NCBI GenBank assembly: GCA_030068145.1
Contig: JAPJBO010000023.1
Location: 1 to 64,000, forward strand
Length of the DNA: 64,000 bases
Source of the DNA: Diplonema papillatum
Taxonomy: Eukaryota > Euglenozoa > Diplonemea > Diplonemida > Diplonemidae
Direction of reading: 5' to 3'
Shown here: positions 1-64,000 of the stretch, piece after piece
Numbering within the stretch: position 1 is the first letter of the stretch
Layout of the letters: each line of letters starts with the position of its first letter
The notes under the pieces: model-generated
What the model saw: the letters and a program-made list of their open reading frames with translations, nothing else
Told to the model about the DNA's origin: nothing
Databases searched by the model: none
Made by a program: the position numbers and the translations under genes

Positions 1-644
1 AGTACTCGATGCAACATAATTTGACGTGGGCGGCTTGAGATCTACATCTGAATGACACCTCAACCGCACTGCTTTTGACAACAAACAAGTAAGATAATAA
101 TAAAATTCTTCCCCCGGTTCGGCTGCCTTCTGAGCCGTCGTCGCCGAAACCGGCCGTCCGACTCTAACTTCTGTTTGATAGCTTCTACCAAGCAAAACCT
201 CGGATACATTTCACAAAGTGTGCCTCGGTTGTGTTCCTTCACTATCGATTGCTGGCGCGATGGGATGAGCTGCCTGGCAAAATGTGGCCGCTTGTATGCA
301 GCCGCCTTAGCACTAGTCGGATAGGGGACGGGCCATAGCTGTTCTGCACACTTTGCAAAACGTTGTCTTCCCTTCCACATCAGTGTTCTCCTGTCAACTC
401 ATACAGAGGACTCTGCGCAGCCGTTGGGTTGACGAATCTACTCTCTGATACCGTGAGCCGGCGACCGCAAGCAGACGTGCGCAACCACCGTTGCCAGCTC
501 GACCGGCGTGTGGGCACGGGCTTGCGCTGCCGTGGGCCCGATCGCGCTACACGCTACCTTGGGATTGTCCCAATGGCTTCTATCCCAATGGTCCTGGCCA
601 GCAGCTCCTTGCCTGCAAGCGCCGCTGCCTCACCCGGCGCAAGA

Positions 645-930
645 CAGTCTTGATCCATCAGCAATGGCGAAGCCGGTCGTGCAACTCTGGCATGCCCCTA
701 CCCAAACCACCCAAAAAAGACCGACAAATCTTGGCCATAGTGTCCAACTAGTACCTAGCCCAAAAGGATCTTCTAATCCACAAAAAAAAAGAAACACTAC
801 AAAAGGCTGGTGGAGGTGGAAGGGTCCACAAAGGCTGGTGGAGGTGGGTCGACCACACACTTCCTCAGACCCGCAACCAGTCTTGATCCATCAGCAATGG
901 CGAAGCCGGTGGTGCAGCTCTGGTTGCACG
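645..930 (+). repeat. Duplicated start-codon region of the GltS-like gene
   Basis: The stretch CAGTCTTGATCCATCAGCAA followed by ATGGCGAAGCCGGT occurs twice, with start codons at 664 and 897. They are 233 bp apart, so the two frames differ. Only the second ATG opens the long reading frame with the carrier sequence. The first is an out-of-frame upstream ATG if it is transcribed. Between them lie GGTGGAGGTGG-type short repeats. Confidence 0.75.
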
Positions 931-1595
931 CCCGAGAGGCGGGGTGGCCACTGGATGGGTTCTGCGCGAAGCTGGAGGAACTGGGGGTCGCGACTCCTTT
1001 GTTCGGGAGCCCCGGATCCGTGCACAGCGGGGAGTCCCTGAGCGACATCCAAGAGCGGTTTGCCGTGTACTCCAACTTGGAGCCGCCCGAATCCACCATT
1101 TCCGCGCTGCAGGACGCGTTCAACGCGCCGCCCGACGATTCGTACTGCACCTCGCCTTTGACAGGCGTTCTTTCGTCACCAACGACCCTGCATCTCACTA
1201 GCAACAACCTGCCAGACGATGACATCACGTCGCCTTACAGGCGAATGCCCGACAGTGTCCCGGAACCGTATCTAGCCAATGGCAGAGCCCCCGCGTCCTT
1301 TGACGCTGTTGTGACTGGAGACGCAGAAGGCGTCGCCACCAGGGCACCGGCTTCGTTCTGGATCCTGATAGCGGCCTACCTGTCGGTCGTCGTCGCCGGC
1401 TTCGTCCTGACGCTGCTGTCGGCCGACGTGTACTCGGACGGCATTCCCAACGACATGCGGATCCTGTACCCGCTCGTGGCCCTCTTCTCATTCTTGATGA
1501 TCGGCGTCTTCGTCAGGACCCAGTCCTCGTTCTGCCGTCGGTTCTACATCCCGGCATCAGTCGTCGGCGGTGTTATCGCATGCTGCTTCATACAG
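897..1595 (+). CDS. GltS-type sodium/glutamate symporter, exon 1
   Basis: Exon 1 of a two-exon gene whose exon 2 is at 8646-10097. It encodes residues 1-233 and ends in phase 0 at ACAG|GTTGCG. Residues 1-150 are a polar, probably cytosolic extension with no recognised domain. Hydrophobic segments lie at about 153-174 and 190-206. The block RFYIPASVVGG (about 215-225) matches the IPA/EPV-V-GG motif at the end of the first helix of the GltS (ESS) family, which import glutamate with Na+. The start at 897 was chosen because it is the first ATG in this frame after the duplicated leader. The bacterial family is about 400 residues, so the N-terminal extension is extra. Two damaged copies of this exon lie in the intron. 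Confidence 0.85.
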
Positions 1596-1612
1596 GTTGC
1601 GCCCCTTTTTTT

Positions 1613-1905
1613 TGTGTTCACAACGCGTTGTTGGCACCACCGAGATACAAAAAAGTACTACGTTTTTCGGGTAGAGAAATGTCCTGGATAGGCTATACCC
1701 TATGGCCTGCCAGAAGAGCGGGATAGCTCGCTAGAGAGCCAACGTTGAGAATTGAACAGAGAACCACATGGAACTCAGCAAAGCAGGTGAGCGTTCGCTA
1801 GGGCGCGCAAAATGACGCGTCGTTTATAACCGAAGATTCTAGAAAGAGCAATAGTATTCCGACTGACACTTGCACGAGGTTATTTAGATACTGAGTAGTC
1901 CAGGG
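1613..1905 (+). repeat. Dispersed repeat A, copy 1
   Basis: Starts soon after the exon 1 donor. Landmarks are AACGCGTTGTTGG, ACTACGTTTTTCGGGTAGAG, GCGGGATAGCTCGCTAG, AAAGCAGGTGAG and TTGCACGAGGTTATTTA. Related copies lie at 3013, 5801, 6813, 7306, 10393 and 35972, several of them in this same intron. Termini and class are not resolved. Confidence 0.7.
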
Positions 1906-2050
1906 ACGATGGAGTTTTGAATTCCCTATCGTATCCAGTCACTCGCTCTCGTCCGGGCTATCTTCGCCTATCTTCTCGCTCACGGTCTTCTTTTCTAATT
2001 TTGACCAGTCTATATATTCCTTGAATGTATTCGACGTCCAGTTCTTGCAG

Positions 2051-2621
2051 GGGTTTTCCGACGCTAGCCTTCGTAGATGGTGTTTCCGAGTGCTCATCGA
2101 AGGACAGGAGGTTGTCAAATACGGCCGAACACCCTGATCACCCCCCGAACTACAAAAACCAAGATATTTCCGTGTTGGAGATGTATGCGCTGTTGCAGCT
2201 TGTTCGCTATGTCTTTCGTACACACGCCTGCCAGGCGGTCTCGTCCGCCAGTCAGAACGCCCCCGGCTGCGCCACCATCGGTGCAACAATCATCTTTGAC
2301 AGGGCCACGGCTCGCTCCGCGCCCACGGCGCAACGACTTGCGCCCGCCGTAGTAGTACGGGATAGTAGTGGGGCGACCGGATACTCCTCGGAGAGATGGT
2401 CCCTGCACTCTAACTCGTCTCTCTCTCTCTCTCTCTCTCTCTTTCGTGAAAGGGGGTTTTCCGACGCTAGCCTTCGTAGATGGTGTTTCCGAGTGCTCAT
2501 CGAAGGACAGGAGGTTGTCAAATACGGCCGAACACCCTGATCACCCCCCGAACTACAAAACCAAGATATTTCCGTGTTGGAGATGTATGCGCTGTTGCAG
2601 CTTGTTCGCTATGTCTTTCGT
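2051..2621 (+). repeat. Tandem duplication of about 170 bp split by a retroposon
   Basis: The segment from GGGTTTTCCGACGCTAGCC to GCTATGTCTTTCGT occurs at 2051-2219 and again at 2454-2621. Between the two lies a (CT)n-tailed element. The second copy runs straight through the insertion point and so gives the empty site. In one frame the sequence is part of an RNase H-like domain. Confidence 0.85.
2220..2441 (+). mobile_element. (CT)n-tailed SINE-like retroposon, copy 1
   Basis: The element starts ACACACGCCTGCCAGGCGGT and ends in GCACTCTAACTCGT followed by a long CT run. It is flanked by TTTCGT at 2214-2219 and 2442-2447. The uninterrupted site with a single TTTCGT is at 2616-2621. A microsatellite tail, a short target duplication and a variable 5' end fit target-primed reverse transcription. 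No A/B box was recognised, so the source RNA is unknown. Confidence 0.75.
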
Positions 2622-2830
2622 GAAAGGGGGTTTTCCTGTGTGAGACTCAGAGCTGGAGTAGACAACACACCTGTGATTGGTGCCTGGAGGCTTCACACAA
2701 AATCCGGTGTCCCTCCGAATGCTGCGAAGGCCACGATCTGGTGGGCAAAGGTCTCTCACAAGTAGATCCTTTCTACGTTCCGTCGAAGGACAACCCAGCG
2801 GACGAATTCACGAGGGTCTACTGACAGGGC
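2560..2830 (+). pseudogene. RNase H-like fragment of a retrotransposon
   Basis: Reading through a frameshift, the plus strand gives ISVLEMYALLQLVRYVF, then GVDNTPVIGAW, then FYVPSKDNPADEFTR. This order (Glu helix, Asp-Asn-Thr, then a VPS-x-DNPAD-x-x-TR tail) is typical of RNase H in DIRS/Ngaro-like and related retroelements. A stop and a frame change near 2765 separate the last block. The orientation is opposite to the RT/YR remnant at 3.2-5.4 kb, so it comes from another copy or an inversion. Confidence 0.6.
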
Positions 2831-3012
2831 TGCATCAGACGTCGGCAATAGCTTTTCTTGTCTAGCTTATTCATTTGCTGTTTTTACCTTTGATGCATTG
2901 ATGTCCACCGTTCTTTCTCGAAAAGACAGGACCTTAAAGGAGAGGAAGGTTTTTGGGTGTACTACAAGGACCGCTAGTGCGCACAAACAAAATAAAGCGC
3001 CTTACTATTTCT

Positions 3013-3117
3013 TTGTGTTAACAACGCATTGTTGGTACTAAGAATTAGTAGTTGGCAGCGCACTACATGAAACTTACCAAAGCAGGTGAGTTCCGCTAGT
3101 GCGCACAAACAAAAGAA
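3013..3117 (+). repeat. Dispersed repeat A, copy 2
   Basis: Short form with AACAACGCATTGTTGGTACT, AAGAATTAGTAGTTGGCAGC and AAAGCAGGTGAGTTCCGC. Confidence 0.65.
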
Positions 3118-3159
3118 AGGCCATACTATTTTTTTTTTTTTTTTGCGATCGAATGGCAT

Positions 3160-3690
3160 GTTCAGCTCGTTTTGGTAGAGGAAGCCGGAGCTGTTGTTGC
3201 GTTGTTTGTCCGTTACCACCTTGATGGCGGTATGCGGTACGTCGGTTCTGAAGAACTTCATCTTTCGTACGCAGAAGGCAGACGTACGAAATGACAGCGA
3301 CGTAGTTGAATTCATGCAGCTGGTTTCGGGTTGGCGTTGTGGGGAAGGTGTTCTTCACGATCTGGTCGAGGAGGTGCAAGTCGATGGGATCCATCTGCGC
3401 CCGCTGCAGCACCAACTCCGGTGCCGCCACTCACTGTAGCAGAGCCGCAACCTGCAGCGCGCCTCCGGAGCGACTTACGCCCGCCGTAGCAGTGCGAAGA
3501 GAAGTGAGGAGACCGGAAACTCCCCGGAGAGATGGTCCCTGCACTCTAACTCGTCTCTCTCTCTCTCTCTCTCTTTCTCTTTCCATCTTTCTCGTGGGTC
3601 TCTGCTCGCGCCGCATCCCCTGCACGACCGCCTTCGTCTGGCGAGTTCGGGTGGGTGTGTCAATGCCCATGAACCTTTGGATCTTCTCTA
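3160..3690 (-). pseudogene. Tyrosine recombinase remnant of a DIRS/Ngaro-like element
   Basis: On the minus strand, 3690-3590 reads DTPTRTRQTKAVVQGMRREQ, which resembles the core-binding part of tyrosine recombinases (x-V-x-x-G-x-R-R). After an inserted (CT)n element, 3430-3170 continues with PIDLHLLDQIVKNTFP and VISYVCLLRTKDEVLQNRR. The latter resembles the helix around the first catalytic Arg (LLR-T-x-x-E). It lies directly downstream of the RT and RNase H remnants on the same strand, which is the DIRS-class gene order. The C-terminal His-x-x-Arg and Tyr boxes were not found. Confidence 0.6.
3425..3590 (+). mobile_element. (CT)n-tailed retroposon, divergent copy 2
   Basis: A diverged copy ending GAGAGATGGTCCCTGCACTC then TAACTCG and a CT tract. 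It splits the tyrosine-recombinase remnant, so it arrived after that element. Confidence 0.6.
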
Positions 3691-3908
3691 AGGCGGAGAG
3701 TACGCCTCCTGCCGTGATCGCGTTGTTGCGATTCCCAACAAATGTGGGAACGCGCTCTACCGAGATGGGGAAGTGCGGGATGCCACCGCCCTGTATTCCA
3801 TCTGGGTCTTAAGAGTCCGGTATTCCGTCGATGTTGCCATCGTTTCACGGGTGGGCGGGCGGGGAACTTGAACTCTTTGCGAGTACAAGTCTTCTTTGCG
3901 AAGGTGTT

Positions 3909-4590
3909 CTAGAAGCCTTTGACTCCTACCGTCGCATCGGTGTAGATGATGGTAGGAGCACGGGGAAGGGATACGAGGTTCGCGTTTACCATTCGGTGAC
4001 TTGGACAGAGCTTCTCTTCACCACGACAGTGCACATTGGAGCCGTTCACCCAACTTGTTCTCGGTAACCTTCGTACTGCCGGGACCGAATAGGGTGGAGA
4101 TACTGTCATATTCTGCTGAACAAAGCTCAGCTGTCCCACTAACTTCGCCGCTTTCTGTGGAGATAACATATTGTCGCGCAGAATCTCGTCAATAGTGCGC
4201 AGCAGTTTTGACCTTCTCTCTTCAGTGATGGAAAGGGAAAAGATTGGTGTGAAAACGTCAATCTTCACCCCAAGGTAAGACAGGCACAGTCCTATTCTTT
4301 TCTTCTTGTCCTTGAAGAGTAATCCGATGACAACGGTGAAAACATCTTGGACGTCGTCCGTCATGCCGGAAATATCGTCCGACCTCCCTGTCAGATGAAA
4401 GTCGTCGAAGTACCCCGACGCCGGAATTCCCAAGATGCGTCGCGCTGCAGCGGTAATGAACTTTAGGCAGTTGTAGTCTATCACAGCTGACTCCGTGCCG
4501 AAACACAGGACGGCACTCTTCAAACAAGGAAAGCGCTGCTTCAGCACCGGACTCGAGTGGATACTCATGGTAGCTTTACGCCACAACACC
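3909..4590 (-). pseudogene. Reverse transcriptase remnant (palm, thumb, start of RNase H) of a DIRS/Ngaro-like element
   Basis: On the minus strand the frame reads VLCFGTESAVIDYN, then GIPASGYFDDFHL, where YFDDF takes the place of the catalytic Y-x-DD box. Next come YLGVKID and a thumb region ending LSPQKAAKLVGQLSFVQQ. The frame ends in IIYTDATVGVKGF, where YTDA resembles the first RNase H aspartate block. Readable RNase H-like sequence continues out of frame toward 3700. The 5' half of the RT is separated and lies at 4969-5400. This is a decayed retrotransposon sitting in the GltS-like gene's intron, with no intact gene. Confidence 0.75.
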
Positions 4591-5006
4591 GATGGGGCGC
4601 AGGCATTTCGCTACGGCATTTGTGTTCGTGTGCCCCCGGTCATCACACCAAAGGCCTCTTTCGCGGGCAAGCCAGTACTGGTGTGTTGCAAAGGCGATAT
4701 GGTGCCCTAGCCTTTCTGACGTCGTTGCCGCAGGATCCCGACACCCAACGAGCCACAAGACGGATTGTACAGCGCAACTTGAGCTCCCTGTGCGTCCTCT
4801 GGATGTTGCTCGGAACTGAGATGCGCTTGTAGCCACGGTCTCCATCCCAATTTTTTTTTATTATTTGACCCTGTTATTATTCGACACATCATGCCTCCTC
4901 AATTTTTTATTTTTATTTTTCGACAAATTGAATAATAACATTGTGTTATTATTCGACCCCCCCCTTTAGTCTATCACGGCTGACTCCGTGCCGAAACACA
5001 GGACGT
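4476..5006 (+). repeat. 38-bp direct repeat flanking an interruption of the RT
   Basis: TAGTCTATCAC-R-GCTGACTCCGTG continuing CCGAAACACAGGACG occurs at about 4476-4513 and again at 4967-5006. The intervening 450 bp splits the RT reading frame. It contains an inverted, rearranged MITE at its right end. A 38-bp flank is too long for an ordinary target-site duplication, so a local duplication is more likely. Confidence 0.65.
4854..4968 (-). mobile_element. MITE family 1, rearranged inverted copy
   Basis: The right end reads TGTTATTATTCGACCCCCCC then CTTTA, the inverted terminus of the family described at 33581. The left part is rearranged and AT-rich. Confidence 0.5.
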
Positions 5007-5400
5007 TGCTGAAGTAACACTCCAGCACGAGGGTCCGTGGGTTGACGGCTACGACTACGGCGTACTTCCTCTGGGCCTTGTTCGTGACCAGCGACTTGTA
5101 TGCGTCGGACTGATCCAGCACGGCCTGCGAAAGGCTTTCGATGCCGTAGTTGTGGAGCGTGGCCGCAGTCGCTATTACATTGTCGATGCCCGACAATGAA
5201 ATAGGGGTGTGAACCCTGGTGATCTTGTTTGTGGCCCTCCCGGCGTCGCATCCGCGGTGCTTTTCTCCTTGGATTACAATAAACCGGCGCATCGCGATAG
5301 CGATTTCTTCAAGGTTTCCATCGCGGATGCTTCGTTGGCGCAGTGCTTCCAGCAGGGGGCTATGCTTGTCGATCAATTGTTTTTCCAGAAGAGAGATGTC
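4969..5400 (-). pseudogene. N-terminal half of the RT remnant
   Basis: On the minus strand the frame runs ISLLEKQLIDKHSPLLEAL, then SLSQAVLDQSDAYKSLV, then RKYAVVVAVNPRT, and ends in CFGTESAVID. DQSDAY matches RT motif A with its catalytic Asp. It joins logically to the segment at 3909-4590 after removal of the interruption. At its 5' side it runs straight into a copied piece of the GltS exon. Confidence 0.7.
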
Positions 5401-5495
5401 TTCTTGATGATCGGCGTCTTCGTCAGGACCCAGTCCTCGTCTACATCCCGGCATCAGTCGTCGGCGGTGTCATCGCATGCTGCTTCATACAGGTT
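5400..5495 (+). pseudogene. Partial copy of GltS-like exon 1 with donor site
   Basis: Matches the last 90 or so bases of exon 1, from TTGATGATCGGCGTCTTC to CATACAG|GTTGCC. About 14 bases around TCTGCCGTCGGTTC are missing, which breaks the frame. The GT donor is intact. It is a second potential 5' splice site 3.9 kb into the intron. Confidence 0.8.
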
Positions 5496-5506
5496 GCCCC
5501 TTTTTT

Positions 5507-5806
5507 TTTACATAAGCGCCAGCTTGAAAGGAAATGCTCGACGATGCTGCCCGACAAAGAACAGAAGGGATCCCAAGTGCTGTAACTACCGAACCACGTG
5601 TTGAACGGACGTGAGGTCATGCGGGTCTACCCCTACACGACAAATCACACAAACACAACAGGTCAAAGTCCTGAGTGAGAAAACAACACACGGTGGTGTA
5701 AGCGAAGAACAAATCAGATTGTGTTTGTATTGTATTTGCCCCTTACCTCTATATTTCCCCCCTTTCATTCGGAGTCGAAGCAGCTACGTCGAGTATTTTG
5801 TGTTAA
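5507..5806 (+). repeat. Dispersed repeat B, copy 1
   Basis: Runs from ACATAAGCGCCAGCTTG through CGAACCACGTGTTGAACGGA and AACAACACACGGTGGTG to CAGCTACGTCGAGTATTTT. It is one of at least five copies about 250-300 bp long (33755, 35705, 37870, 38696). Its right end repeatedly abuts repeat A or C. Confidence 0.7.
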
Positions 5807-5927
5807 CAACGCATTGTTGGTACCACCGAGATACAAAAAGTAGTTGCACTCTAAAAAGTACTACATTTTTCGGGTAGAGAAATGTCCTGGGTAGGGGCAC
5901 CCTAGAAGAGCGGGATAGCTCGCTAGT

Positions 5928-6812
5928 TTGGGTTAGAATGCAAGATTCTACGGCGATAATCTGCATCGCCGACGGCGCGGTTATCTCTTCGCGCGTGATG
6001 TGTTATGATTTTGCCTCTTTAGCTCGTCTTGATCGTCGCGCTCAGGCGCGGTTTGGTGTTTCGCTTCTTCTTCGATTGCTCGTCCCGGTTCATCGGTTGC
6101 GCGTCGGCTTCTGCTTCTTCACGGTGCTTGGGCGATGGTCGTGTTGCCTTCGATTGCACTTCGATGTTTTCGTTACCGGCTCCGCCGCGGAGTTGGTGCC
6201 GTCTTCTCGACCTTCGCTGCTGAAGTCGATGTTGATATTGCGGGTTCCCGCTCGCCCTCTGCTGCTTCCGGCAGAACGAGCACCACGTTCTCTCGCTTCG
6301 CCTGTCTCGGCGCTGGCGCGGGGCCCTCCGGCTCCGCCTTCCTCTTAGTTGTTGATTCTCCTCGCGCCGGTGGTGCCCTTTCCTGCAGCAGTGCCCGGGT
6401 CTCCTACTCCTCAGGTCGGCGTGCTTCTTGCAGCTGTCTCACGTCGGCATCTCATGATCGAGACATCGGTGGTGATGGTAGACGACAGCATTCCGCTGTC
6501 ATCTTACACGTGGCGCACTGCGTCATCCGGTGTCGGCGCACATTTTCACGGCCAGGCCATCACCCTCCCTGTGATGGGCCTCGCAGCACCACGCCATTGC
6601 CCCTGCGCTTGCGAACGTCGCACTTCACTTCTTGGTGCTCGGGGCACACCCGCTCACCCGGCTTCTCGTGCCGGGGACCTGCGCCACGATCCCCTCCGAC
6701 GACGGCCGACTTCTTGCCCTTCCTCTTCTCCGTAGCGTCGTCGAAGGCCGTCCATCTCGCTGCACGCTCCGCCCTCTCTCTTCCGTACGTCGGGAAACGG
6801 ACCATCCCCAAT
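5928..6812. other. Insertion of about 0.9 kb in repeat A, no clear gene
   Basis: Repeat A is continuous up to GATAGCTCGCTAG and resumes at CAGAGAACCACATGG. The sequence between is absent from copy 1. It is GC-rich and open in several frames, but no family motif is recognisable. A minus-strand frame has Lys/Arg-rich, Cys/His-containing sequence that could be a gag-like tail, which is only a guess. Confidence 0.4.
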
Positions 6813-6957
6813 TAGTAGCTGACAGAGAACCACATGGAACGTAGCAAAGCAGGTGAGCGTTCGCTAGTGCGCGCAAAATGATGCGTCGTTTATAACCGAA
6901 GATTCTAGAAAGAGCAATAGTACTCCGACTGACACTTGCACGAGGTTATTTACCTCC

Positions 6958-7295
6958 CCGCGGCTAACCCCGAGAAAACACCGTATCCAGCCAACGGAAG
7001 GGCCCCCGCGTCATTTGACCCTGTGTACCTGTGACTGGAGACGCAGAGGGCGTCGCCACCAGGGCGCCGGCTTCGTTCTGGATGGACTGATAGCGGCCTA
7101 CCTGTCGGCTGTCGTCGCCGGGTTCGTCCTGACTCGGACGGCATTCCCAACGACATGCGGATCCTGTACCCGCTCGTGGCTCTCTTCTAGTTCTTGACGA
7201 TCGGCGTCTTCGTCAGGACCCAGTCCTCGTTCTGCCGTCGGTTCTACATCCTGGAAGCAGTCGTCGGCGGTGTCATCGCATGCTGCTTCATACAA
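6958..7295 (+). pseudogene. Second intronic copy of GltS-like exon 1, decayed
   Basis: Covers the part of exon 1 from about residue 120 to the donor (CCAACGGAAGGGCCCCCGCG to GCATGCTGCTTCATACAA). It carries frameshifts and in-frame stops (for example TCTTCTAGTTCTTG in place of TCTTCTCATTCTTG). The donor GT is lost. It is followed by repeat A, as the true exon 1 is, so exon end and repeat were probably duplicated together. Confidence 0.85.
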
Positions 7296-7305
7296 ATCGT
7301 CACAT

Positions 7306-7500
7306 TTTTTGTGTTAACAACGCATGGTTGATTCCTAGGGATTAGTAGATGGCAGCGTACTACGTACCACACTTACCGAAGCAGGCGATTTCCGGGAGTG
7401 CGCGCAAAAGAAACATGTCGTAGAGAACCGCAGATACTAGAAGAGCAACCGGATTCTGACGAGAACTGAAACTTGCACGGAGTTATTTAAACCCCTGCTA
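7306..7500 (+). repeat. Dispersed repeat A, copy 4
   Basis: Contains TGTTAACAACGCATGGTTG, GCAGCGTACTACG and TTGCACGGAGTTATTTA. A third copy is the split one at 5801-5927 plus 6813-6952. Confidence 0.6.
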
Positions 7501-7559
7501 ACACCGAAAAATGCACCGTATCTTCACCCTTGTTGTTGCCACTCGGGAGAGAGAGGTGC

Positions 7560-8645
7560 TGTACTGCAGTATGTTGTCAGTCAGTCGACGATCGGATCCT
7601 TTAGACCTGTGCTGCAACATATTGTCAGTCAGTCAGTCAGCCCAATATCAAGGTCCTGCACTGCAGTGTATTGTCAGCCAGTCCAATATCGAATCTTTAG
7701 AAACCTAGAGTCTTACATTTATCCGATACAAAATCATGCGCGAGAAAGCTGCGAATAGCTAACCACTTGCCGCAGATCATGACCGCAGTCTTGAGAGCGA
7801 GAGGTCCTGTAGTCCAATATCAAGGTCCTGCACCGCAGTGTATTATCAGCCAGTCCAACAGCGAATCTTCAGTCTCAAGTTTATCCGATACACACGCACT
7901 TTAACTCTACAAAAAAGCATGCGCGAGGAAAGCTGCGAATAACTAATCACTTGCCGCATGTCATGACCGCAGTCTTCCGACTAGGGAGTGAGAGGTCCTG
8001 TGCTGCAACATGTTTTCAGTCAGTCCAATATCAAAGTCTGTGTTGTAGTATGTTATCAGTTAGTCGAATATCGAATCTTGGAAAAGTAGCGTCTTATACG
8101 TTACGGACAAGAAAGCTGCGAACACCTAACCACTTGCCGCAGGTCATGACTGCAGTCTTCCACGACTACCCGTGTCAGGCAAGCGCCTAATCGAGCTCAT
8201 CGACGACGCGTGGACGGCGGTCCCCCCGCTGGCGATCAACTTCGTGTTCGGAACGATGTTTTTGGGGCAGAAGGTGCCGAAGCTGAACGCCGCGTGGAAG
8301 GCGTGCGCGCCGCAGTTCGCCTACGGCCAGCTGGTTGGGGGCAGTAAGTAATCGGGATGGTCAGCTGGTTGTAGGCAGTTAGCCGAATATATTGAATCTT
8401 AGAATTGTAGCGTCGTGTGCAATGCGGCCAAGAAAGCTGCGAATAACTAACCACACTTGCCGCAGATCTTGACCGCAGTCTTGAGAGCGAGAGGTCCTGT
8501 CAGTCCAATATCAAGGTCCTGCACTGCAGTGTATAATCAGCCAGTCCAATATCGAATCTTTTGTCTCAAATTTATCCGATACGCACGCACTTTAACTCTA
8601 CAAAAGCATGCGCGAGAAAAGCGAATACCTAACCACTTGCCGCAG
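7560..8645 (+). repeat. Tandem array carrying five copies of the 3' splice acceptor
   Basis: A unit of about 183 bp repeats. It contains GAGAGGTCCTG, CAGTCCAATATCAAGGTCCT and CCACTTGCCGCAG followed by TCATGACCGCAGTCTT. The last block is the acceptor plus the first bases of exon 2. Acceptor copies fall near 7775, 7957, 8140, 8463 and 8645. The 7957 copy has lost its AG (GCATG). The last one joins the intact exon. Confidence 0.85.
8140..8345 (+). pseudogene. Partial copy of GltS-like exon 2 start
   Basis: About 205 bp of exon 2 sequence, preceded by an intact CCGCAG acceptor. A 2-base gain (CTACCCGTGTCAGGCAAGCG against CTACCCCTCGGGCAAGCG) shifts the frame. It ends at CCAGCTGGTTGGGGGCAGTA and then returns to array sequence. 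Confidence 0.85.
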
Positions 8646-10097
8646 GTCATGACCGCAGTCTTCCACGACTACCCCTCGGGCAAGCGCCTAGTCGAGCTCA
8701 TCGACGACGCATGGACGGCGGTCCCCCCGCTGGCGATCAACTTCGTGTTCGGAACGATGTTTTTGGGGCAGAAGGTGCCGAAGCTGAACGCCGCGTGGAA
8801 GGCGTGCGCGCCGCAGTTCGTCTACGGCCAGCTGGTGGCCTGGGGGCAGTACATAGTCGGGCTGTCGATCGGCAGCTTGTTCGGATACTACGTGTGGGCG
8901 CCGAAGCAAAAGACCTTCGGGCTGGTTCTGCCCATCGGGTTCGAAGGCGGGCAAGGCACCGCCGCCGGGTTGAACGACGTGTTCTCCGCGATCGGCTGGG
9001 AAAACGGCACGGATTACTGCATCCTGTCGGCGACTGTGGGAGAGCTCGTGGGGCTCTTCCTCGGCATTGGGATGGTCAACTGGCACGCCAGTGGGCAGAA
9101 GGTGCCCACCATCGACCTTTTTTCCCCAGCCTCGCAACAGGCCGACCCTGAGCAAGCGCTGCCGTCTCCCCCCGCGCAGGAGCCGCAGCCGGCGGACGCC
9201 GAAAAACACGCCGGCGGCGGCGCAGAGCCGCCGTTCGACGACCCGTTTTCGGAATCGCGGGAGGCCGTGTTCCTCCGCAAGACGCGGCGCGAGCTGCTGC
9301 AGGCGACGTTCATCCCCCGGGAGCACAGGGTGCCGAGCGGGGTTCAAGTCGTCCAGTACACGTCCATCGAGAACCTCGCGTACCACTTCGGCGTGGTGTG
9401 CCTCACCCTGGGGTTTGCCTACGGCATCAAAGCCCTGCTGATGACCCTCGACAGCTGGGTGAGCCGATCCATCGGGACCAGCCACGTATTCGCCACTTTG
9501 CCTACCTTTCCGGGGGCCATGCTCGGCGGTATGTTGGTGCAGGTCGGGTTGCAGCAGTCGGGCCACGTCGACAAAATCGACCCGGTCACCCTGTCCCACC
9601 TGTCGAATTTCGCCCTCGATATCATCGTGGTCACCAGCATGGCGACCGTACGCCTGCAGAGCATCTACAAGGGAGCCGCGCCCCTGGCCATCCTCCTCGT
9701 GTTCGGGACCATGTGGGAGCTGCTCATGTTCCTGGTGGTCACGCCCCGGTTCTTCACCAACCACGCTTTCGAACGCGGGCTCTGCGAGCTAGGCCAGTCC
9801 ACCGGCGTCACTGCCACCGGGTTGCTGCTGCTGCGGCTGGTCGACCCGCTGAACGAAACCCCCGTGCAGAAGTCGTTTGCCCTCAAGCAGCTCCTGCACG
9901 AGCCGTTCATGGGCGGCGGGCTCTGGACCACGATCGCGGTGCCGCTGGTGGACAAGATAGGGCCGATACCCGTCCTGGGCATCTCCGTCTTCTTCTTCAC
10001 GTTCTGGTCGCTGTTCTACGTGTTCCACCTCCGTCCGAAGATGGTGACTTCAGCCACCATCGAATCGCTCACCAACCGGTTGTCGATCAACAGATAG
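8646..10097 (+). CDS. GltS-type sodium/glutamate symporter, exon 2
   Basis: Carries residues 234-716 in phase 0 after CCGCAG|GTCATG and ends at TAG. Both GltS signature loops are visible. FEGGQGTAAG is at about 332-341, where the bacterial protein has GGHGT. GQSTGVTATGLLLLR is at about 612-626, where it has the second Gly-rich re-entrant motif. The halves are joined by a hydrophilic Pro/Ala/Glu-rich loop (about 385-460). Roughly ten hydrophobic segments are expected across the two halves. Family knowledge gives Na+-coupled glutamate uptake; plasma membrane or organelle location is not evident. The total of 716 residues is nearly twice the bacterial length because of the N-terminal and central extensions. 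Confidence 0.88.
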   Translation, partial: VMTAVFHDYPSGKRLVELIDDAWTAVPPLAINFVFGTMFLGQKVPKLNAAWKACAPQFVYGQLVAWGQYIVGLSIGSLFGYYVWAPKQKTFGLVLPIGFEGGQGTAAGLNDVFSAIGWENGTDYCILSATVGELVGLFLGIGMVNWHASGQKVPTIDLFSPASQQADPEQALPSPPAQEPQPADAEKHAGGGAEPPFDDPFSESREAVFLRKTRRELLQATFIPREHRVPSGVQVVQYTSIENLAYHFGVVCLTLGFAYGIKALLMTLDSWVSRSIGTSHVFATLPTFPGAMLGGMLVQVGLQQSGHVDKIDPVTLSHLSNFALDIIVVTSMATVRLQSIYKGAAPLAILLVFGTMWELLMFLVVTPRFFTNHAFERGLCELGQSTGVTATGLLLLRLVDPLNETPVQKSFALKQLLHEPFMGGGLWTTIAVPLVDKIGPIPVLGISVFFFTFWSLFYVFHLRPKMVTSATIESLTNRLSINR

Positions 10098-10392
10098 GTT
10101 GCAAGCATCTGAGTGGTCTGCCCTCCACACATATGCTTCAAGCTTCCGCGGCTCAGCGAGACACGTCAATCCGACGAGTCCACTTGTTGAGCAGTCAAAA
10201 TACGCGGGAAACCACATTGCTTCGGGTTCTCGTGGCCCGGCCTCAGCACCACAACCACAAAAAATGTCTTCGACAGAGTCAACACAGGCAGATTTCTTTT
10301 GAAACTCGAAACTGTCTAAAGTTTGAACGTGGGCTGTGCGGGCTCAGCCTCAGTCCACCGGCGTCACCACCACAGCAATTGCTGCTGCTTTT
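10098..10392. other. 3' flank of the GltS-like gene
   Basis: Follows the stop codon. No gene or strong motif is seen. A standard AATAAA signal is not evident. Confidence 0.5.
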
Positions 10393-10492
10393 TAGTACCA
10401 ACAATGCATTGTTGGTACTAAGAATTAGAAATTGGCAGCGTACTACATGAGCCTTACCAAAGCAGGTGAGTTCCGCTAGTGCGCACAAACAA
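10393..10492 (+). repeat. Dispersed repeat A, copy 5
   Basis: Short form with ACCAACAATGCATTGTTGG, TAAGAATTAGAAATTGGCAG and AAAGCAGGTGAGTTCCGC. Confidence 0.65.
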
Positions 10493-10599
10493 GCGCCTGG
10501 AGCGTTTTTATAGGTGTTTTGTTGCCACTGCCAGAATTTGGGAACACGCTACTGTTGCAGAATTGACCAGTGTCAGCTCTGAACAAAAGCCAGGGATGT

Positions 10600-10830
10600 C
10601 TTTAGAGTAGAAGCCTCCGGGTGGCTTGGCGGCTTTGGCTTGGCATCTGGCTCTGAATAGCTGGCTACCTGGGCTTGGCTCTGAACGGCTGGCTCTAAAG
10701 GCTGCCTGCAGCTGCCTGCCTGGTTTGACTGGCTGGCTGGGCTGACCCATAATTGGTCTGGCTGGAAGCTGGAGTTTGGGTCTGGCTGACCTTGGCTCTT
10801 GGCTTGCTGGGCTAGTTCAGGCTGGCCCCG
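10600..10830. repeat. CTGGCT low-complexity tract
   Basis: Degenerate repeats of CTGGCT, GGCTTGG and CTGCCTG. No gene. Confidence 0.65.
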
Positions 10831-10961
10831 GACTGGACAAACAGACGCGGCAGTGGTTCGTACGGAAGAGATACCGAGGCAGATCCAGTGTGAAGCGAAC
10901 CTCAAAGCCGCCTTGCTTCGGACGATCACCCCTCCCTCCCTAAAGCACGACCTAGTCACAC

Positions 10962-11090
10962 TGCAGACACTCAGGTTCCGTGCTGATGACGGTCCGCCTT
11001 GTGTGTCCGTGGCTTAAAAGACCGAAACACGGCGCAGACGGGACCAGTGCGGTGTTGAACGCTCCATTCCAAGCACGTTCTTGCAACCCC
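10962..11090 (+). repeat. Dispersed repeat E, copy 1
   Basis: Contains CTGCAGACACTCAGGTTCCG, TGATGACGGTCCGCCTTGTG, CCGAAACACGGCGCAGACGG and AAGCACGTTCTTGCAACCCC. Further copies are at 28424, 36406, 47345 and 47766, several preceded by GTGGTCCTGGCTGTGACGAG. Class unknown. Confidence 0.7.
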
Positions 11091-12204
11091 CCGAAGTCGA
11101 CCAGTCTTGTTCCAAAACAAAGTTCCAAAAGAAGTAGACCCAAGCTTCTTTCGTATTGCAAACCCCCGTCCCCGGGAACCATCGATTTCAAGGAACGTTC
11201 GCTCGATATTCCAACGTTTCTGCTGACGCGAAAGTGGGGGAAATCCAGCAGAGGATCGTTCCACGGGCTGCTGGTGGGGTCGACGTGCAACCCTCGTACT
11301 TAACTGACGAAGCAACAGCAAGCTTTCAAAAACGCACCGACACGAAATGCGAGTAGGTCGTGGTCCACCAACGAACACGTCTGGTGTCGGCAAGCGGGAG
11401 ACAGGAGTTGCAATGCGTCCATTACCACGAATACGGGAGACGGAAATGGAAATCAAAGAACGGCTCCCCCTTTCGGCATATAGTATTCCCTCTCCAGACC
11501 CGCTTCCACAAAAAATCAAGCACATGAGAAGCTGGGGGGACTCCGAAAAGTAAACAAAGAAATAATTCCGTGAATGTGGTCATCGTGTCGGTCGCAGGAG
11601 TCTGTCCCGGCCAGCCAAAGTGAACTGTGTATGAGTACGTACGAATGCGTCGTAATGCCAAAGTGACCTGTGAAAGTGCGCGTACGAAAATCGTCGGAAA
11701 GTGACAGAAACCAGAGAATCAAGAACTACCACACCACCTCGCCAACTTTAACCGCCACAGCCCCCCTGTGTCCCCAAACTCAGACGCGACCAAAAACACA
11801 CCCCGAGGAGAACACCAAACTGCCCGTTTTCTCGCAGTACAAAACGTAATAAGTTGATTTCAAGCAATTTTTGCGCCGATCGCCGTCGGCGTACACCCGC
11901 AATCCCTCTCCTTTCGCTCTTCAGGTGGGCCTGCTGCACGCGGCTCAGCCTTGAAAGCCAAGTTGAGGTGGGTTATTATCAGTGTCGTCGTGCCGGGGCA
12001 GCCATGATCGATTTTATGAAAAAGGATCAGGTGACCGGCTATTTTTTTTTCTCAACAGCACAATTGTACTGACGGGAACAATCCGGAACAACGGTTGCAC
12101 ATGGGGGAGGTCGGAGGGATTGGCCCGAAAAAGGTGTCCGTTTTTTCAAAGAAGAGAACTGACAACCCGTCGAACTTTCAGCTAGTATAACAAGGGGGGC
12201 ATAG
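11091..12204. other. Gene-free stretch
   Basis: No open frame with family motifs and no clear repeat. Short direct repeats such as AAGTGACCTGTGAAAGTG are minor. Confidence 0.4.
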
Positions 12205-12880
12205 GCGTCGGTGGTCCTGGCTGTGACACGAGCTACGAACAGTCGCCTGACAAACCAGATTCACACCCTGTGTGATCTGGTTTTAACCCCCCTGCGGCGA
12301 AGGACACGTCAGCAAAACCGTAGCCAGAGCCAGAGCCAGAGCCAGAACCACAATATGTGCAGTCACTGGCTCCTCTTCGCCCTCCTAGGTCTACACTCAG
12401 TGGACTAGGTCATGCTGCTGTTGTTGCCGAACCTTCAGCTGGTATAACAAGGGGGACGTTCTCTCCGAGACGGGTTTGCCTGTGCTCTCGTAGGCGCGTG
12501 CTCCTGGCTGTGAACAGCCGCCTGGCAAACCAGACTCACACTCACTGCGGCCGATCCAATCAGATCTGGTTTAGCTCCCCTGGCCCACAAACAGACAAGG
12601 CGTATCAGCGTGGAACCTGAGTGCATACACGAGCGTGCAACAGCAGCATGCCTTACACGTGCAGTCAACAGCTGCAGTCACGTTCCGGGCGAGACCTAGC
12701 AGGGCGAAGAAGAGTCAGTAACTGCACATCTTGTACATCTGGCTCTGGCTCTGGCTCTGGCTACGAGTTTTTATTGACGCGTCCTTCGCAAAACTCAGTG
12801 CAGATGGGATGAGACCAGTGCGCTGTTGAGCCAATATCCATTCCAAGCACGTTCTTGCAATCCCAGCGTCGTGTGAGCCC
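12205..12880 (+). repeat. Partial repeat E copies and GAGCCA tracts
   Basis: Two incomplete copies (GTCCTGGCTGTGACACGAGC near 12219; GCTCCTGGCTGTGAACAGCC near 12500), a third piece with TTCCAAGCACGTTCTTGCAA near 12840, and simple tracts (AGAGCC)n near 12320 and (CTCTGG)n near 12745. Confidence 0.6.
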
Positions 12881-13589
12881 CGCACCTTGTGCCGGATTTT
12901 TTTCATTGCCTTGCTCTTTCCTACCCCGTATCACTCCCGATCAAGCAACGTCTCTCCGCCTCCTTTTCCCCCCGGGTTCTCTTTTTCTTCTCTCGAAGAA
13001 GACTTGATGCCCGCCATCAAATATGTCGCATGCACAGACACTGCCTGCGGTAAAGGCTTTCACTAGTTAATTTACCAGTGGCATTGCCAGTACAATAGGT
13101 GTACCGACACCTTCTATCTAGCGGACGAGTGTTCGATCGCGTGGGGCTTTGCTGCCGAAGGAAACTACGGAGACGTTTGCCAGATGATTCGGCGCACTTC
13201 CGCTTCTCCCTCGCGGAGGGTGTCCCCGCGGCGCCGAGATCTCGATTCCCTCCGCTATGTTCCCTGCCTTCGCCTGCTCGTCTCCGCGGCTCCGTGGCAC
13301 TAGCGGTGTGATTTGCACCCTTCCATCGAGAACCCTGCAAGAACTCGGCTAACCCCGACAAGGAGCAGGCCTCTCGCCGCGAACGTGAAGTGCGCACCGG
13401 AGACAAGCAGGACGCGGGGTAAGGAGCGACGGGTGCCAGGTGGAGGTAGTCGGTAGCGGCTTCGTGCAGTCCATCTCCACAGATTGCTGCTGCACATCAA
13501 AGTTCAAACGAGTGCCCATCAGTACAGTTTACTACGGGCTGTGGTGCTCCGGAGTGAACCGCAGAAGTAACTGAGAGTAATCGAGCACT

Positions 13590-13880
13590 CAGCGAGCCAT
13601 CAACCCAGTGCTTGAGACCGCGCGCAGGCAGACCGCGTCACTCCAGGTTTCCCCCACTCCAAGGCAAACATGAGCACACTCGAGCCTGGCAGGAATCCTT
13701 GTCCTCTGAGAAGTAGAGTCGTACAGATGCCAGATGGGGTGCATCCACTGCACGGCACAATTTGCTCTGGTCGCCTTGCGTTTGGCCACGGAGGTTGCGA
13801 AGACGAACGTCTCTGCTTGCGTGCCTGTCATATCCGCGCGTTTGTGGTCTCCTCTTCGACCCAACCAAGTGCTAGTGGAT
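13590..13880 (-). repeat. Repeat shared in inverse orientation with 60690-60990
   Basis: Contains CCAGGTTTCCCCCACTCCAA and TTGCGTTTGGCCACGGAGG. The reverse complement matches the interior of the 2.8-kb inverted-repeat element at 58.5-61.3 kb (CTTGGAGTGGGGGAAACCTG). Probably a fragment of the same transposon family. Confidence 0.65.
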
Positions 13881-13889
13881 AGGTGATAC

Positions 13890-14130
13890 CATCCACGTAT
13901 GCTGTGTAGTGGCTGCATGGCATACCACATACCATCTTACATCCTGCAGAGGATACTACGCTGCTAGTGGATACATCCTATGCTGTGTAGTGGCTGCATG
14001 GCATGCCACATACCATCTTACATCCTGCAGAGGATACTACGCCGATAGTGGATACATCCACGTATGCTGTGTAGTGGCTGCTGTGCATATCACATCCTAC
14101 AGCCCGTAGAGGAAACTACGCAGTGCTATG
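13890..14130 (+). repeat. Three tandem units of about 80 bp
   Basis: Unit landmarks are ATGCTGTGTAGTGGCTGCAT, CCATCTTACATCCTGCAGAG and GATACTACGC, with the third unit diverged. Confidence 0.8.
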
Positions 14131-14393
14131 TGGTGGTGTGGAGCTGTGGATAGCATACCACAGGCCGTATAGCAGCACGTAGCTGCTGGTAACCTTTCTA
14201 GCGAAAGCCTTTTGCCACTGCACCTATTATATAAGTTGCCCAGGGGGGTGTCCTAGGTATTCAGACCACGTTCTGCAGCCTTAGCCCGAAGCAGACCGGA
14301 GGCGACGACCAGAAAGAAGCGAAGCACACACCCGTTTTCGTGTTCAAAAAAGGGGACTCATCGCTCGTTTACCGTATCCAGAAGACAAATTCT

Positions 14394-14432
14394 CGTTTGC
14401 GCTTACATCCAAATTTGGATGTAAGCGAAACG
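14394..14432. repeat. Perfect 26-bp palindrome
   Basis: GCTTACATCCAAA followed by its exact reverse complement spans 14401-14426, with outer pairing interrupted by one bulged base. Derivatives of the arm (GTTGGATATAGGCGA, GTTGGATTTCGGCGA) follow directly. Confidence 0.85.
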
Positions 14433-14867
14433 GAAATTTGCGCGTTGGATATAGGCGAGTCGCAAACCGGCTCGTTGGATTTCGGCGAACTGAAAGTTTG
14501 CCTCTTGCCAGAAGTGATTTCCCCCCTTAACAAAAAAACACGGCTTTTTTCTCTTCTCTGTGTCTCTCATTCTGCCAGGAAAATACCGTGAAACCACGCG
14601 TGCACGCTCGACCCCGTCGTTGATTTCCTGACAAAAAACGAAGGGAAAAGAAAAGAAAACGAGCTTTGTTGCTTCTTCTTTTAGCTTTTGCCGAGGCATT
14701 TAAAACCCACGTCGTGACCCTGGTGTCTCCTGGTGTCTAAGGGTTGGATTGTTCACTAACAGGGACCGTGCGTTGGATGTAGACCGTCGTGATACAGGTT
14801 GGGTAAACCCTGCAGTTGGAGAGAGAACCATCGGGCAGGCGCAATCCGGCAGCCTTGAGTGCGGTTA

Positions 14868-15050
14868 TGAGCCGGTCCGTCCCTACCTCTTGAGAAGCTG
14901 CATCGAAGTGCCTGCCGCTGTTTATCTCAGTGAATCACGGTCCACCACGGTCTACCAGGTCCATCTCTAGGCTCCTAGAGCTGCATCGAATTGCCCGGTG
15001 CTGTATTCTTCGGTCTATCACGGTCTATCAAGAGGGGATGGACCGGCTCA
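14868..15050 (+). mobile_element. MITE family 3, copy 1
   Basis: Has terminal inverted repeats of TGAGCCGGTCCGTCCC type, with the right end GATGGACCGGCTCA. Flanked by GGTTA on both sides (14863-14867 and 15051-15055). The interior has CTGCATCGAAGTGCCTGCCG and paired CACGGTCTATC motifs. No coding capacity. Confidence 0.85.
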
Positions 15051-15714
15051 GGTTAGTACGAGAAGAGCTCCCGGTATCTATGGTTGTTCGATCCGTTAGT
15101 GCCGTGATGTACCACTGGACGGTTTCAGACCCGCGGTGCATCTTTTGTGTAGTGCTATCGCCATACGCTTGATAGTTAGCTGGCGGTTGACTATGTGTCC
15201 AAACGGTCCTGCCAGGGCTTATGGTCCAGGGTTTGTGACAGCAAAACACGTACGCTCGCCGTACTAACTACCTGAGGAACCCGAACACTGTGCTTGCGTC
15301 ATCCATCCATGGCTTCGATCCTACGTTTCCAGGACCCCCTCCACTACACCCTACCTTCCCCGGGTCGACGTGGAGAAAGGACGTACCAACGCAACACAAG
15401 AAAGAAGAAGAGAACAATACCCTTGATTGGGCTGGTCTTTTTTCTCTTTGCGCGCGCCGAGAAGAAACAGGGCACGAAACCCCCGCGACAGAACTGACGG
15501 AAACGCGAAAAAAAAAAAAAAGTTGAAACCGTCTTAAAACAGAGAAAAAGAGCCAAACAACTTCCGCCTAAAGAAATCAACTGCCTTCGGGTGGGCTATT
15601 GCTGTCGTCGGGGGGGAAAAAAGAAGAACCCCCACGGCATCACAAAGAATTCGACAGCGCACACAGAATATATATTCGTCGGGTGACGCACCGAATTCGT
15701 CAGGGACACAAGTA

Positions 15715-15716
<2 letters not shown>

Positions 15717-15753
<37 letters not shown>
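15717..15753. repeat. 37-bp poly-T run
   Basis: Uninterrupted T homopolymer. GAATTCGTC-x-x-GTGACACA-type short repeats stand on both sides. Confidence 0.9.
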
Positions 15754-15754
<1 letters not shown>

Positions 15755-16068
15755 TCGGTGCCGCACAAACAGAATTCGTCAAGTGACACAAAAGAATTCG
15801 CGGTAAACACAAAGAAGGGTGCAGCGGGGGGGAGGCGACGCTTCTTCCCACAGCCCCTCCTCACCCAGCCTCCCGTCGTGGGCCGCAGGAGTCTTTTTTG
15901 GCGAGCCAAAGAAAGTAAAAGAGTGAAAGAGTACGTGCGGTAGTGAGTAGGAGAAGAGAACGAGTGTAAAAGAACGGAGGTAGCACAAACTACCAGACCA
16001 GCGGAGGCCACCGCAAAAAGATTTCTTACCTTTTCCTCATCCCTCAAAACCAGCACCAAAAACAACGA

Positions 16069-16090
16069 CCCCCCCCCCCCCCCCCCCCCC
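16069..16090. repeat. 22-bp poly-C run
   Basis: Uninterrupted C homopolymer about 210 bp upstream of the RING-protein start codon. The G-rich complementary strand could form a quadruplex. Confidence 0.9.
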
Positions 16091-16297
16091 GCGCACCACA
16101 CCCGACAAGCTGGCAAAAAAAAAAAAAAAACCTTGACTTTTTGCGATAACCAGTAACTGCCTCCTGAGAGAGCATACTTGTTGCGCAGCTAAAAAAAACG
16201 ACGTACAGTAGTGAGCAGAGAAGAGTACGAGTGTGTTCTCGAATCGACTTTCGTGGTGCGCATCAACTCCCTCAGTGAAACTGTGAGAGGTGCGGAC

Positions 16298-19200
16298 ATG
16301 TCGCTTTTGCTGGCGGTAGCGGCAGGGCTCGCAGCCGCGGCAGGGGACGCTCTGCGGTACGAGCAGCTATGGGCGGCTGAGAGCGGCGACTGGGGTCCCG
16401 TGGTGGCGGCGCACGCCGGGAACGGCGGGCAGGTGGTGGTGCTGCACCTGGCGGACGGGGTTGCCGTGCTGCGGCTGTCGTGGGTCGTCGGCGAAGACGG
16501 CAACGGCACCGCGCTGGCGGTGGTGCCGCAGGTGATCCGCATCCCGGGTATCACCGCCGTCTGCGTGTCGAGCGAGGCCAAGACCATGGCCATCGGCACG
16601 GAAGCGGGGAACCTCCTGGTCTACGACCTGCCAGACCAAGCCAAAGCGCAGCTATCGGCACCCCCTCACTCCATCGCCACCCCCGACAGAATCGGGATCG
16701 AGCGAATGGGTTGGTCCGGCCCAGTCGTGTCGAAAGGTGCCATTTCCGACGTTTCGATCACGGCCGACGGCCAAGTGATCGCCGTCGCACACGACTGGTA
16801 CGTCCTCTTGTACCTGGCAGCCGACCTTGCCGTTCCTCCCACCGTCATCCGCGCGGAAGATGAACGCGACAAGTACGCAGGGGTTCCCGCCACCGTTCTG
16901 TCCGTCAACCTGGGGCCTGGGGGGCGAGACGTCCTCGTGAAGACCACGTACAACACCGTCCGGAGATACCCTCTCCAGCCTTTGGAGGAGTGGCGCGAGG
17001 TGACGGGGAGCGGGTGCGACTGGGAATCGGGTCACTTCGTGGAGTTCGTTGACTACAGGGTTGCGAGCAAGGAAATCCTTCAAGAAAGTGAGTGCCGGGT
17101 GCTGTGCCAGTCTGCGCAGCGGTACGACTGCACGGGGGTGCAGTGGGAGGAGAAGTGGGACCCGGAGGTGGAGAGGACGTGCGTCCTGTGGATCGGCGGC
17201 AGCTGCAACCCGGAATCGCGCAGGTTCCGCGGGGAGTCCATGCACTCCACCGTCGCGGGGCACCTCGAGCACAGGGAGCCGCCTCTCCTCGTCGGGCTGG
17301 CGCAGCCGGACTTAACAGTCGCGTGCAACCCCCTGGACCCGGACAACCTGTGCACGGCCCCCGACACCCCCGCGATGACTGTGCAGCCGTTGGTGACTTA
17401 CACCGCAGTGCGCTTTCCCGGGGACGATGCCGTCCAGGGCACGATGGAGCTCGCCTCGGCGAACGTCGGCGGTGAGTACTTGGTGTACACTGCCAAGGTA
17501 CGGCCTCCCCGGGACGTGAGCTCCCGGCTGGCCAGCACCGTCTTGACCGAGCCCACCCGTATCCTCGGGTACGCCGCGTCCTCCCGCGGGCCCCGGATCG
17601 CGTACATCACCTCGCCGGCGACCGGCGCCTTCGCGGTCACCGCCCACAGCACCGCCGACGAGGCGGGCGAAGTCATCTTCTCGGCCAGCACCGGGTTCTC
17701 CTTCGCAAAAACCGACGCGGGCGTCGCGCCGACGGCGGCCGCGCCCGCCGCCGCGAGGCGCGCGGCCGTTTCGCAGGGGCAGAGCGCGTCCGATGCTGAG
17801 GGCACCCCCGAGAAGGGGGGGCGCACAAGTTCGTTCGATACCGATGTCCAAGGTGCATCCAATACCCAGAGCGCATTCGAGACCGAGAACAAGTTGCACC
17901 CGAGTGCGTACGATACCGAGAAGAGCCTAGAGCAAGGTGCACCCAATTCTGAGAACAGGTTGCATCGACAAGAGGCATCCAATACCCAGAGTGCACTCAA
18001 TACCGAGAACACGCTCGGCCAAGGTGCATCCAACACCGAGAACAGATTGCACCAGAGTGCGTCCAATACCGAGAAGAGCCTGCACCAAGGTGCACCCAAT
18101 ACCGAGTACGGGTTGCACCGACAAGGTGCATCCAATACCGAGAACAGGCTGCACCAAGGCGCCCATGGCGCACCCAACGCCGAGAACAAGCTGCACCAAC
18201 ACCGCCGCCAAGGTGCACACAGCACATCCATCGAGCAAGCAGACGGGCGGACGGCGGCGGCGCAAAGCGCCGGCGTCGAGTGCAGGACGCTGAACCCGTG
18301 CGGCTCGTCGTCGTACCCGACGCCGTGCGGGCTGCCGACGGACTGGAAGCTCGACGAAGCCGACGGCTGCGCCGCGGCCGGCGAGGTCTGCACAGCGCCG
18401 CTGCAGGCGCCGCAGCCCGGACGCGTCAACCAGATGCCGTTCCACCTGTACTGCATGCCGAAGCGGCAGCGGCTGAGCGCCGGCGAGCCGTGCATGCCCA
18501 ACGGGATCGACATGTCCGATTTGTGCGAAGACGGGTTGACGTGCGCGTTAGACGAGGTCGCGGGGGCCGGGGCTGTTTGCCAGGAAAAGGGGGCCGTGCC
18601 GACTGTCTCGGCGAAGCTCGGGATGTCGTCTACCGGGGATTTGATGGTCATCGTGGTGTCAGACGACGGGGGTGCCACTAACTGGGTGCGGATTGTCGGG
18701 ACGCAGACGGTGCTGTCGCCGAGGGTGGTGCCGGTGAAGGCGAAGGGCCCGTGCACTGCGGAGTCCAGCAGCCTTCGCGACCGCCACCACGAGTGCAGGG
18801 ACGGGCACTTCTGCGAGGCCGTCGGTTGTTGCGAGGCGCATTGGGGCATCATGCGGTGTCCTCCCGCGACGCCGTCGCTGTGTGCGTCGACGAATTGCGG
18901 GTCGGGTCGGTCGCACTGCTGCGCTGCCGATTGCTCGTCGCTGGGGGGCGTCCTGCCGTGCGCCCCGTGCGGCAACCCGCAGCGGAAGAACCCGGAGCGG
19001 ACCGTCGGCCTGACCTACGAGCTCTCGTCCAACAACATGTGCCCTTCCGGGAGGATCCCGATCGTGACCGAGGAGGACTGCGCGGCGGCGGCCGCGGTGT
19101 TCGTCGAGGAGGCGAAGTGCGCCGGCTCCGCTTCGTTCTTCTTCGCCAACGCGACCGCCGAACCAGGCCGCGACAACAGCCTCCCCCCGTGCTACCTCAC

Positions 19201-19570
19201 CGCCGCGAACATCGTCACCTACAACCCTGCCGGCACCCAGGCCCCGTGGCGCTACGACGAGCACTACCCCGCGCCGAAGCCGGACATCCGGCTGCTCTGC
19301 AAAGCGTCGGACTACATCGTCCTGTACGACGAAAACGTGCCTTGCCCGGCGACTTTCGTCAAGTACAAGCGGGCGAAGTACACGGAGCTGTGCAAGGACG
19401 CGTACACCGAGATCCTCGCCAGCGGGTACTGGGTCTCGCAGGACCTGTTCTGGGACACGGACGTCGACGGCGGCGAAGGCCTGGACTGCTACATGTCGGA
19501 CTCCGTGATGCAGTTCAACTTCGCCACCACGCAGAAGCCCGGGAGATACAACAGCGTGTGCATGAACAGG
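16298..19570 (+). CDS. Transmembrane RING-H2 protein with large ectodomain, exon 1
   Basis: Encodes residues 1-1091 and ends in phase 0 at AACAGG|GTGTGT. The ATG at 16298 gives a clean signal peptide (MSLLLAVAAGLAAAAG). Residues 20-235 form strand-rich, WD-like repeats (AVCVSSEAKTMAIGTEAGNL; ISDVSITADGQVIAVAHDW). About 237-327 is an apple/PAN-like module (CRVLCQSAQRYDCTGVQW). About 506-645 is a 9-13 residue repeat of GASNTENRLHQ type. About 655-1090 is Cys-rich with a second PAN-like stretch. Exon 2 supplies the membrane helix and RING. I infer a surface or endomembrane receptor-like E3 ligase; the ligand and substrate are unknown. Confidence 0.85.
17816..18235 (+). repeat. In-frame coding repeat (NTENRLHQ type)
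   Basis: About a dozen imperfect copies of a 33-39 bp unit (AAGGTGCATCCAATACCGAG and variants) encode [Q/G]A[S/P]NTENxLHQ. The array keeps the frame, so length change is likely to alter only a linker in the ectodomain. It is Asn/Gln/Thr-rich and probably disordered. Confidence 0.85.
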
Positions 19571-19734
19571 GTGTGTGTCACTCTCCCTCCATTTCGTCAT
19601 TGGGGAACCAAGAAACAACTTATAGAACGTGGGGGGCCCAAGGCTACGGTCACAAACAGTCCCGGACATGGCTAGCCATAACCTATAACGAAAGCGTGCA
19701 CTAAATATACAACCCGTAACCACACAGCCCTTTC

Positions 19735-19812
19735 TGGCTCTAAGAGAACCCATTCATGAACGGTCACACGGAGACCCTAAAACCCCGGAATTTCAAGCGA
19801 ACTTTAACTAAC
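19735..19812 (+). repeat. Dispersed repeat D, copy 1
   Basis: Contains CTAAGAGAACCCATTCATGA, GGTCACACGGAGACCCTAAA and TTTCAAGCGAACTTTAAC. Similar copies lie at 23464, 35625, 37333, 39349 and 44955, often next to repeat C. Confidence 0.7.
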
Positions 19813-19876
19813 TAATAAAATTCCCTCCGTTTGTGGAAATCGCTCACGGAGCGTGACGATAGATTGCGTTTATTTG

Positions 19877-19975
19877 TAGTACTGACAATCTTGCCGGTTG
19901 CCCTTCAGTGTATTGTGCAGGCTTAAAAGACGTAGGGCAGCGTGTTTTGGTGGTTGGTCAGAATTCCCAAAGGAC
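19877..19975 (+). repeat. Dispersed repeat C, copy 1
   Basis: Contains TAGTACTGACAATCTTGCC, TTGCCCTTCAGTGTATTGTG and AGGCTTAAAAGACGTAGG. Copies also at 28179, 38992 and 45036. Confidence 0.7.
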
Positions 19976-20124
19976 ACCTGCACCGACTGTGGTGTTGTTG
20001 CCGGCTCACTATTGATGCAGAAAGTAGTAAAGCATGTGCAGAATAACACGAAAAGCCTCTAGGCAAAAACCTGTTTTCACATTTCCTCGAAACCAGCACC
20101 GTTAACCACCTAAACTCCCCGCAG

Positions 20125-20345
20125 CGCTGCACCCGGTCGATCCCGGAACCGCCTTCCTCCCGCCCGCACCTGTTCTACCCGGGCACGTTGGTCTACGCGG
20201 ACATGTTCGGGTCCATCGGGCTGTGCTTCATCGCGGTGGCGGCGTACTGGTACACGACGTGGAGAGACCGGCGCAGGCAGGAAAGCGCTGGTGGAGCATC
20301 CGTTAGAGCAAGGGCTGATCGCAGCGCACAAGGAGAGCTACGAGG
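20125..20345 (+). pseudogene. Frameshifted copy of RING-protein exon 2 start
   Basis: Preceded by an acceptor (CTCCCCGCAG) and nearly identical to the first 220 bp of exon 2. An extra A (GGCAGGAAAGCGCTGG) shifts the frame after RRRQ, and homology ends at GAGCTACGAG. If spliced to exon 1 in phase 0 it would keep the membrane helix (with Asp in place of one Val), add about 45 unrelated residues and stop near 20416, losing the RING. Either a dead duplicate or an alternative exon for a RING-less form. Confidence 0.8.
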
Positions 20346-20648
20346 GAACGAACCAGTAAGAGTGCCAACGCTACTCTTTCTACAATGTAGTCTATTCATC
20401 ATAACCAACTGCATATAAAAGGTGTCACGGGACAAGCCGGCAGCCGCTGCCTAACGGCATGTTGATCCGGAAAGTGCATGCAGATCCGTGTGGTCCGTGT
20501 ACTTAAAAATTCCCAGTGCTTAACGGCTTTATTACGTGAGATAACCCTCCCCTCAGTCGACACCTCTGTATCTTTAGCCATACTTCAACTGTCTTGCCTT
20601 CCCTGACTCCTCGAAAACCAGCACCGCTAACCACCCCAACCCCCGCAG

Positions 20649-21494
20649 CGCTATACCCCGTCGATCCCGGAACCGCCTTCCTCCCGCCCGCACCTGTTCT
20701 ACCCGGGCACGTTGGTCTACGCGGTCATGTTCGGGTCCATCGGGCTGTGCTTCATCGCGGTGGCGGCGTACTGGTACAAGACGTGGAGAGACCGGCGCAG
20801 GCAGGAAGCGCTGGTGGAGCATCCGTTAGAGCAAGGGCTGATCGCAGCGCACAAGGAGAGCTACGAGGCGCTGCTGGAACGCGTCGTCATCGAGTTGGAC
20901 CCGGACGCGACGATCGAGCAGTGCTCGGTTTGCTTGGAGGACTTGATCAACGATCGCGTGGTGCAGCTGCCCGACTGCGGACACCGCATCCACCTTCCGT
21001 GCATGCAGCAGTACTTGACGCACTTGATCGAGAAAAAGCGGACGAAGAACCCGCGATGTCCCATCTGCCGCACGAAGATCCTCCTCGAGCAGCCGGCAGG
21101 GAAGAGCCCGAACAGCTTCGAAATGCGGCGCATGTCCGTCTCGCCTTCGTCGCGCGCAGCCTCGCCCCGCGCGTCTCCCGCCGCGTCGCCGGCGGCGCTG
21201 CCGGCGGCGGCGCCGTCCGAGGCTGAGCAGATGCTCCTGGGTGGCTCGGTGTCCGCTTCCTCTGACCAGGCTGCCGCGGCGCCGCCGACACCCCCGGCTG
21301 CCGCTCCCCTGACGCCCCTTGGAGAGCCGTCGTCCAGGTCTCAGGCCGACATCGACGAAGACTCTGCCCCACTTTTAGACTCTGCCCCGCCGCCTGCTGC
21401 CGTGGAAGCCCTCCACTCGGATTCTGTCCAGCCCGATGACGCCGACGAGCCGGCGGTTGTTGTTGACGACCCGGAATACGAGCTTGCTGAGTGA
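20649..21494 (+). CDS. Transmembrane RING-H2 protein, exon 2
   Basis: Continues in phase 0 after CCCCCGCAG and gives residues 1092-1372. A short juxtamembrane segment (RYTPSIPEPPSSRPHLFYPG) precedes a single helix (VYAVMFGSIGLCFIAVAAYW) with a following Arg/Lys stop-transfer. The RING at about 1183-1233 has C-x2-C (CSVC), then C-x-H-x2-H-x2-C (CGHRIHLPC), then C-x2-C (CPIC). This is the C3H2C3 RING-H2 pattern of E3 ubiquitin ligases that recruit an E2. The tail is Ser/Pro/Ala-rich and acidic. By topology the RING is cytosolic and the exon 1 region is lumenal or extracellular, as in PA-TM-RING proteins but with a different ectodomain. Confidence 0.88.
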   Translation, partial: RYTPSIPEPPSSRPHLFYPGTLVYAVMFGSIGLCFIAVAAYWYKTWRDRRRQEALVEHPLEQGLIAAHKESYEALLERVVIELDPDATIEQCSVCLEDLINDRVVQLPDCGHRIHLPCMQQYLTHLIEKKRTKNPRCPICRTKILLEQPAGKSPNSFEMRRMSVSPSSRAASPRASPAASPAALPAAAPSEAEQMLLGGSVSASSDQAAAAPPTPPAAAPLTPLGEPSSRSQADIDEDSAPLLDSAPPPAAVEALHSDSVQPDDADEPAVVVDDPEYELAE

Positions 21495-22740
21495 CCAGCG
21501 AAAGAAAGATGAGAAAGCCAGAAAAAAGTTGTTTGACTGCCACCCTCAGGTTCTGTCCGACCCGGTGACACAGACGATCTGACGGGTTTTGCTGATGACT
21601 CCTGAGTGATCAGCGAAAGCAGAAAGAAGAGGGGACGAAGGGGGAAAAAGGAAGGATTGCGGGCACTGTAGAAAAAGCGGACCAAAACCCCCCCGGTGCC
21701 CCATCTGCCGCACGAAGATTCCTTCTGGAGCAGCCGGCAGGGAAGAGCTCGAACAGCTTCGAAATGCGGCGCATGTCCGTCTCGCCTTCGTCGCGCGCAG
21801 CCTCGCCCCGCGCGTCTCCCGCCGCGTCGGCGGCGGCGCCGTCCGAGGCTGAGCAGATGCTCCTGGGTGACTTGGTGTCCGCTCCCTCTGACCAGGCTGC
21901 CGCGGCGCCGCCGACACCCCCGGCTGCCGCTCCCCTGACGCCCCTTGGAGAGCCGTCGTCCAGGTCTCAGGCCGACATCGACGAAGACTCTGCCCCACTT
22001 TTAGACTCTGCCCCGCCGCCTGCTGCCGTGGAAGCCCTCCACTCGGATTCTGTCCAGCCCGATGACGCCGACGAGCCGGCGGTTGTTGTTGACGACCCGG
22101 AATACGAGCTTGCTGCGTGACCAGCGAAAGAAAGATGAGAAAGCCAGAAAAAAGTTGTTTGACTGCCACCCTCAGGTTCTGTCCGACCCGGTGACACAGA
22201 CGATCTGACGGGTTTTGCTGATGACTCCTGAGTGATCAGCGAAAGCAGAAAGAAGAGGGGACGAAGGGGGAAAAAGGAAGGATTGCGGGTACTGTAGAAA
22301 AAGCGGACCAAAACCCCCCCGGTGCCCCATCTGCCGCACGAAGATTCCTTCTGGAGCAGCCGGCAGGGAAGAGCCCGAACAGCTTCGAAATGCGGCGCAT
22401 GTCCGTCTCGCCTTCGTCGCGCGCAGCCTCGCCCCGCGCGTCTCCCGCCGCGTCGCCGGCGGCGCCGTCCGAGGCTGAGCAGATGCTCCTGGGTGACTTG
22501 GTGTCCGCTCCCTCTGACCAGGCTGCCGCGGCGCCGCCGACACCCCCGGCTGCCACTCCCCTGACGCCCCTTGGAGCGTCGTCGTCCAGGTCTCAGGCCG
22601 ACATCGACGACGACTCTGCCCCACTTTTAGACTCTGCCCTGCCGCCTGCTGCCGTGGAAGCCCTCCCTTCGGGTTCTGTCCATGACGTCGACGAGTCGAC
22701 GGTTGTTGTTGACGACCCGGAATACAATTCCTCGGAGAGA
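21495..22740 (+). pseudogene. Two tandem copies of the RING-gene 3' end
   Basis: Units of 641 and 626 bp follow the stop. Each has a linker (CGATCTGACGGGTTTTGCTG), the last half of the RING (CCATCTGCCGCACGAAGAT) and the acidic tail. Each lacks the first half of the RING and has no start, so they are not expected to be genes. The tail reading frame is still open in both. The last copy is cut at GACCCGGAATACAA and continues as a (CT)n-retroposon 3' end. Confidence 0.85.
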
Positions 22741-22781
22741 TGGTCCCTGCACTCCAACTCGTCTCTCCCTCTCTCCCCTAA
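22730..22781 (+). mobile_element. (CT)n-tailed retroposon, 5'-truncated copy 3
   Basis: Only the last 50 bp of the element remains (CTCGGAGAGATGGTCCCTGC to a CT-rich tail), directly joined to the third RING-tail copy. Shows the 5'-truncated structure expected of such elements. Confidence 0.65.
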
Positions 22782-23866
22782 TTATTATCGCATGCAAATC
22801 GTTTGACCACTATGCCTATGGTAGCGGTGCAAGCACCACGCGCTCATGATATGGGTCATTGAAAACCTCCCGCTTGCACTCTTTCAGCATCTTGGATCTT
22901 CTACACCCCAAGCTCAAGTCCTTCCCGTTCGCATGACGCGAGCTTCTCTCACGCATGAGACGGTGTTCTGTCTAAACCTAAACATTGAACCAAGATTGTT
23001 CCCCCCCTTGAAAACTTGACGGTGCTCAAACATGCATGAGAGGCAGTCTTCTGTCTAACATCAACCTCAGGGCACCCTCTCCGGGACTTAATGCAAACAT
23101 ACGAGAGATATCGTTCTGTCTACACATTTCCACTAAAGAATTTCTATCGGCTGTCCCCAGCGTTGGGCATTGCAGTTGGACATTGCAGTCAGGCATTGCT
23201 GCTGTGCATTGCAGCGGGTTTCGTGCAACGAGGGGAAAGGAATTGCCCTCGTCTAGTATCCTGGGCATCATTCAGGCCTATTTGTGCAACAAAAAGAAGA
23301 CAGACAGTCACCTACTGCGGCACCAAACTGAGGAGGGCCTACCGTAAGTAAGGTATGTGGACAATGGCCGAAACCACCAATGACCAACAACCAAGGTAAC
23401 CAATATACCTCGTGTAAACACCACTCTTACGACACTCAGAGCACAAAGGATATCTTCCCACAACGCCGAAGGTCACCCGGAGACTTTAAACCCCCGGAGT
23501 TTCAAGCGAACTTTCACTCTAAAAAATGGGGTTCGCCCTCTTGGAGTACAGGCCCACGGGTGGAAGTCCGTTGCGGTGTTGACGTACGGAGTAAGATTGC
23601 CCAGGACAGGTGTGGCATGTGTGGGGGGTCCGAGGAATTGGAGCTGGCGTCTTCTGGCCTCACGCACTGCTGGCACTATGGGGCTTTTGTCGGCCCCTTC
23701 CTCCGGTAGGGCTCGTGCATCTCCATCTCAAACAAAAGGTGAACCAAAGCGGATACTTACAAACAAACGAAGGGGAAGAACACCGACCATGATGCTATGA
23801 CTGCCGCAGGGACTACGTCACGCGGGGGATGGAGGGTGGGAAAAATAATCGGGAAGGTGTGACTGG
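22782..23866. other. Gene-free repeat mosaic
   Basis: Holds two pieces of repeat G (CATGCATGAGAGGCAG near 23031), a repeat D piece near 23464, and CATTGCAGTTGGACATTGCA short repeats near 23168. No supported gene. Confidence 0.5.
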
Positions 23867-24274
23867 CATTCTTTGATCCTGTTGGTTCGGGCTAGTTGAG
23901 GAGTGCTACCTTTTGCCGGAATATTACTAGTTGTAGAAGCCAGCTCCACCCGAATTCTCCTGGTGTCGATTCGAGGTGGTCGTGCTCATCTAGCCATGCG
24001 TCTTGCTCCTACTCCCTCAGTAAACTGCAAAGCTGAAAACGTGCAGAAGGGTAGGCGGCGCGTGAGAACTTGACCTACATGTACCAAACGAAACCCCTAG
24101 CGTGGACCGACCCCACATTGGTACCCCCCGAAACCGAGGTAACGAAGTGCGCAGGAACTCCGTGCAAGCGACGCGGGAACTCCGCAATCCGGGGCGGGGC
24201 TACATTCTTTAGGCTCCATGTGCAGCTGGTGGCTAGCTGAGATGTCTGAACGGTCCTGACAGGGCTTGTCTTAC

Positions 24275-24524
24275 TAGAGGAGGAGAGCCCGCGAAACAAC
24301 GTGCCAACACACGCCTGCCAGGCGGTCTCGTCCGCCAGTCAGAACGCCCCCGGCTGCGCCACCATCGGTGCAACAATCATCTTTGACAGGGCCACGGCTC
24401 GCTCCGCGCCCACGGCGCAACGACTTGCGCCCGCCGTAGTAGTACGGGATAGTAGTGGGGCGACCGGATACTCCTCGGAGAGATGGTCCCTGCACTCTAA
24501 CTCGTCTCTCTCTCTCTCTCTCTC
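24275..24524 (+). mobile_element. (CT)n-tailed retroposon, copy 4
   Basis: A 250-bp copy flanked by TTAC (24271-24274 and 24525-24528). It has about 30 bp more at the 5' end (TAGAGGAGGAGAGCCCGCG) than the 2220 copy. Unit 3 has the empty site with a single TTAC at 25941-25944. Confidence 0.8.
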
Positions 24525-25008
24525 TTACTTGCCACTGCGCGAAATAATCCAGTGCACTTATGAAATGTTGCCCTCGCCGTTTCACAAACCCCGCATGAAG
24601 CATTTTTTGATCCTGTTGGTTCGGGCTAGTTGAGGAGTGCTACCTTTTGCCGGAATATTACTAGTTGTAGAAGCCAGCTCCACCCGAATTCTCCTGGTGT
24701 CGATTCGAGGTGGTCGTGCTCATCTAGCCATGCGTCTTGCTCCTACTCCCTCAGTAAACTGCAAAGCTGAAAACGTGCAGAAGGGTAGGCGGCGCGTGAG
24801 AACTTGACCTACATGTACCAAACGAAACCCCTAGCGTGGACCGACCCCACATTGGTACCCCCCGAAACCGAGGTAACGAAGTGCGCAGGAACTCCGTGCA
24901 AGCGACGCGGGAACTCCGCAATCCGGGGCGGGGCCACATTCTTTAGGCTCCATGTGCAGCTGGCGGCCAGCTGAGATGTCTGAACGGTCCTGACAGGGCT
25001 TGTCTTAC

Positions 25009-25258
25009 TAGAGGAGGAGAGCCCGCGAAACAACGTGCCAACACACGCCTGCCAGGCGGTCTCGTCCGCCAGTCAGAACGCCCCCGGCTGCGCCACCATC
25101 GGTGCAACAATCATCTTTGACAGGGCCACGGCTCGCTCCGCGCCCACGGCGCAACGACTTGCGCCCGCCGTAGTAGTACGGGATAGTAGTGGGGCGACCG
25201 GATACTCCTCGGAGAGATGGTCCCTGCACTCTAACTCGTCTCTCTCTCTCTCTCTCTC
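25009..25258 (+). mobile_element. (CT)n-tailed retroposon, copy 5
   Basis: Duplicate of copy 4 carried by the 734-bp duplication, with the same TTAC flanks (25005-25008, 25259-25262). It was present before the units were duplicated. Confidence 0.8.
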
Positions 25259-25703
25259 TTACTTGCCACTGCGCGAAATAATCCAGTGCACTTATGAAAT
25301 GTTGCCCTCGCCGTTTCACAAACCCCGCATGAAGCATTTTTTGATCCTGTTGGTTCGGGCTAGTTGAGGAGTGCTACCTTTTGCCGGAATATTACTAGTT
25401 GTAGAAGCCAGCTCCACCCGAATTCTCCTGGTGTCGATTCGAGGTGGTCGTGCTCATCTAGCCATGCGTCTTGCTCCTACTCCCTCAGTAAACTGCAAAG
25501 CTGAAAACGTGCAGAAGGGTAGGCGGCGCGTGAGAACTTGACCTACATGTACCAAACGAAACCCCTAACGTGGACCGACCCCACATTGGTACCCCCCGAA
25601 ACCGAGGTAACGAAGTGCGCAGGAACTCCGTGCAAGCGACGCGGGAACTCCGCAATCCGGGGCGGGGCCACATTCTTTAGGCTCCATGTGCAGCTGGCGG
25701 CCA

Positions 25704-25906
25704 CCCCGCACACCCCGCAAAAAGGAGGGGATCCCAGGAGGGGGCCCGCCGAGGGGGGGGCGCCCTCCGGGGCATCTATTGACCCACCGAATGTGTTGAA
25801 GTTCGGCAAGTGAAGCTAAGTTCTGCGCTCGTACCCGGGGGGGGCCGCCCCCCCCGGACCCCCCCCGCCGCCCCTTCGGGGGCGGCCTTTCCCCGCCTCC
25901 CGGCCC
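25704..25906. other. GC-rich insert in unit 3
   Basis: About 203 bp absent from units 1 and 2, lying between GGCGGCCA and CTGAGATG. Very high GC, with GGGGGGGCCGCCCCCCC and CCGCCCCTTCGGGGGCGG hairpins. Composition unlike its surroundings. Origin unknown. Confidence 0.75.
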
Positions 25907-26155
25907 CTGAGATGTCTGAACGGTCCTGACAGGGCTTGTCTTACTTGCCACTGCGCGAAATAATCCAGTGCACTTATGAAATGTTGCCCTCGCCGTTTCA
26001 CAAACCCCGCATGAAGCATTTTTTGATCCTGTTGGTTCGGGCTAGTTGAGGAGTGCTACCTTTTGCCGGAATATTACTAGTTGTAGAAGCCAGCTCCACC
26101 CGAATTCTCCTGGTGTCGATTCGAGATGGTCGTGCTCATCTAACCATGCGTCTGC

Positions 26156-26653
26156 ATTGACCTAGTATATGGCTGCTGAAGTCCGGGGCGTACGCAATGC
26201 GGGGGTTTCGGGGGGTACCACACATCTTCCTTTCGAAGAATACAGCAAAACTACGCATTTCTTTTCCGTGTTCCTCCTTTTGCCTCTTCTGGTGTTCCGT
26301 CTTCGTCGCCCATTCGTTGCTGTTTCCGGATTATTTCTCTCAACCCACTCAAACCTAATCACTGCATTTTGTTGTGGGTACATCTCTTCCCTCGGTGTAA
26401 CTGAATCAAGGACCGTGTCGTCGTATGACAAGCACGTACTTGGATCAAACCTCATATAGCCCTCCCTTACTGCACGCGCCGTGTGACCGGTATGTCAAGT
26501 ACTCTCGGTACTGTGATCAACACCCCCGTCGGCTCCTTTATATCCTACACAGGTGTACAACTTTGCCCCTTGCTGCATCGGTGCACGTGTCAGTGTTTTT
26601 TCCCCGGTCAAGTTTCTTTCTACACCGTAGTCGATTCATAATATAACCAACTG
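26156..26653. other. Gene-free stretch
   Basis: No gene supported. Some similarity to sequence near 39900 (GGGGTACCACACATC against GGGGGCACCAAGC). Confidence 0.4.
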
Positions 26654-26813
26654 AAGGGGGGAGGGGTCGAATAATAACACCTGTGTTATTATTCGATGTC
26701 GAATACTAAAAGAAGTTCCGGGTAGCCGAACAGTAACAGGATCAAATAGTGGTGGTGTTTTTAGACACCCAGACGTGTGTGAAATAACTGTTATTATTCG
26801 ACACCCCCCTTTA
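26654..26813 (+). mobile_element. MITE family 1, copy
   Basis: Begins AAGGGGGGAGGGGTCGAATA and ends GTTATTATTCGACACCCCCC then TTTA, with the family interior GTTCCGGGTAGCCGAACAG and CCAGACGTGTGTGAAATAAC. Confidence 0.85.
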
Positions 26814-26854
26814 CGTGGAATAAAAAAAGGTGATACGCCGAAAGCCGCCGGAGT

Positions 26855-27436
26855 GCGTGCAGATCCGCATGGTCCGTGTACTTAAAGGTTCCCAATGGCT
26901 TTAGCACGTGGGCGGCCCTGAGGCTACCCCCCCCTCGTGCGACACCACTGTTCTATCTTTAACCATACTTCAACTTTCTTGAAGCTGATTGCCCAGACAC
27001 GGCTGTGGGGGGCCTTGCTCAACACCACCCTCGCCTGCCTGGGGGAAATCCGCTGTGTACCATTGCCCAGGGCATCACGGCAAGGCTCAAGCTTTGCTCG
27101 TTGCCCAATCGTTGGCCGCCGGTGCCTCAACGCGTACCATTCAAACACAAACAGGTATCATCATACGTGGCACGGCATGCATTTGCGCGGTTTCTAACTG
27201 ACTGCACGCATGGGGAAGACGCTGCCAAAAGCGCAAAGTACATGGGTGTTAGGACCACCCTTAGCGAGTCTAGAGGTAACCTTTTGCCCAGTCCGGCGTT
27301 TGTGCAAATGCATTTGTGCGGGTTCTAACTGAATGCACGCACGGGGAAGACGCTGCCAAAAGGGCAAAAAAGGCTTTGCTAGGCGGATTTGGACCCGCAT
27401 TCGTTGCCACAATACGGGTTCTGGAAAGGTTTCGGT
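26855..27436. repeat. Repeat stretch related to the RING-gene intron, then GGTTCTAACTG repeats
   Basis: 26855-26990 is similar to 20480-20600 (GCAGATCCGCATGGTCCGTG, CCATACTTCAACTTTCTTG). From 27175 to 27370 the motif CATTTGCGCGGTTTCTAACTG and a near copy repeat with ACGGGGAAGACGCTGCCAAA. No gene. Confidence 0.55.
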
Positions 27437-27616
27437 TGAGCCGGCCCGTCCCTATCTCTTGAAACTGCATCGAAGTGCCTGCTGCTGTTTATCACAGCGA
27501 ATCACGGTCCACCACGGTCTATCCGGTCCATTCCGAGTCCCTGGAGCTGCATCGAATTGCCCGGTGCTGTATTCTTCGGTCTATCACGGTCTATCAAGAG
27601 GGGACGGACCGGCTCA
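27437..27616 (+). mobile_element. MITE family 3, copy 2
   Basis: Ends TGAGCCGGCCCGTCCC and GGGACGGACCGGCTCA. Flanked by GTTTCGGT on both sides (27429-27436, 27617-27624), an 8-bp duplication, whereas the other two copies show 5 bp. Confidence 0.85.
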
Positions 27617-27695
27617 GTTTCGGTCGCATACCCCACGATGAATTATGATGCACAGCATCATAATTCGCCAGGATCAGGCAGCCTACCGTGTCGCC

Positions 27696-28153
27696 CAGGG
27701 CTTACGCTCCGTTTTCGGTCTCAGAGAAAATACGTGTGGTCCACATGTGGGCGCTTAAGGTTCGAGGGGAAAAAAAACCTTCCCCTCATGTCAGTGATTT
27801 ATAAGGGGGGTCTTACGTGGGGGTAACCCCCACGCTCCAAAAAAAAAAAGCCTGTCGGGGGGCCGCCGTGAGTGCCACAGGCATGTGGAGGAATACAGAG
27901 GACCCAGCTTTCCATATAAACCCCTGCCTCATGTGCGACGGCAAAAAAAAAAAATAGCGAGCTAGGTAGCTACTGGACTTGGCGACACCTGGCTGGGCGG
28001 CCTTGACACTAGTGGGCCTAGACTCCCCTGCGTGTGGACCAATAAATCAAAATCCACATGTGGTGCCTGTGGATCCACACGTGGGGGGAACAGAATCCAA
28101 AAAGAGTTAACGTGCGGAAATCCACACGTTCCACACGTGGAGCGTAAGCCCTG
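27696..28153 (+). mobile_element. hAT-like MITE with perfect 8-bp target duplication
   Basis: Termini CAGGGCTTACGCTCC and GGAGCGTAAGCCCTG are exact inverted repeats. The flanks GTGTCGCC at 27688-27695 and 28154-28161 are identical. CAGGG ends and 8-bp duplications are typical of hAT elements. The 458-bp interior has no transposase but many CCACACGTGG and CCACATGTGG boxes near both ends. Confidence 0.9.
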
Positions 28154-28178
28154 GTGTCGCCGCACGTTAGGTCTTTTT

Positions 28179-28275
28179 AGTACTAACAATCTTGCGGGTT
28201 ACCCTTCAATGTCTTGTGCAGGCTAAAAAGACGTAGGCGGGCGTGTTCTGGAGGTTGATCAGAATTCCTTACCGG
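28179..28275 (+). repeat. Dispersed repeat C, copy 2
   Basis: TAGTACTAACAATCTTGCGG then CAGGCTAAAAAGACGTAGGC. Confidence 0.65.
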
Positions 28276-28423
28276 AATATGCACAGGGAAAATACAAGTG
28301 GGAAAACGATCAACCGGCACGCACAAAAAAAGTTGGGTTCGCATGGTATATAACACGTGACACCTCACGAAAGGTTGGCCGTGCACGTTCTTGCACCCCC
28401 CCACTCCCCCTCTCACCCCGTGA

Positions 28424-28645
28424 CGGATTCGCCTGTGCTCTAGTAGCACGGGTGGTCCTGGCTGTGACGAGCTACGAACAGCCGCCTGACAAACCAGACT
28501 CACACCGCAGTCCTGTCTGCAGACACTCAGGTTCCGCGCTGATGATGGTCCGCCTTATGTGTCCGTGGCTTAAAGGACCGAAACACGGCGCAGACGGGAC
28601 CAGTGCGGTGTTGAGCGCCCACCCATTCCAAGCACGTTCTTGCAA
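28424..28645 (+). repeat. Dispersed repeat E, copy 2 (full form)
   Basis: GACGGATTCGCCTGTGCTCT, GTGGTCCTGGCTGTGACGAG, ACAGCCGCCTGACAAACCAG, then the block described for copy 1. Confidence 0.7.
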
Positions 28646-28852
28646 CCCCCACCACCCCCTGCAAGCCTCGGCAGTCAACCGCAGACTCTCGTACGAGCAG
28701 CCCTTTAAACCTCAAAATACGCTATATTTATAGGGAACGTGTCAGTTCGACTTTGGCGGACACTTGCCGGCATAGCGAAGAACCCACCCTCCCCCATTTT
28801 ATTTCACACTTTCTTCGACGCAGAGAGTGTTTGAACTTGATGCTAGCATCAA

Positions 28853-29250
28853 ACATGCATGCGAGGCAGTGTTCTGCCTAAACATTAAACTAAGTTTTCC
28901 CCCACCTTCATGTTTTTCGACGGACAGATGACGGCATGGCAAACCCTGGCTTAGTCTATAGGCTGATGAGCTCTGACTTTGGATTGGTCTGCGTTCAAGA
29001 GCGAAACCTGAAACGAAGAACGAGGTGCACACAGCACCGCGGTGAAAAAACACAGGGGGCTAGTCCCTCAAGGTTTCATACCCCATTTTGGGAGCCGTAC
29101 ACTCCCCTTTTTACCTCTTACTTCTTACCAAATTCTGTGTTGCATTCCTGTCCTAGACAACATCTTCCTCGAAGAAGACTTGATGCTAGCATCAACCATG
29201 CATGAGAGGCAGTGCTCTGCCTAAACATAAAACTAACATTTTCGTAAGGT
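28853..29250 (+). repeat. Repeat G copies
   Basis: GATGCTAGCATCAAACATGC then ATGCGAGGCAGTGTTCTGCC near 28840, and a second copy near 29180 (TTGATGCTAGCATCAACC). Related pieces near 22957, 23033 and 41967. Confidence 0.6.
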
Positions 29251-29256
29251 GAATTT

Positions 29257-29418
29257 CCCTTATATCCCACCACGTCAAATTTTGTTCCCTTATATCCCAA
29301 TGAGACAACAAGTTTTGCTCCCTTATATCCCAAGCAACAAATTTTGTTCCCTTACATCCCAATTGGGATTGCCTTGCCCAAGGCAATCAAGTTTCAAGTG
29401 TTGGGATATAAGGGAATT
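29257..29418. repeat. CCCTTATATCCC palindromic cluster 1
   Basis: Four direct copies of CC[C/A]TTA[T/C]ATCCCA separated by CAAATTTTGTT spacers, then one inverted copy (TGGGATATAAGGG). Two similar clusters lie at 42589 and 44625. Confidence 0.8.
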
Positions 29419-29576
29419 CCACCTTTTCTTAATTATCCCCCTCGCCGGACATTGTCCGCCAAAAAGACTAGCTGACACGTTCGCATACTGTATTATTTCG
29501 ATCTGCGTCCTCCATTCCTGTCGAATGCAGACCCCGGCGTTGCGCTTCCGCAAAACGCCGGGCGGGTGCTACCGGC

Positions 29577-29960
29577 TAACGACGATCACCACACAAGAGG
29601 AATGTCATTGGCCCCCACGGGTGGCAGCCAGCTCGACCAGGGACAAGTCCACCTGCTGCAGGACTTTTCTCCAACACGAGACAGAAGAGCAACGTCGGCT
29701 CCAGCGGGTCCCCCTGTTGCACTCCGCACTCGGACCAAACTTGTTTCGTGGCCCGAGGGCCTACCAACCGCCCAAGACCCCAAGAAATGGTCGCGGGTGT
29801 GTTAGATTTCCGCTGATACGTTGTCGACAGCGACAAAAGCAAAACAAATGGTGTACCAAACCTGTGCACTTCTTTAGACAACAACGAATCTCCCGGTAGA
29901 CTATTCGGCAGCAACGAACGAAGCAGATCCTCCTCGGCTGCCGATCGCCCAGTCGTTCCA
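29577..29960 (-). pseudogene. LINE reverse transcriptase fragment, copy 1
   Basis: On the minus strand the sequence reads SECGVQQGDPLEPTLLFCLV, a close match to the GVQQGDPLGPLLF block of non-LTR retrotransposon RT. A frameshift follows. The frame that continues gives ...GANDIPLVW just before the expected Y-x-DD box. Confidence 0.65.
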
Positions 29961-30539
29961 CTTCCTTCTCCGATGGAAAGCCGCGACCTGCGTCCGTACG
30001 CCGCTATCGCGTGGACCCTACAAGGACCCTAAAAGACCCCTGTTTTGCCGGAAAAAGGGGAACCCGCAGCAGCCCAAAACCAGAAACCTACCACTCGGGT
30101 GGTCCTAAAATGCTCGGGGAATCCAAAATACCTGCTCGGATGCCCGTTTAGGCTGAAATAAGGGCTGCAGAATGCAAGAACAAGGCAGAATCACCCCACG
30201 GGCGCCGTGATGCGACGTTTTGCCAAATCCTAGACGACTTCGCAGCAGCCGAGCGATAAGGCAGCAGAGTGGGCAACTTGGCTGACGCATGGGTTAAAGT
30301 CTAGCCCGGTACAGTAAAGCTTTGCCCCCCAATCCCCACCCACTGCCACACACCACATAAAAGCTGACCTCACAAGCACAAAACGTCGAGAGACACCAAT
30401 CTGTACGCCCGTACGGGATCGTCGGAAACACAAAACGGGCCTTCTTCAGGCTTTGATTCGCAGAGCGATCACGTCATTCAGAACGAGCAAGGATTGCTCA
30501 GTTGCAGGATGCTCCGAACGAGGCAGCGCTGACCACGTG

Positions 30540-30850
30540 CTAGCGGCTAACGATGATCACCACACAAGAGGAATGTCATTTGCCCCCACGGGTGGCAGCC
30601 AGCTCGGCCAGGACAAGTCCACCTTCCGCAGGACTTTCTCCAACACGAGACAGAAGAGCAACGTCGGCCCCAGCGGGTCCCCCTGCACTCGGACCAGACC
30701 ACTTCCTTCCCCGATGGAAAGCCGCGACCTGCGTCCGTACGCCGCCATCGCGTGGACCCTAAAAGGACCCTGAAAAGACTTCGGAAAAAGGGGGGCCCCC
30801 AGCCCAAAACCAGAAGCCTACCACTCGGGTGGTCCTAAAATGCTCGGGGA
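30540..30850 (-). pseudogene. LINE reverse transcriptase fragment, copy 2
   Basis: Minus strand, shorter relative of the copy at 29577 with QGDPLGPTLLFCLVLEKVLR and GANDIPLVW in one frame. Shared flanks (GCGTGGACCCTA on the plus strand) show both were part of one longer repeat. Confidence 0.65.
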
Positions 30851-31251
30851 ATCCAAAATAACTCTTTTTTTCTCTTCTCTTCTCTCGAGACGACGCCTCA
30901 AAATCAGCGGCAACGTGGTGTAGACGAGCGCACTCACGGCATCGTCAGCGAAGGGTAAGTGTCGGCGTCTTCGGACAACGTCCTTGCTCCCGCTGGCCTG
31001 ACGTGGTTAAACGCTCGCAGGCTCATGTCAGACACAGCGATCTTCTACTCCCCGTCTTGAAACACGGACCAAGTCTAACACGTGTGCGAGGCTTAGGCAC
31101 AAGCCTTTGCCTTCGAAGCAAACGCCACGCAAGCCAGCAGTCAAACGCGCGCTTCGTGTTTTTCTGGGCGTGGGATCCGGCTTCAAAATACTCCCGAAAA
31201 CAGGAGGGGAAGGGGGAGGAAACACACTTTTAGCAAAAAGAAGGTCGAACA

Positions 31252-31290
31252 ATGGCTGAAGCCCGCGTGACGCGTGATGAAGTTGAGCAG
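31252..31290 (+). CDS. Centrin-like EF-hand protein, exon 1
   Basis: A 13-codon first exon (MAEARVTRDEVEQ) ending in phase 0 at GAGCAG|GTATGT. It joins in frame to exon 2 to give DEVEQ-AFNLFDTDSTGY, the usual entry into the first EF-hand of centrins and calmodulins. The ATG follows an A-rich leader. A short first exon cannot be proven from sequence alone, but phase, donor and family fit agree. Confidence 0.75.
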
Positions 31291-31532
31291 GTATGTGTTC
31301 AGGATTCTGTTTTGTGTTAACAATGCATGGTTGGCTAAGGCTAAGTAAGCTCAAGCGTAGGCTCAAGTAGGCTCAAGTAGGCTCAAGTAGACACGTAGGC
31401 CCAGCACAAGCAGGCACAAATATGCACAAATAGGCACAAGCAGGCCCAAGTAGGCCAAATAGGCCAAGGTACGCCCAAGTAGGCTTATGTAGACCCAGAA
31501 CCAGTCGCAACCCCTTTCACCACAACTCTCAG

Positions 31533-32108
31533 GCCTTCAACCTGTTCGACCCGGACAGCACCGGGTACCTCGACGAAGAGGAATTCTCCGTCGTTCACGC
31601 ACTCCTGAGACGCAAGCAATGAACGGAGAAAACACGAGAGGTCGGGTTACCCCGAGCTAGCCGCAGAAAGTGAGCGAACGGGCTAGCCCCGGAGGTCACG
31701 GGGGACGGAGGGTGGGAACCCATGCCCCACGGATCTCGCCGCTGAAGCAACGGAAGCTGGTATCCAGCAAGAAAGTGCACCCTCGCATGAGGGTATCCAT
31801 GGCCGCACGGCCGTCGAAGACAGAAAATGATAAACAGAGTTGCAGGGAGGGCGGGTGGGAAAATTTTCCCCCGCGACCCAAGTGCGCACCGAGGTGTCCT
31901 AAGGGTCGTTTGTTTTACCTAGTAGAATTCCCCTGATAAATCAATAGGGCTTGCGTTCGCGCTCAAGTCGCTGGGCTACGGCAAGGTGACGAAGACGGAC
32001 GTCAACGAGATCCTGGGCGAGGCTGGCGGCTACGACTCGCGCAGGATCGAGCGGGAGCACTTCATCGAGCTGGTGGAGCGGAAGCAGCACGCCGCCGGCA
32101 GCCCGCAG
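31533..32108 (+). pseudogene. Broken copy of EF-hand exon 2 in intron 1
   Basis: Preceded by an intact acceptor (ACAACTCTCAG). Matches exon 2 from the first base to about codon 70. It is split by about 366 bp of foreign sequence (31583-31948), and the similarity ends at GGCAGCCCGCAGGA. It cannot encode the later EF-hands. Confidence 0.85.
31583..31948. other. 366-bp insertion in the exon copy
   Basis: Interrupts GAAGAGGA|GCTTGCG. GAATTC lies at both edges (31581, 31925). The interior has short palindromes (GGGTTACCCC, GCCGCACGGCC) and no coding potential. No GT...AG at its edges, so it is not a simple introner. Target duplication is not visible. Confidence 0.6.
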
Positions 32109-32167
32109 GATGCTCTGTTCTGCCCACTTTCTCTTTATCCCCCAAAACACAAGTAATCCCAAAAAGG

Positions 32168-33090
32168 CAAAAGTAGACACAAGTGGGCACACGTAGGCAC
32201 ACGTAGGCACAAATAGGCACAAGCAGGCACACGTAGGCCCAGCACAAGTAGGCACAAGCAGGCACACGTAGGCCCAGCACAAGTAGGCACAAACAGGCAC
32301 AACCAGGCACAAGCAGGCACAAACAGGCATACGCAGGCACAAGCAGGCACAAACAGACACAAGCAGGCACAAGCAGCAGGCACAAGCAGGCACAAGCAGG
32401 CACAAGCAGGTACAAACAGGCACAAACAGGCATAAGCAGGCACAAGCAGGCACAAACAGACACAAGCAGGCACAAGCAGCAGGCACAAGCAGGCACAAGC
32501 AGGCACAAGCAGGCACAAGCAGGCACAAGCAGGCACAAGCAGGCACAAGCAGGCACAAGCAGGCACAAGCAGGCACAAGCAGGCACAAGCAGGCACAAGC
32601 AGGCACAAGCAGGCACAAGCAGGCACAAGCAGGCACAAGCAGGCACAAGCAGGCACAAGCAGGCACAAGCAGGCACAAGCAGGCACAAGCAGGCACAAGC
32701 AGGCACAAGCAGGCACAAGCAGGCACAAGCAGGCACAAGCAGGCACAAGCAGGCACAAGCAGGCACAAGCAGGCACAAGCAGGCACAAGCAGGCACAAGC
32801 AGGCACAAGCAGGCACAAGCAGGCACAAGCAGGCACAAGCAGGCACAAGCAGGCACAAGCAGGCACAAGCAGGCACAAGCAGGCACAAGCAGGCACAAGC
32901 AGGCACAAGCAGGCACAAGCAGGCACAAGCAGGCACAAGCAGGCACAAGCAGGCACAAGCAGGCACAAGCAGGCACAAGCAGGCACAAGCAGGCACAAAC
33001 AGGCACAAACAGGCACAAATAGGCACAAATAGGCACAAATAGGCACAAGCAGGCCCAAGTAGGCCAAATAGGCCAAGGTACGCCCAAGTA
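32168..33090. repeat. 10-bp minisatellite (AGGCACAAGC)n
   Basis: About 51 uninterrupted copies at roughly 32486-32999, with variant units on both sides. A short ancestral array (AAGTAGGCTC, AGCAGGCACA) precedes the broken exon copy at 31340-31490, so array and exon were duplicated together. A 10-bp unit leaves all frames of one strand open and produces long but meaningless Cys/Leu/Ala frames. Confidence 0.95.
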
Positions 33091-33141
33091 GGCTTACATA
33101 GACCCAGAACCAGTCGCAACCCCTTTCACCACAACTCTCAG

Positions 33142-33558
33142 GCCTTCAACCTGTTCGACACGGACAGCACCGGGTACCTCGACGAAGAGGAGCTTGCGTT
33201 CGCGCTCAAGTCGCTGGGCTACGGCAAGGTGACGAAGACGGACGTCAACGAGATCCTGGGCGAGGCTGGCGGCTACGACTCGCGCAGGATCGAGCGGGAG
33301 CACTTCATCGAGCTGGTGGAGCGGAAGCAGCACGCCGCCGGCAGCCCGCAAGAGGTGCGGACGGCGTTCAAGCTGTTCGACCTCGACGGCAGCGGCTACA
33401 TCTCCCTGCGCACCCTGCAGCGCATCTCGGCCATCGTCGAGGGCGAGCCGGCTCCGGACAAGTTCCTCCGAGACGTCATCAAAGCCGCCGACGCCGACCA
33501 GGACGGCGAGCTCAATTTCGACGAGTTCGCAAACGCGGTCACGAAATACGCGGGAAGG
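33142..33558 (+). CDS. Centrin-like EF-hand protein, exon 2
   Basis: Encodes 139 residues in phase 0 after CTCTCAG and ends in phase 0 at GGAAGG|GTATTT. EF-hand 1 is canonical (DTDSTGYLDEEE). Hand 2 has lost its acidic ligands (around GEAGGYDSRRIE). Hand 3 keeps positions 1, 3 and 5 (DLDGSGYISLRT) but has Thr at position 12. Hand 4 is canonical (DADQDGELNFDE). Centrins are about 170 residues, so a short last exon is expected downstream but was not found. Centrins are Ca2+-binding proteins of basal bodies and centrosomes. Two good hands suggest Ca2+ binding by hands 1 and 4. Confidence 0.85.
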
Positions 33559-33580
33559 GTATTTTGTCCCCTTTGTTTTT

Positions 33581-33752
33581 TTAAAGGGGGGAGGGGGTCG
33601 AATAATATCACCTGTGTTAATTATTAGATTAGTCGAATAATAGTAAAAAAGTTCCGGGTAGCCGAACCGTAGCAGAATCAAATAGTGGTCGTGTTTTTAG
33701 ACAACCAGACGTGTGTCAAATAACTGTTAAAATTTGACCCCCCCCCCCTTTA
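33581..33752 (+). mobile_element. MITE family 1, most complete copy
   Basis: Begins TTAAAGGGGGGAGGGGGTCG, with AATAATA next, and ends GACCCCCCCCCCCTTTA. Interior blocks are GTTCCGGGTAGCCGAAC and ACCAGACGTGTGTCAAATAA. The outer TTA/TAA would fit a Harbinger-like 3-bp target duplication, which I infer only. It sits 23 bp after the EF-hand exon 2 donor. Confidence 0.85.
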
Positions 33753-33754
33753 CA

Positions 33755-34000
33755 TATGCGCCAGCTTTGAAAGAAAACGCTCGACGATGCTGCCCGACAA
33801 AGAACAGAAGGGATCCCCCAAGTGCTGTAACTACCGAACCACGTGTTGAACGGACGTGAGGGTCATGCGGGTCTACCCCTACACGACAAATCACACAAAC
33901 ACAACAGGTCAAAGTCCTGAGTGAGAAAACAACACACGGTGGTGTAGCGAAGCACAAACCAGATCGTGTTTGTATTGTATTTGCCTCTTACCTACCCCCC
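33755..34000 (+). repeat. Dispersed repeat B, copy 2
   Basis: Starts ACATATGCGCCAGC directly after the MITE and loses its right end in a C-rich tract. Confidence 0.65.
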
Positions 34001-34002
34001 CC

Positions 34003-34520
34003 CCCGTGTTTAAGATCGCCCCCTCCCCCCCCCCCCGTGTAACCTGCTCAACATGTAGAACGTGGGGAGCCCTTGGTCACATTCAATACGGGTGTGATCG
34101 TGGTGTCGGTCGCAACAGTCGTTTGGTAGCCAAAGAGAGAGATAGAGAGAAAAAGAGCGCCAGAGAGAAAAGAAAAGATAACGTTATCTTCCGGAAAAGA
34201 AGGGTTACGCGAACCCCCGAAAAAAAAAAAAAAAAAAAATAATAACAAAAAAACAAAAAAATACAAACCGACGAAGACCCCAAAAACCTTTTTCAACCTC
34301 TCCAATTCCCTTCAAGCTAGACCATTATACAACGGCTCCCCCCCCCCCCCCGTGTATAAGATCGGTTTTTTTGAGAAATGAGGGCGATCTTATACACGGG
34401 GGGGGAGGGGGGTGGGGTCCCGCGCAGCGGGAAAGTTTTTTTTTTGGGGGTGTTTTTACTGTTGGGGGGGGATTTTGGCCCCGCGCAGCGGGATTTTTTT
34501 TTTTGGGGTACTTTTTCTCC
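34003..34520. repeat. GTGTATAAGATCG palindromes and CCCGCGCAGCGGG hairpins
   Basis: CCCCCCCGTGTATAAGATCG at 34338-34364 faces CGATCTTATACACGGGGGGG at 34384-34402. CCCGCGCAGCGGG lies at 34419 and 34480, each followed by a T run and GGGGT. A homologous cluster is at 35174-35310. Confidence 0.8.
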
Positions 34521-35173
34521 GAAGGGGAGAACGAAGAAGTCATTCAGTTCAAAAGATTTCACGCAAGCACTTGAAGCCCTTCCGCGTTTGCATTCTGTAG
34601 TGGAGGCTGGAGTATAACCACGTCTCACACACCTCGCGTAAGGCCCTACTAGTATCAGCAGCCTTTTTCTCTTCTTCTTTTTCGCGCTTCGCTACGTCTT
34701 TGCACTTCACTCCCAACAATATGCTTAAAGCCAGCTTCCCACTTTGTGATTGTCTGTCGTGCTAGCTTACAAAGTGCAAGAACTACATGCTGTTTAGTAC
34801 CTAGCACAAAACCAAGCACCAAACAGAAGAAATCAGCAAGGCTGATCTTGAGAGATCCCCCCTTAGAATTCTTTAGTCTCCCTGATGCTCATGTTCAAAG
34901 TGAGTCAGCGTTTCATCACTGCTGCACGCACATGTCTGTCCTCTTCGCTTCTCATTTTTGGGTCAAACCCCTATGCTAACGCAAAACCATGTCTGCGTAC
35001 TCCATCATGAGTTCGCAGCCTCTTCAGCTTGCCGCCGCAGCTACCATGGGGGGGATTGGTTGGGGAGGGGGAGGCAGCGCTCTTGTTAAGGATCAGCCAC
35101 TTTGGCCGGATGGCCGGATAAACCAGACGTGCAACGGGGGCAACGTCCCTTAGTGCGCACCCTGGTCCAAGGC
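34521..35173. other. Gene-free stretch
   Basis: Nothing recognised. T/C-rich near 34670 and G-rich near 35050. Confidence 0.4.
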
Positions 35174-35310
35174 CCCGCGCAGCGGGAAAAAAATTTTTGG
35201 GGTGTTTTTTGTCCCCCCCCCGTGTTTAAGATCGTCCCCCCCCGTGTATAAGATCGGTTTTTTTGGGGGGCGATCTTAAACACGGAAAAACGCGATCTTA
35301 AACACGGGGG
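35174..35310. repeat. Second GTGTWTAAGATCG/CCCGCGCAGCGGG cluster
   Basis: One CCCGCGCAGCGGG, two CCCCCCCGTGT[A/T]TAAGATCG and two inverted arms (GCGATCTTAAACACGG). Confidence 0.8.
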
Positions 35311-35374
35311 GGGTAGGTACCTCTATATCTCTCTTCCATTCGGAGTCGAAGCAGCTACGTCGAGTATTTTTGTA

Positions 35375-35500
35375 CACGCACCTGCTTTGTAGGAAATGCT
35401 TGAGGAGACTGCCAGTTGCGAAAGATCAAAGGAGGTACATGTGCTGTAGTCCACACGAAACACAGGTACATCTGGGTTTAGTGGCGGGCGTAATCGTCCA
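35375..35500 (+). repeat. Dispersed repeat F, copy 1
   Basis: CACCTGCTTTGTAGGAAATG, GACTGCCAGTTGCGAAAGAT, CAAAGGAGGTACATGTGCTG. Copies at 37543, 45170 and 46152. The last two are one copy split by a transposon. Confidence 0.7.
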
Positions 35501-35624
35501 ACAAACTGGCGAGAACTTGGTGTCGGTCACAAATTGTTTCGAACCCGACTCGCCTAAGCGAGCAAGTAAAGTGTACACGAAAGAAGCCATGCATGCCCCC
35601 CCAAACCTACCCAGTACGTATTAG

Positions 35625-35973
35625 CTTTAAAAGAACCCATTCGACGAAGGTCACCCGGAGACTCTAAAATCCCGGATTCTCAAGCGAACTATAGCTCTAA
35701 AAAGTTTTACATAAGCGCCAGCTTGGAAGGAAATGCTCAACAATAGCTGCCAGACAAAGAGCCGAAGAGATCCCAAGTGCTGTAACTACCGAACCACGTG
35801 TGAAACGGACGTGAAGTCATGAGGGTCTACCCCTACACGACAATTCGCACATCAAAGTCCTGAGTGTGTAACCCGGTGAACAAATCAGATTGTGTTTGTA
35901 TTGTATTTGCCCCTCTACCTCTCTATTTCCTCCCTTCCATTCGAAGTCAAAGCAGCTACGCCGAGTATTTTTG
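35625..35973 (+). repeat. Repeat D then repeat B, copy 3
   Basis: GGTCACCCGGAGACTCTAAA leads into TTTTACATAAGCGCCAGC and ends CAGCTACGCCGAGTATTTT. Repeat A follows at once. Confidence 0.65.
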
Positions 35974-36405
35974 TGTTACAAGGCATTGTTGGTACTAAAT
36001 TTAGTAGTTGGCAGCGTACCAAGGTGAGGTTCCGCTAGTGCGCACAAACAAGTTGCAATGTGTTGCAAAAAAAAAAAATGTACGCCTGCGCAACGAGCGA
36101 ACCAACACCATACTGAAGATATGTCACTGTCATATTTACATGTCCGTGCTTCACATGGTGAAGGAATCCGCAGACCCAGATTTCCTTATATGAACCCCTG
36201 TGTTTACACATACCCGAAAAAAACAACAGGCGACCGGCGGCGTCAGCTACGATTAAGGTGTCCCAGCAATTGTTCGTTCCTCTTTTCCGGAAGTTAAAGT
36301 GCGCACTTCGTTCGCCGCCGTGGCAGCCGACCGGAGCTGGCCTGGCCGTTTTGGCGCACTCGGGCAAAGAGCGCCTGTGGAAGGGCGGGCGGGGTGTACC
36401 ACTCT
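35974..36405 (+). repeat. Repeat A copy 6 and flanking sequence
   Basis: Repeat A short form ends at about 36053. The rest to 36405 holds no supported gene. Confidence 0.55.
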
Positions 36406-36650
36406 GGTAGCACGGGTGGTCCTGGCTGTGACGAGCTACGAACAGCCGCCTGACAAACCAGACTCACACCGCTGTCTGCAGACACTCAGGCTCCGCGCTG
36501 ATGATGGTCCGCCTCTGACCGCAACACGGCGCAGACGGAACCAGTGCGGCGTTGAGCACGTATCCATTCCAAGCACGTTCTTGCAATCCCTCGTCACGCA
36601 ACTCTGTACACATTGTGTGTCCGTGGCTTAACGGACCGAAACATGGCGCA
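36406..36650 (+). repeat. Dispersed repeat E, copy 3
   Basis: AGCACGGGTGGTCCTGGCTG through CAAGCACGTTCTTGCAATCC. Internally rearranged: the GTGTCCGTGGCTTAA block follows rather than precedes the end. Confidence 0.65.
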
Positions 36651-37330
36651 GAACATCGGGCGCTGTCCTTAAAGCTTCGGATTCCAGAAGAAAAAAACAG
36701 CAACCGCAAAAGGTCGAAAGACACACCAATCTACACGCCCATTTGGGATCGTCGGAAACACGAAAAAGGGTCTGGCCCTCGTGCCGATCTCCCTGAGTTT
36801 CATTGACAGATGCAACCCCTCACGGTTTGTAGTCTTCCTACCGCGACACCTTGCAACGGAAGTGAGGGTTGCTGTGTCTACCGAAGAGAGCAAGTTTCAC
36901 TGGAGTGAGAGAGAATACCTGCCGGGCGCCTGCTCCGTTGCGGTGTTTTGAAAACTTGGTAACTTTGTTCTCAGCGGTCCTACGAATCATGTTCCACGTC
37001 CTGTGATTCGGACTTATCCATGAATCATGTTCTGCCTCCTCTGATTCGTGTGTACTTTTAACAACCTTGTACCTTCCTACAGCAGGACAGGCTCATTTGG
37101 CAACTAGTTTTAGAGTGCAAATGCCATTTCTTGGCGAGAAAGCGGGGGAGACCTTTCGCACACGGTCAAATCGCCGTGGGAGGCTTCATATGTTGCAAAA
37201 ACGTGAACTCGGTGTCGGTCACAAGAGCCATGGACTTGGCAAAGCACATAGGAAAGAGCGCGCGCTAAAATAAGACGAATAGTCGGCTATAGGCAGCAAA
37301 TATATACACACAAACATACCATACCTTAAA
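36651..37330. other. Gene-free stretch
   Basis: No gene seen. Two near repeats (ATGAATCATGTTC, GAATCATGTTCCACGTC) near 36985-37040. Confidence 0.4.
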
Positions 37331-37332
37331 GG

Positions 37333-37865
37333 AACCTTTACGACTACGGTTACACGGAGACTATAAAACCCCGGATCCCTATGCGAACTTGCACTCTAAA
37401 AAAGTAATCCGAATAGCATGTGCCAGAGTCATGTGAAAAGACACGACACGTTCTTCCTGGATTGTGCTCAGGAACACGCCAACCGAGACCACGCTTTGCA
37501 AACTGCTTTTACTCTGCAGTTGGGGTTACATTTTTTTGTATAAACACCTGCTTTGTAGGAAATACTTGAGGAGGCTGCCAGTTGCAAAAGATCAAAGGAG
37601 GTAAATGTGCTGTAGCCCACACGAAACACAGGTGAATCTGGGTTCAGTGGCGGGCGTAAGCGTTCAACAAAAAAGACCCATTTTGTAGTTGTATTGTTTC
37701 TCCCCCTCTAGCCTCCTTCGAAGTAAGCACAAGGCAGCCCCTCGAGTATTTTCAATACAAACAACCTTGCGGGTTGCCCCCCAGTGTATCGACAATGCGA
37801 AATCACGAGCGTCAAGCGAACTTTCGCCCTGCACCTGCAACGCAAATTCGTGGCGTTTCCGCTCC
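37333..37865 (+). repeat. Repeat D and repeat F copies
   Basis: Repeat D at 37333-37403 (GGTTACACGGAGACTATAAA); repeat F at 37543-37675 (AGTTGCAAAAGATCAAAGGA), the empty-site form of the split copy at 45.2-46.2 kb. Confidence 0.65.
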
Positions 37866-37869
37866 TCTT

Positions 37870-38165
37870 TTTTTACATAAGCGCCAGCTTGAAAGGAAAT
37901 GCTCGACGATGCTGCCCGACAAAGAACAGAAGGGATCCAAAGTGCTGTAACTACCGAACCACGTGTTGAACGGACGTGAGGTCATGCGGGTCTACCCCTA
38001 CACGACAAATCACACAAACACAACAGGTCAAAAAATCCTGAGTGAGAAAACAACACACGGTGGTGTAAGCGAAGAACAAATCAGATTGTGTGTATTGTAT
38101 TTGCCCCTTACCTCTATATTTCCCCCCTTCCATTCGGAGTCGAAGCAGCTACGTCGAGTATTTTT
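37870..38165 (+). repeat. Dispersed repeat B, copy 4
   Basis: ACATAAGCGCCAGCTTGAAA to CGTCGAGTATTTTTC. A MITE stands directly after it and then another partial repeat B begins (CATGGGCGCCAGGGTGCTCG). Confidence 0.7.
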
Positions 38166-38171
38166 CATTAC

Positions 38172-38348
38172 TGAGCCGGCCGCCCTCTTGATAGACCGTG
38201 ATGGACCGAAGAATGCAGCACCGGGCAATTCGATGCAGCTCTAGGGACTAGGGATGGACCTGATAGACCGTGGTGGACCGTGATTCACTGTGATAAACAG
38301 CAGCAGGCACTTCGATGCAGTTTCAAGAGATAGGGATGAACCGGCTCA
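38172..38348 (-). mobile_element. MITE family 3, copy 3 (inverted)
   Basis: Ends TGAGCCGGCCGCCCTC and GGGATGAACCGGCTCA. Flanked by ATTAC on both sides (38167-38171, 38349-38353). Inserted in the left edge of a repeat B copy. Confidence 0.85.
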
Positions 38349-39085
38349 ATTACATGGGCGCCAGGGTGCTCGACGAAGCTGCCAGACAAAGAACCGAAGG
38401 TATCCCAAGTGCTGTAACAACCGAGCCACGTGTTGAACGGACGGGGAGGCCACGCGGGTCTACCCCTACACGCCAAGCCACATGAACACAACAGGGGGAA
38501 AAAGTCCTGAGTGGAAAGGCGGGTTCCTTTCTATGCAATGTGAATCTTTGCTCTTTCACTGCTCTCCTCTTCTCTTTTACCTCTTTCTTGTGCCCTTGTT
38601 TTTCTGTTCTCTCTCTTTCTCCATCGCTCTCCCTGTTGTTGTATGCCTCGTGAAGACTCTTTGTTTTTTTGTTTCATTTTTTTTTTTTTTTTTTTTTACA
38701 GAAGCGCCAGCTTGGAAGGAAATGCTCGACGATGCTGCCAGACAAAGAACCGAAGGGATACCAAGTGCTGTAACTACCGAACCACGTGTTGAACGGACGT
38801 GAGGTCATGCGGGTCTACCCCTACACGACACATCACACAAACACAACAGGTCAAAGCCCTGAGTGAGAAAACAACACACGGTGGTGTAAGCGAAGAACAA
38901 ATCAGATTGTGTTCGCATTGTATTTTGCCCCTCCTACCTCTATATTTCCTCCCTTCCATTCGGAGTCAAATAAGCTGCGTCGAGTATTTTTTTTAGTACT
39001 AACAACCTTGTGGGTTGCCCTTCAATGTTTTGTGCAGGCTAAAAAAGACGTAGGCAGCGTGTTTTGGTGGTTGATCAGAATTTCC
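38349..39085 (+). repeat. Partial repeat B, full repeat B copy 5, repeat C copy 3
   Basis: Partial copy to about 38515, then a T/C-rich stretch with a 23-T run, full repeat B at 38696-38990, and repeat C at 38992-39085. The B-then-C (or A) order seen here recurs. Confidence 0.65.
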
Positions 39086-39427
39086 TTACCTGAATATACA
39101 CAGGGTATATACAAGTGGGAAAACGATCACCCGGCACGCACAAACAAAACGAAGCGCCTGTCTTTTTTTAACCAAGCGCCTGCTTCGCGGGCCGCCAGTT
39201 GCGAGTATGAATAACGTAAAAACAAGACTACACTCCACGAAGGAATGCAATGGGTGGTGGTCACAAACAGTTCCGGACATGGCTAGCCACAACCCGTAAC
39301 GAAAGCGTGCACCAAATATACAACCCGTAACCATATAGCCCTTTCTTGCTCTAAGAGAACCCATTCATGAACGGTCACACGGAGACCCTAAACCCCCGGA
39401 ATTTCGAGCGAACTTTAACTCTAAAAA
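39086..39427 (+). repeat. Copy of the 19.62-19.81 kb segment, ending in repeat D
   Basis: 39258-39427 matches sequence around the end of the RING-gene exon 1 frame (GGTCACAAACAGTTCCGGAC, ATATACAACCCGTAACCA). Intron sequence of that gene is therefore shared with this intergenic site. Confidence 0.65.
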
Positions 39428-40980
39428 GAAGACGTGCCCTCAAATGTAAATTCCATCCGGTTAGGGATTCGAACCTTTCACTTGATTTGTGACGGGGTTT
39501 CCCTTCGCATCTCAGAGTGAACGTACGCTTGAGGATCCGGCTTCGTGGCCAGCTGCGAAAGGGTTTGATTAACCAGTTGGTTACCTCTTGTTGGTAACAG
39601 TTCCAAGCCGACACTTCATTGCCGGCACAACAAAGCAAGAAGGCCCGGAAGAAATCAGGAGCCGCGGGTAGCACCCGAGCTGCGTAGTTCGTGCGGGGTT
39701 TGTGAAATGGCGAGGGCTACGTTTTATATGTGCACTGGACTTTATTTTGCCGCCGTGGCAAGTCCTATAAGCCCTGTCAGGACCGTTCGGACACTTTCAG
39801 TTAGCACCACCAGCTGCATGTGGAGTATCAAATTGTAGCCGTCCCCCGTATTGCGTAGTTCCCGCGTAGTTTGTGCGGAGTTCTTGCGTACTTCGTTACT
39901 TCGGTTTTCGGGGGCACCAAGCTACGCATTTCTTTTTGCTCGTAGTTACATAGCACTTGCAACAACAACGTGGCTCTAACAGGCCGTACTGCGCTTCAAT
40001 TGGAATCCGCTAGTTTTTCCGAAACTACGCATTTCTATTCGAAGGGGGTGCCTCAGACCCCCTATTCCACTATCGATATGCATTTGCAATTTGATCGTAC
40101 AATTGTAATTGGCCCCCTCCCCCAGGCGGCGATTGACGTGCGTAGTCCAACTCTAGTTGCTCGTGCGCGCAGCAAGAGATGGACGAACTGGGCTCGGGGG
40201 CTTTGCGTACGACGGCGCTCATTTTCTCCGTTTTCCTTTTTGTACTCAGCCGCAGGAATTGACAGCTAGCTTCTGGCCTCATCGCACTCGGTCTCGGCTT
40301 GGGTCTTCGAGTTCATCCTTCATCAGAAGGGAAGGAAGGAGAGAAGTCTGACAGAAGCCTGATAACTTGCTTCCTAGCGAATGGGATAGAGTGTGCCTGT
40401 TGACCGTGTGAAGAAAAATTCAGTTTCAGAAGACCCACCTCAACCCACCCGAATTCTCCTGTTGTAGGCTCGGGTAGTGTGCTCATCCTGCCATGCACTT
40501 TGCTCTAGTTCCTACCGTATACTAAAGTAGGAGGTGTCATGGGGGGGCCTTCACGTGGCGACACTGTTGACCGCACCTTAATTGAATCGCGGTCGCCGAT
40601 CCCCCATCTGCCAGCATCATGTACTTGATGCGACGCGGAACAAGTGCTGACAGCACCGCCCGGCGAATAGAGGGCCACAAAAGGGGCAAATCGACCGGTC
40701 GGGGGGTGCTTAGCAGTCAATGGCCTGATGGCTGAGTGCACACCTAAGCAGGGCTGCATCCTCGTGTTGTAGCCGCGTTGTGTATAAGGCTTCGTGGGGG
40801 CCTCAACCACCTCATCACAATAGCGCAAACCTTCCGACCGTGATTGGACAGTCGGGATTGCTGGGGGCGGGTCTCCATGAAGAAGGCACCGTCCAAGTCA
40901 GAGAACGGATAAATAATAATATGATGAAGGCAACCTGGCGTGTGTACTGTGAACTGCGTAGTTAGCGAACGGAGAAACAT
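39428..40980. other. Gene-free stretch with an inverted piece of the 734-bp unit
   Basis: 39690-39830 is the reverse complement of GAACGGTCCTGACAGGGCTT and the following part of the 734-bp unit. 40420-40510 resembles CACCCGAATTCTCCTGGTGT of the same unit. No gene supported. Confidence 0.5.
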
Positions 40981-41760
40981 GAGGCCGAAAACATGATGAA
41001 GGAGACACCGAAGGCACTGTCAAGCAAATAAGAAACATGATAACGAAAACGTGGTGAAAGAGACAGTGAATGCACTGTCAAGCAAATAAGAAAACATGAT
41101 AACGAAAACGTGGCGAAAGAGACAGTGAAGGCACTGTCAAGTTAGCGAACGGAGAAGCATGATGACAAACCAAGGTGAGGGAGACATAGTGAAGAAAACA
41201 CGGTGAAGGAGACAGTGAAGGCACTGTCAAGTTAGCGAACGGAGAAGCATGATGACAAACCAAGGTGAGGGAGACATGGCGAAGCAAACATGGTGAAGGA
41301 GACAGCGAAGGCACTGTCACGTTAGCGAACGGAGAAACATGGTGACAAACCAAGGTGAGGGAGACATGGTGAAGGAGACAGTGAAGGCGCGTTAACGAAC
41401 GGAGAAGCATGACGACGACAGCACGGTGAAGGAGACATTGAAGACACGGTCAAGCTAGCGAATGAGAAACATGTTGCCAAAAACATAGTGAAGGAGGCAG
41501 TAAAGGCACTGTCAGGTCAGCGAACGGAGAAACATGGTGACAACCATGGCGAAGGAGACAGCGAAGACACTGTAAAGTTAGCGAATGGAGAAACATGATG
41601 ACGAAGCCATGGTGATGGAGACGCAGTGAAGGAAACATGGCGAAGGATGCAGTGAAGGAAACATGTTGAAAAGAATGCAGTGAAGGAAACATGTTGAAGA
41701 ATGCTGTGAAGGAAACATGTGGAAGAATGCAGTGAAGGCGCTGTCATAAACTGTAGTGGA
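40981..41760 (+). repeat. Degenerate GAAGGAGACAGTGAAGGCAC tandem repeat
   Basis: Blocks GTTAGCGAACGGAGAA, CATGATGACAAACCAAGG, TGAGGGAGACATGGTGAAG and CAGTGAAGGCACTGTCAA recur in variable order at about 100-bp spacing. The end simplifies to (GAATGCAGTGAAGGAAACAT)n. Confidence 0.8.
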
Positions 41761-41801
41761 TTCCCAAGCAAGTTTCACTCCTAACAATGCACGGAAGAGT
41801 C

Positions 41802-41962
41802 TTAAAGGGGGGGTCGAATAATAACACCTGTGTTATTATTCGATTTGTCGAATACTAAAAAAAGTTTCGGGTAGCCGAACAGTAGCAGGATCAAGTACTG
41901 GTAGTGTTTTTAGGCAACCAGACGTGTGTCAAATAACTGTTATTATTCGACCCCCCCCCCCC
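41802..41962 (+). mobile_element. MITE family 1, copy
   Basis: TTAAAGGGGGGGTCGAATAA to GTTATTATTCGACCCCCC. The outer TTTA at the right end is missing. Repeat G follows. Confidence 0.85.
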
Positions 41963-42149
41963 ACACATGAGAGGCAAGTAGCGCCTGAACACGAAACTAA
42001 GATTTTCCCCGGCCTCAGTGGTGCAAGCACCACGCGCTCTTCAAACCCAAGAAACATTTTCCCCCCTTTAAACAAAAGGAGGGCATCCGCCAAAAGAAAA
42101 ACTGCGAATTGGGAGGAACGGGTGGGTGTGCGTGTGCGGGGGAGCGACC

Positions 42150-42326
42150 ATGTCGGCAGCAGCAGCGGAAATCGAGAAGCAGATTCGGAACTTGCGGAAA
42201 AAGATCACCGCCATCGAGGACCTCGAAAAGAAGCAGAAGAAGGAAAAGCTCAACGATGACCAGAAGCTGAAGATCAAGAAGAAGTCGAAGGTCGTCGACG
42301 AGATCGCTGCCCTGAAGAAGAAGCTG
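42150..42326 (+). CDS. Coiled-coil protein of translation-factor type, proposed exon 1
   Basis: 59 codons from ATG, ending in phase 0 at AAGCTG|GTACGC. The peptide (starting MSAAAAEIEKQIRNLRKKI, then AIEDLEKKQKKEKLNDDQ, then IAALKKKL) has the pattern K-x-x-R-N-L-x-K-K-x-x-x-I-x-x-L-x...L-N-x-D-Q. This pattern occurs in the C-terminal helices of eIF2A and PYM and in Caprin. Such helices bind ribosomal or RNA-granule partners. No closer family can be assigned. The next compatible exon lies 12.6 kb away at 54959. Confidence 0.6.
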
Positions 42327-42588
42327 GTACGCGTTTTCTTAGTACCCTTCAAAGTATTGTGCAAGGGTGTCGGTTGTTGTTGGAAGGGTCCTACGCTCTT
42401 CTAAGAATACTACTGAATCGTTTAGGGTGCAACCTCTTACTGGCTACGCTATGGTCTGTCACGTAAGTCTTGATCCTCCAGAAGGCTTTCTGCACCCCGA
42501 GCATGCTTCCATCTATAAAAGAGCCGGTCCATCCCCCGGATAGAGCGTAGAATACCGTGGTGCACCGTAATACTTTTACGGTGTAATG

Positions 42589-42686
42589 CCCTTATATCCC
42601 ACTCAAAACAAATTTGTGCCCTTATATCCCACTTCAAACAAATTTTGTGCCCTTATATCCCAAACTGGGATATAAGGGCACAAATT
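42589..42686. repeat. CCCTTATATCCC palindromic cluster 2
   Basis: Three direct copies separated by AAACAAATTT spacers face one inverted copy (TGGGATATAAGGGCACAAAT). Confidence 0.85.
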
Positions 42687-42717
42687 TGTTTTGACAAATT
42701 TGAATCGAGGAAAATGC

Positions 42718-42802
42718 TGGAAAACTTGCCGAGGAGGGGCTTGAGCCCCCGACCACTCACCTTGAAACCCAAGGGTGGTTGGCTCGACCATCCGGATACC
42801 TA
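42718..42802 (-). other. tRNA-like remnant
   Basis: The minus strand has an A-box-like TGGTCGAGCCAACCA and a B-box-like GGGGGCTCAAGCCCC with a perfect T-stem. The acceptor halves (GCCGTAG and CCTCGGC) pair only partly, and no 7-base anticodon loop forms. Possibly a tRNA pseudogene or the head of a tRNA-derived SINE. Not called as a tRNA. Confidence 0.3.
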
Positions 42803-44034
42803 CGGCGAAAAAAAAAAACTTTTCGTCCAGCCGGACGCTGGACTCCTGTTGCTGTTGCTATTGCCACTGCATGCGTCCACGCTGACATTGGCAGTGACAT
42901 GGAGACATCACGTGTCGCGAGTTGACGCCCACGCCTGGCACGGCGAGCCAAAGCCGAAATCGAACCCGAACCCAGAAGTTCTGAGGAGTGATGGTGGCAG
43001 AACCGAACCCGAAACCGAACCTCAACCCGAAACCGAACCAGTGCCCGATAGCCTCGGATAGGAAACCAAACTCGGAACTGAACCCAGATTACAAGACAGA
43101 TGGCCAGAACCGCGGAGGACGGTGGGCTAACAACCCAAGGTGGCGACACAGTCGGACACTGTTGCCGACAGACGGAATCTGCAGCTCACGCAAGAATGGC
43201 TGATTCCTTCCTAAAGTCATCAACTGTCGTTGTGCCCACGCCTGCACCGCAACTGGTTGCACACACACCGGTTGCACGACGGTGGACACAGCTTCCTTCA
43301 CTGCAGGCTTCACTGCGTAAGTGAAATCAGCTGTGACTGTGGCTGACTCGCAGCCGCGTGACAGCGGCGCCTTCCCTCCACTGAGCCAGTAGTCCCGGTC
43401 CTGCTGCTGTTCCTTGCTGCAGCTGCTGCTCCATTGTCCAGAGGTAACTGGACCAGGCTCTCCACTCCAGGCACTCGGAGTCGGACAGCTATAGCGATAC
43501 CCTGTGTTCTGGTCCCCGAATCTGGAGGTGAATCCTGCAGACGTGCGGTGGGTGTGCAGTTTACGGCTGCCGCGACACTGTCCGGTCACTCAGTGACTGA
43601 CACTGTGACAGTCACAGTGTGACACAGCCTCAACAAGGACAGTGGAGAATGACCGTGGTCACTGGTATGTCAGGCCAAGAAACGGATCATGAGTCTGATG
43701 AGATCAGTTGTCTCGCCTGACTCTCGGCTGTAGCATCTGGCCAGCTACTACAGTTCTGTCACCGCGATTAGCCCCGAACGTCAGCGTGGCACGCGCACGG
43801 TCAGACGGTGCAGCCTGGCTCTGATGCGGTTCTCTTGAGTACTTGCTTGAGCCTACCAAGTTGAGGCACCCGATCGGGGATCGAGTGTGGCCGCGGTGGC
43901 CAGCTTGAAGTTGTGAAACGGTGCAACCAGTCGCTCTGAGGCACCCAGAACGTCTTGAGACGTCTCGGGTGGGGCACTGAAGCCAGCTTTATGCCTACGG
44001 ACAAGGAAACACCAAAAACGAATGGAACGGGCTG
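42803..44034. other. Gene-free stretch with AACCGAAC repeats and a 21-bp palindrome
   Basis: 42950-43080 is made of (GAACC/CGAAA)-type short repeats. ACACTGTGAC-A-GTCACAGTGT at 43600-43620 is a perfect odd palindrome. A minus-strand frame of 166 codons lacks recognisable motifs. Confidence 0.5.
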
Positions 44035-44037
44035 GAC

Positions 44038-44525
44038 TGGGTCAAAAATTTTGGTCAAATTTTAGGGGTCTAAATTTTTGGGGTCGAAAATTTTGGTCGA
44101 GATTTTTGGTCCAAATCTTTGGTCGAAATTCTTGGGGTCCAATTTTTGGGGTCGAAATTTTGGGTCCAAAAATTTTGGTCGAAATTTTTGGTCGAAATTT
44201 TGGGTCCAAATTTTTGGTCGGGTCCAATTTTTGGGGTCGAAATTTTGGGTCCAAAATTTTTGGTCGAAATTTTGGGTCCAAATTTTTGGTCAAAATTTTT
44301 GGGGTCCAATTTTTGGGGTCGAAATTTTGGGTCCAAAATTTTTGGTCGAAATCTTTGGTCGAAATTTTGGGTCCAAATTTTTGGTCGAAATTTTTGGTCC
44401 AATTTTTTGGCATCGAAATTTTTGGTCGAGATTTTTGGTCGAATTTTTTGGGTCCAGATTTTTGGTCAAAATCTAGTTGGGCAAAATGTTGGGGCAAAAT
44501 TTGGTCGAAAATTTTGCCCTCGAAT
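44038..44525 (+). repeat. AAATTTTTGGTC tandem repeat
   Basis: About 480 bp of 12-15 bp units (GGTCGAAATTTTG, GGTCCAAATTTTT). The long open frames on both strands are rich in Phe, Trp, Gly and Lys, a by-product of the unit. Confidence 0.9.
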
Positions 44526-44624
44526 TTTTGGACGTTGTGGCCGAGTCAAAGCACGCACGCCACCGGCACCACAGGTGTCCGGTTCGGTTCCCTCAAAAGA
44601 CTTTTTACACGACCAAACAAATTT

Positions 44625-44785
44625 TGTGCCCCTATATCCCACTTCAAACAAATTTTGTGCCCTTATATCCCAGATTGGGATATAAGGGCACAAAGTTTGT
44701 TTGAAGTGGGATATAAGGGCACAAAATTTGTTTGAAGTGGGATATAAGGGCACAAATTTGTTTGGGGTGGGATATAAGGGAAATT
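44625..44785. repeat. CCCTTATATCCC palindromic cluster 3
   Basis: Two direct copies (GTGCCCCTATATCCC, GTGCCCTTATATCCC) face four inverted copies, with AAACAAATTTTGTG spacers. Confidence 0.85.
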
Positions 44786-45220
44786 TACCTACTTTTACGG
44801 TTAGAATGCAGAATGTCAGTAGCGATGGCCTGCACTAGCCACTAGGTGACTACCTCTTCGATCGTACCGTGTCGTGCTTCTTGCGTTGCTTGCCTGTGAT
44901 GGCCTATGATAGTTAAGGTTAGCATGCAGAGTATCTGTGGCGATGCTAAAATCCGTGCTCTAAGCGAACCCATTTCACAACGGTCACACGGAGACCGTAA
45001 CCCCCCAGAATTTCAAGCGAACTTTAACTCTAAAAAGACGTAGACAGCATGTTTTGGTGGGTGATCAGAATTCCTTACCTGAATATACACAGGGTAAATA
45101 CAAGTGGCAAAATGATCACCCGGCACACACAAACAAAAGAATCTTAAAAAGCACCCCCTTCCTACAAAGCACCTGCTTTGTAGGGAATACTTGAGGAGGC
45201 TGCCAGCTGCAAAAGATCAA
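44786..45220 (+). repeat. Repeat mosaic: D, C and left part of F
   Basis: Two GTTAG[A/C]ATGCAGA-type repeats, repeat D at 44955-45038, repeat C piece to 45095, and repeat F cut at AAGATCAA. Confidence 0.6.
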
Positions 45221-46151
45221 GGGTCAACGACAAAACGGATTCTATATAACTGGATTACGACAAAGTGGATTTATAATCCACTTTGTCGCGACAGGCACGA
45301 ACTGTATAGGGGGACCCTTTCACAAAAAGTTCCCCACAGGGAAAGTGACTATTCTGAGCTGTTCAAGTTCATTGAAACCATCGAAAGTGAGTTTAGGTCC
45401 GTCTTTTAACCGCGAAACGACATCACAAAATTTTGCGCCACTCGTCCAACTTCGTCGTGGTTCACAAATTGTGTCGGGGGGACCCTTTCAAAAGATTTCC
45501 CCATTCATTGAGACTCTCAAACGTGAGAAATGGAGCCTTTCGTCTTCACAATTCACGCTGTCGCGCACGGGTCACGGGTACCTGGGCCTAAAAGTGGACA
45601 AAGGGGACAGGACCACAGAGATATATGCAAGGTTGAATCCACATTTTCCTTCGTGAAAGGAGCTGTGGTAAGAAAACAATCAAACGAGGAACAAAGATGC
45701 GGGAGCGACAGAGCAGTTGGCCGCTCTTATTGGCTTCACTGGGAGAGACTCGCGTTTGCCGTAGGGGAGATTCTGACAGTTGTATCGCGTGAGCCTGGAA
45801 AGTGGGTACTGGCATTCGTTCGCACAATCCTTTCATCATTCAAATTACACTGATCGGAGGCATTTTCGGGTTTGCCACCCTGTTCAGTTACGGAAGAAAC
45901 TTGCAAAGTGAACGAGATGGCAGTGTTGGCTACCGTGTTGACGACAACAAGGATTCGGTACTCGCATATATCGCCCCCCCATGGTCTCAATGACCCCCTC
46001 GGAAGGCCCCTGAGGCACCCCTGTGACTCCCCACAAATGCCCCATAGGGGACGACAAAGTGGATTAGGCGACAAACTGGATTGGCGACAAAGTGGATTAT
46101 AATCCACTTTGTCGTAATCCAGTTATATAGAATCCACTTTGTCGTTTTCCC
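45221..46151 (+). mobile_element. 0.93-kb inverted-repeat element with 8-bp target duplication
   Basis: Ends GGGTCAACGACAAA and TTTGTCGTTTTCCC, with inverted repeats continuing about 60 bp (GGATTCTATATAACTGGATT). CGACAAAGTGGATT and its inverse recur inside. Flanks are AAGATCAA at 45213-45220 and 46152-46159. The unbroken repeat F copies at 35375 and 37543 give the empty site. No transposase. Non-autonomous, hAT-like by duplication length only. Confidence 0.88.
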
Positions 46152-46673
46152 AAGATCAAAGGAGGTAAATGTGCTGTAACCCACACGAAACACAGGTGAA
46201 TCTGGGTTCAGTGGCGGGCGTAAGCGTTCAACTAAAAAGACCCACTTTGTAATTGTATTGTTTATAACGTGGGCGGCGCCGAAGCTTTACCAGCTTCGAC
46301 CGACACCATTTGCGCACTTAACCATGGTTAAGAAGACGACTGAAAGCATGGCCACAAAGATAGCCTCAAAGCATCTGCAGAATAACACGAATAGCCTCTA
46401 GGGGCAAATAGCTATGAATAGAACCCGTTTTCACGTTTCTCCCCCTCTAGCCTCCTTGAAGTAAGCACAAGGCAGCCCCTCGAGTATTTCCAACCCGCCT
46501 GCTGCCCCTACAAGGGCCGTATTGTGGGTCGTTTCATTTAAGCCCTTACCGACCAGCGACCTCCACGGGGGTCGTTAAATAGCCCATTTCTTAGACCCGG
46601 AAAGTTGGGATAGGTGCGTCGAAAACAGCTTTCAAGGGCGGGAATGAAAATATATGTGGCGTATCTCTTGAAT
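46152..46673 (+). repeat. Right part of repeat F and flank
   Basis: Repeat F continues AAAGGAGGTAAATGTGCTG. The rest to 46673 has no gene. CTCCTTGAAGTAAGCACAAG near 46450 recurs near 37710. Confidence 0.6.
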
Positions 46674-47272
46674 CCCGCCCTTGAACCTCGGAAATCCCGC
46701 CCTTGAACCTCGGAAATCCCGCCCTTGAACCTCGGAAATCCCGCCCTTGAACCTCGGAAATCCCGCCCTTGAACCTCGGAAATCCCGCCCTTGAACCTCG
46801 GAAATCCCGCCCTTGAACCTCGGAAATCCCGCCCTTGAACCTCGGAAATCCCGCCCTTGAACCTCGGAAATCCCGCCCTTGAACCTCGGAAATCCCGCCC
46901 TTGAACCTCGGAAATCCCGCCCTTGAACCTCGGAAATCCCGCCCTTGAACCTCGGAAATCCCGCCCTTGAACCTCGGAAATCCCGCCCTTGAACCTCGGA
47001 AATCCCGCCCTTGAACCTCGGAAATCCCGCCCTTGAACCTCGGAAATCCCGCCCTTGAACCTCGGAAATCCCGCCCTTGAACCTCGGAAATCCCGCCCTT
47101 GAACCTCGGAAATCCCGCCCTTGAACCTCGGAAATCCCGCCCTTGAACCTCGGAAATCCCGCCCTTGAACCTCGGAAATCCCGCCCTTGAACCTCGGAAA
47201 TCCCGCCCTTGAACCTCGGAAATCCCGCCCTTGAACCTCGGAAATCCCGCCCTTGAACCTCGGAAATCCCGC
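46674..47272. repeat. 22-bp minisatellite, 27 copies
   Basis: Perfect units CCCGCCCTTGAACCTCGGAA plus AT. Every copy I compared was identical. Because 22 is not a multiple of 3, a minus-strand frame cycles through a 22-residue peptide and stays open. It is not a gene. An inverted arm (TTTCAAGGGCGGGA) stands 40 bp to the left. Confidence 0.95.
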
Positions 47273-47344
47273 TCCCCCTCGAGGAGTCGACCAGGAACCT
47301 GACATGACCAGGATTAGACCCAAAAAACACCGAACCTCGACAGA

Positions 47345-48000
47345 CTCTCACACCGCAGTCCTGTCTGCAGACACTCAGGTTCCGCGCTGATGATGGTCCG
47401 CCTTATGTGTCCGTGGCTTAAACGACCGAAACACGGCGCAGACGGGACCAGTGCGGTGTTGAGCACATATCCATTTCAAGCACGTTCTTGCAATCCCCCC
47501 ATTCCAGTAGGGTACTTCGCGTAACGCGACTTGCTGCCCTCAACACGCAGGTTAACTTCCTCGCACTCTTTTCCCTTTTGGTACTTCAACCATTGGTGCT
47601 GCACACGGCAACCCCATGCCCACTGTGCTCTGCGGAGTTTACTTCACAGATTGCCACCGTAAAAAGAAGACAAGTCAGTGCTGCCTAGCGAGTCGCAGTC
47701 ACAATCAGGGCGAGTGCCCTGAGTTTCTTAACTGATTGCTCAGACACGGTTGTAGGGGCCTTCTTCCCGTGACGGATTCGCCTGTGCTCTAGTAGCACGG
47801 GTGGTCCTGGCTGTGACGAGCTACGAACAGCCGCCTGACAAACCAGTCTGACATCGCAGTCCTGTCTGCAGACACTCAGGTTCCGCGCTGATGATGGTCC
47901 GCCTTATGTATCCGTGGCTTAAAGGACCAAAACACGGCGCAGACGGGACCAGTGCGGTGTTGAGCACATATCCATTTCAAACACGTTCTTGCAATCCCCC
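47345..48000 (+). repeat. Two repeat E copies
   Basis: Copies at 47345-47500 and 47766-47998, almost identical over 150 bp and separated by 270 bp. The second has the GTGGTCCTGGCTGTGACGAG leader. Confidence 0.75.
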
Positions 48001-48259
48001 CTCGAGGAGTCGTAAAAGTGCCTCAGGGGACCAGTCCTTTCGCATTACAATTTCTGGTATCAGTCCCAAGAATTTGCAAAAAGGTTGCGAAGTGCATTGC
48101 GCTGGGAAATTGTATAGGCACCTGCCTTATTGGAGGCAGCAGTCAGTTGTGAGAGACTGACAGGAATAAACGCTAAAAAGTCAGAGTAGAAGCAAACCGC
48201 GGATCCTTGAAACCCGAAACAGTCCAAAATAAAACGAAAGCGATATTTGGAGTACCTTT

Positions 48260-48280
48260 TTCGTTTCACGGTGAAACGAA
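48260..48280. repeat. 21-bp palindrome at the left edge of the satellite
   Basis: TTCGTTTCAC-G-GTGAAACGAA, perfect arms of 10. It stands where each satellite unit has its CTAATC/GATTAG stem. Confidence 0.85.
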
Positions 48281-51200
48281 GCTAGCGCACATGGTGTGCC
48301 TGATCCAGCACCTACTTACCGATGCCAAGTAGATGCTTTAGTTCAACTCGCTCTCTCTCTCTCTCGTGATGACGAGGAAGCGAGCATTTGGGATAAAGCT
48401 CTGCTAATCAGATTCACGATTAGACGAAGCCAGCGCACATGGTGTGCCTGATCCAGCACCTACTTTCCGATGCCAAGTAGATGCTTTAATTCAACTCGCT
48501 CTCTCTCGTGATGACGAGAAAGCGAGCATTTGGGATAAAGCTCTGCTAATCAGATTCACGATTAGACGAAGCCAGCGCACATGGTGTGCCTGATCCAGCA
48601 CCTACTTTCCGATGCCAAGTAGATGCTTTAATTCAACTCGCTCTCTCTCGTGATGACGAGAAAGCGAGCATTTGGGATAAAGCTCTGCTAATCAGATTCA
48701 CGATTAGACGAAGCCAGCGCACATGGTGTGCCTGATCCAGCACCTACTTTCCGATGCCAAGTAGATGCTTTAATTCAACTCGCTCTCTCTCGTGATGACG
48801 AGAAAGCGAGCATTTGGGATAAAGCTCTGCTAATCAGATTCACGATTAGACGAAGCCAGCGCACATGGTGTGCCTGATCCAGCACCTACTTTCCGATGCC
48901 AAGTAGATGCTTTAATTCAACTCGCTCTCTCTCTCTCTCGTGATGACGAGGAAGCGAGCATTTGGGATGAAGCTCTGCTAATCAGATTCACGATTAGACG
49001 AAGCCAGCGCACATGGTGTGCCTGATCCAGCACCTACTTTCCGATGCCAAGTAGATGCTTTAATTCAACTCGCTCTCTCTCGTGATGACGAGAAAGCGAG
49101 CATTTGGGATAAAGCTCTGCTAATCAGATTCACGATTAGACGAAGCCAGCGCACATGGTGTGCCTGATCCAGCACCTACTTTCCGATGCCAAGTAGATGC
49201 TTTAATTCAACTCGCTCTCTCTCTCTCTCGTGATGACGAGAAAGCGAGCATTTGGGATGAAGCTCTGCTAATCAGATTCACGATTAGACGAAGCCAGCGC
49301 ACATGGTGTGCCTGATCCAGCACCTACTTTCCGATGCCAAGTAGATGCTTTAATTCAACTCGCTCTCTCTCTCTCTCGTGATGACGAGAAAGCGAGCATT
49401 TGGGATGAAGCTCTGCTAATCAGATTCACGATTAGACGAAGCCAGCGCACATGGTGTGCCTGATCCAGCACCTACTTTCCGATGCCAAGTAGATGCTTTA
49501 ATTCAACTCGCTCTCTCTCTCTCTCGTGATGACGAGAAAGCGAGCATTTGGGATGAAGCTCTGCTAATCAGATTCACGATTAGACGAAGCCAGCGCACAT
49601 GGTGTGCCTGATCCAGCACCTACTTTCCGATGCCAAGTAGATGCTTTAATTCAACTCGCTCTCTCTCTCTCTCGTGATGACGAGAAAGCGAGCATTTGGG
49701 ATGAAGCTCTGCTAATCAGATTCACGATTAGACGAAGCCAGCGCACATGGTGTGCCTGATCCAGCACCTACTTTCCGATGCCAAGTAGATGCTTTAATTC
49801 AACTCGCTCTCTCTCTCTCGTGATGACGAGAAAGCGAGCATTTGGGATAAAGCTCTGCTAATCAGATTCACGATTAGACGAAGCCAGCGCACATGGTGTG
49901 CCTGATCCAGCACCTACTTTCCGATGCCAAGTAGATGCTTTAATTCAACTCGCTCTCTCTCTCTCTCGTGATGACGAGAAAGCGAGCATTTGGGATAAAG
50001 CTCTGCTAATCAGATTCACGATTAGACGAAGCCAGCGCACATGGTGTGCCTGATCCAGCACCTACTTTCCGATGCCAAGTAGATGCTTTAATTCAACTCG
50101 CTCTCTCTCTCTCTCGTGATGACGAGAAAGCGAGCATTTGGGATGAAGCTCTGCTAATCAGATTCACGATTAGACGAAGCCAGCGCACATGGTGTGCCTG
50201 ATCCAGCACCTACTTTCCGATGCCAAGTAGATGCTTTAATTCAACTCGCTCTCTCTCTCTCTCGTGATGACGAGGAAGCGAGCATTTGGGATGAAGCTCT
50301 GCTAATCAGATTCACGATTAGACGAAGCCAGCGCACATGGTGTGCCTGATCCAGCACCTACTTTCCGATGCCAAGTAGATGCTTTAATTCAACTCGCTCT
50401 CTCTCTCTCTCGTGATGACGAGGAAGCGAGCATTTGGGATGAAGCTCTGCTAATCAGATTCACGATTAGACGAAGCCAGCGCACATGGTGTGCCTGATCC
50501 AGCACCTACTTTCCGATGCCAAGTAGATGCTTTAATTCAACTCGCTCTCTCTCTCTCTCGTGATGACGAGAAAGCGAGCATTTGGGATAAAGCTCTGCTA
50601 ATCAGATTCACGATTAGACGAAGCCAGCGCACATGGTGTGCCTGATCCAGCACCTACTTTCCGATGCCAAGTAGATGCTTTAATTCAACTCGCTCTCTCT
50701 CTCTCTCGTGATGACGAGGAAGCGAGCATTTGGGATGAAGCTCTGCTAATCAGATTCACGATTAGACGAAGCCAGCGCACATGGTGTGCCTGATCCAGCA
50801 CCTACTTTCCGATGCCAAGTAGATGCTTTAATTCAACTCGCTCTCTCTCTCTCTCGTGATGACGAGGAAGCGAGCATTTGGGATGAAGCTCTGCTAATCA
50901 GATTCACGATTAGACGAAGCCAGCGCACATGGTGTGCCTGATCCAGCACCTACTTTCCGATGCCAAGTAGATGCTTTAATTCAACTCGCTCTCTCTCTCT
51001 CGTGATGACGAGGAAGCGAGCATTTGGGATGAAGCTCTGCTAATCAGATTCACGATTAGACGAAGCCAGCGCACATGGTGTGCCTGATCCAGCACCTACT
51101 TTCCGATGCCAAGTAGATGCTTTAATTCAACTCGCTCTCTCTCTCTCTCGTGATGACGAGAAAGCGAGCATTTGGGATAAAGCTCTGCTAATCAGATTCA

Positions 51201-54200
51201 CGATTAGACGAAGCCAGCGCACATGGTGTGCCTGATCCAGCACCTACTTTCCGATGCCAAGTAGATGCTTTAATTCAACTCGCTCTCTCTCGTGATGACG
51301 AGAAAGCGAGCATTTGGGATAAAGCTCTGCTAATCAGATTCACGATTAGACGAAGCCAGCGCACATGGTGTGCCTGATCCAGCACCTACTTTCCGATGCC
51401 AAGTAGATGCTTTAATTCAACTCGCTCTCTCTCTCTCTCGTGATGACGAGAAAGCGAGCATTTGGGATAAAGCTCTGCTAATCAGATTCACGATTAGACG
51501 AAGCCAGCGCACATGGTGTGCCTGATCCAGCACCTACTTTCCGATGCCAAGTAGATGCTTTAATTCAACTCGCTCTCTCTCTCTCTCGTGATGACGAGAA
51601 AGCGAGCATTTGGGATAAAGCTCTGCTAATCAGATTCACGATTAGACGAAGCCAGCGCACATGGTGTGCCTGATCCAGCACCTACTTTCCGATGCCAAGT
51701 AGATGCTTTAATTCAACTCGCTCTCTCTCGTGATGACGAGAAAGCGAGCATTTGGGATAAAGCTCTGCTAATCAGATTCACGATTAGACGAAGCCAGCGC
51801 ACATGGTGTGCCTGATCCAGCACCTACTTTCCGATGCCAAGTAGATGCTTTAATTCAACTCGCTCTCTCTCTCTCTCGTGATGACGAGGAAGCGAGCATT
51901 TGGGATGAAGCTCTGCTAATCAGATTCACGATTAGACGAAGCCAGCGCACATGGTGTGCCTGATCCAGCACCTACTTTCCGATGCCAAGTAGATGCTTTA
52001 ATTCAACTCGCTCTCTCTCTCTCTCGTGATGACGAGAAAGCGAGCATTTGGGATGAAGCTCTGCTAATCAGATTCACGATTAGACGAAGCCAGCGCACAT
52101 GGTGTGCCTGATCCAGCACCTACTTTCCGATGCCAAGTAGATGCTTTAATTCAACTCGCTCTCTCTCTCTCTCGTGATGACGAGAAAGCGAGCATTTGGG
52201 ATAAAGCTCTGCTAATCAGATTCACGATTAGACGAAGCCAGCGCACATGGTGTGCCTGATCCAGCACCTACTTTCCGATGCCAAGTAGATGCTTAATTCA
52301 ACTCGCTCTCTCTCTCTCTCGTGATGACGAGGAAGCGAGCATTTGGGATGAAGCTCTGCTAATCAGATTCACGATTAGACGAAGCCAGCGCACATGGTGT
52401 GCCTGATCCAGCACCTACTTTCCGATGCCAAGTAGATGCTTTAATTCAACTCGCTCTCTCTCTCTCGTGATGACGAGGAAGCGAGCATTTGGGATGAAGC
52501 TCTGCTAATCAGATTCACGATTAGACGAAGCCAGCGCACATGGTGTGCCTGATCCAGCACCTACTTTCCGATGCCAAGTAGATGCTTTAATTCAACTCGC
52601 TCTCTCTCTCTCTCGTGATGACGAGAAAGCGAGCATTTGGGATAAAGCTCTGCTAATCAGATTCACGATTAGACGAAGCCAGCGCACATGGTGTGCCTGA
52701 TCCAGCACCTACTTTCCGATGCCAAGTAGATGCTTTAATTCAACTCGCTCTCTCTCGTGATGACGAGAAAGCGAGCATTTGGGATAAAGCTCTGCTAATC
52801 AGATTCACGATTAGACGAAGCCAGCGCACATGGTGTGCCTGATCCAGCACCTACTTTCCGATGCCAAGTAGATGCTTTAATTCAACTCGCTCTCTCTCTC
52901 TCTCGTGATGACGAGAAAGCGAGCATTTGGGATAAAGCTCTGCTAATCAGATTCACGATTAGACGAAGCCAGCGCACATGGTGTGCCTGATCCAGCACCT
53001 ACTTTCCGATGCCAAGTAGATGCTTTAATTCAACTCGCTCTCTCTCTCTCGTGATGACGAGAAAGCGAGCATTTGGGATGAAGCTCTGCTAATCAGATTC
53101 ACGATTAGACGAAGCCAGCGCACATGGTGTGCCTGATCCAGCACCTACTTTCCGATGCCAAGTAGATGCTTTAATTCAACTCGCTCTCTCTCTCTCTCGT
53201 GATGACGAGAAAGCGAGCATTTGGGATAAAGCTCTGCTAATCAGATTCACGATTAGACGAAGCCAGCGCACATGGTGTGCCTGATCCAGCACCTACTTTC
53301 CGATGCCAAGTAGATGCTTTAATTCAACTCGCTCTCTCTCTCTCTCGTGATGACGAGGAAGCGAGCATTTGGGATGAAGCTCTGCTAATCAGATTCACGA
53401 TTAGACGAAGCCAGCGCACATGGTGTGCCTGATCCAGCACCTACTTTCCGATGCCAAGTAGATGCTTTAATTCAACTCGCTCTCTCTCTCTCGTGATGAC
53501 GAGAAAGCGAGCATTTGGGATGAAGCTCTGCTAATCAGATTCACGATTAGACGAAGCCAGCGCACATGGTGTGCCTGATCCAGCACCTACTTTCCGATGC
53601 CAAGTAGATGCTTTAATTCAACTCGCTCTCTCTCTCTCTCGTGATGACGAGAAAGCGAGCATTTGGGATAAAGCTCTGCTAATCAGATTCACGATTAGAC
53701 GAAGCCAGCGCACATGGTGTGCCTGATCCAGCACCTACTTTCCGATGCCAAGTAGATGCTTTAATTCAACTCGCTCTCTCTCGTGATGACGAGAAAGCGA
53801 GCATTTGGGATAAAGCTCTGCTAATCAGATTCACGATTAGACGAAGCCAGCGCACATGGTGTGCCTGATCCAGCACCTACTTTCCGATGCCAAGTAGATG
53901 CTTTAATTCAACTCGCTCTCTCTCTCTCTCGTGATGACGAGAAAGCGAGCATTTGGGATAAAGCTCTGCTAATCAGATTCACGATTAGACGAAGCCAGCG
54001 CACATGGTGTGCCTGATCCAGCACCTACTTTCCGATGCCAAGTAGATGCTTTAATTCAACTCGCTCTCTCTCTCTCTCGTGATGACGAGGAAGCGAGCAT
54101 TTGGGATGAAGCTCTGCTAATCAGATTCACGATTAGACGAAGCCAGCGCACATGGTGTGCCTGATCCAGCACCTACTTTCCGATGCCAAGTAGATGCTTT

Positions 54201-54612
54201 AATTCAACTCGCTCTCTCTCTCTCTCGTGATGACGAGAAAGCGAGCATTTGGGATAAAGCTCTGCTAATCAGATTCACGATTAGACGAAGCCAGCGCACA
54301 TGGTGTGCCTGATCCAGCACCTACTTTCCGATGCCAAGTAGATGCTTTAATTCAACTCGCTCTCTCTCTCTCTCGTGATGACGAGAAAGCGAGCATTTGG
54401 GATGAAGCTCTGCTAATCAGATTCACGATTAGACGAAGCCAGCGCACATGGTGTGCCTGATCCAGCACCTACTTTCCGATGCCAAGTAGATGCTTTAATT
54501 CAACTCGCTCTCTCTCTCTCTCTCGTGATGACGAGGAAGCGAGCATTTGGGATAAAGCTCTGCTAATCAGATTCACGATTAGACGAAGCTAGCGCACTTT
54601 CCGATAGCCAAT
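48277..54612 (+). repeat. Satellite of about 43 units of 140-150 bp with four phased stem-loops
   Basis: Each unit contains, in order, GCACA-TGG-TGTGC; CTACTT, nine bases, AAGTAG; a CT-tract arm CTCGCT(CT)nCG, loop TGATGA, arm CGAG[A/G]AAGCGAG; and CTAATC, eight bases, GATTAG. Units differ mainly in CT-tract length and at two A/G positions. The first unit and the terminal remnant (GAAGCTAGCGCAC) are diverged. The array lies in the proposed 12.6-kb intron between exons at 42150 and 54959. It has no coding potential: stops occur in all frames. The mean unit is about 146 bp. Confidence 0.97.
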
Positions 54613-54958
54613 ATCGATGTTTTAGTCGTAAAAGATCGCAGATCTTAGAAGATTACTACATCCGACGAATACCTAACACTTGTATAAGGTTAAATAACCC
54701 CGTCGCTATCCCGAAAACATCGTCACTTCACCCCTCGCTTGCCCACCCACCCTTGCCCCCTTTTTCTGAAGCCGTGTCCTGAGGCGTCACGACGATTGTG
54801 ACAAACACACCGAATCACTGCCTGACCTTTCTGCTGTTCGATTTTTGCATCATCCGCGACGGTGAAGACGAAGCAGCAGACGGAGCCAGTATACGCAGTA
54901 GGAGGAGGATGTGTTATTCTCACTCTGTTCTTTTCCTTCAATTCAAACCCACCAACAG

Positions 54959-55075
54959 CAAGACATGAAGGGCGGCGCACCCGCCGACAGCGCAGCTGCG
55001 GAAGATCCCGCAGGTCCGGCTGCTGCCACCGAACCCGAAATTTCGAAGAAGCCCGCGAACGGCAACGGGACTCAG
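54959..55075 (+). CDS. Translation-factor-type protein, proposed exon 2
   Basis: 39 codons with phase 0 at both edges: CCAACAG|CAAGAC and ACTCAG|GTGTGG. Reads QDMKGGAPADSAAAEDPAGP then AAATEPEISKKPANGNGTQ, an acidic Ala/Pro-rich, probably disordered segment. GC-rich codons stand out from the AT-rich surroundings. The link to exon 1 at 42150 rests on matching phase, composition and absence of other compatible exons between. It could instead be a first exon with its ATG at 54965. Confidence 0.55.
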
Positions 55076-55125
55076 GTGTGGCGTCGCTTACTCTATACCA
55101 ACAATAACTATTTTTCGACAATTAG

Positions 55126-55238
55126 TTAAAGGGGGGGTCGAATAATAACACCTCTGTTATTATTCGATTTGTCGAATACTAAGTTCCGGCTAGCCGAACA
55201 TCGTGTGTCAAATAACTGTTATTTTTCGGCCCCCCTTA
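55126..55238 (+). mobile_element. MITE family 1, short copy
   Basis: TTAAAGGGGGGGTCGAATAA to TTCGGCCCCCCTTA with an internal deletion. TTA at both edges. Confidence 0.8.
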
Positions 55239-55439
55239 CGCGGAGACTTTAAAATTCCGGATCGGTCGAACGCAGCATGCAAAGCTTGAGTGGTTAGCAG
55301 GGGACTTTAGAACCCGGTTTCCGGAAGCAGAAACCGGGATTTTCCGGTTTGGGGGTTTCACTGTTAAACTTTTCAGAAAAAAAAAAAAAAAAAAAAAACA
55401 ATTTATTTATTTCGATTTTGAAAAAAGAAAAAAAGTGGC

Positions 55440-55480
55440 CCCTGCAGTACTGTACCGCTATACTGTACAGTACTGCAGGG
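55440..55480. repeat. 16-bp perfect hairpin
   Basis: CCCTGCAGTACTGTAC, nine-base loop, GTACAGTACTGCAGGG. It follows an A-rich tract. Confidence 0.9.
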
Positions 55481-55503
55481 ACATGGCGGTCACGGTGTGT
55501 CAC

Positions 55504-55830
55504 CAGGGCTTACGCAGCTCTTTTGTCTTGGAGCTAAATACCTACTGATAGTCAGTACGCAGGGTCAGGTCACTCACCTGCCAGTGTGGCAATGTCTTTG
55601 CCTCTGCCTTCTCTCCGGCCTCAACCCTCCAGTGTCGCGGTGGTAAGCAACAGTAGGATCTGCCGTTACTGCGGATGATTCCCAGACGAATCTGCAGAAA
55701 AGATAGTACGTGCTGATAACGTACTGATTTCAGCACGTGTACACGTACTGATTCAGCATGTGTACAACAAGAAACCAAGAAAATTAACGTGCTGCAATCA
55801 GTACGTTCAGCATGCTGAACGTAAGGCCTG
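55504..55830 (+). mobile_element. hAT-like MITE, second member, 8-bp target duplication
   Basis: Ends CAGGGCTTACG and CGTAAGGCCTG, flanked by TGTGTCAC at 55496-55503 and 55831-55838. Same outer terminus as the element at 27696. The interior has CAGTACGTTCAGCA-type repeats and a perfect palindrome ACGTTCAGCATGCTGAACGT (55803-55822). Confidence 0.88.
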
Positions 55831-55838
55831 TGTGTCAC

Positions 55839-56699
55839 TACTACTGCGATTCGAAGCTTTTCACTCACCATCTCCGTAGTTTGATAGAGGTGCACTCCGC
55901 CACCGCAATCCTATATCTCACCACCCCCCCTCCAGTCCGTTTCCGTGCGCGGGGCGACAGTTCCAGGCACTCAGACACCCGCGGGCACTGCAGAGCCCCA
56001 AAACCGGGGTTTCGGCTGAAACCGACTTTTCTGCTTGAGTGGGATAAACACGCAGTCTTTTTCCCTCCGAGGTTTTATTGTCGCAAACGAATCCCCGTGT
56101 GCAGCGGGCGGTGCCCACGGCACACGGCACCAAGCATCCATGCGCACACGTATCAGGCTGCCACACAAACCCACATCATCGCACACACAGTATCAGGTTA
56201 CCACACAACGCACATACACCCTCTCCGGTAGCTCCGGTCCGCTGACCTCCGCGGCCTCCGCATGTGATACGAAGAAGCTAGGTTCGTCACGGCAGCCATC
56301 CCAGTGAAGGGAAATAAAATCGGTCAGACAAAGTGCTAAGGTCCCCTGCGTAAGGTTGTTTGTATTGAAAAAAATGTAACCCCAACTGCAGAGGAAAAGC
56401 AGTTTGCAAAGCGTGGTCTCGGTTGGCGTGTTCCTGAGCGCCATCCAGGAAGAACGTGTCGTGTCTTTTCACATGATCTGGCACGTGCTATTCGGATTAC
56501 TTTTTAGAGTTCAAGTTCGCTTGAAATTCCGGGGGGGTTTTGCAACATAAAAAGCCTCCCAAAGCATTTGTATCGAAAAAGGTAACACCAACAGCAGAGT
56601 AAAAGGTCAGGCAACGCAGGAAATAAATAGCTGGGGAGCAGCTCTTGATAGATTAGAAGAAGATTTCCTGTCCTTCAGACTGTTTCGTGTTTCAAAGCC
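55839..56699. other. Gene-free intron stretch
   Basis: Contains (CACACA)-rich sequence near 56150 and an inverted repeat D piece near 56505 (GTTCGCTTGAAATTCCGG). 56360-56510 is the reverse complement of 37400-37530 (AGGAACACGCCAACCGAGAC). No gene. Confidence 0.5.
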
Positions 56700-57830
56700 G
56701 ATATGTATGCGGATCCCTGGCACCCAACGTTGCATTCCACTGCGTTTCCCCTACGAGGCACTCCTATTTCCCGAATAGGCAAGTCCAGAACACAACACAT
56801 CATTTGCACGGCAGCTTCGGGGAGCACGTAGTCAAATCCTCAGCATTGTTCTGAATGACGGAATTTTAATGGCCTAGATGGCTGCGCCCAGTATTGCATG
56901 CCACTGGGTTACCGGTCCTCTTTCCCGAATAAGAAAGTCCTGAACACAACACGTCATTTGCACGGCAGTTTCGGGGAGCACGTAATCAAATCTTCAGCAT
57001 TGTTCTGAATGACGTAATTTTAATGGCCTAGATGGCTGCGCCCAGTATTGCATGCCACTGGGTTCCCGGTCCTCTTTCCCGAATAAGGAAGTCCTGAACA
57101 CAACACGTCATTTGCACGGCAGCTTCGGGGAGCACGTAGTCAAATCCTCAGCATTGTTCTGAATGACGTAATTTTAATGGCCTAGCCCAGTATTGCATGC
57201 CACTGGGTACCGGTCCTCTTTCCCGAATAAGGAAGTCCTGAACACAACACGTCATTTGCACGGCAGCTTCGGGGAGCACGTAATCAAATCCTCAGCATTG
57301 TTCTGAATGACGTACTTTTAATGGCCGCGCCCAGTATTGCATGCCACTCCTCTTTCCCGAAAAAGGAAGTCCTGAACACAACACGTCATTTGCAAGGCAG
57401 TTTCGGGGAGCACGTGATCAAATCCTCAGCATTGTTCTGAATGGCGTAAATAGTGGCCTAGATAGCTGCACCCAGTATTGCATTCCACTGGGTGACCCCT
57501 GTGAATAGGCAAGTACAGAACACAACACATCATGTGCAAGCCAGCTTCGGGAAGCTTGCTCATCAAATCCTCAGAAATTGTTCTGAAAGGCCTAGACAGC
57601 TGCACCCAGTATTGCATTCCACCGGGTGACCCCTGTGAATAGGCAAGTACAGAACACACCACATCATGTGCAAGCCAGCTTCGGGAAGCTTGCTCATAAA
57701 ATCCTCAGAAATTGTTCTGAATGGCGTAAATAGTGGCCTAGACAGCTGCACCCAGTATTGCTGGTGCAATTGCATTCCACGGGATCATCCCTGTGCGGTC
57801 CTCCTACTTTTTCCGAATTAGTGGACACAG
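56700..57830 (+). repeat. Eight tandem units of about 145 bp before proposed exon 3
   Basis: Unit blocks are CCCAGTATTGCATGCCACTG, GAAGTCCTGAACACAACACG, GGCAGCTTCGGGGAGCACGT and TCCTCAGCATTGTTCTGAAT. The last unit is diverged and runs into the acceptor region of the exon at 57895 (GTTGCAAGCCATCCTCGGGAG resembles the unit's GTGCAAGCCAGCTTCGGGAAG). Confidence 0.88.
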
Positions 57831-57894
57831 AGCTTAATCACGCCAGTTGCAAGCCATCCTCGGGAGTCTCTCGATCCTCAATCCAAACACACAG

Positions 57895-57970
57895 GCCCCA
57901 CGAGCACCAACACCGCCACCAGAGCCCAAGGAAGACCTGCTCGAGAAGAAGCAAGCTGAAATTCGCGCTG
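57895..57970 (+). CDS. Translation-factor-type protein, proposed exon 3
   Basis: 76 bp, acceptor AACACACAG|GCCCC in phase 0, donor GCGCTG|GTATGC in phase 1. Reads APRAPTPPPEPKEDLLEKKQ then AEIRA, a Pro-rich linker followed by a short helix, in keeping with the Lys/Glu-rich style of exon 1. Open throughout and GC-rich. No further exon was identified, so the 3' end of the gene is unknown. The weakest of the three exons. Confidence 0.45.
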
Positions 57971-58504
57971 GTATGCCTTTCCGCAACACCGCAATCGACC
58001 GAACTGTAAAACAGGGGGGGGGATAAGCAATGTAGGCAAAAAAACGAATCCTGGAGCAAAAAAAACAGCAAAAAAACAAAAAAAACAAAAAAAACAATAA
58101 AACGCAAAAAAAACAAAAAAAAACAAGGCCCTCCTGGTGAACCCAAATACTCGAGCACACGCCCGGCCGAACCTTGCTACACCGCACCTAAGCCACCAAA
58201 AACGCCCAGCTTTTCACATCCTGCCTGCCAAGACCATCCAGCTACTGCTCAACAATCCTGATAATCCTACAGACTGCTTCAAAAGCTTCTGATAAGTACT
58301 CGAAATGCCACCTCACCAGACCGCTGGCCTGCACGTGGAAGACCCTGGCTCACCCGAGCCAGCAAGAGTGCACCAGCAGACCACCAGAGCAAAAAAACAA
58401 AAAAACAAAAAAACAAAAAAACAAAAAAACAGGTAGGGTGCCAACATTGGGGATAAGGGGGGGCGACTCCACCAGGAACTTCTGTCCGTTTAATTATTTA
58501 CCTA
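57971..58504. other. A-rich stretch with (CAAAAAA)n
   Basis: CAAAAAA-type repeats at 58050-58130 and 58390-58432. No gene. Confidence 0.6.
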
Positions 58505-61267
58505 CACGGTGCAGTAGTAAACTTGTAAAATGACCCTTTTACTAGTAAATTTACGAGTAAAAAATTTACTAGTAAAATTTGCACTTTTACTAGTAAAATT
58601 TACAAGTGCACTAGTAAATTTTACTAGTGCACTTGTAAATTTTACTAGTGCACTAGTAAAAATTACAAGTGAATTCAGGTGTTTTTCAGTCCAAAACAGT
58701 GTATTATAGGGGGTTTTGCGTGAAAAATTGCGAGATTGAAAACTGTGGAGGTTTGGTCGATGCACTACCCCTCGGACTGAGTTGGGCAGGGTTGTTGGGA
58801 GCCTTGATGGGAATCATCCCCCTGATATACAGCCGCGCCGTTGAAAAAGGATGAGAGGAGCAGCGCGCACCCAACTGGAACTGTACGCACTGTCCAGCCC
58901 CTTTACCCTGAGACTTTTGTTGAGCTAGTTGACAGCTGCCGAGGAAAAGCGTCTACAAAATGAGAAGAAACGGAGGCAAGAGAGACGCACTGTGAGTGGT
59001 GTCGTGCCAAATTCACAACAGTGAAACACACTCTACAATGGCGACGTGAGCGGGGAGCGGGGAACCCTGGGCAGAAGCGGCCACCTGACTGTTGCGAATA
59101 CTTCCAGTAGGTCCGAGCATGCCTGCCACTTCCCGACACGCTTCGGCACGGAGGCTTTGCCCAAGCAGGGATCTTGACATTGTTGTTGCCGCAGTAAGGA
59201 GTTCCACACAGCCCATCAATGTAGCACTCGGGCTCGACCATAATAGTCAGAAATTTGTGAGGTTTCGTAAACATGAAAAAGCGGACGAGGCAGCAGGAAG
59301 AGTGCTGAACGGACGAAGCGTCTTTGATGTGGATCGGTCTACCATGATGCAGGCCTCCAATATGTATGCGCCCAAGATGCCGCCGGCCTAGTGCAGATGG
59401 AAGAGATCGGCAGGTTTGCACGGGGGACCCTCGAGCATCAGAGGAACCGCAGATCCGAGAGCGACTAAACGCGCCACAGAGCAGCATCAACGGCAAGACG
59501 CTGCACCAACTCCGGAGGTCCAGCGGAGCAGTGCGCTAGTGAGGCAATCGATTCTACAAAACGGCACAACGGAGATATGTGGTTTACGGTGCAACGAAAA
59601 GGCCACCTCTCAACACATTCTGACAGCGGGCGACACAGCGCACCTTAGATGGTTTCAGCCGGAGGCGGACCAAAGGCCGGTGTTCGGGCACCCACCCGAA
59701 TGCAGGCCCTGGACGCCTATGCGAATGGAACCACGCGGTAATCCGGAGTGTGGCTCTACGCGTGCCAGCTGCCCGGGAGACAAGTGCACTGAATGGGCAA
59801 CATGGGACCTACAAGCATAGGAAGAAGGTGTGAACGCAAGCACGGCAGCGGCAGCAACACCCCAAGAATCAACGACAATAAAATGAAGCAGTAGGCACCG
59901 CGTTCATTCCCAACACCCCGACCCGACCAAGCAACCCCCAAACCCCAAGAAGTACTAATCTCACGGCAACAGCCCAAACAACTTCCCCTAGCACCCTCGT
60001 GTGACAAGAATCCTCCAGTCCTCGAAACCCCCCGTGGATCTTCCATACCATAAGCATGCTTGACAAATGGGCAGTCAGGCGCGAGAGATGCGTGGGTTTC
60101 TTCTTGAGCGTACCAAGATCGTCGTTTATTGGCGGCTCATACTTTTTCCTTCACGGTCGCCAACCTCGAGCCACCTCGTTTGCACTCTGCATTTTTGCGT
60201 TTGCACTCTACCAAAGCAATGGGACAGACGGTGGACGCATCTTGGTCCACCCTCGGCACTGACCAACCGCAACCGGTCGCGATCAAACATCCTTCCACGC
60301 AAGGAAGATCTTGTGATTCCACCACAGGGCCACGGCGACCAATGGCTGGACCATGGCCAGGGTGCTTCGTTGCAAGTTGCTGGAGGGAACTCAGCGGGTT
60401 ACGCAGCGCCGCGCAGTGTTCGGGAACTCCTGGCGGCGGACCCATGCGCGATTACGGAGGGGAGCGAGTGCTGGCCAGCCGCAAAACTGCACGAAGTACA
60501 CAGAACCCCCCGAAAAAAGTTGGCCGGACAAAAGTTGGACCACCAGAGCCCAAAATAGGTGAGTTGGACCTTTTTGTCTGGTCCAACTTTTTTCCGTTTA
60601 CGGTATTTGCCTTCAGAGTTGACCGCACTGTTGCCCACGACTCAGTCCAAAAAATGGATGCCAAGCCTGTCCGGCATAAGACGCACGCAGGCAGAGATAT
60701 TCGTAACCTCCTGGGCCAAACGCAAGATACCAGAGCATCTTTTGCCGTGCAATGGCGCCCATCTATTTCTGGTACCAGGACGTACCTGTGCACGACTCTG
60801 CTCTGAGAGGACAAGGACGCCTCCTCCCTCGCGCTCCGTCTCTTCCGATGTTATTGTCCCGTGTTCCCACCGCATCGAGCCACAGGGAGGTCGTGTTCGA
60901 GTGTTCACGTTTGCCTTGGAGTGGGGGAAACCTGGATTGACGCGGTCTGCCTAAGCGCGGGGCTCTCAAGCACTGGGTTGACACTTTGCTCTGCTCTCCC
61001 AGCCCCATTTTGTCGAGTTAGGTGAAAAAGAAGCCGGTTCTTCTGAATGTGTGCTTCACTTGCCACAGTTTCTTCTTGTCTCACCCCAAAACACCTGCCA
61101 AAACACCTGAAATCACTTGTAAATTTTACTAGTGCACTTGTAAATTTTACAAGTGCACTTGTAAATTTTACAAGTGCACTTGAAAAATTTACTAGTGGCA
61201 CTTGTAAACCATTTTCACTTGTAGAACCACTAGTAAATTTACTAGTGAAAGCCTTTACTACACGGTG
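58505..61267. mobile_element. 2.8-kb element with about 180-bp terminal inverted repeats
   Basis: The left end CACGGTGCAGTAGTAAA mirrors the right end TTTACTACACGGTG (inverse CACCGTGTAGTAAA). Inside each end lies a block of palindromic CACTAGTAAATTTTACTAGT and ACTTGTAAATTTTACAAGTG units, closed by CAAGTGA[A/T]TTCAGGTGTTTT in opposite orientation (58665 and 61112). The interior has no recognisable transposase. Part of it matches 13590-13880 inversely. Target duplication was not found. The subterminal repeats recall CACTA elements, but the termini do not. Confidence 0.7.
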
Positions 61268-61317
61268 AACTCCAGCCTCTGAGCTGGTGTGGATCGGGAG
61301 GTCCTAGGAGAGGGTGT

Positions 61318-61385
61318 GGTCACACCCGCAAAGGGCATGTGCCACACCCGCAAAGGGCATGTGACACCCGCAAAGCGGGTGTGGA
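61318..61385 (+). repeat. CACACCCGCAAAG short tandem
   Basis: Three units (CACACCCGCAAAGGGCATGT twice, then CACCCGCAAAGCGGGTGTGG). Confidence 0.8.
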
Positions 61386-61886
61386 AACAGGGGATTTCGG
61401 TGGAAATACCTTGGTTCTCATCGGTATTCTGGACCGGCCTTGTTCCTTTTGGAATGCAACATGTTCCTTTTGAACCTCAACCCCCTCTGGATTATGTTTG
61501 TTGATTGAATTACCTCAGAATACGACTCCCAGTGCCCTTCTCTCATGGGGTTGGGCCAGTTTCGCTTGTTACTGGGGCCATGGTTTTGTATTGGGGTTTT
61601 TTGCTGTGTCTACCTTTTCTTGATTGTTAGACTCTATGTAGTGCAACAGCAGTGAATCGGAACTTGACAGATCGTGGGGTTCCACCGTTATCCACCGTTG
61701 TGTGGACCCCCAAACTGCAGACTGTAGGGGATTTCTTGTGGCGGCGGTCTGGATTTTGCGTCAGCAGGTGGACAACAACAAGGAGAAAAAGAACTCGAGA
61801 ACAACCGGCGATAAAACAAACATAGCATAACTTTGTGGGAACTTACAAAGGAAGGAAGGACAGATCAAGTCTTCGATCAGAGCAAG
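61386..61886. other. 3' flank of the minus-strand ORF
   Basis: No gene. GTTCCACCGTTATCCACCGTT near 61679 is a minor repeat. Confidence 0.4.
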
Positions 61887-63824
61887 TTATGTCATGTGCT
61901 GGCGGATGTGCCGTGTCCACGCACCCTTTGATCCAAGCTTTCTCCAGCACAGCTTGCATCGAAGAGGCTCATCGAAGAGAGCAGGATGCTTTTTTTGGAC
62001 ATGCTGACTCATTCCAGCTGCCTTTACTTTTACACGACATGCAGGGCATTCAGCCATGCAGTGGCATTGAATGCGGTCGCGATGTGCTGCGTCGATATGG
62101 GCAGCCATCGAGGATTCCACAGCTTTTTTGCCACAAAAGTCGCACGGCAAATATGTTTCCGCTTCTTCTTCTTCTTCTTCGTCTTCGTCTTCTTCGTCGT
62201 CTGCTTTCTCCTCACACTCCTCTGCTGCATCGCTATCACCCGCTTCCTCCAATTCCTTCTGAGCTCTCTGCACGAGGTTCTTGGTGAGGTTCTTGTCTGG
62301 CACAAACAGCGGCAGTTGTGGGGGGGCTGTCGGCGCCTCGCAGTTGCACACACGAATCGTTCCAGTTCCACCCGCAAACCGGAACGCCGTATAGGGCCCC
62401 CCACGAAAGACGAAGTTGGTTTTCATTGCGGCAAGCTGCTCACAAAGAACGATAAGGGCTAGATTGCTACGCGCATTGCGGTGCAGGCAATCGCAAATCA
62501 AAACTGTTTGTTTTCCGCGAAAGCCTGTCTGGGACAGATCCGCAACCTTCCACGGAAGTCGGCGGGCTCTCCGTTTTTCCTCCGCGCATGCCAGATCTAC
62601 CTCGCAGGTTTTTGGGCTGCTGATCATGGGCACGTCAGCTTTCCGCTCTCCGTTTTCTGCCTCCTCAGCTTCATCCGAACACTGCAATGGAAGGGCATCC
62701 ATGCGATCCCACCAATGGCTGAGGCTGTGGCAATACGCATTCGTTGTTGAGCCCTTTCGCACGCTTTCCATGAGGTGGAGGAAGATGTGCGCAGATAAAC
62801 GGGCACGCAAAAAGGGGATGCGGGCGGCAGTTTCTTTTTGACCCCAGTAACGCCAGGGTACGTCCGAATACCGGAATTCGGCAAGGTCGCTTAGGCTGAT
62901 GAATAGCCAGCGAAATGTTGGTGATAGCTCTCGTTGCGCCATCATGGAGACTACCTTCCTCACGTGCGCTCCGGTAGCATTCTGGCTGACATCGATGTTC
63001 AAAGTGCTGCACAGGTCTCGAAGTGCCGACGTACTCTCAGCATCCAGCTCCTTGAACAACGCCAACCCCATACCCTTTATGTCGTGCAGGGCTGGAGAAA
63101 CGTAGTGTGCTGATGGTGCCACTGCGCTCAGCAGCGATGTGTAGCCAGCTGCAGCCATTTGGGCAAGGCTGAGGTGAGGAAAGCGATGTATGTACATGCT
63201 CCATTCGCTTGTTGGAACGGTGCATACTGCGCAGCGGTGGCCTCTTCCACCACACCCGTCAAGCCTCTGCCATCGGTCAAAGTGATCTCCGGTGATCTTT
63301 TCGATCCGAACCCGAGTCACACCGTGGCCGCGAACGATCTTTGCATTGTGAAGGCGCAAAATTGCATGGTTGAGAAACCGGTTCTCGAAATGCTTAAATT
63401 GCGCTTTCTTCCGGTCGACGACAGTTACGGACGGGACAAAACCGCCGGTTTCTGGGTATACCAGGGACATCGACAGACGTGTGCGCGCGTTGCGCGATCT
63501 CAGCGAGTTTCTTGCTGTGTACCCGTCGGTATACAGTACGCCAACAAGCGGTACGGAAGACAATCTTGCGGATTCACGCCACCCCTCCTCTTCCAAGACC
63601 TTGAACGCACCTGCTAAGCCCCGTTGCAGTCTCTCCTTTACTCGAGAGCGCGACTCCTTCTCCACTTTTCTGCAGCGCTTCACGGACACCCCGATACTCA
63701 TGCTAGTACGCCGCTTGTGCGACTTATTGACAAGGTCTAGCTTTCTCTGGGAGGTCCGTGTTGCATAACGCTCTTCGATGAGAGTTTTGCCCACTTCTAA
63801 CACAGCAGCGTTTGCGGATTGCAT
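61887..63824 (-). CDS. Putative DDE-type transposase or derived protein with C2H2 zinc fingers
   Basis: An intact 645-codon single-exon frame. The N-terminus is basic (about 20-75). VLYTDGYTARNSLRSRN (Asp100) looks like the first acidic residue of an RNase H-fold transposase, followed by a sheet-like stretch. ITGDHFDRW (Asp180) and GHRCAVC (Cys198/201) resemble the GD-x-K...C-x-x-C block of KDZ-like and related eukaryotic transposases. SPALHDIKGMG (about 243-253) resembles the following LH-x-x-G block. After an acidic stretch (about 535-560) come three C2H2-like fingers: CDFCGKK at 561, CPACRVK at 593 and CKLCWRK at 623. Coding bias is weaker than in the other genes. The transposase assignment is an inference; the zinc fingers are clear. 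Confidence 0.55.
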   Translation of the reverse strand: MQSANAAVLEVGKTLIEERYATRTSQRKLDLVNKSHKRRTSMSIGVSVKRCRKVEKESRSRVKERLQRGLAGAFKVLEEEGWRESARLSSVPLVGVLYTDGYTARNSLRSRNARTRLSMSLVYPETGGFVPSVTVVDRKKAQFKHFENRFLNHAILRLHNAKIVRGHGVTRVRIEKITGDHFDRWQRLDGCGGRGHRCAVCTVPTSEWSMYIHRFPHLSLAQMAAAGYTSLLSAVAPSAHYVSPALHDIKGMGLALFKELDAESTSALRDLCSTLNIDVSQNATGAHVRKVVSMMAQRELSPTFRWLFISLSDLAEFRYSDVPWRYWGQKETAARIPFLRARLSAHIFLHLMESVRKGSTTNAYCHSLSHWWDRMDALPLQCSDEAEEAENGERKADVPMISSPKTCEVDLACAEEKRRARRLPWKVADLSQTGFRGKQTVLICDCLHRNARSNLALIVLCEQLAAMKTNFVFRGGPYTAFRFAGGTGTIRVCNCEAPTAPPQLPLFVPDKNLTKNLVQRAQKELEEAGDSDAAEECEEKADDEEDEDEEEEEEAETYLPCDFCGKKAVESSMAAHIDAAHRDRIQCHCMAECPACRVKVKAAGMSQHVQKKHPALFDEPLRCKLCWRKLGSKGAWTRHIRQHMT

Positions 63825-63907
63825 GGTTTAATTATTTGTCTTCCTGTGATGAATGAGTCCTTCGATATCGTCTCTGGGCCCCTTATCCACGGACATGGTG
63901 TGACCAG

Positions 63908-64000
63908 ATGAATATTGCGGAAGCACTTGATCAGCGCCAGACTAAAAGGAAGCTCGCAGCAGAAAACGGAAAAATAGAGGCCAGAGTGATGCTGCCGCCG
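63908..64000 (+). CDS. Start of a divergent ORF, cut by the window end
   Basis: 31 codons (MNIAEALDQRQTKRKLAAEN...) open to the last base, in a frame free of stops from 63857. It is head-to-head with the transposase-like ORF, 83 bp apart. Too short to identify. It may be a second protein of the same element. Confidence 0.3.
   Translation, partial: MNIAEALDQRQTKRKLAAENGKIEARVMLPP

Follow-up and report, generated by a model that had tools for sequence, protein, structure and literature searches.

A 6.3-kb tandem array of 43 near-identical units in Diplonema papillatum very probably represents the recent, local expansion of a retrotransposon end-junction, in which unequal exchange multiplied an A-(CT)n-B'-A pair. 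Here, A is a repeat of ~100 bp, B is its companion in the end repeats of the source element, and B' is a truncated B. The array lies in a window of 64,000 nucleotides, the whole stretch of DNA analysed, and was compared with the surrounding genome of 271 Mb in 2910 contigs. It looks like a by-product of the genome and not like a novel system of RNA or DNA structures, and its unusual aspects are the source element and the CT-tract sites of that element. The original prediction had put the array forward as a candidate undescribed system of folded RNA or cruciforms; as evidence for such a system it does not hold. The array and the four stems noted in its unit, exemplified by unit 1, are as follows.

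48276..54582, plus strand: 43 complete units in tandem, each of 142-150 bp, from unit splitting, Tandem Repeats Finder and homology to the dispersed A repeat
48287..48299, no strand assigned: stem 1, GCACA/TGTGC
48308..48336, minus strand: stem 2, a 10-bp hairpin, GCATCTACTT/AAGTAGGTGC
48347..48384, no strand assigned: stem 3, CTCGCT...AGCGAG, spanning the CT tract and the truncated B tail
48404..48423, no strand assigned: stem 4, CTAATC/GATTAG

Splitting at ACGAAGC[C/T]AGCGCAC gave 43 complete units with a mean of 146.7 bp, bearing out the estimate of about 43 copies of about 146 bp; the lengths are 148 (28 units), 142 (eight), 146 (five), 147 (one) and 150 bp (one), and the Tandem Repeats Finder figure is 43.2 copies with a period of 148. 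Each unit consists of an A-like repeat, G(CT)n and a shortened B tail, CGTGATGACGAG[A/G]AAGCGAGCATTTGGGAT, resembling the terminal part of B (...GGTGAAATGAAAGCGAGAATGTGG). The 43 units fall into ten different sequences, which are set apart by the CT number, by two A/G sites, by the loss of a single base and by three substitutions found in unit 1 alone. The CT run ranges from CT 4 to 8, with seven CT in 29 units, four in eight, six in five and eight in one. Length change had been described as confined to this arm, which is correct for 42 of the 43 units; the unit at 52232 lacks one base outside the CT run. All four inverted repeats are present in 43/43 units, as originally stated. Units this alike would agree whether selection kept them so or recent copying produced them, and relatives elsewhere in the genome are needed to tell the two apart. 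The prediction had itself allowed for very recent amplification, and this part is upheld by the near-identical interior units and their single locus: a 26-mer from the array has 43 exact occurrences in the genome, all within the array, and six other places match it at 3 mismatches.

Such relatives are plentiful. The unit matches many dispersed places at 83-87% identity over about 85-104 bp (40 of 876 candidates scored), and a 29-base core of A gives 977 genome hits at no more than 3 mismatches, array included, with about 930 others. Against the common dispersed form of A, the unit is identical in 109 of 133 alignable columns (82%). By this homology the unit counts as a TE-derived tandem repeat, homologous to part of a dispersed mobile element. 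Of the first 20 stretches fetched, 10 have a partner for A at a distance of about 2.4-2.8 kb; two also show a spacing of 3.4 kb, and three later stretches one of 3.9 kb. Between the A copies of L024, L018 and L012 (the first three listed), the opposite strand is coding, and a reverse transcriptase (RT) was recognised in the source element (RVT_1, E=1.9e-9, L024:745-2766, minus strand). Fuller copies contain a further frame that, read by eye, resembles a tyrosine recombinase. Its profile match is weak (phrog_1 integrase, E=0.033), and searches of Pfam, NCBIfam and PDB with this frame returned no hit; we take the residues R...SFRRGAAT...GH...Y in L012 and L039, again by eye, to be a putative tyrosine recombinase motif. 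The source element probably encodes such a recombinase. In the coding direction, its parts are ordered A1 - gag-like - recombinase-like - RT region - B1 - A2 - B2, and the corresponding split direct repeats (A1-ORFs-B1-A2-B2) are present on L024, L039 and others. The frames of L039 are as follows.

L039 4399-5328, minus strand: gag-like frame
L039 3346-4398, minus strand: recombinase-like frame
L039, in frame 1607-4654, minus strand: RT part

Judged from these layouts, A is the terminal repeat of an abundant retrotransposon with a reverse transcriptase and split direct repeats. No methyltransferase domain was found in the four L024 and L012 frames scanned. Pattern scans of viral and prokaryote genome contigs gave no match to the A core, and a search of viral contigs with a 383-residue RT piece confirmed no relative. 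L024, L012 and L018, with A copies spaced 2.56 kb apart, are 99.9% identical over 2.8 kb, and their common 674-aa frame appears to join the gag-like region to the RT without the recombinase part; they appear to be a recently spread deletion form of the element.

The ends of the element lie mostly in CT tracts. Among ends recognised by exact motifs in the fetched stretches, which were picked by A similarity rather than randomly and of which several share flanks, so that the insertions are not independent, TC runs of 8 nt or more come directly after 25 of 31 outer A ends and directly before 17 of 21 outer B ends. Elsewhere in the window, about 0.05% of positions are followed by TCTCTCTC. The six A-end exceptions comprise a TTC tract (L019), a GCTCTC start (L015), short TC starts (L010, L022) and ends with no TC (L045, L052), and the four B-end exceptions are TTC or interrupted CT tracts (L009, L019, L038, L045); the A end of L053, outside the 31-end count, also runs into TC. 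The A2-B1 junction reads CAAACTC/GGAAAAGG, and a shared CTC could be a crossover site. It is conceivable, though we would not expect it, that CT microsatellites are landing sites of the recombinase through a CTC match at the circle junction, that stem 2 is a functional cis element, and that the array is a hot landing pad growing and shrinking with element activity. In the titles and abstract openings of the literature searched, no description of CT or microsatellite targeting by such retrotransposons was found.

Arrangements that resemble early states of the array occur elsewhere in the genome. L015 carries a solo B-A inside a CT tract; L014 has the order of the array, A-(CT)n-truncated B-A, as a pair of period 168; three consecutive A copies are found in each of L009 and L010, those of L009 with successive A-(CT)n-B-A junctions; and triplets lie at C122, a gapless A-B-A-B-A run, and at C1011. 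Tandem pairs were counted with 12-base patterns that require an exact core, so the counts are minima and an array on a changed core would be missed: 42 pairs genome-wide have a period of 127-157 (41 in the array and one at C647), 10 have a period of 158-188, and 15 have a period of 189-219. Judged from the sequence letters shown for each, 13 of the last class read A-(CT or TTC)n, and C234 and C258 do not. A survey of array locations across the genome, which had been proposed as a check, places the expanded array at this locus only, with pairs and triplets elsewhere (exact-core searches). One genome may in this way display the possible stages from a microsatellite-placed terminal repeat to an array: solo copy, pair, triplet and 43-mer.

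On the favoured reading, an element or a solo B-A repeat would have inserted in a CT tract beside another A, giving an A-(CT)n-B'-A pair. B would then have been truncated, and repeated unequal exchange, helped by CT slippage, would have multiplied a period of roughly 148 bp to 43 copies. Stems 1, 3 and 4 would be properties of the founder unit, copied along with it.

We consider it improbable that the recombinase of the element, rather than host exchange, built the array by serial insertion, with identical B-A circles integrating successively into the CT tract. The CT-tract position of most element ends is in keeping with such a process, as are the solo B-A of L015, the successive junctions of L009 and the gapless run at C122. 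However, a truncated B and private substitutions are common to all 43 units, which is not what full B-A circles inserted one by one would leave, and the exact-core searches found only pairs and triplets elsewhere.

The edges of the array also bear on how it grew.

48227..48290, plus strand: diverged A1-type context running into the first unit, resembling AAATAAAATGAAAGCGAG...ACGAAGCTAGCGCAC at the A1 side of L017
54583..54615, plus strand: truncated, diverged A copy at the right edge (64.1 bits for 54535-54624, end of unit 43 included)
54616..54900, no strand assigned: unrelated dispersed repeat starting where A homology ends; among the scored candidates it has at least 39 further matches of 93-96%

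On the left, nhmmer gives 93.8 bits for 48237-48350, and a local alignment of the flank without the A core scores 31, against a maximum of 27 in 300 shuffles. On the right, the unrelated repeat has a rather sharp left end, its matches starting at 54613-54628 and mostly at 54616-54620. Both edge copies read GCTAGC, as do dispersed copies, and interior units read GCCAGC. Unequal exchange typically leaves such a pattern, uniform inside and deviant at the edges. The signal for unit types recurring in blocks is weak, appearing at lags 7 and 10 (P=0.026 and 0.037; 21 lags, uncorrected). A piece related to the 54616-54900 repeat also lies close to the A pair of L014.

The stems were the reason for proposing selection, and a selected array of structured RNA or cruciforms, its four stems kept for the function of a folded transcript or of extruded DNA, now seems very unlikely. 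The folding potential of the unit does exceed chance, most clearly on the minus strand (z against shuffles of -3.62 for minus RNA, -2.29 for plus RNA and -2.21 for plus DNA), which speaks for such an array. The number of short stems, taken alone, is unremarkable: a count of perfect inverted repeats with loops of 3-20 in one unit gives 4 for a minimum arm of 5, where 5000 dinucleotide shuffles lead one to expect 2.4 (P=0.22), and 3 for a minimum arm of 6, where the expectation from shuffles is 0.64 (P=0.023).

Copies of A were then aligned in 22 rows, two from the window and 20 dispersed. These were picked for diversity from 40 distinct rows, taken from the 104 hits (out of 110) that score 60 bits or more. 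The ten minus-strand pairs of stem 2 are complete, counting G-U, in 17 of the 20 dispersed copies, again a point in favour of a structured array, and 98% and 96% of cells pair in its two half-helices across the 22 rows. Its changes are one-sided, with C-G for U-G in 5 of 22 rows (both window rows included) and U-G for C-G in two. Stem 2 (CTACTT/AAGTAG) is, going by the alignment, inherited from the dispersed A repeat, and is probably what remains of an RNA or DNA structure that acts in cis in the element. The other stems fare differently: stem 1 is complete in 0/20 dispersed copies, the same pair failing every time, and stem 4 is complete in 0/17 copies with letters there. Stem 3 lies outside A, as a link between the CT run and the B tail, and its outer arm, CTCGCT...AGCGAG, occurs at one of nine other A-A junctions among the fetched stretches (L014); it is best read as a product of the (CT)n-B junction. 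Selection on all four stems is not supported by these counts. What stands of the claimed maintenance is stem 2, kept through G-U pairs and belonging to the retrotransposon end-repeat, and for stems 1 and 4 the dispersed copies show the very pattern named beforehand as telling against it, namely other units with disrupted stems and no compensation.

Covariation points the same way. The paired fraction of the whole structure set is no better than chance, 354 of 500 shuffles reaching the same value. Three pairs are changed on both sides, a number reached by 14 of 500 shuffles and so in favour of a structured array, but all three belong to stem 4 and each is a single cell, and two of six slid control structures yield as many double changes as the real one. 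The compensatory changes expected of a conserved structured RNA were not found across the aligned A copies, stem 2 showing one-sided changes only. Folded on the minus strand, a common A copy does no better than shuffles (z 0.46), and two more diverged copies give z -1.45 and -1.32. Among the flanks of three diverged recombinase matches, one (L053) contains an A repeat, and that one is of the common type, so the diverged A copies sampled number about ten. The search brought up no dispersed copy that closely resembles the window unit, and hence no founder subfamily; stems 1 and 4 may either have been gained at the array or be older states lost in the common family.

Pairing at the A/G site of stem 3, where the G variant is present in 13/43 units, had been expected to persist as A-T, G-T or G-C. 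On the plus strand, with 7 CT, the variable base indeed pairs with T, as A (-15.5 kcal/mol) or as G (-14.6), the A-U or G-U of a transcript, as a structured array would have it. However, on the minus strand, which folds better, the G variant loses its pair (-18.7 to -14.5 kcal/mol), and G-C pairing appeared in none of the folds made. An Rfam scan of the whole window gave no match at gathering thresholds, and a tRNA scan (bacterial code) found none. Silencing of the family by small RNAs from the array was considered and rejected, the longest exact match between unit and common A being 16 nt and that to the best dispersed copy examined 21 nt.

A centromeric or genome-wide satellite with a nucleosome-length period, suggested by the mean unit of 146.7 bp, can practically be dismissed, the abundant long arrays at many sites of a classical satellite being absent (unit at one locus, its tandem period there and at one other pair in exact-core searches) and the flanks being dispersed repeats.

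VIPER elements have the gene order gag-YR-RT. Split direct repeats like those of the source element have been described for PAT, Ngaro and VIPER elements (passages of PMC4157794 and PMC6681497), and a methyltransferase domain is given as a DIRS/PAT feature (passages of PMC4157794). The Ngaro of Cafeteria burkhardae shares the A1-[ORFs]-B1A2B2 arrangement and the combination of reverse transcriptase and tyrosine recombinase (probable here); its order, however, is gag, RT-RH, YR, with the recombinase as ORF3 after the RT, whereas in L039 the recombinase-like frame precedes the RT (passages of PMC8547959). Isolated AB repeats of this Ngaro have been likened to solo LTRs, and the passages seen mention neither an expanded tandem array nor a CT-tract location (PMC8547959). 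In the kinetoplastids, VIPER/SIRE and TATE also carry split direct repeats, a likeness of layout, SIRE being the A2-B2 region of VIPER; TATE forms tandem clusters inside the simple telomeric repeat, whereas the source element sits in CT microsatellites rather than telomeric hexamers (passages of PMC6681497).

Satellites built from TE parts resemble the array in the tandem amplification of terminal repeats, and the mechanisms reviewed for them include unequal exchange among repeats as well as insertions that recur at a single site (passages of PMC12628747 and PMC9659126). The main texts of these two reviews contain neither the word DIRS nor tyrosine recombinase. Endogenous nimaviruses of crustaceans likewise associate a tyrosine recombinase with insertion into a short tandem motif, but they are large DNA viruses and the motif is telomeric, (TAACC)n (passages of PMC10871703). 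The kind of array is already known, then, in that terminal-repeat satellites and solo AB repeats have been reported, and the source repeat with its CT-tract placement is a variant of which the titles and passages searched hold no description. The strong CT-tract location of this family could offer a way to test where tyrosine-recombinase retrotransposons prefer to integrate.

Several other features of the window were recorded. Just before the array, 46671-47272 holds 27.4 copies of a 22-bp unit, AATCCCGCCCTTGAACCTCGGA, that match at 100%, a minisatellite that is either very recent or constrained. A dispersed repeat of about 100-120 bp occurs twice in the window (47900-48022 and 47399-47500) and has more than 40 other matches, and about 90 copies of a 10-bp unit, AGGCACAAGC, occupy 32165-33064 and are open in several frames. 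The minus-strand frame at 3909-4610 resembles, on inspection by eye, a DIRS-type RT/RNase H and has no Pfam hit, and a 646-aa open frame at 61887-63827, also on the minus strand, has only a sub-threshold C-terminal zinc-finger match. Finally, near-identical open frames are repeated on the minus strand at 20947-22777, beside a RING-finger gene, which suggests local tandem duplication.
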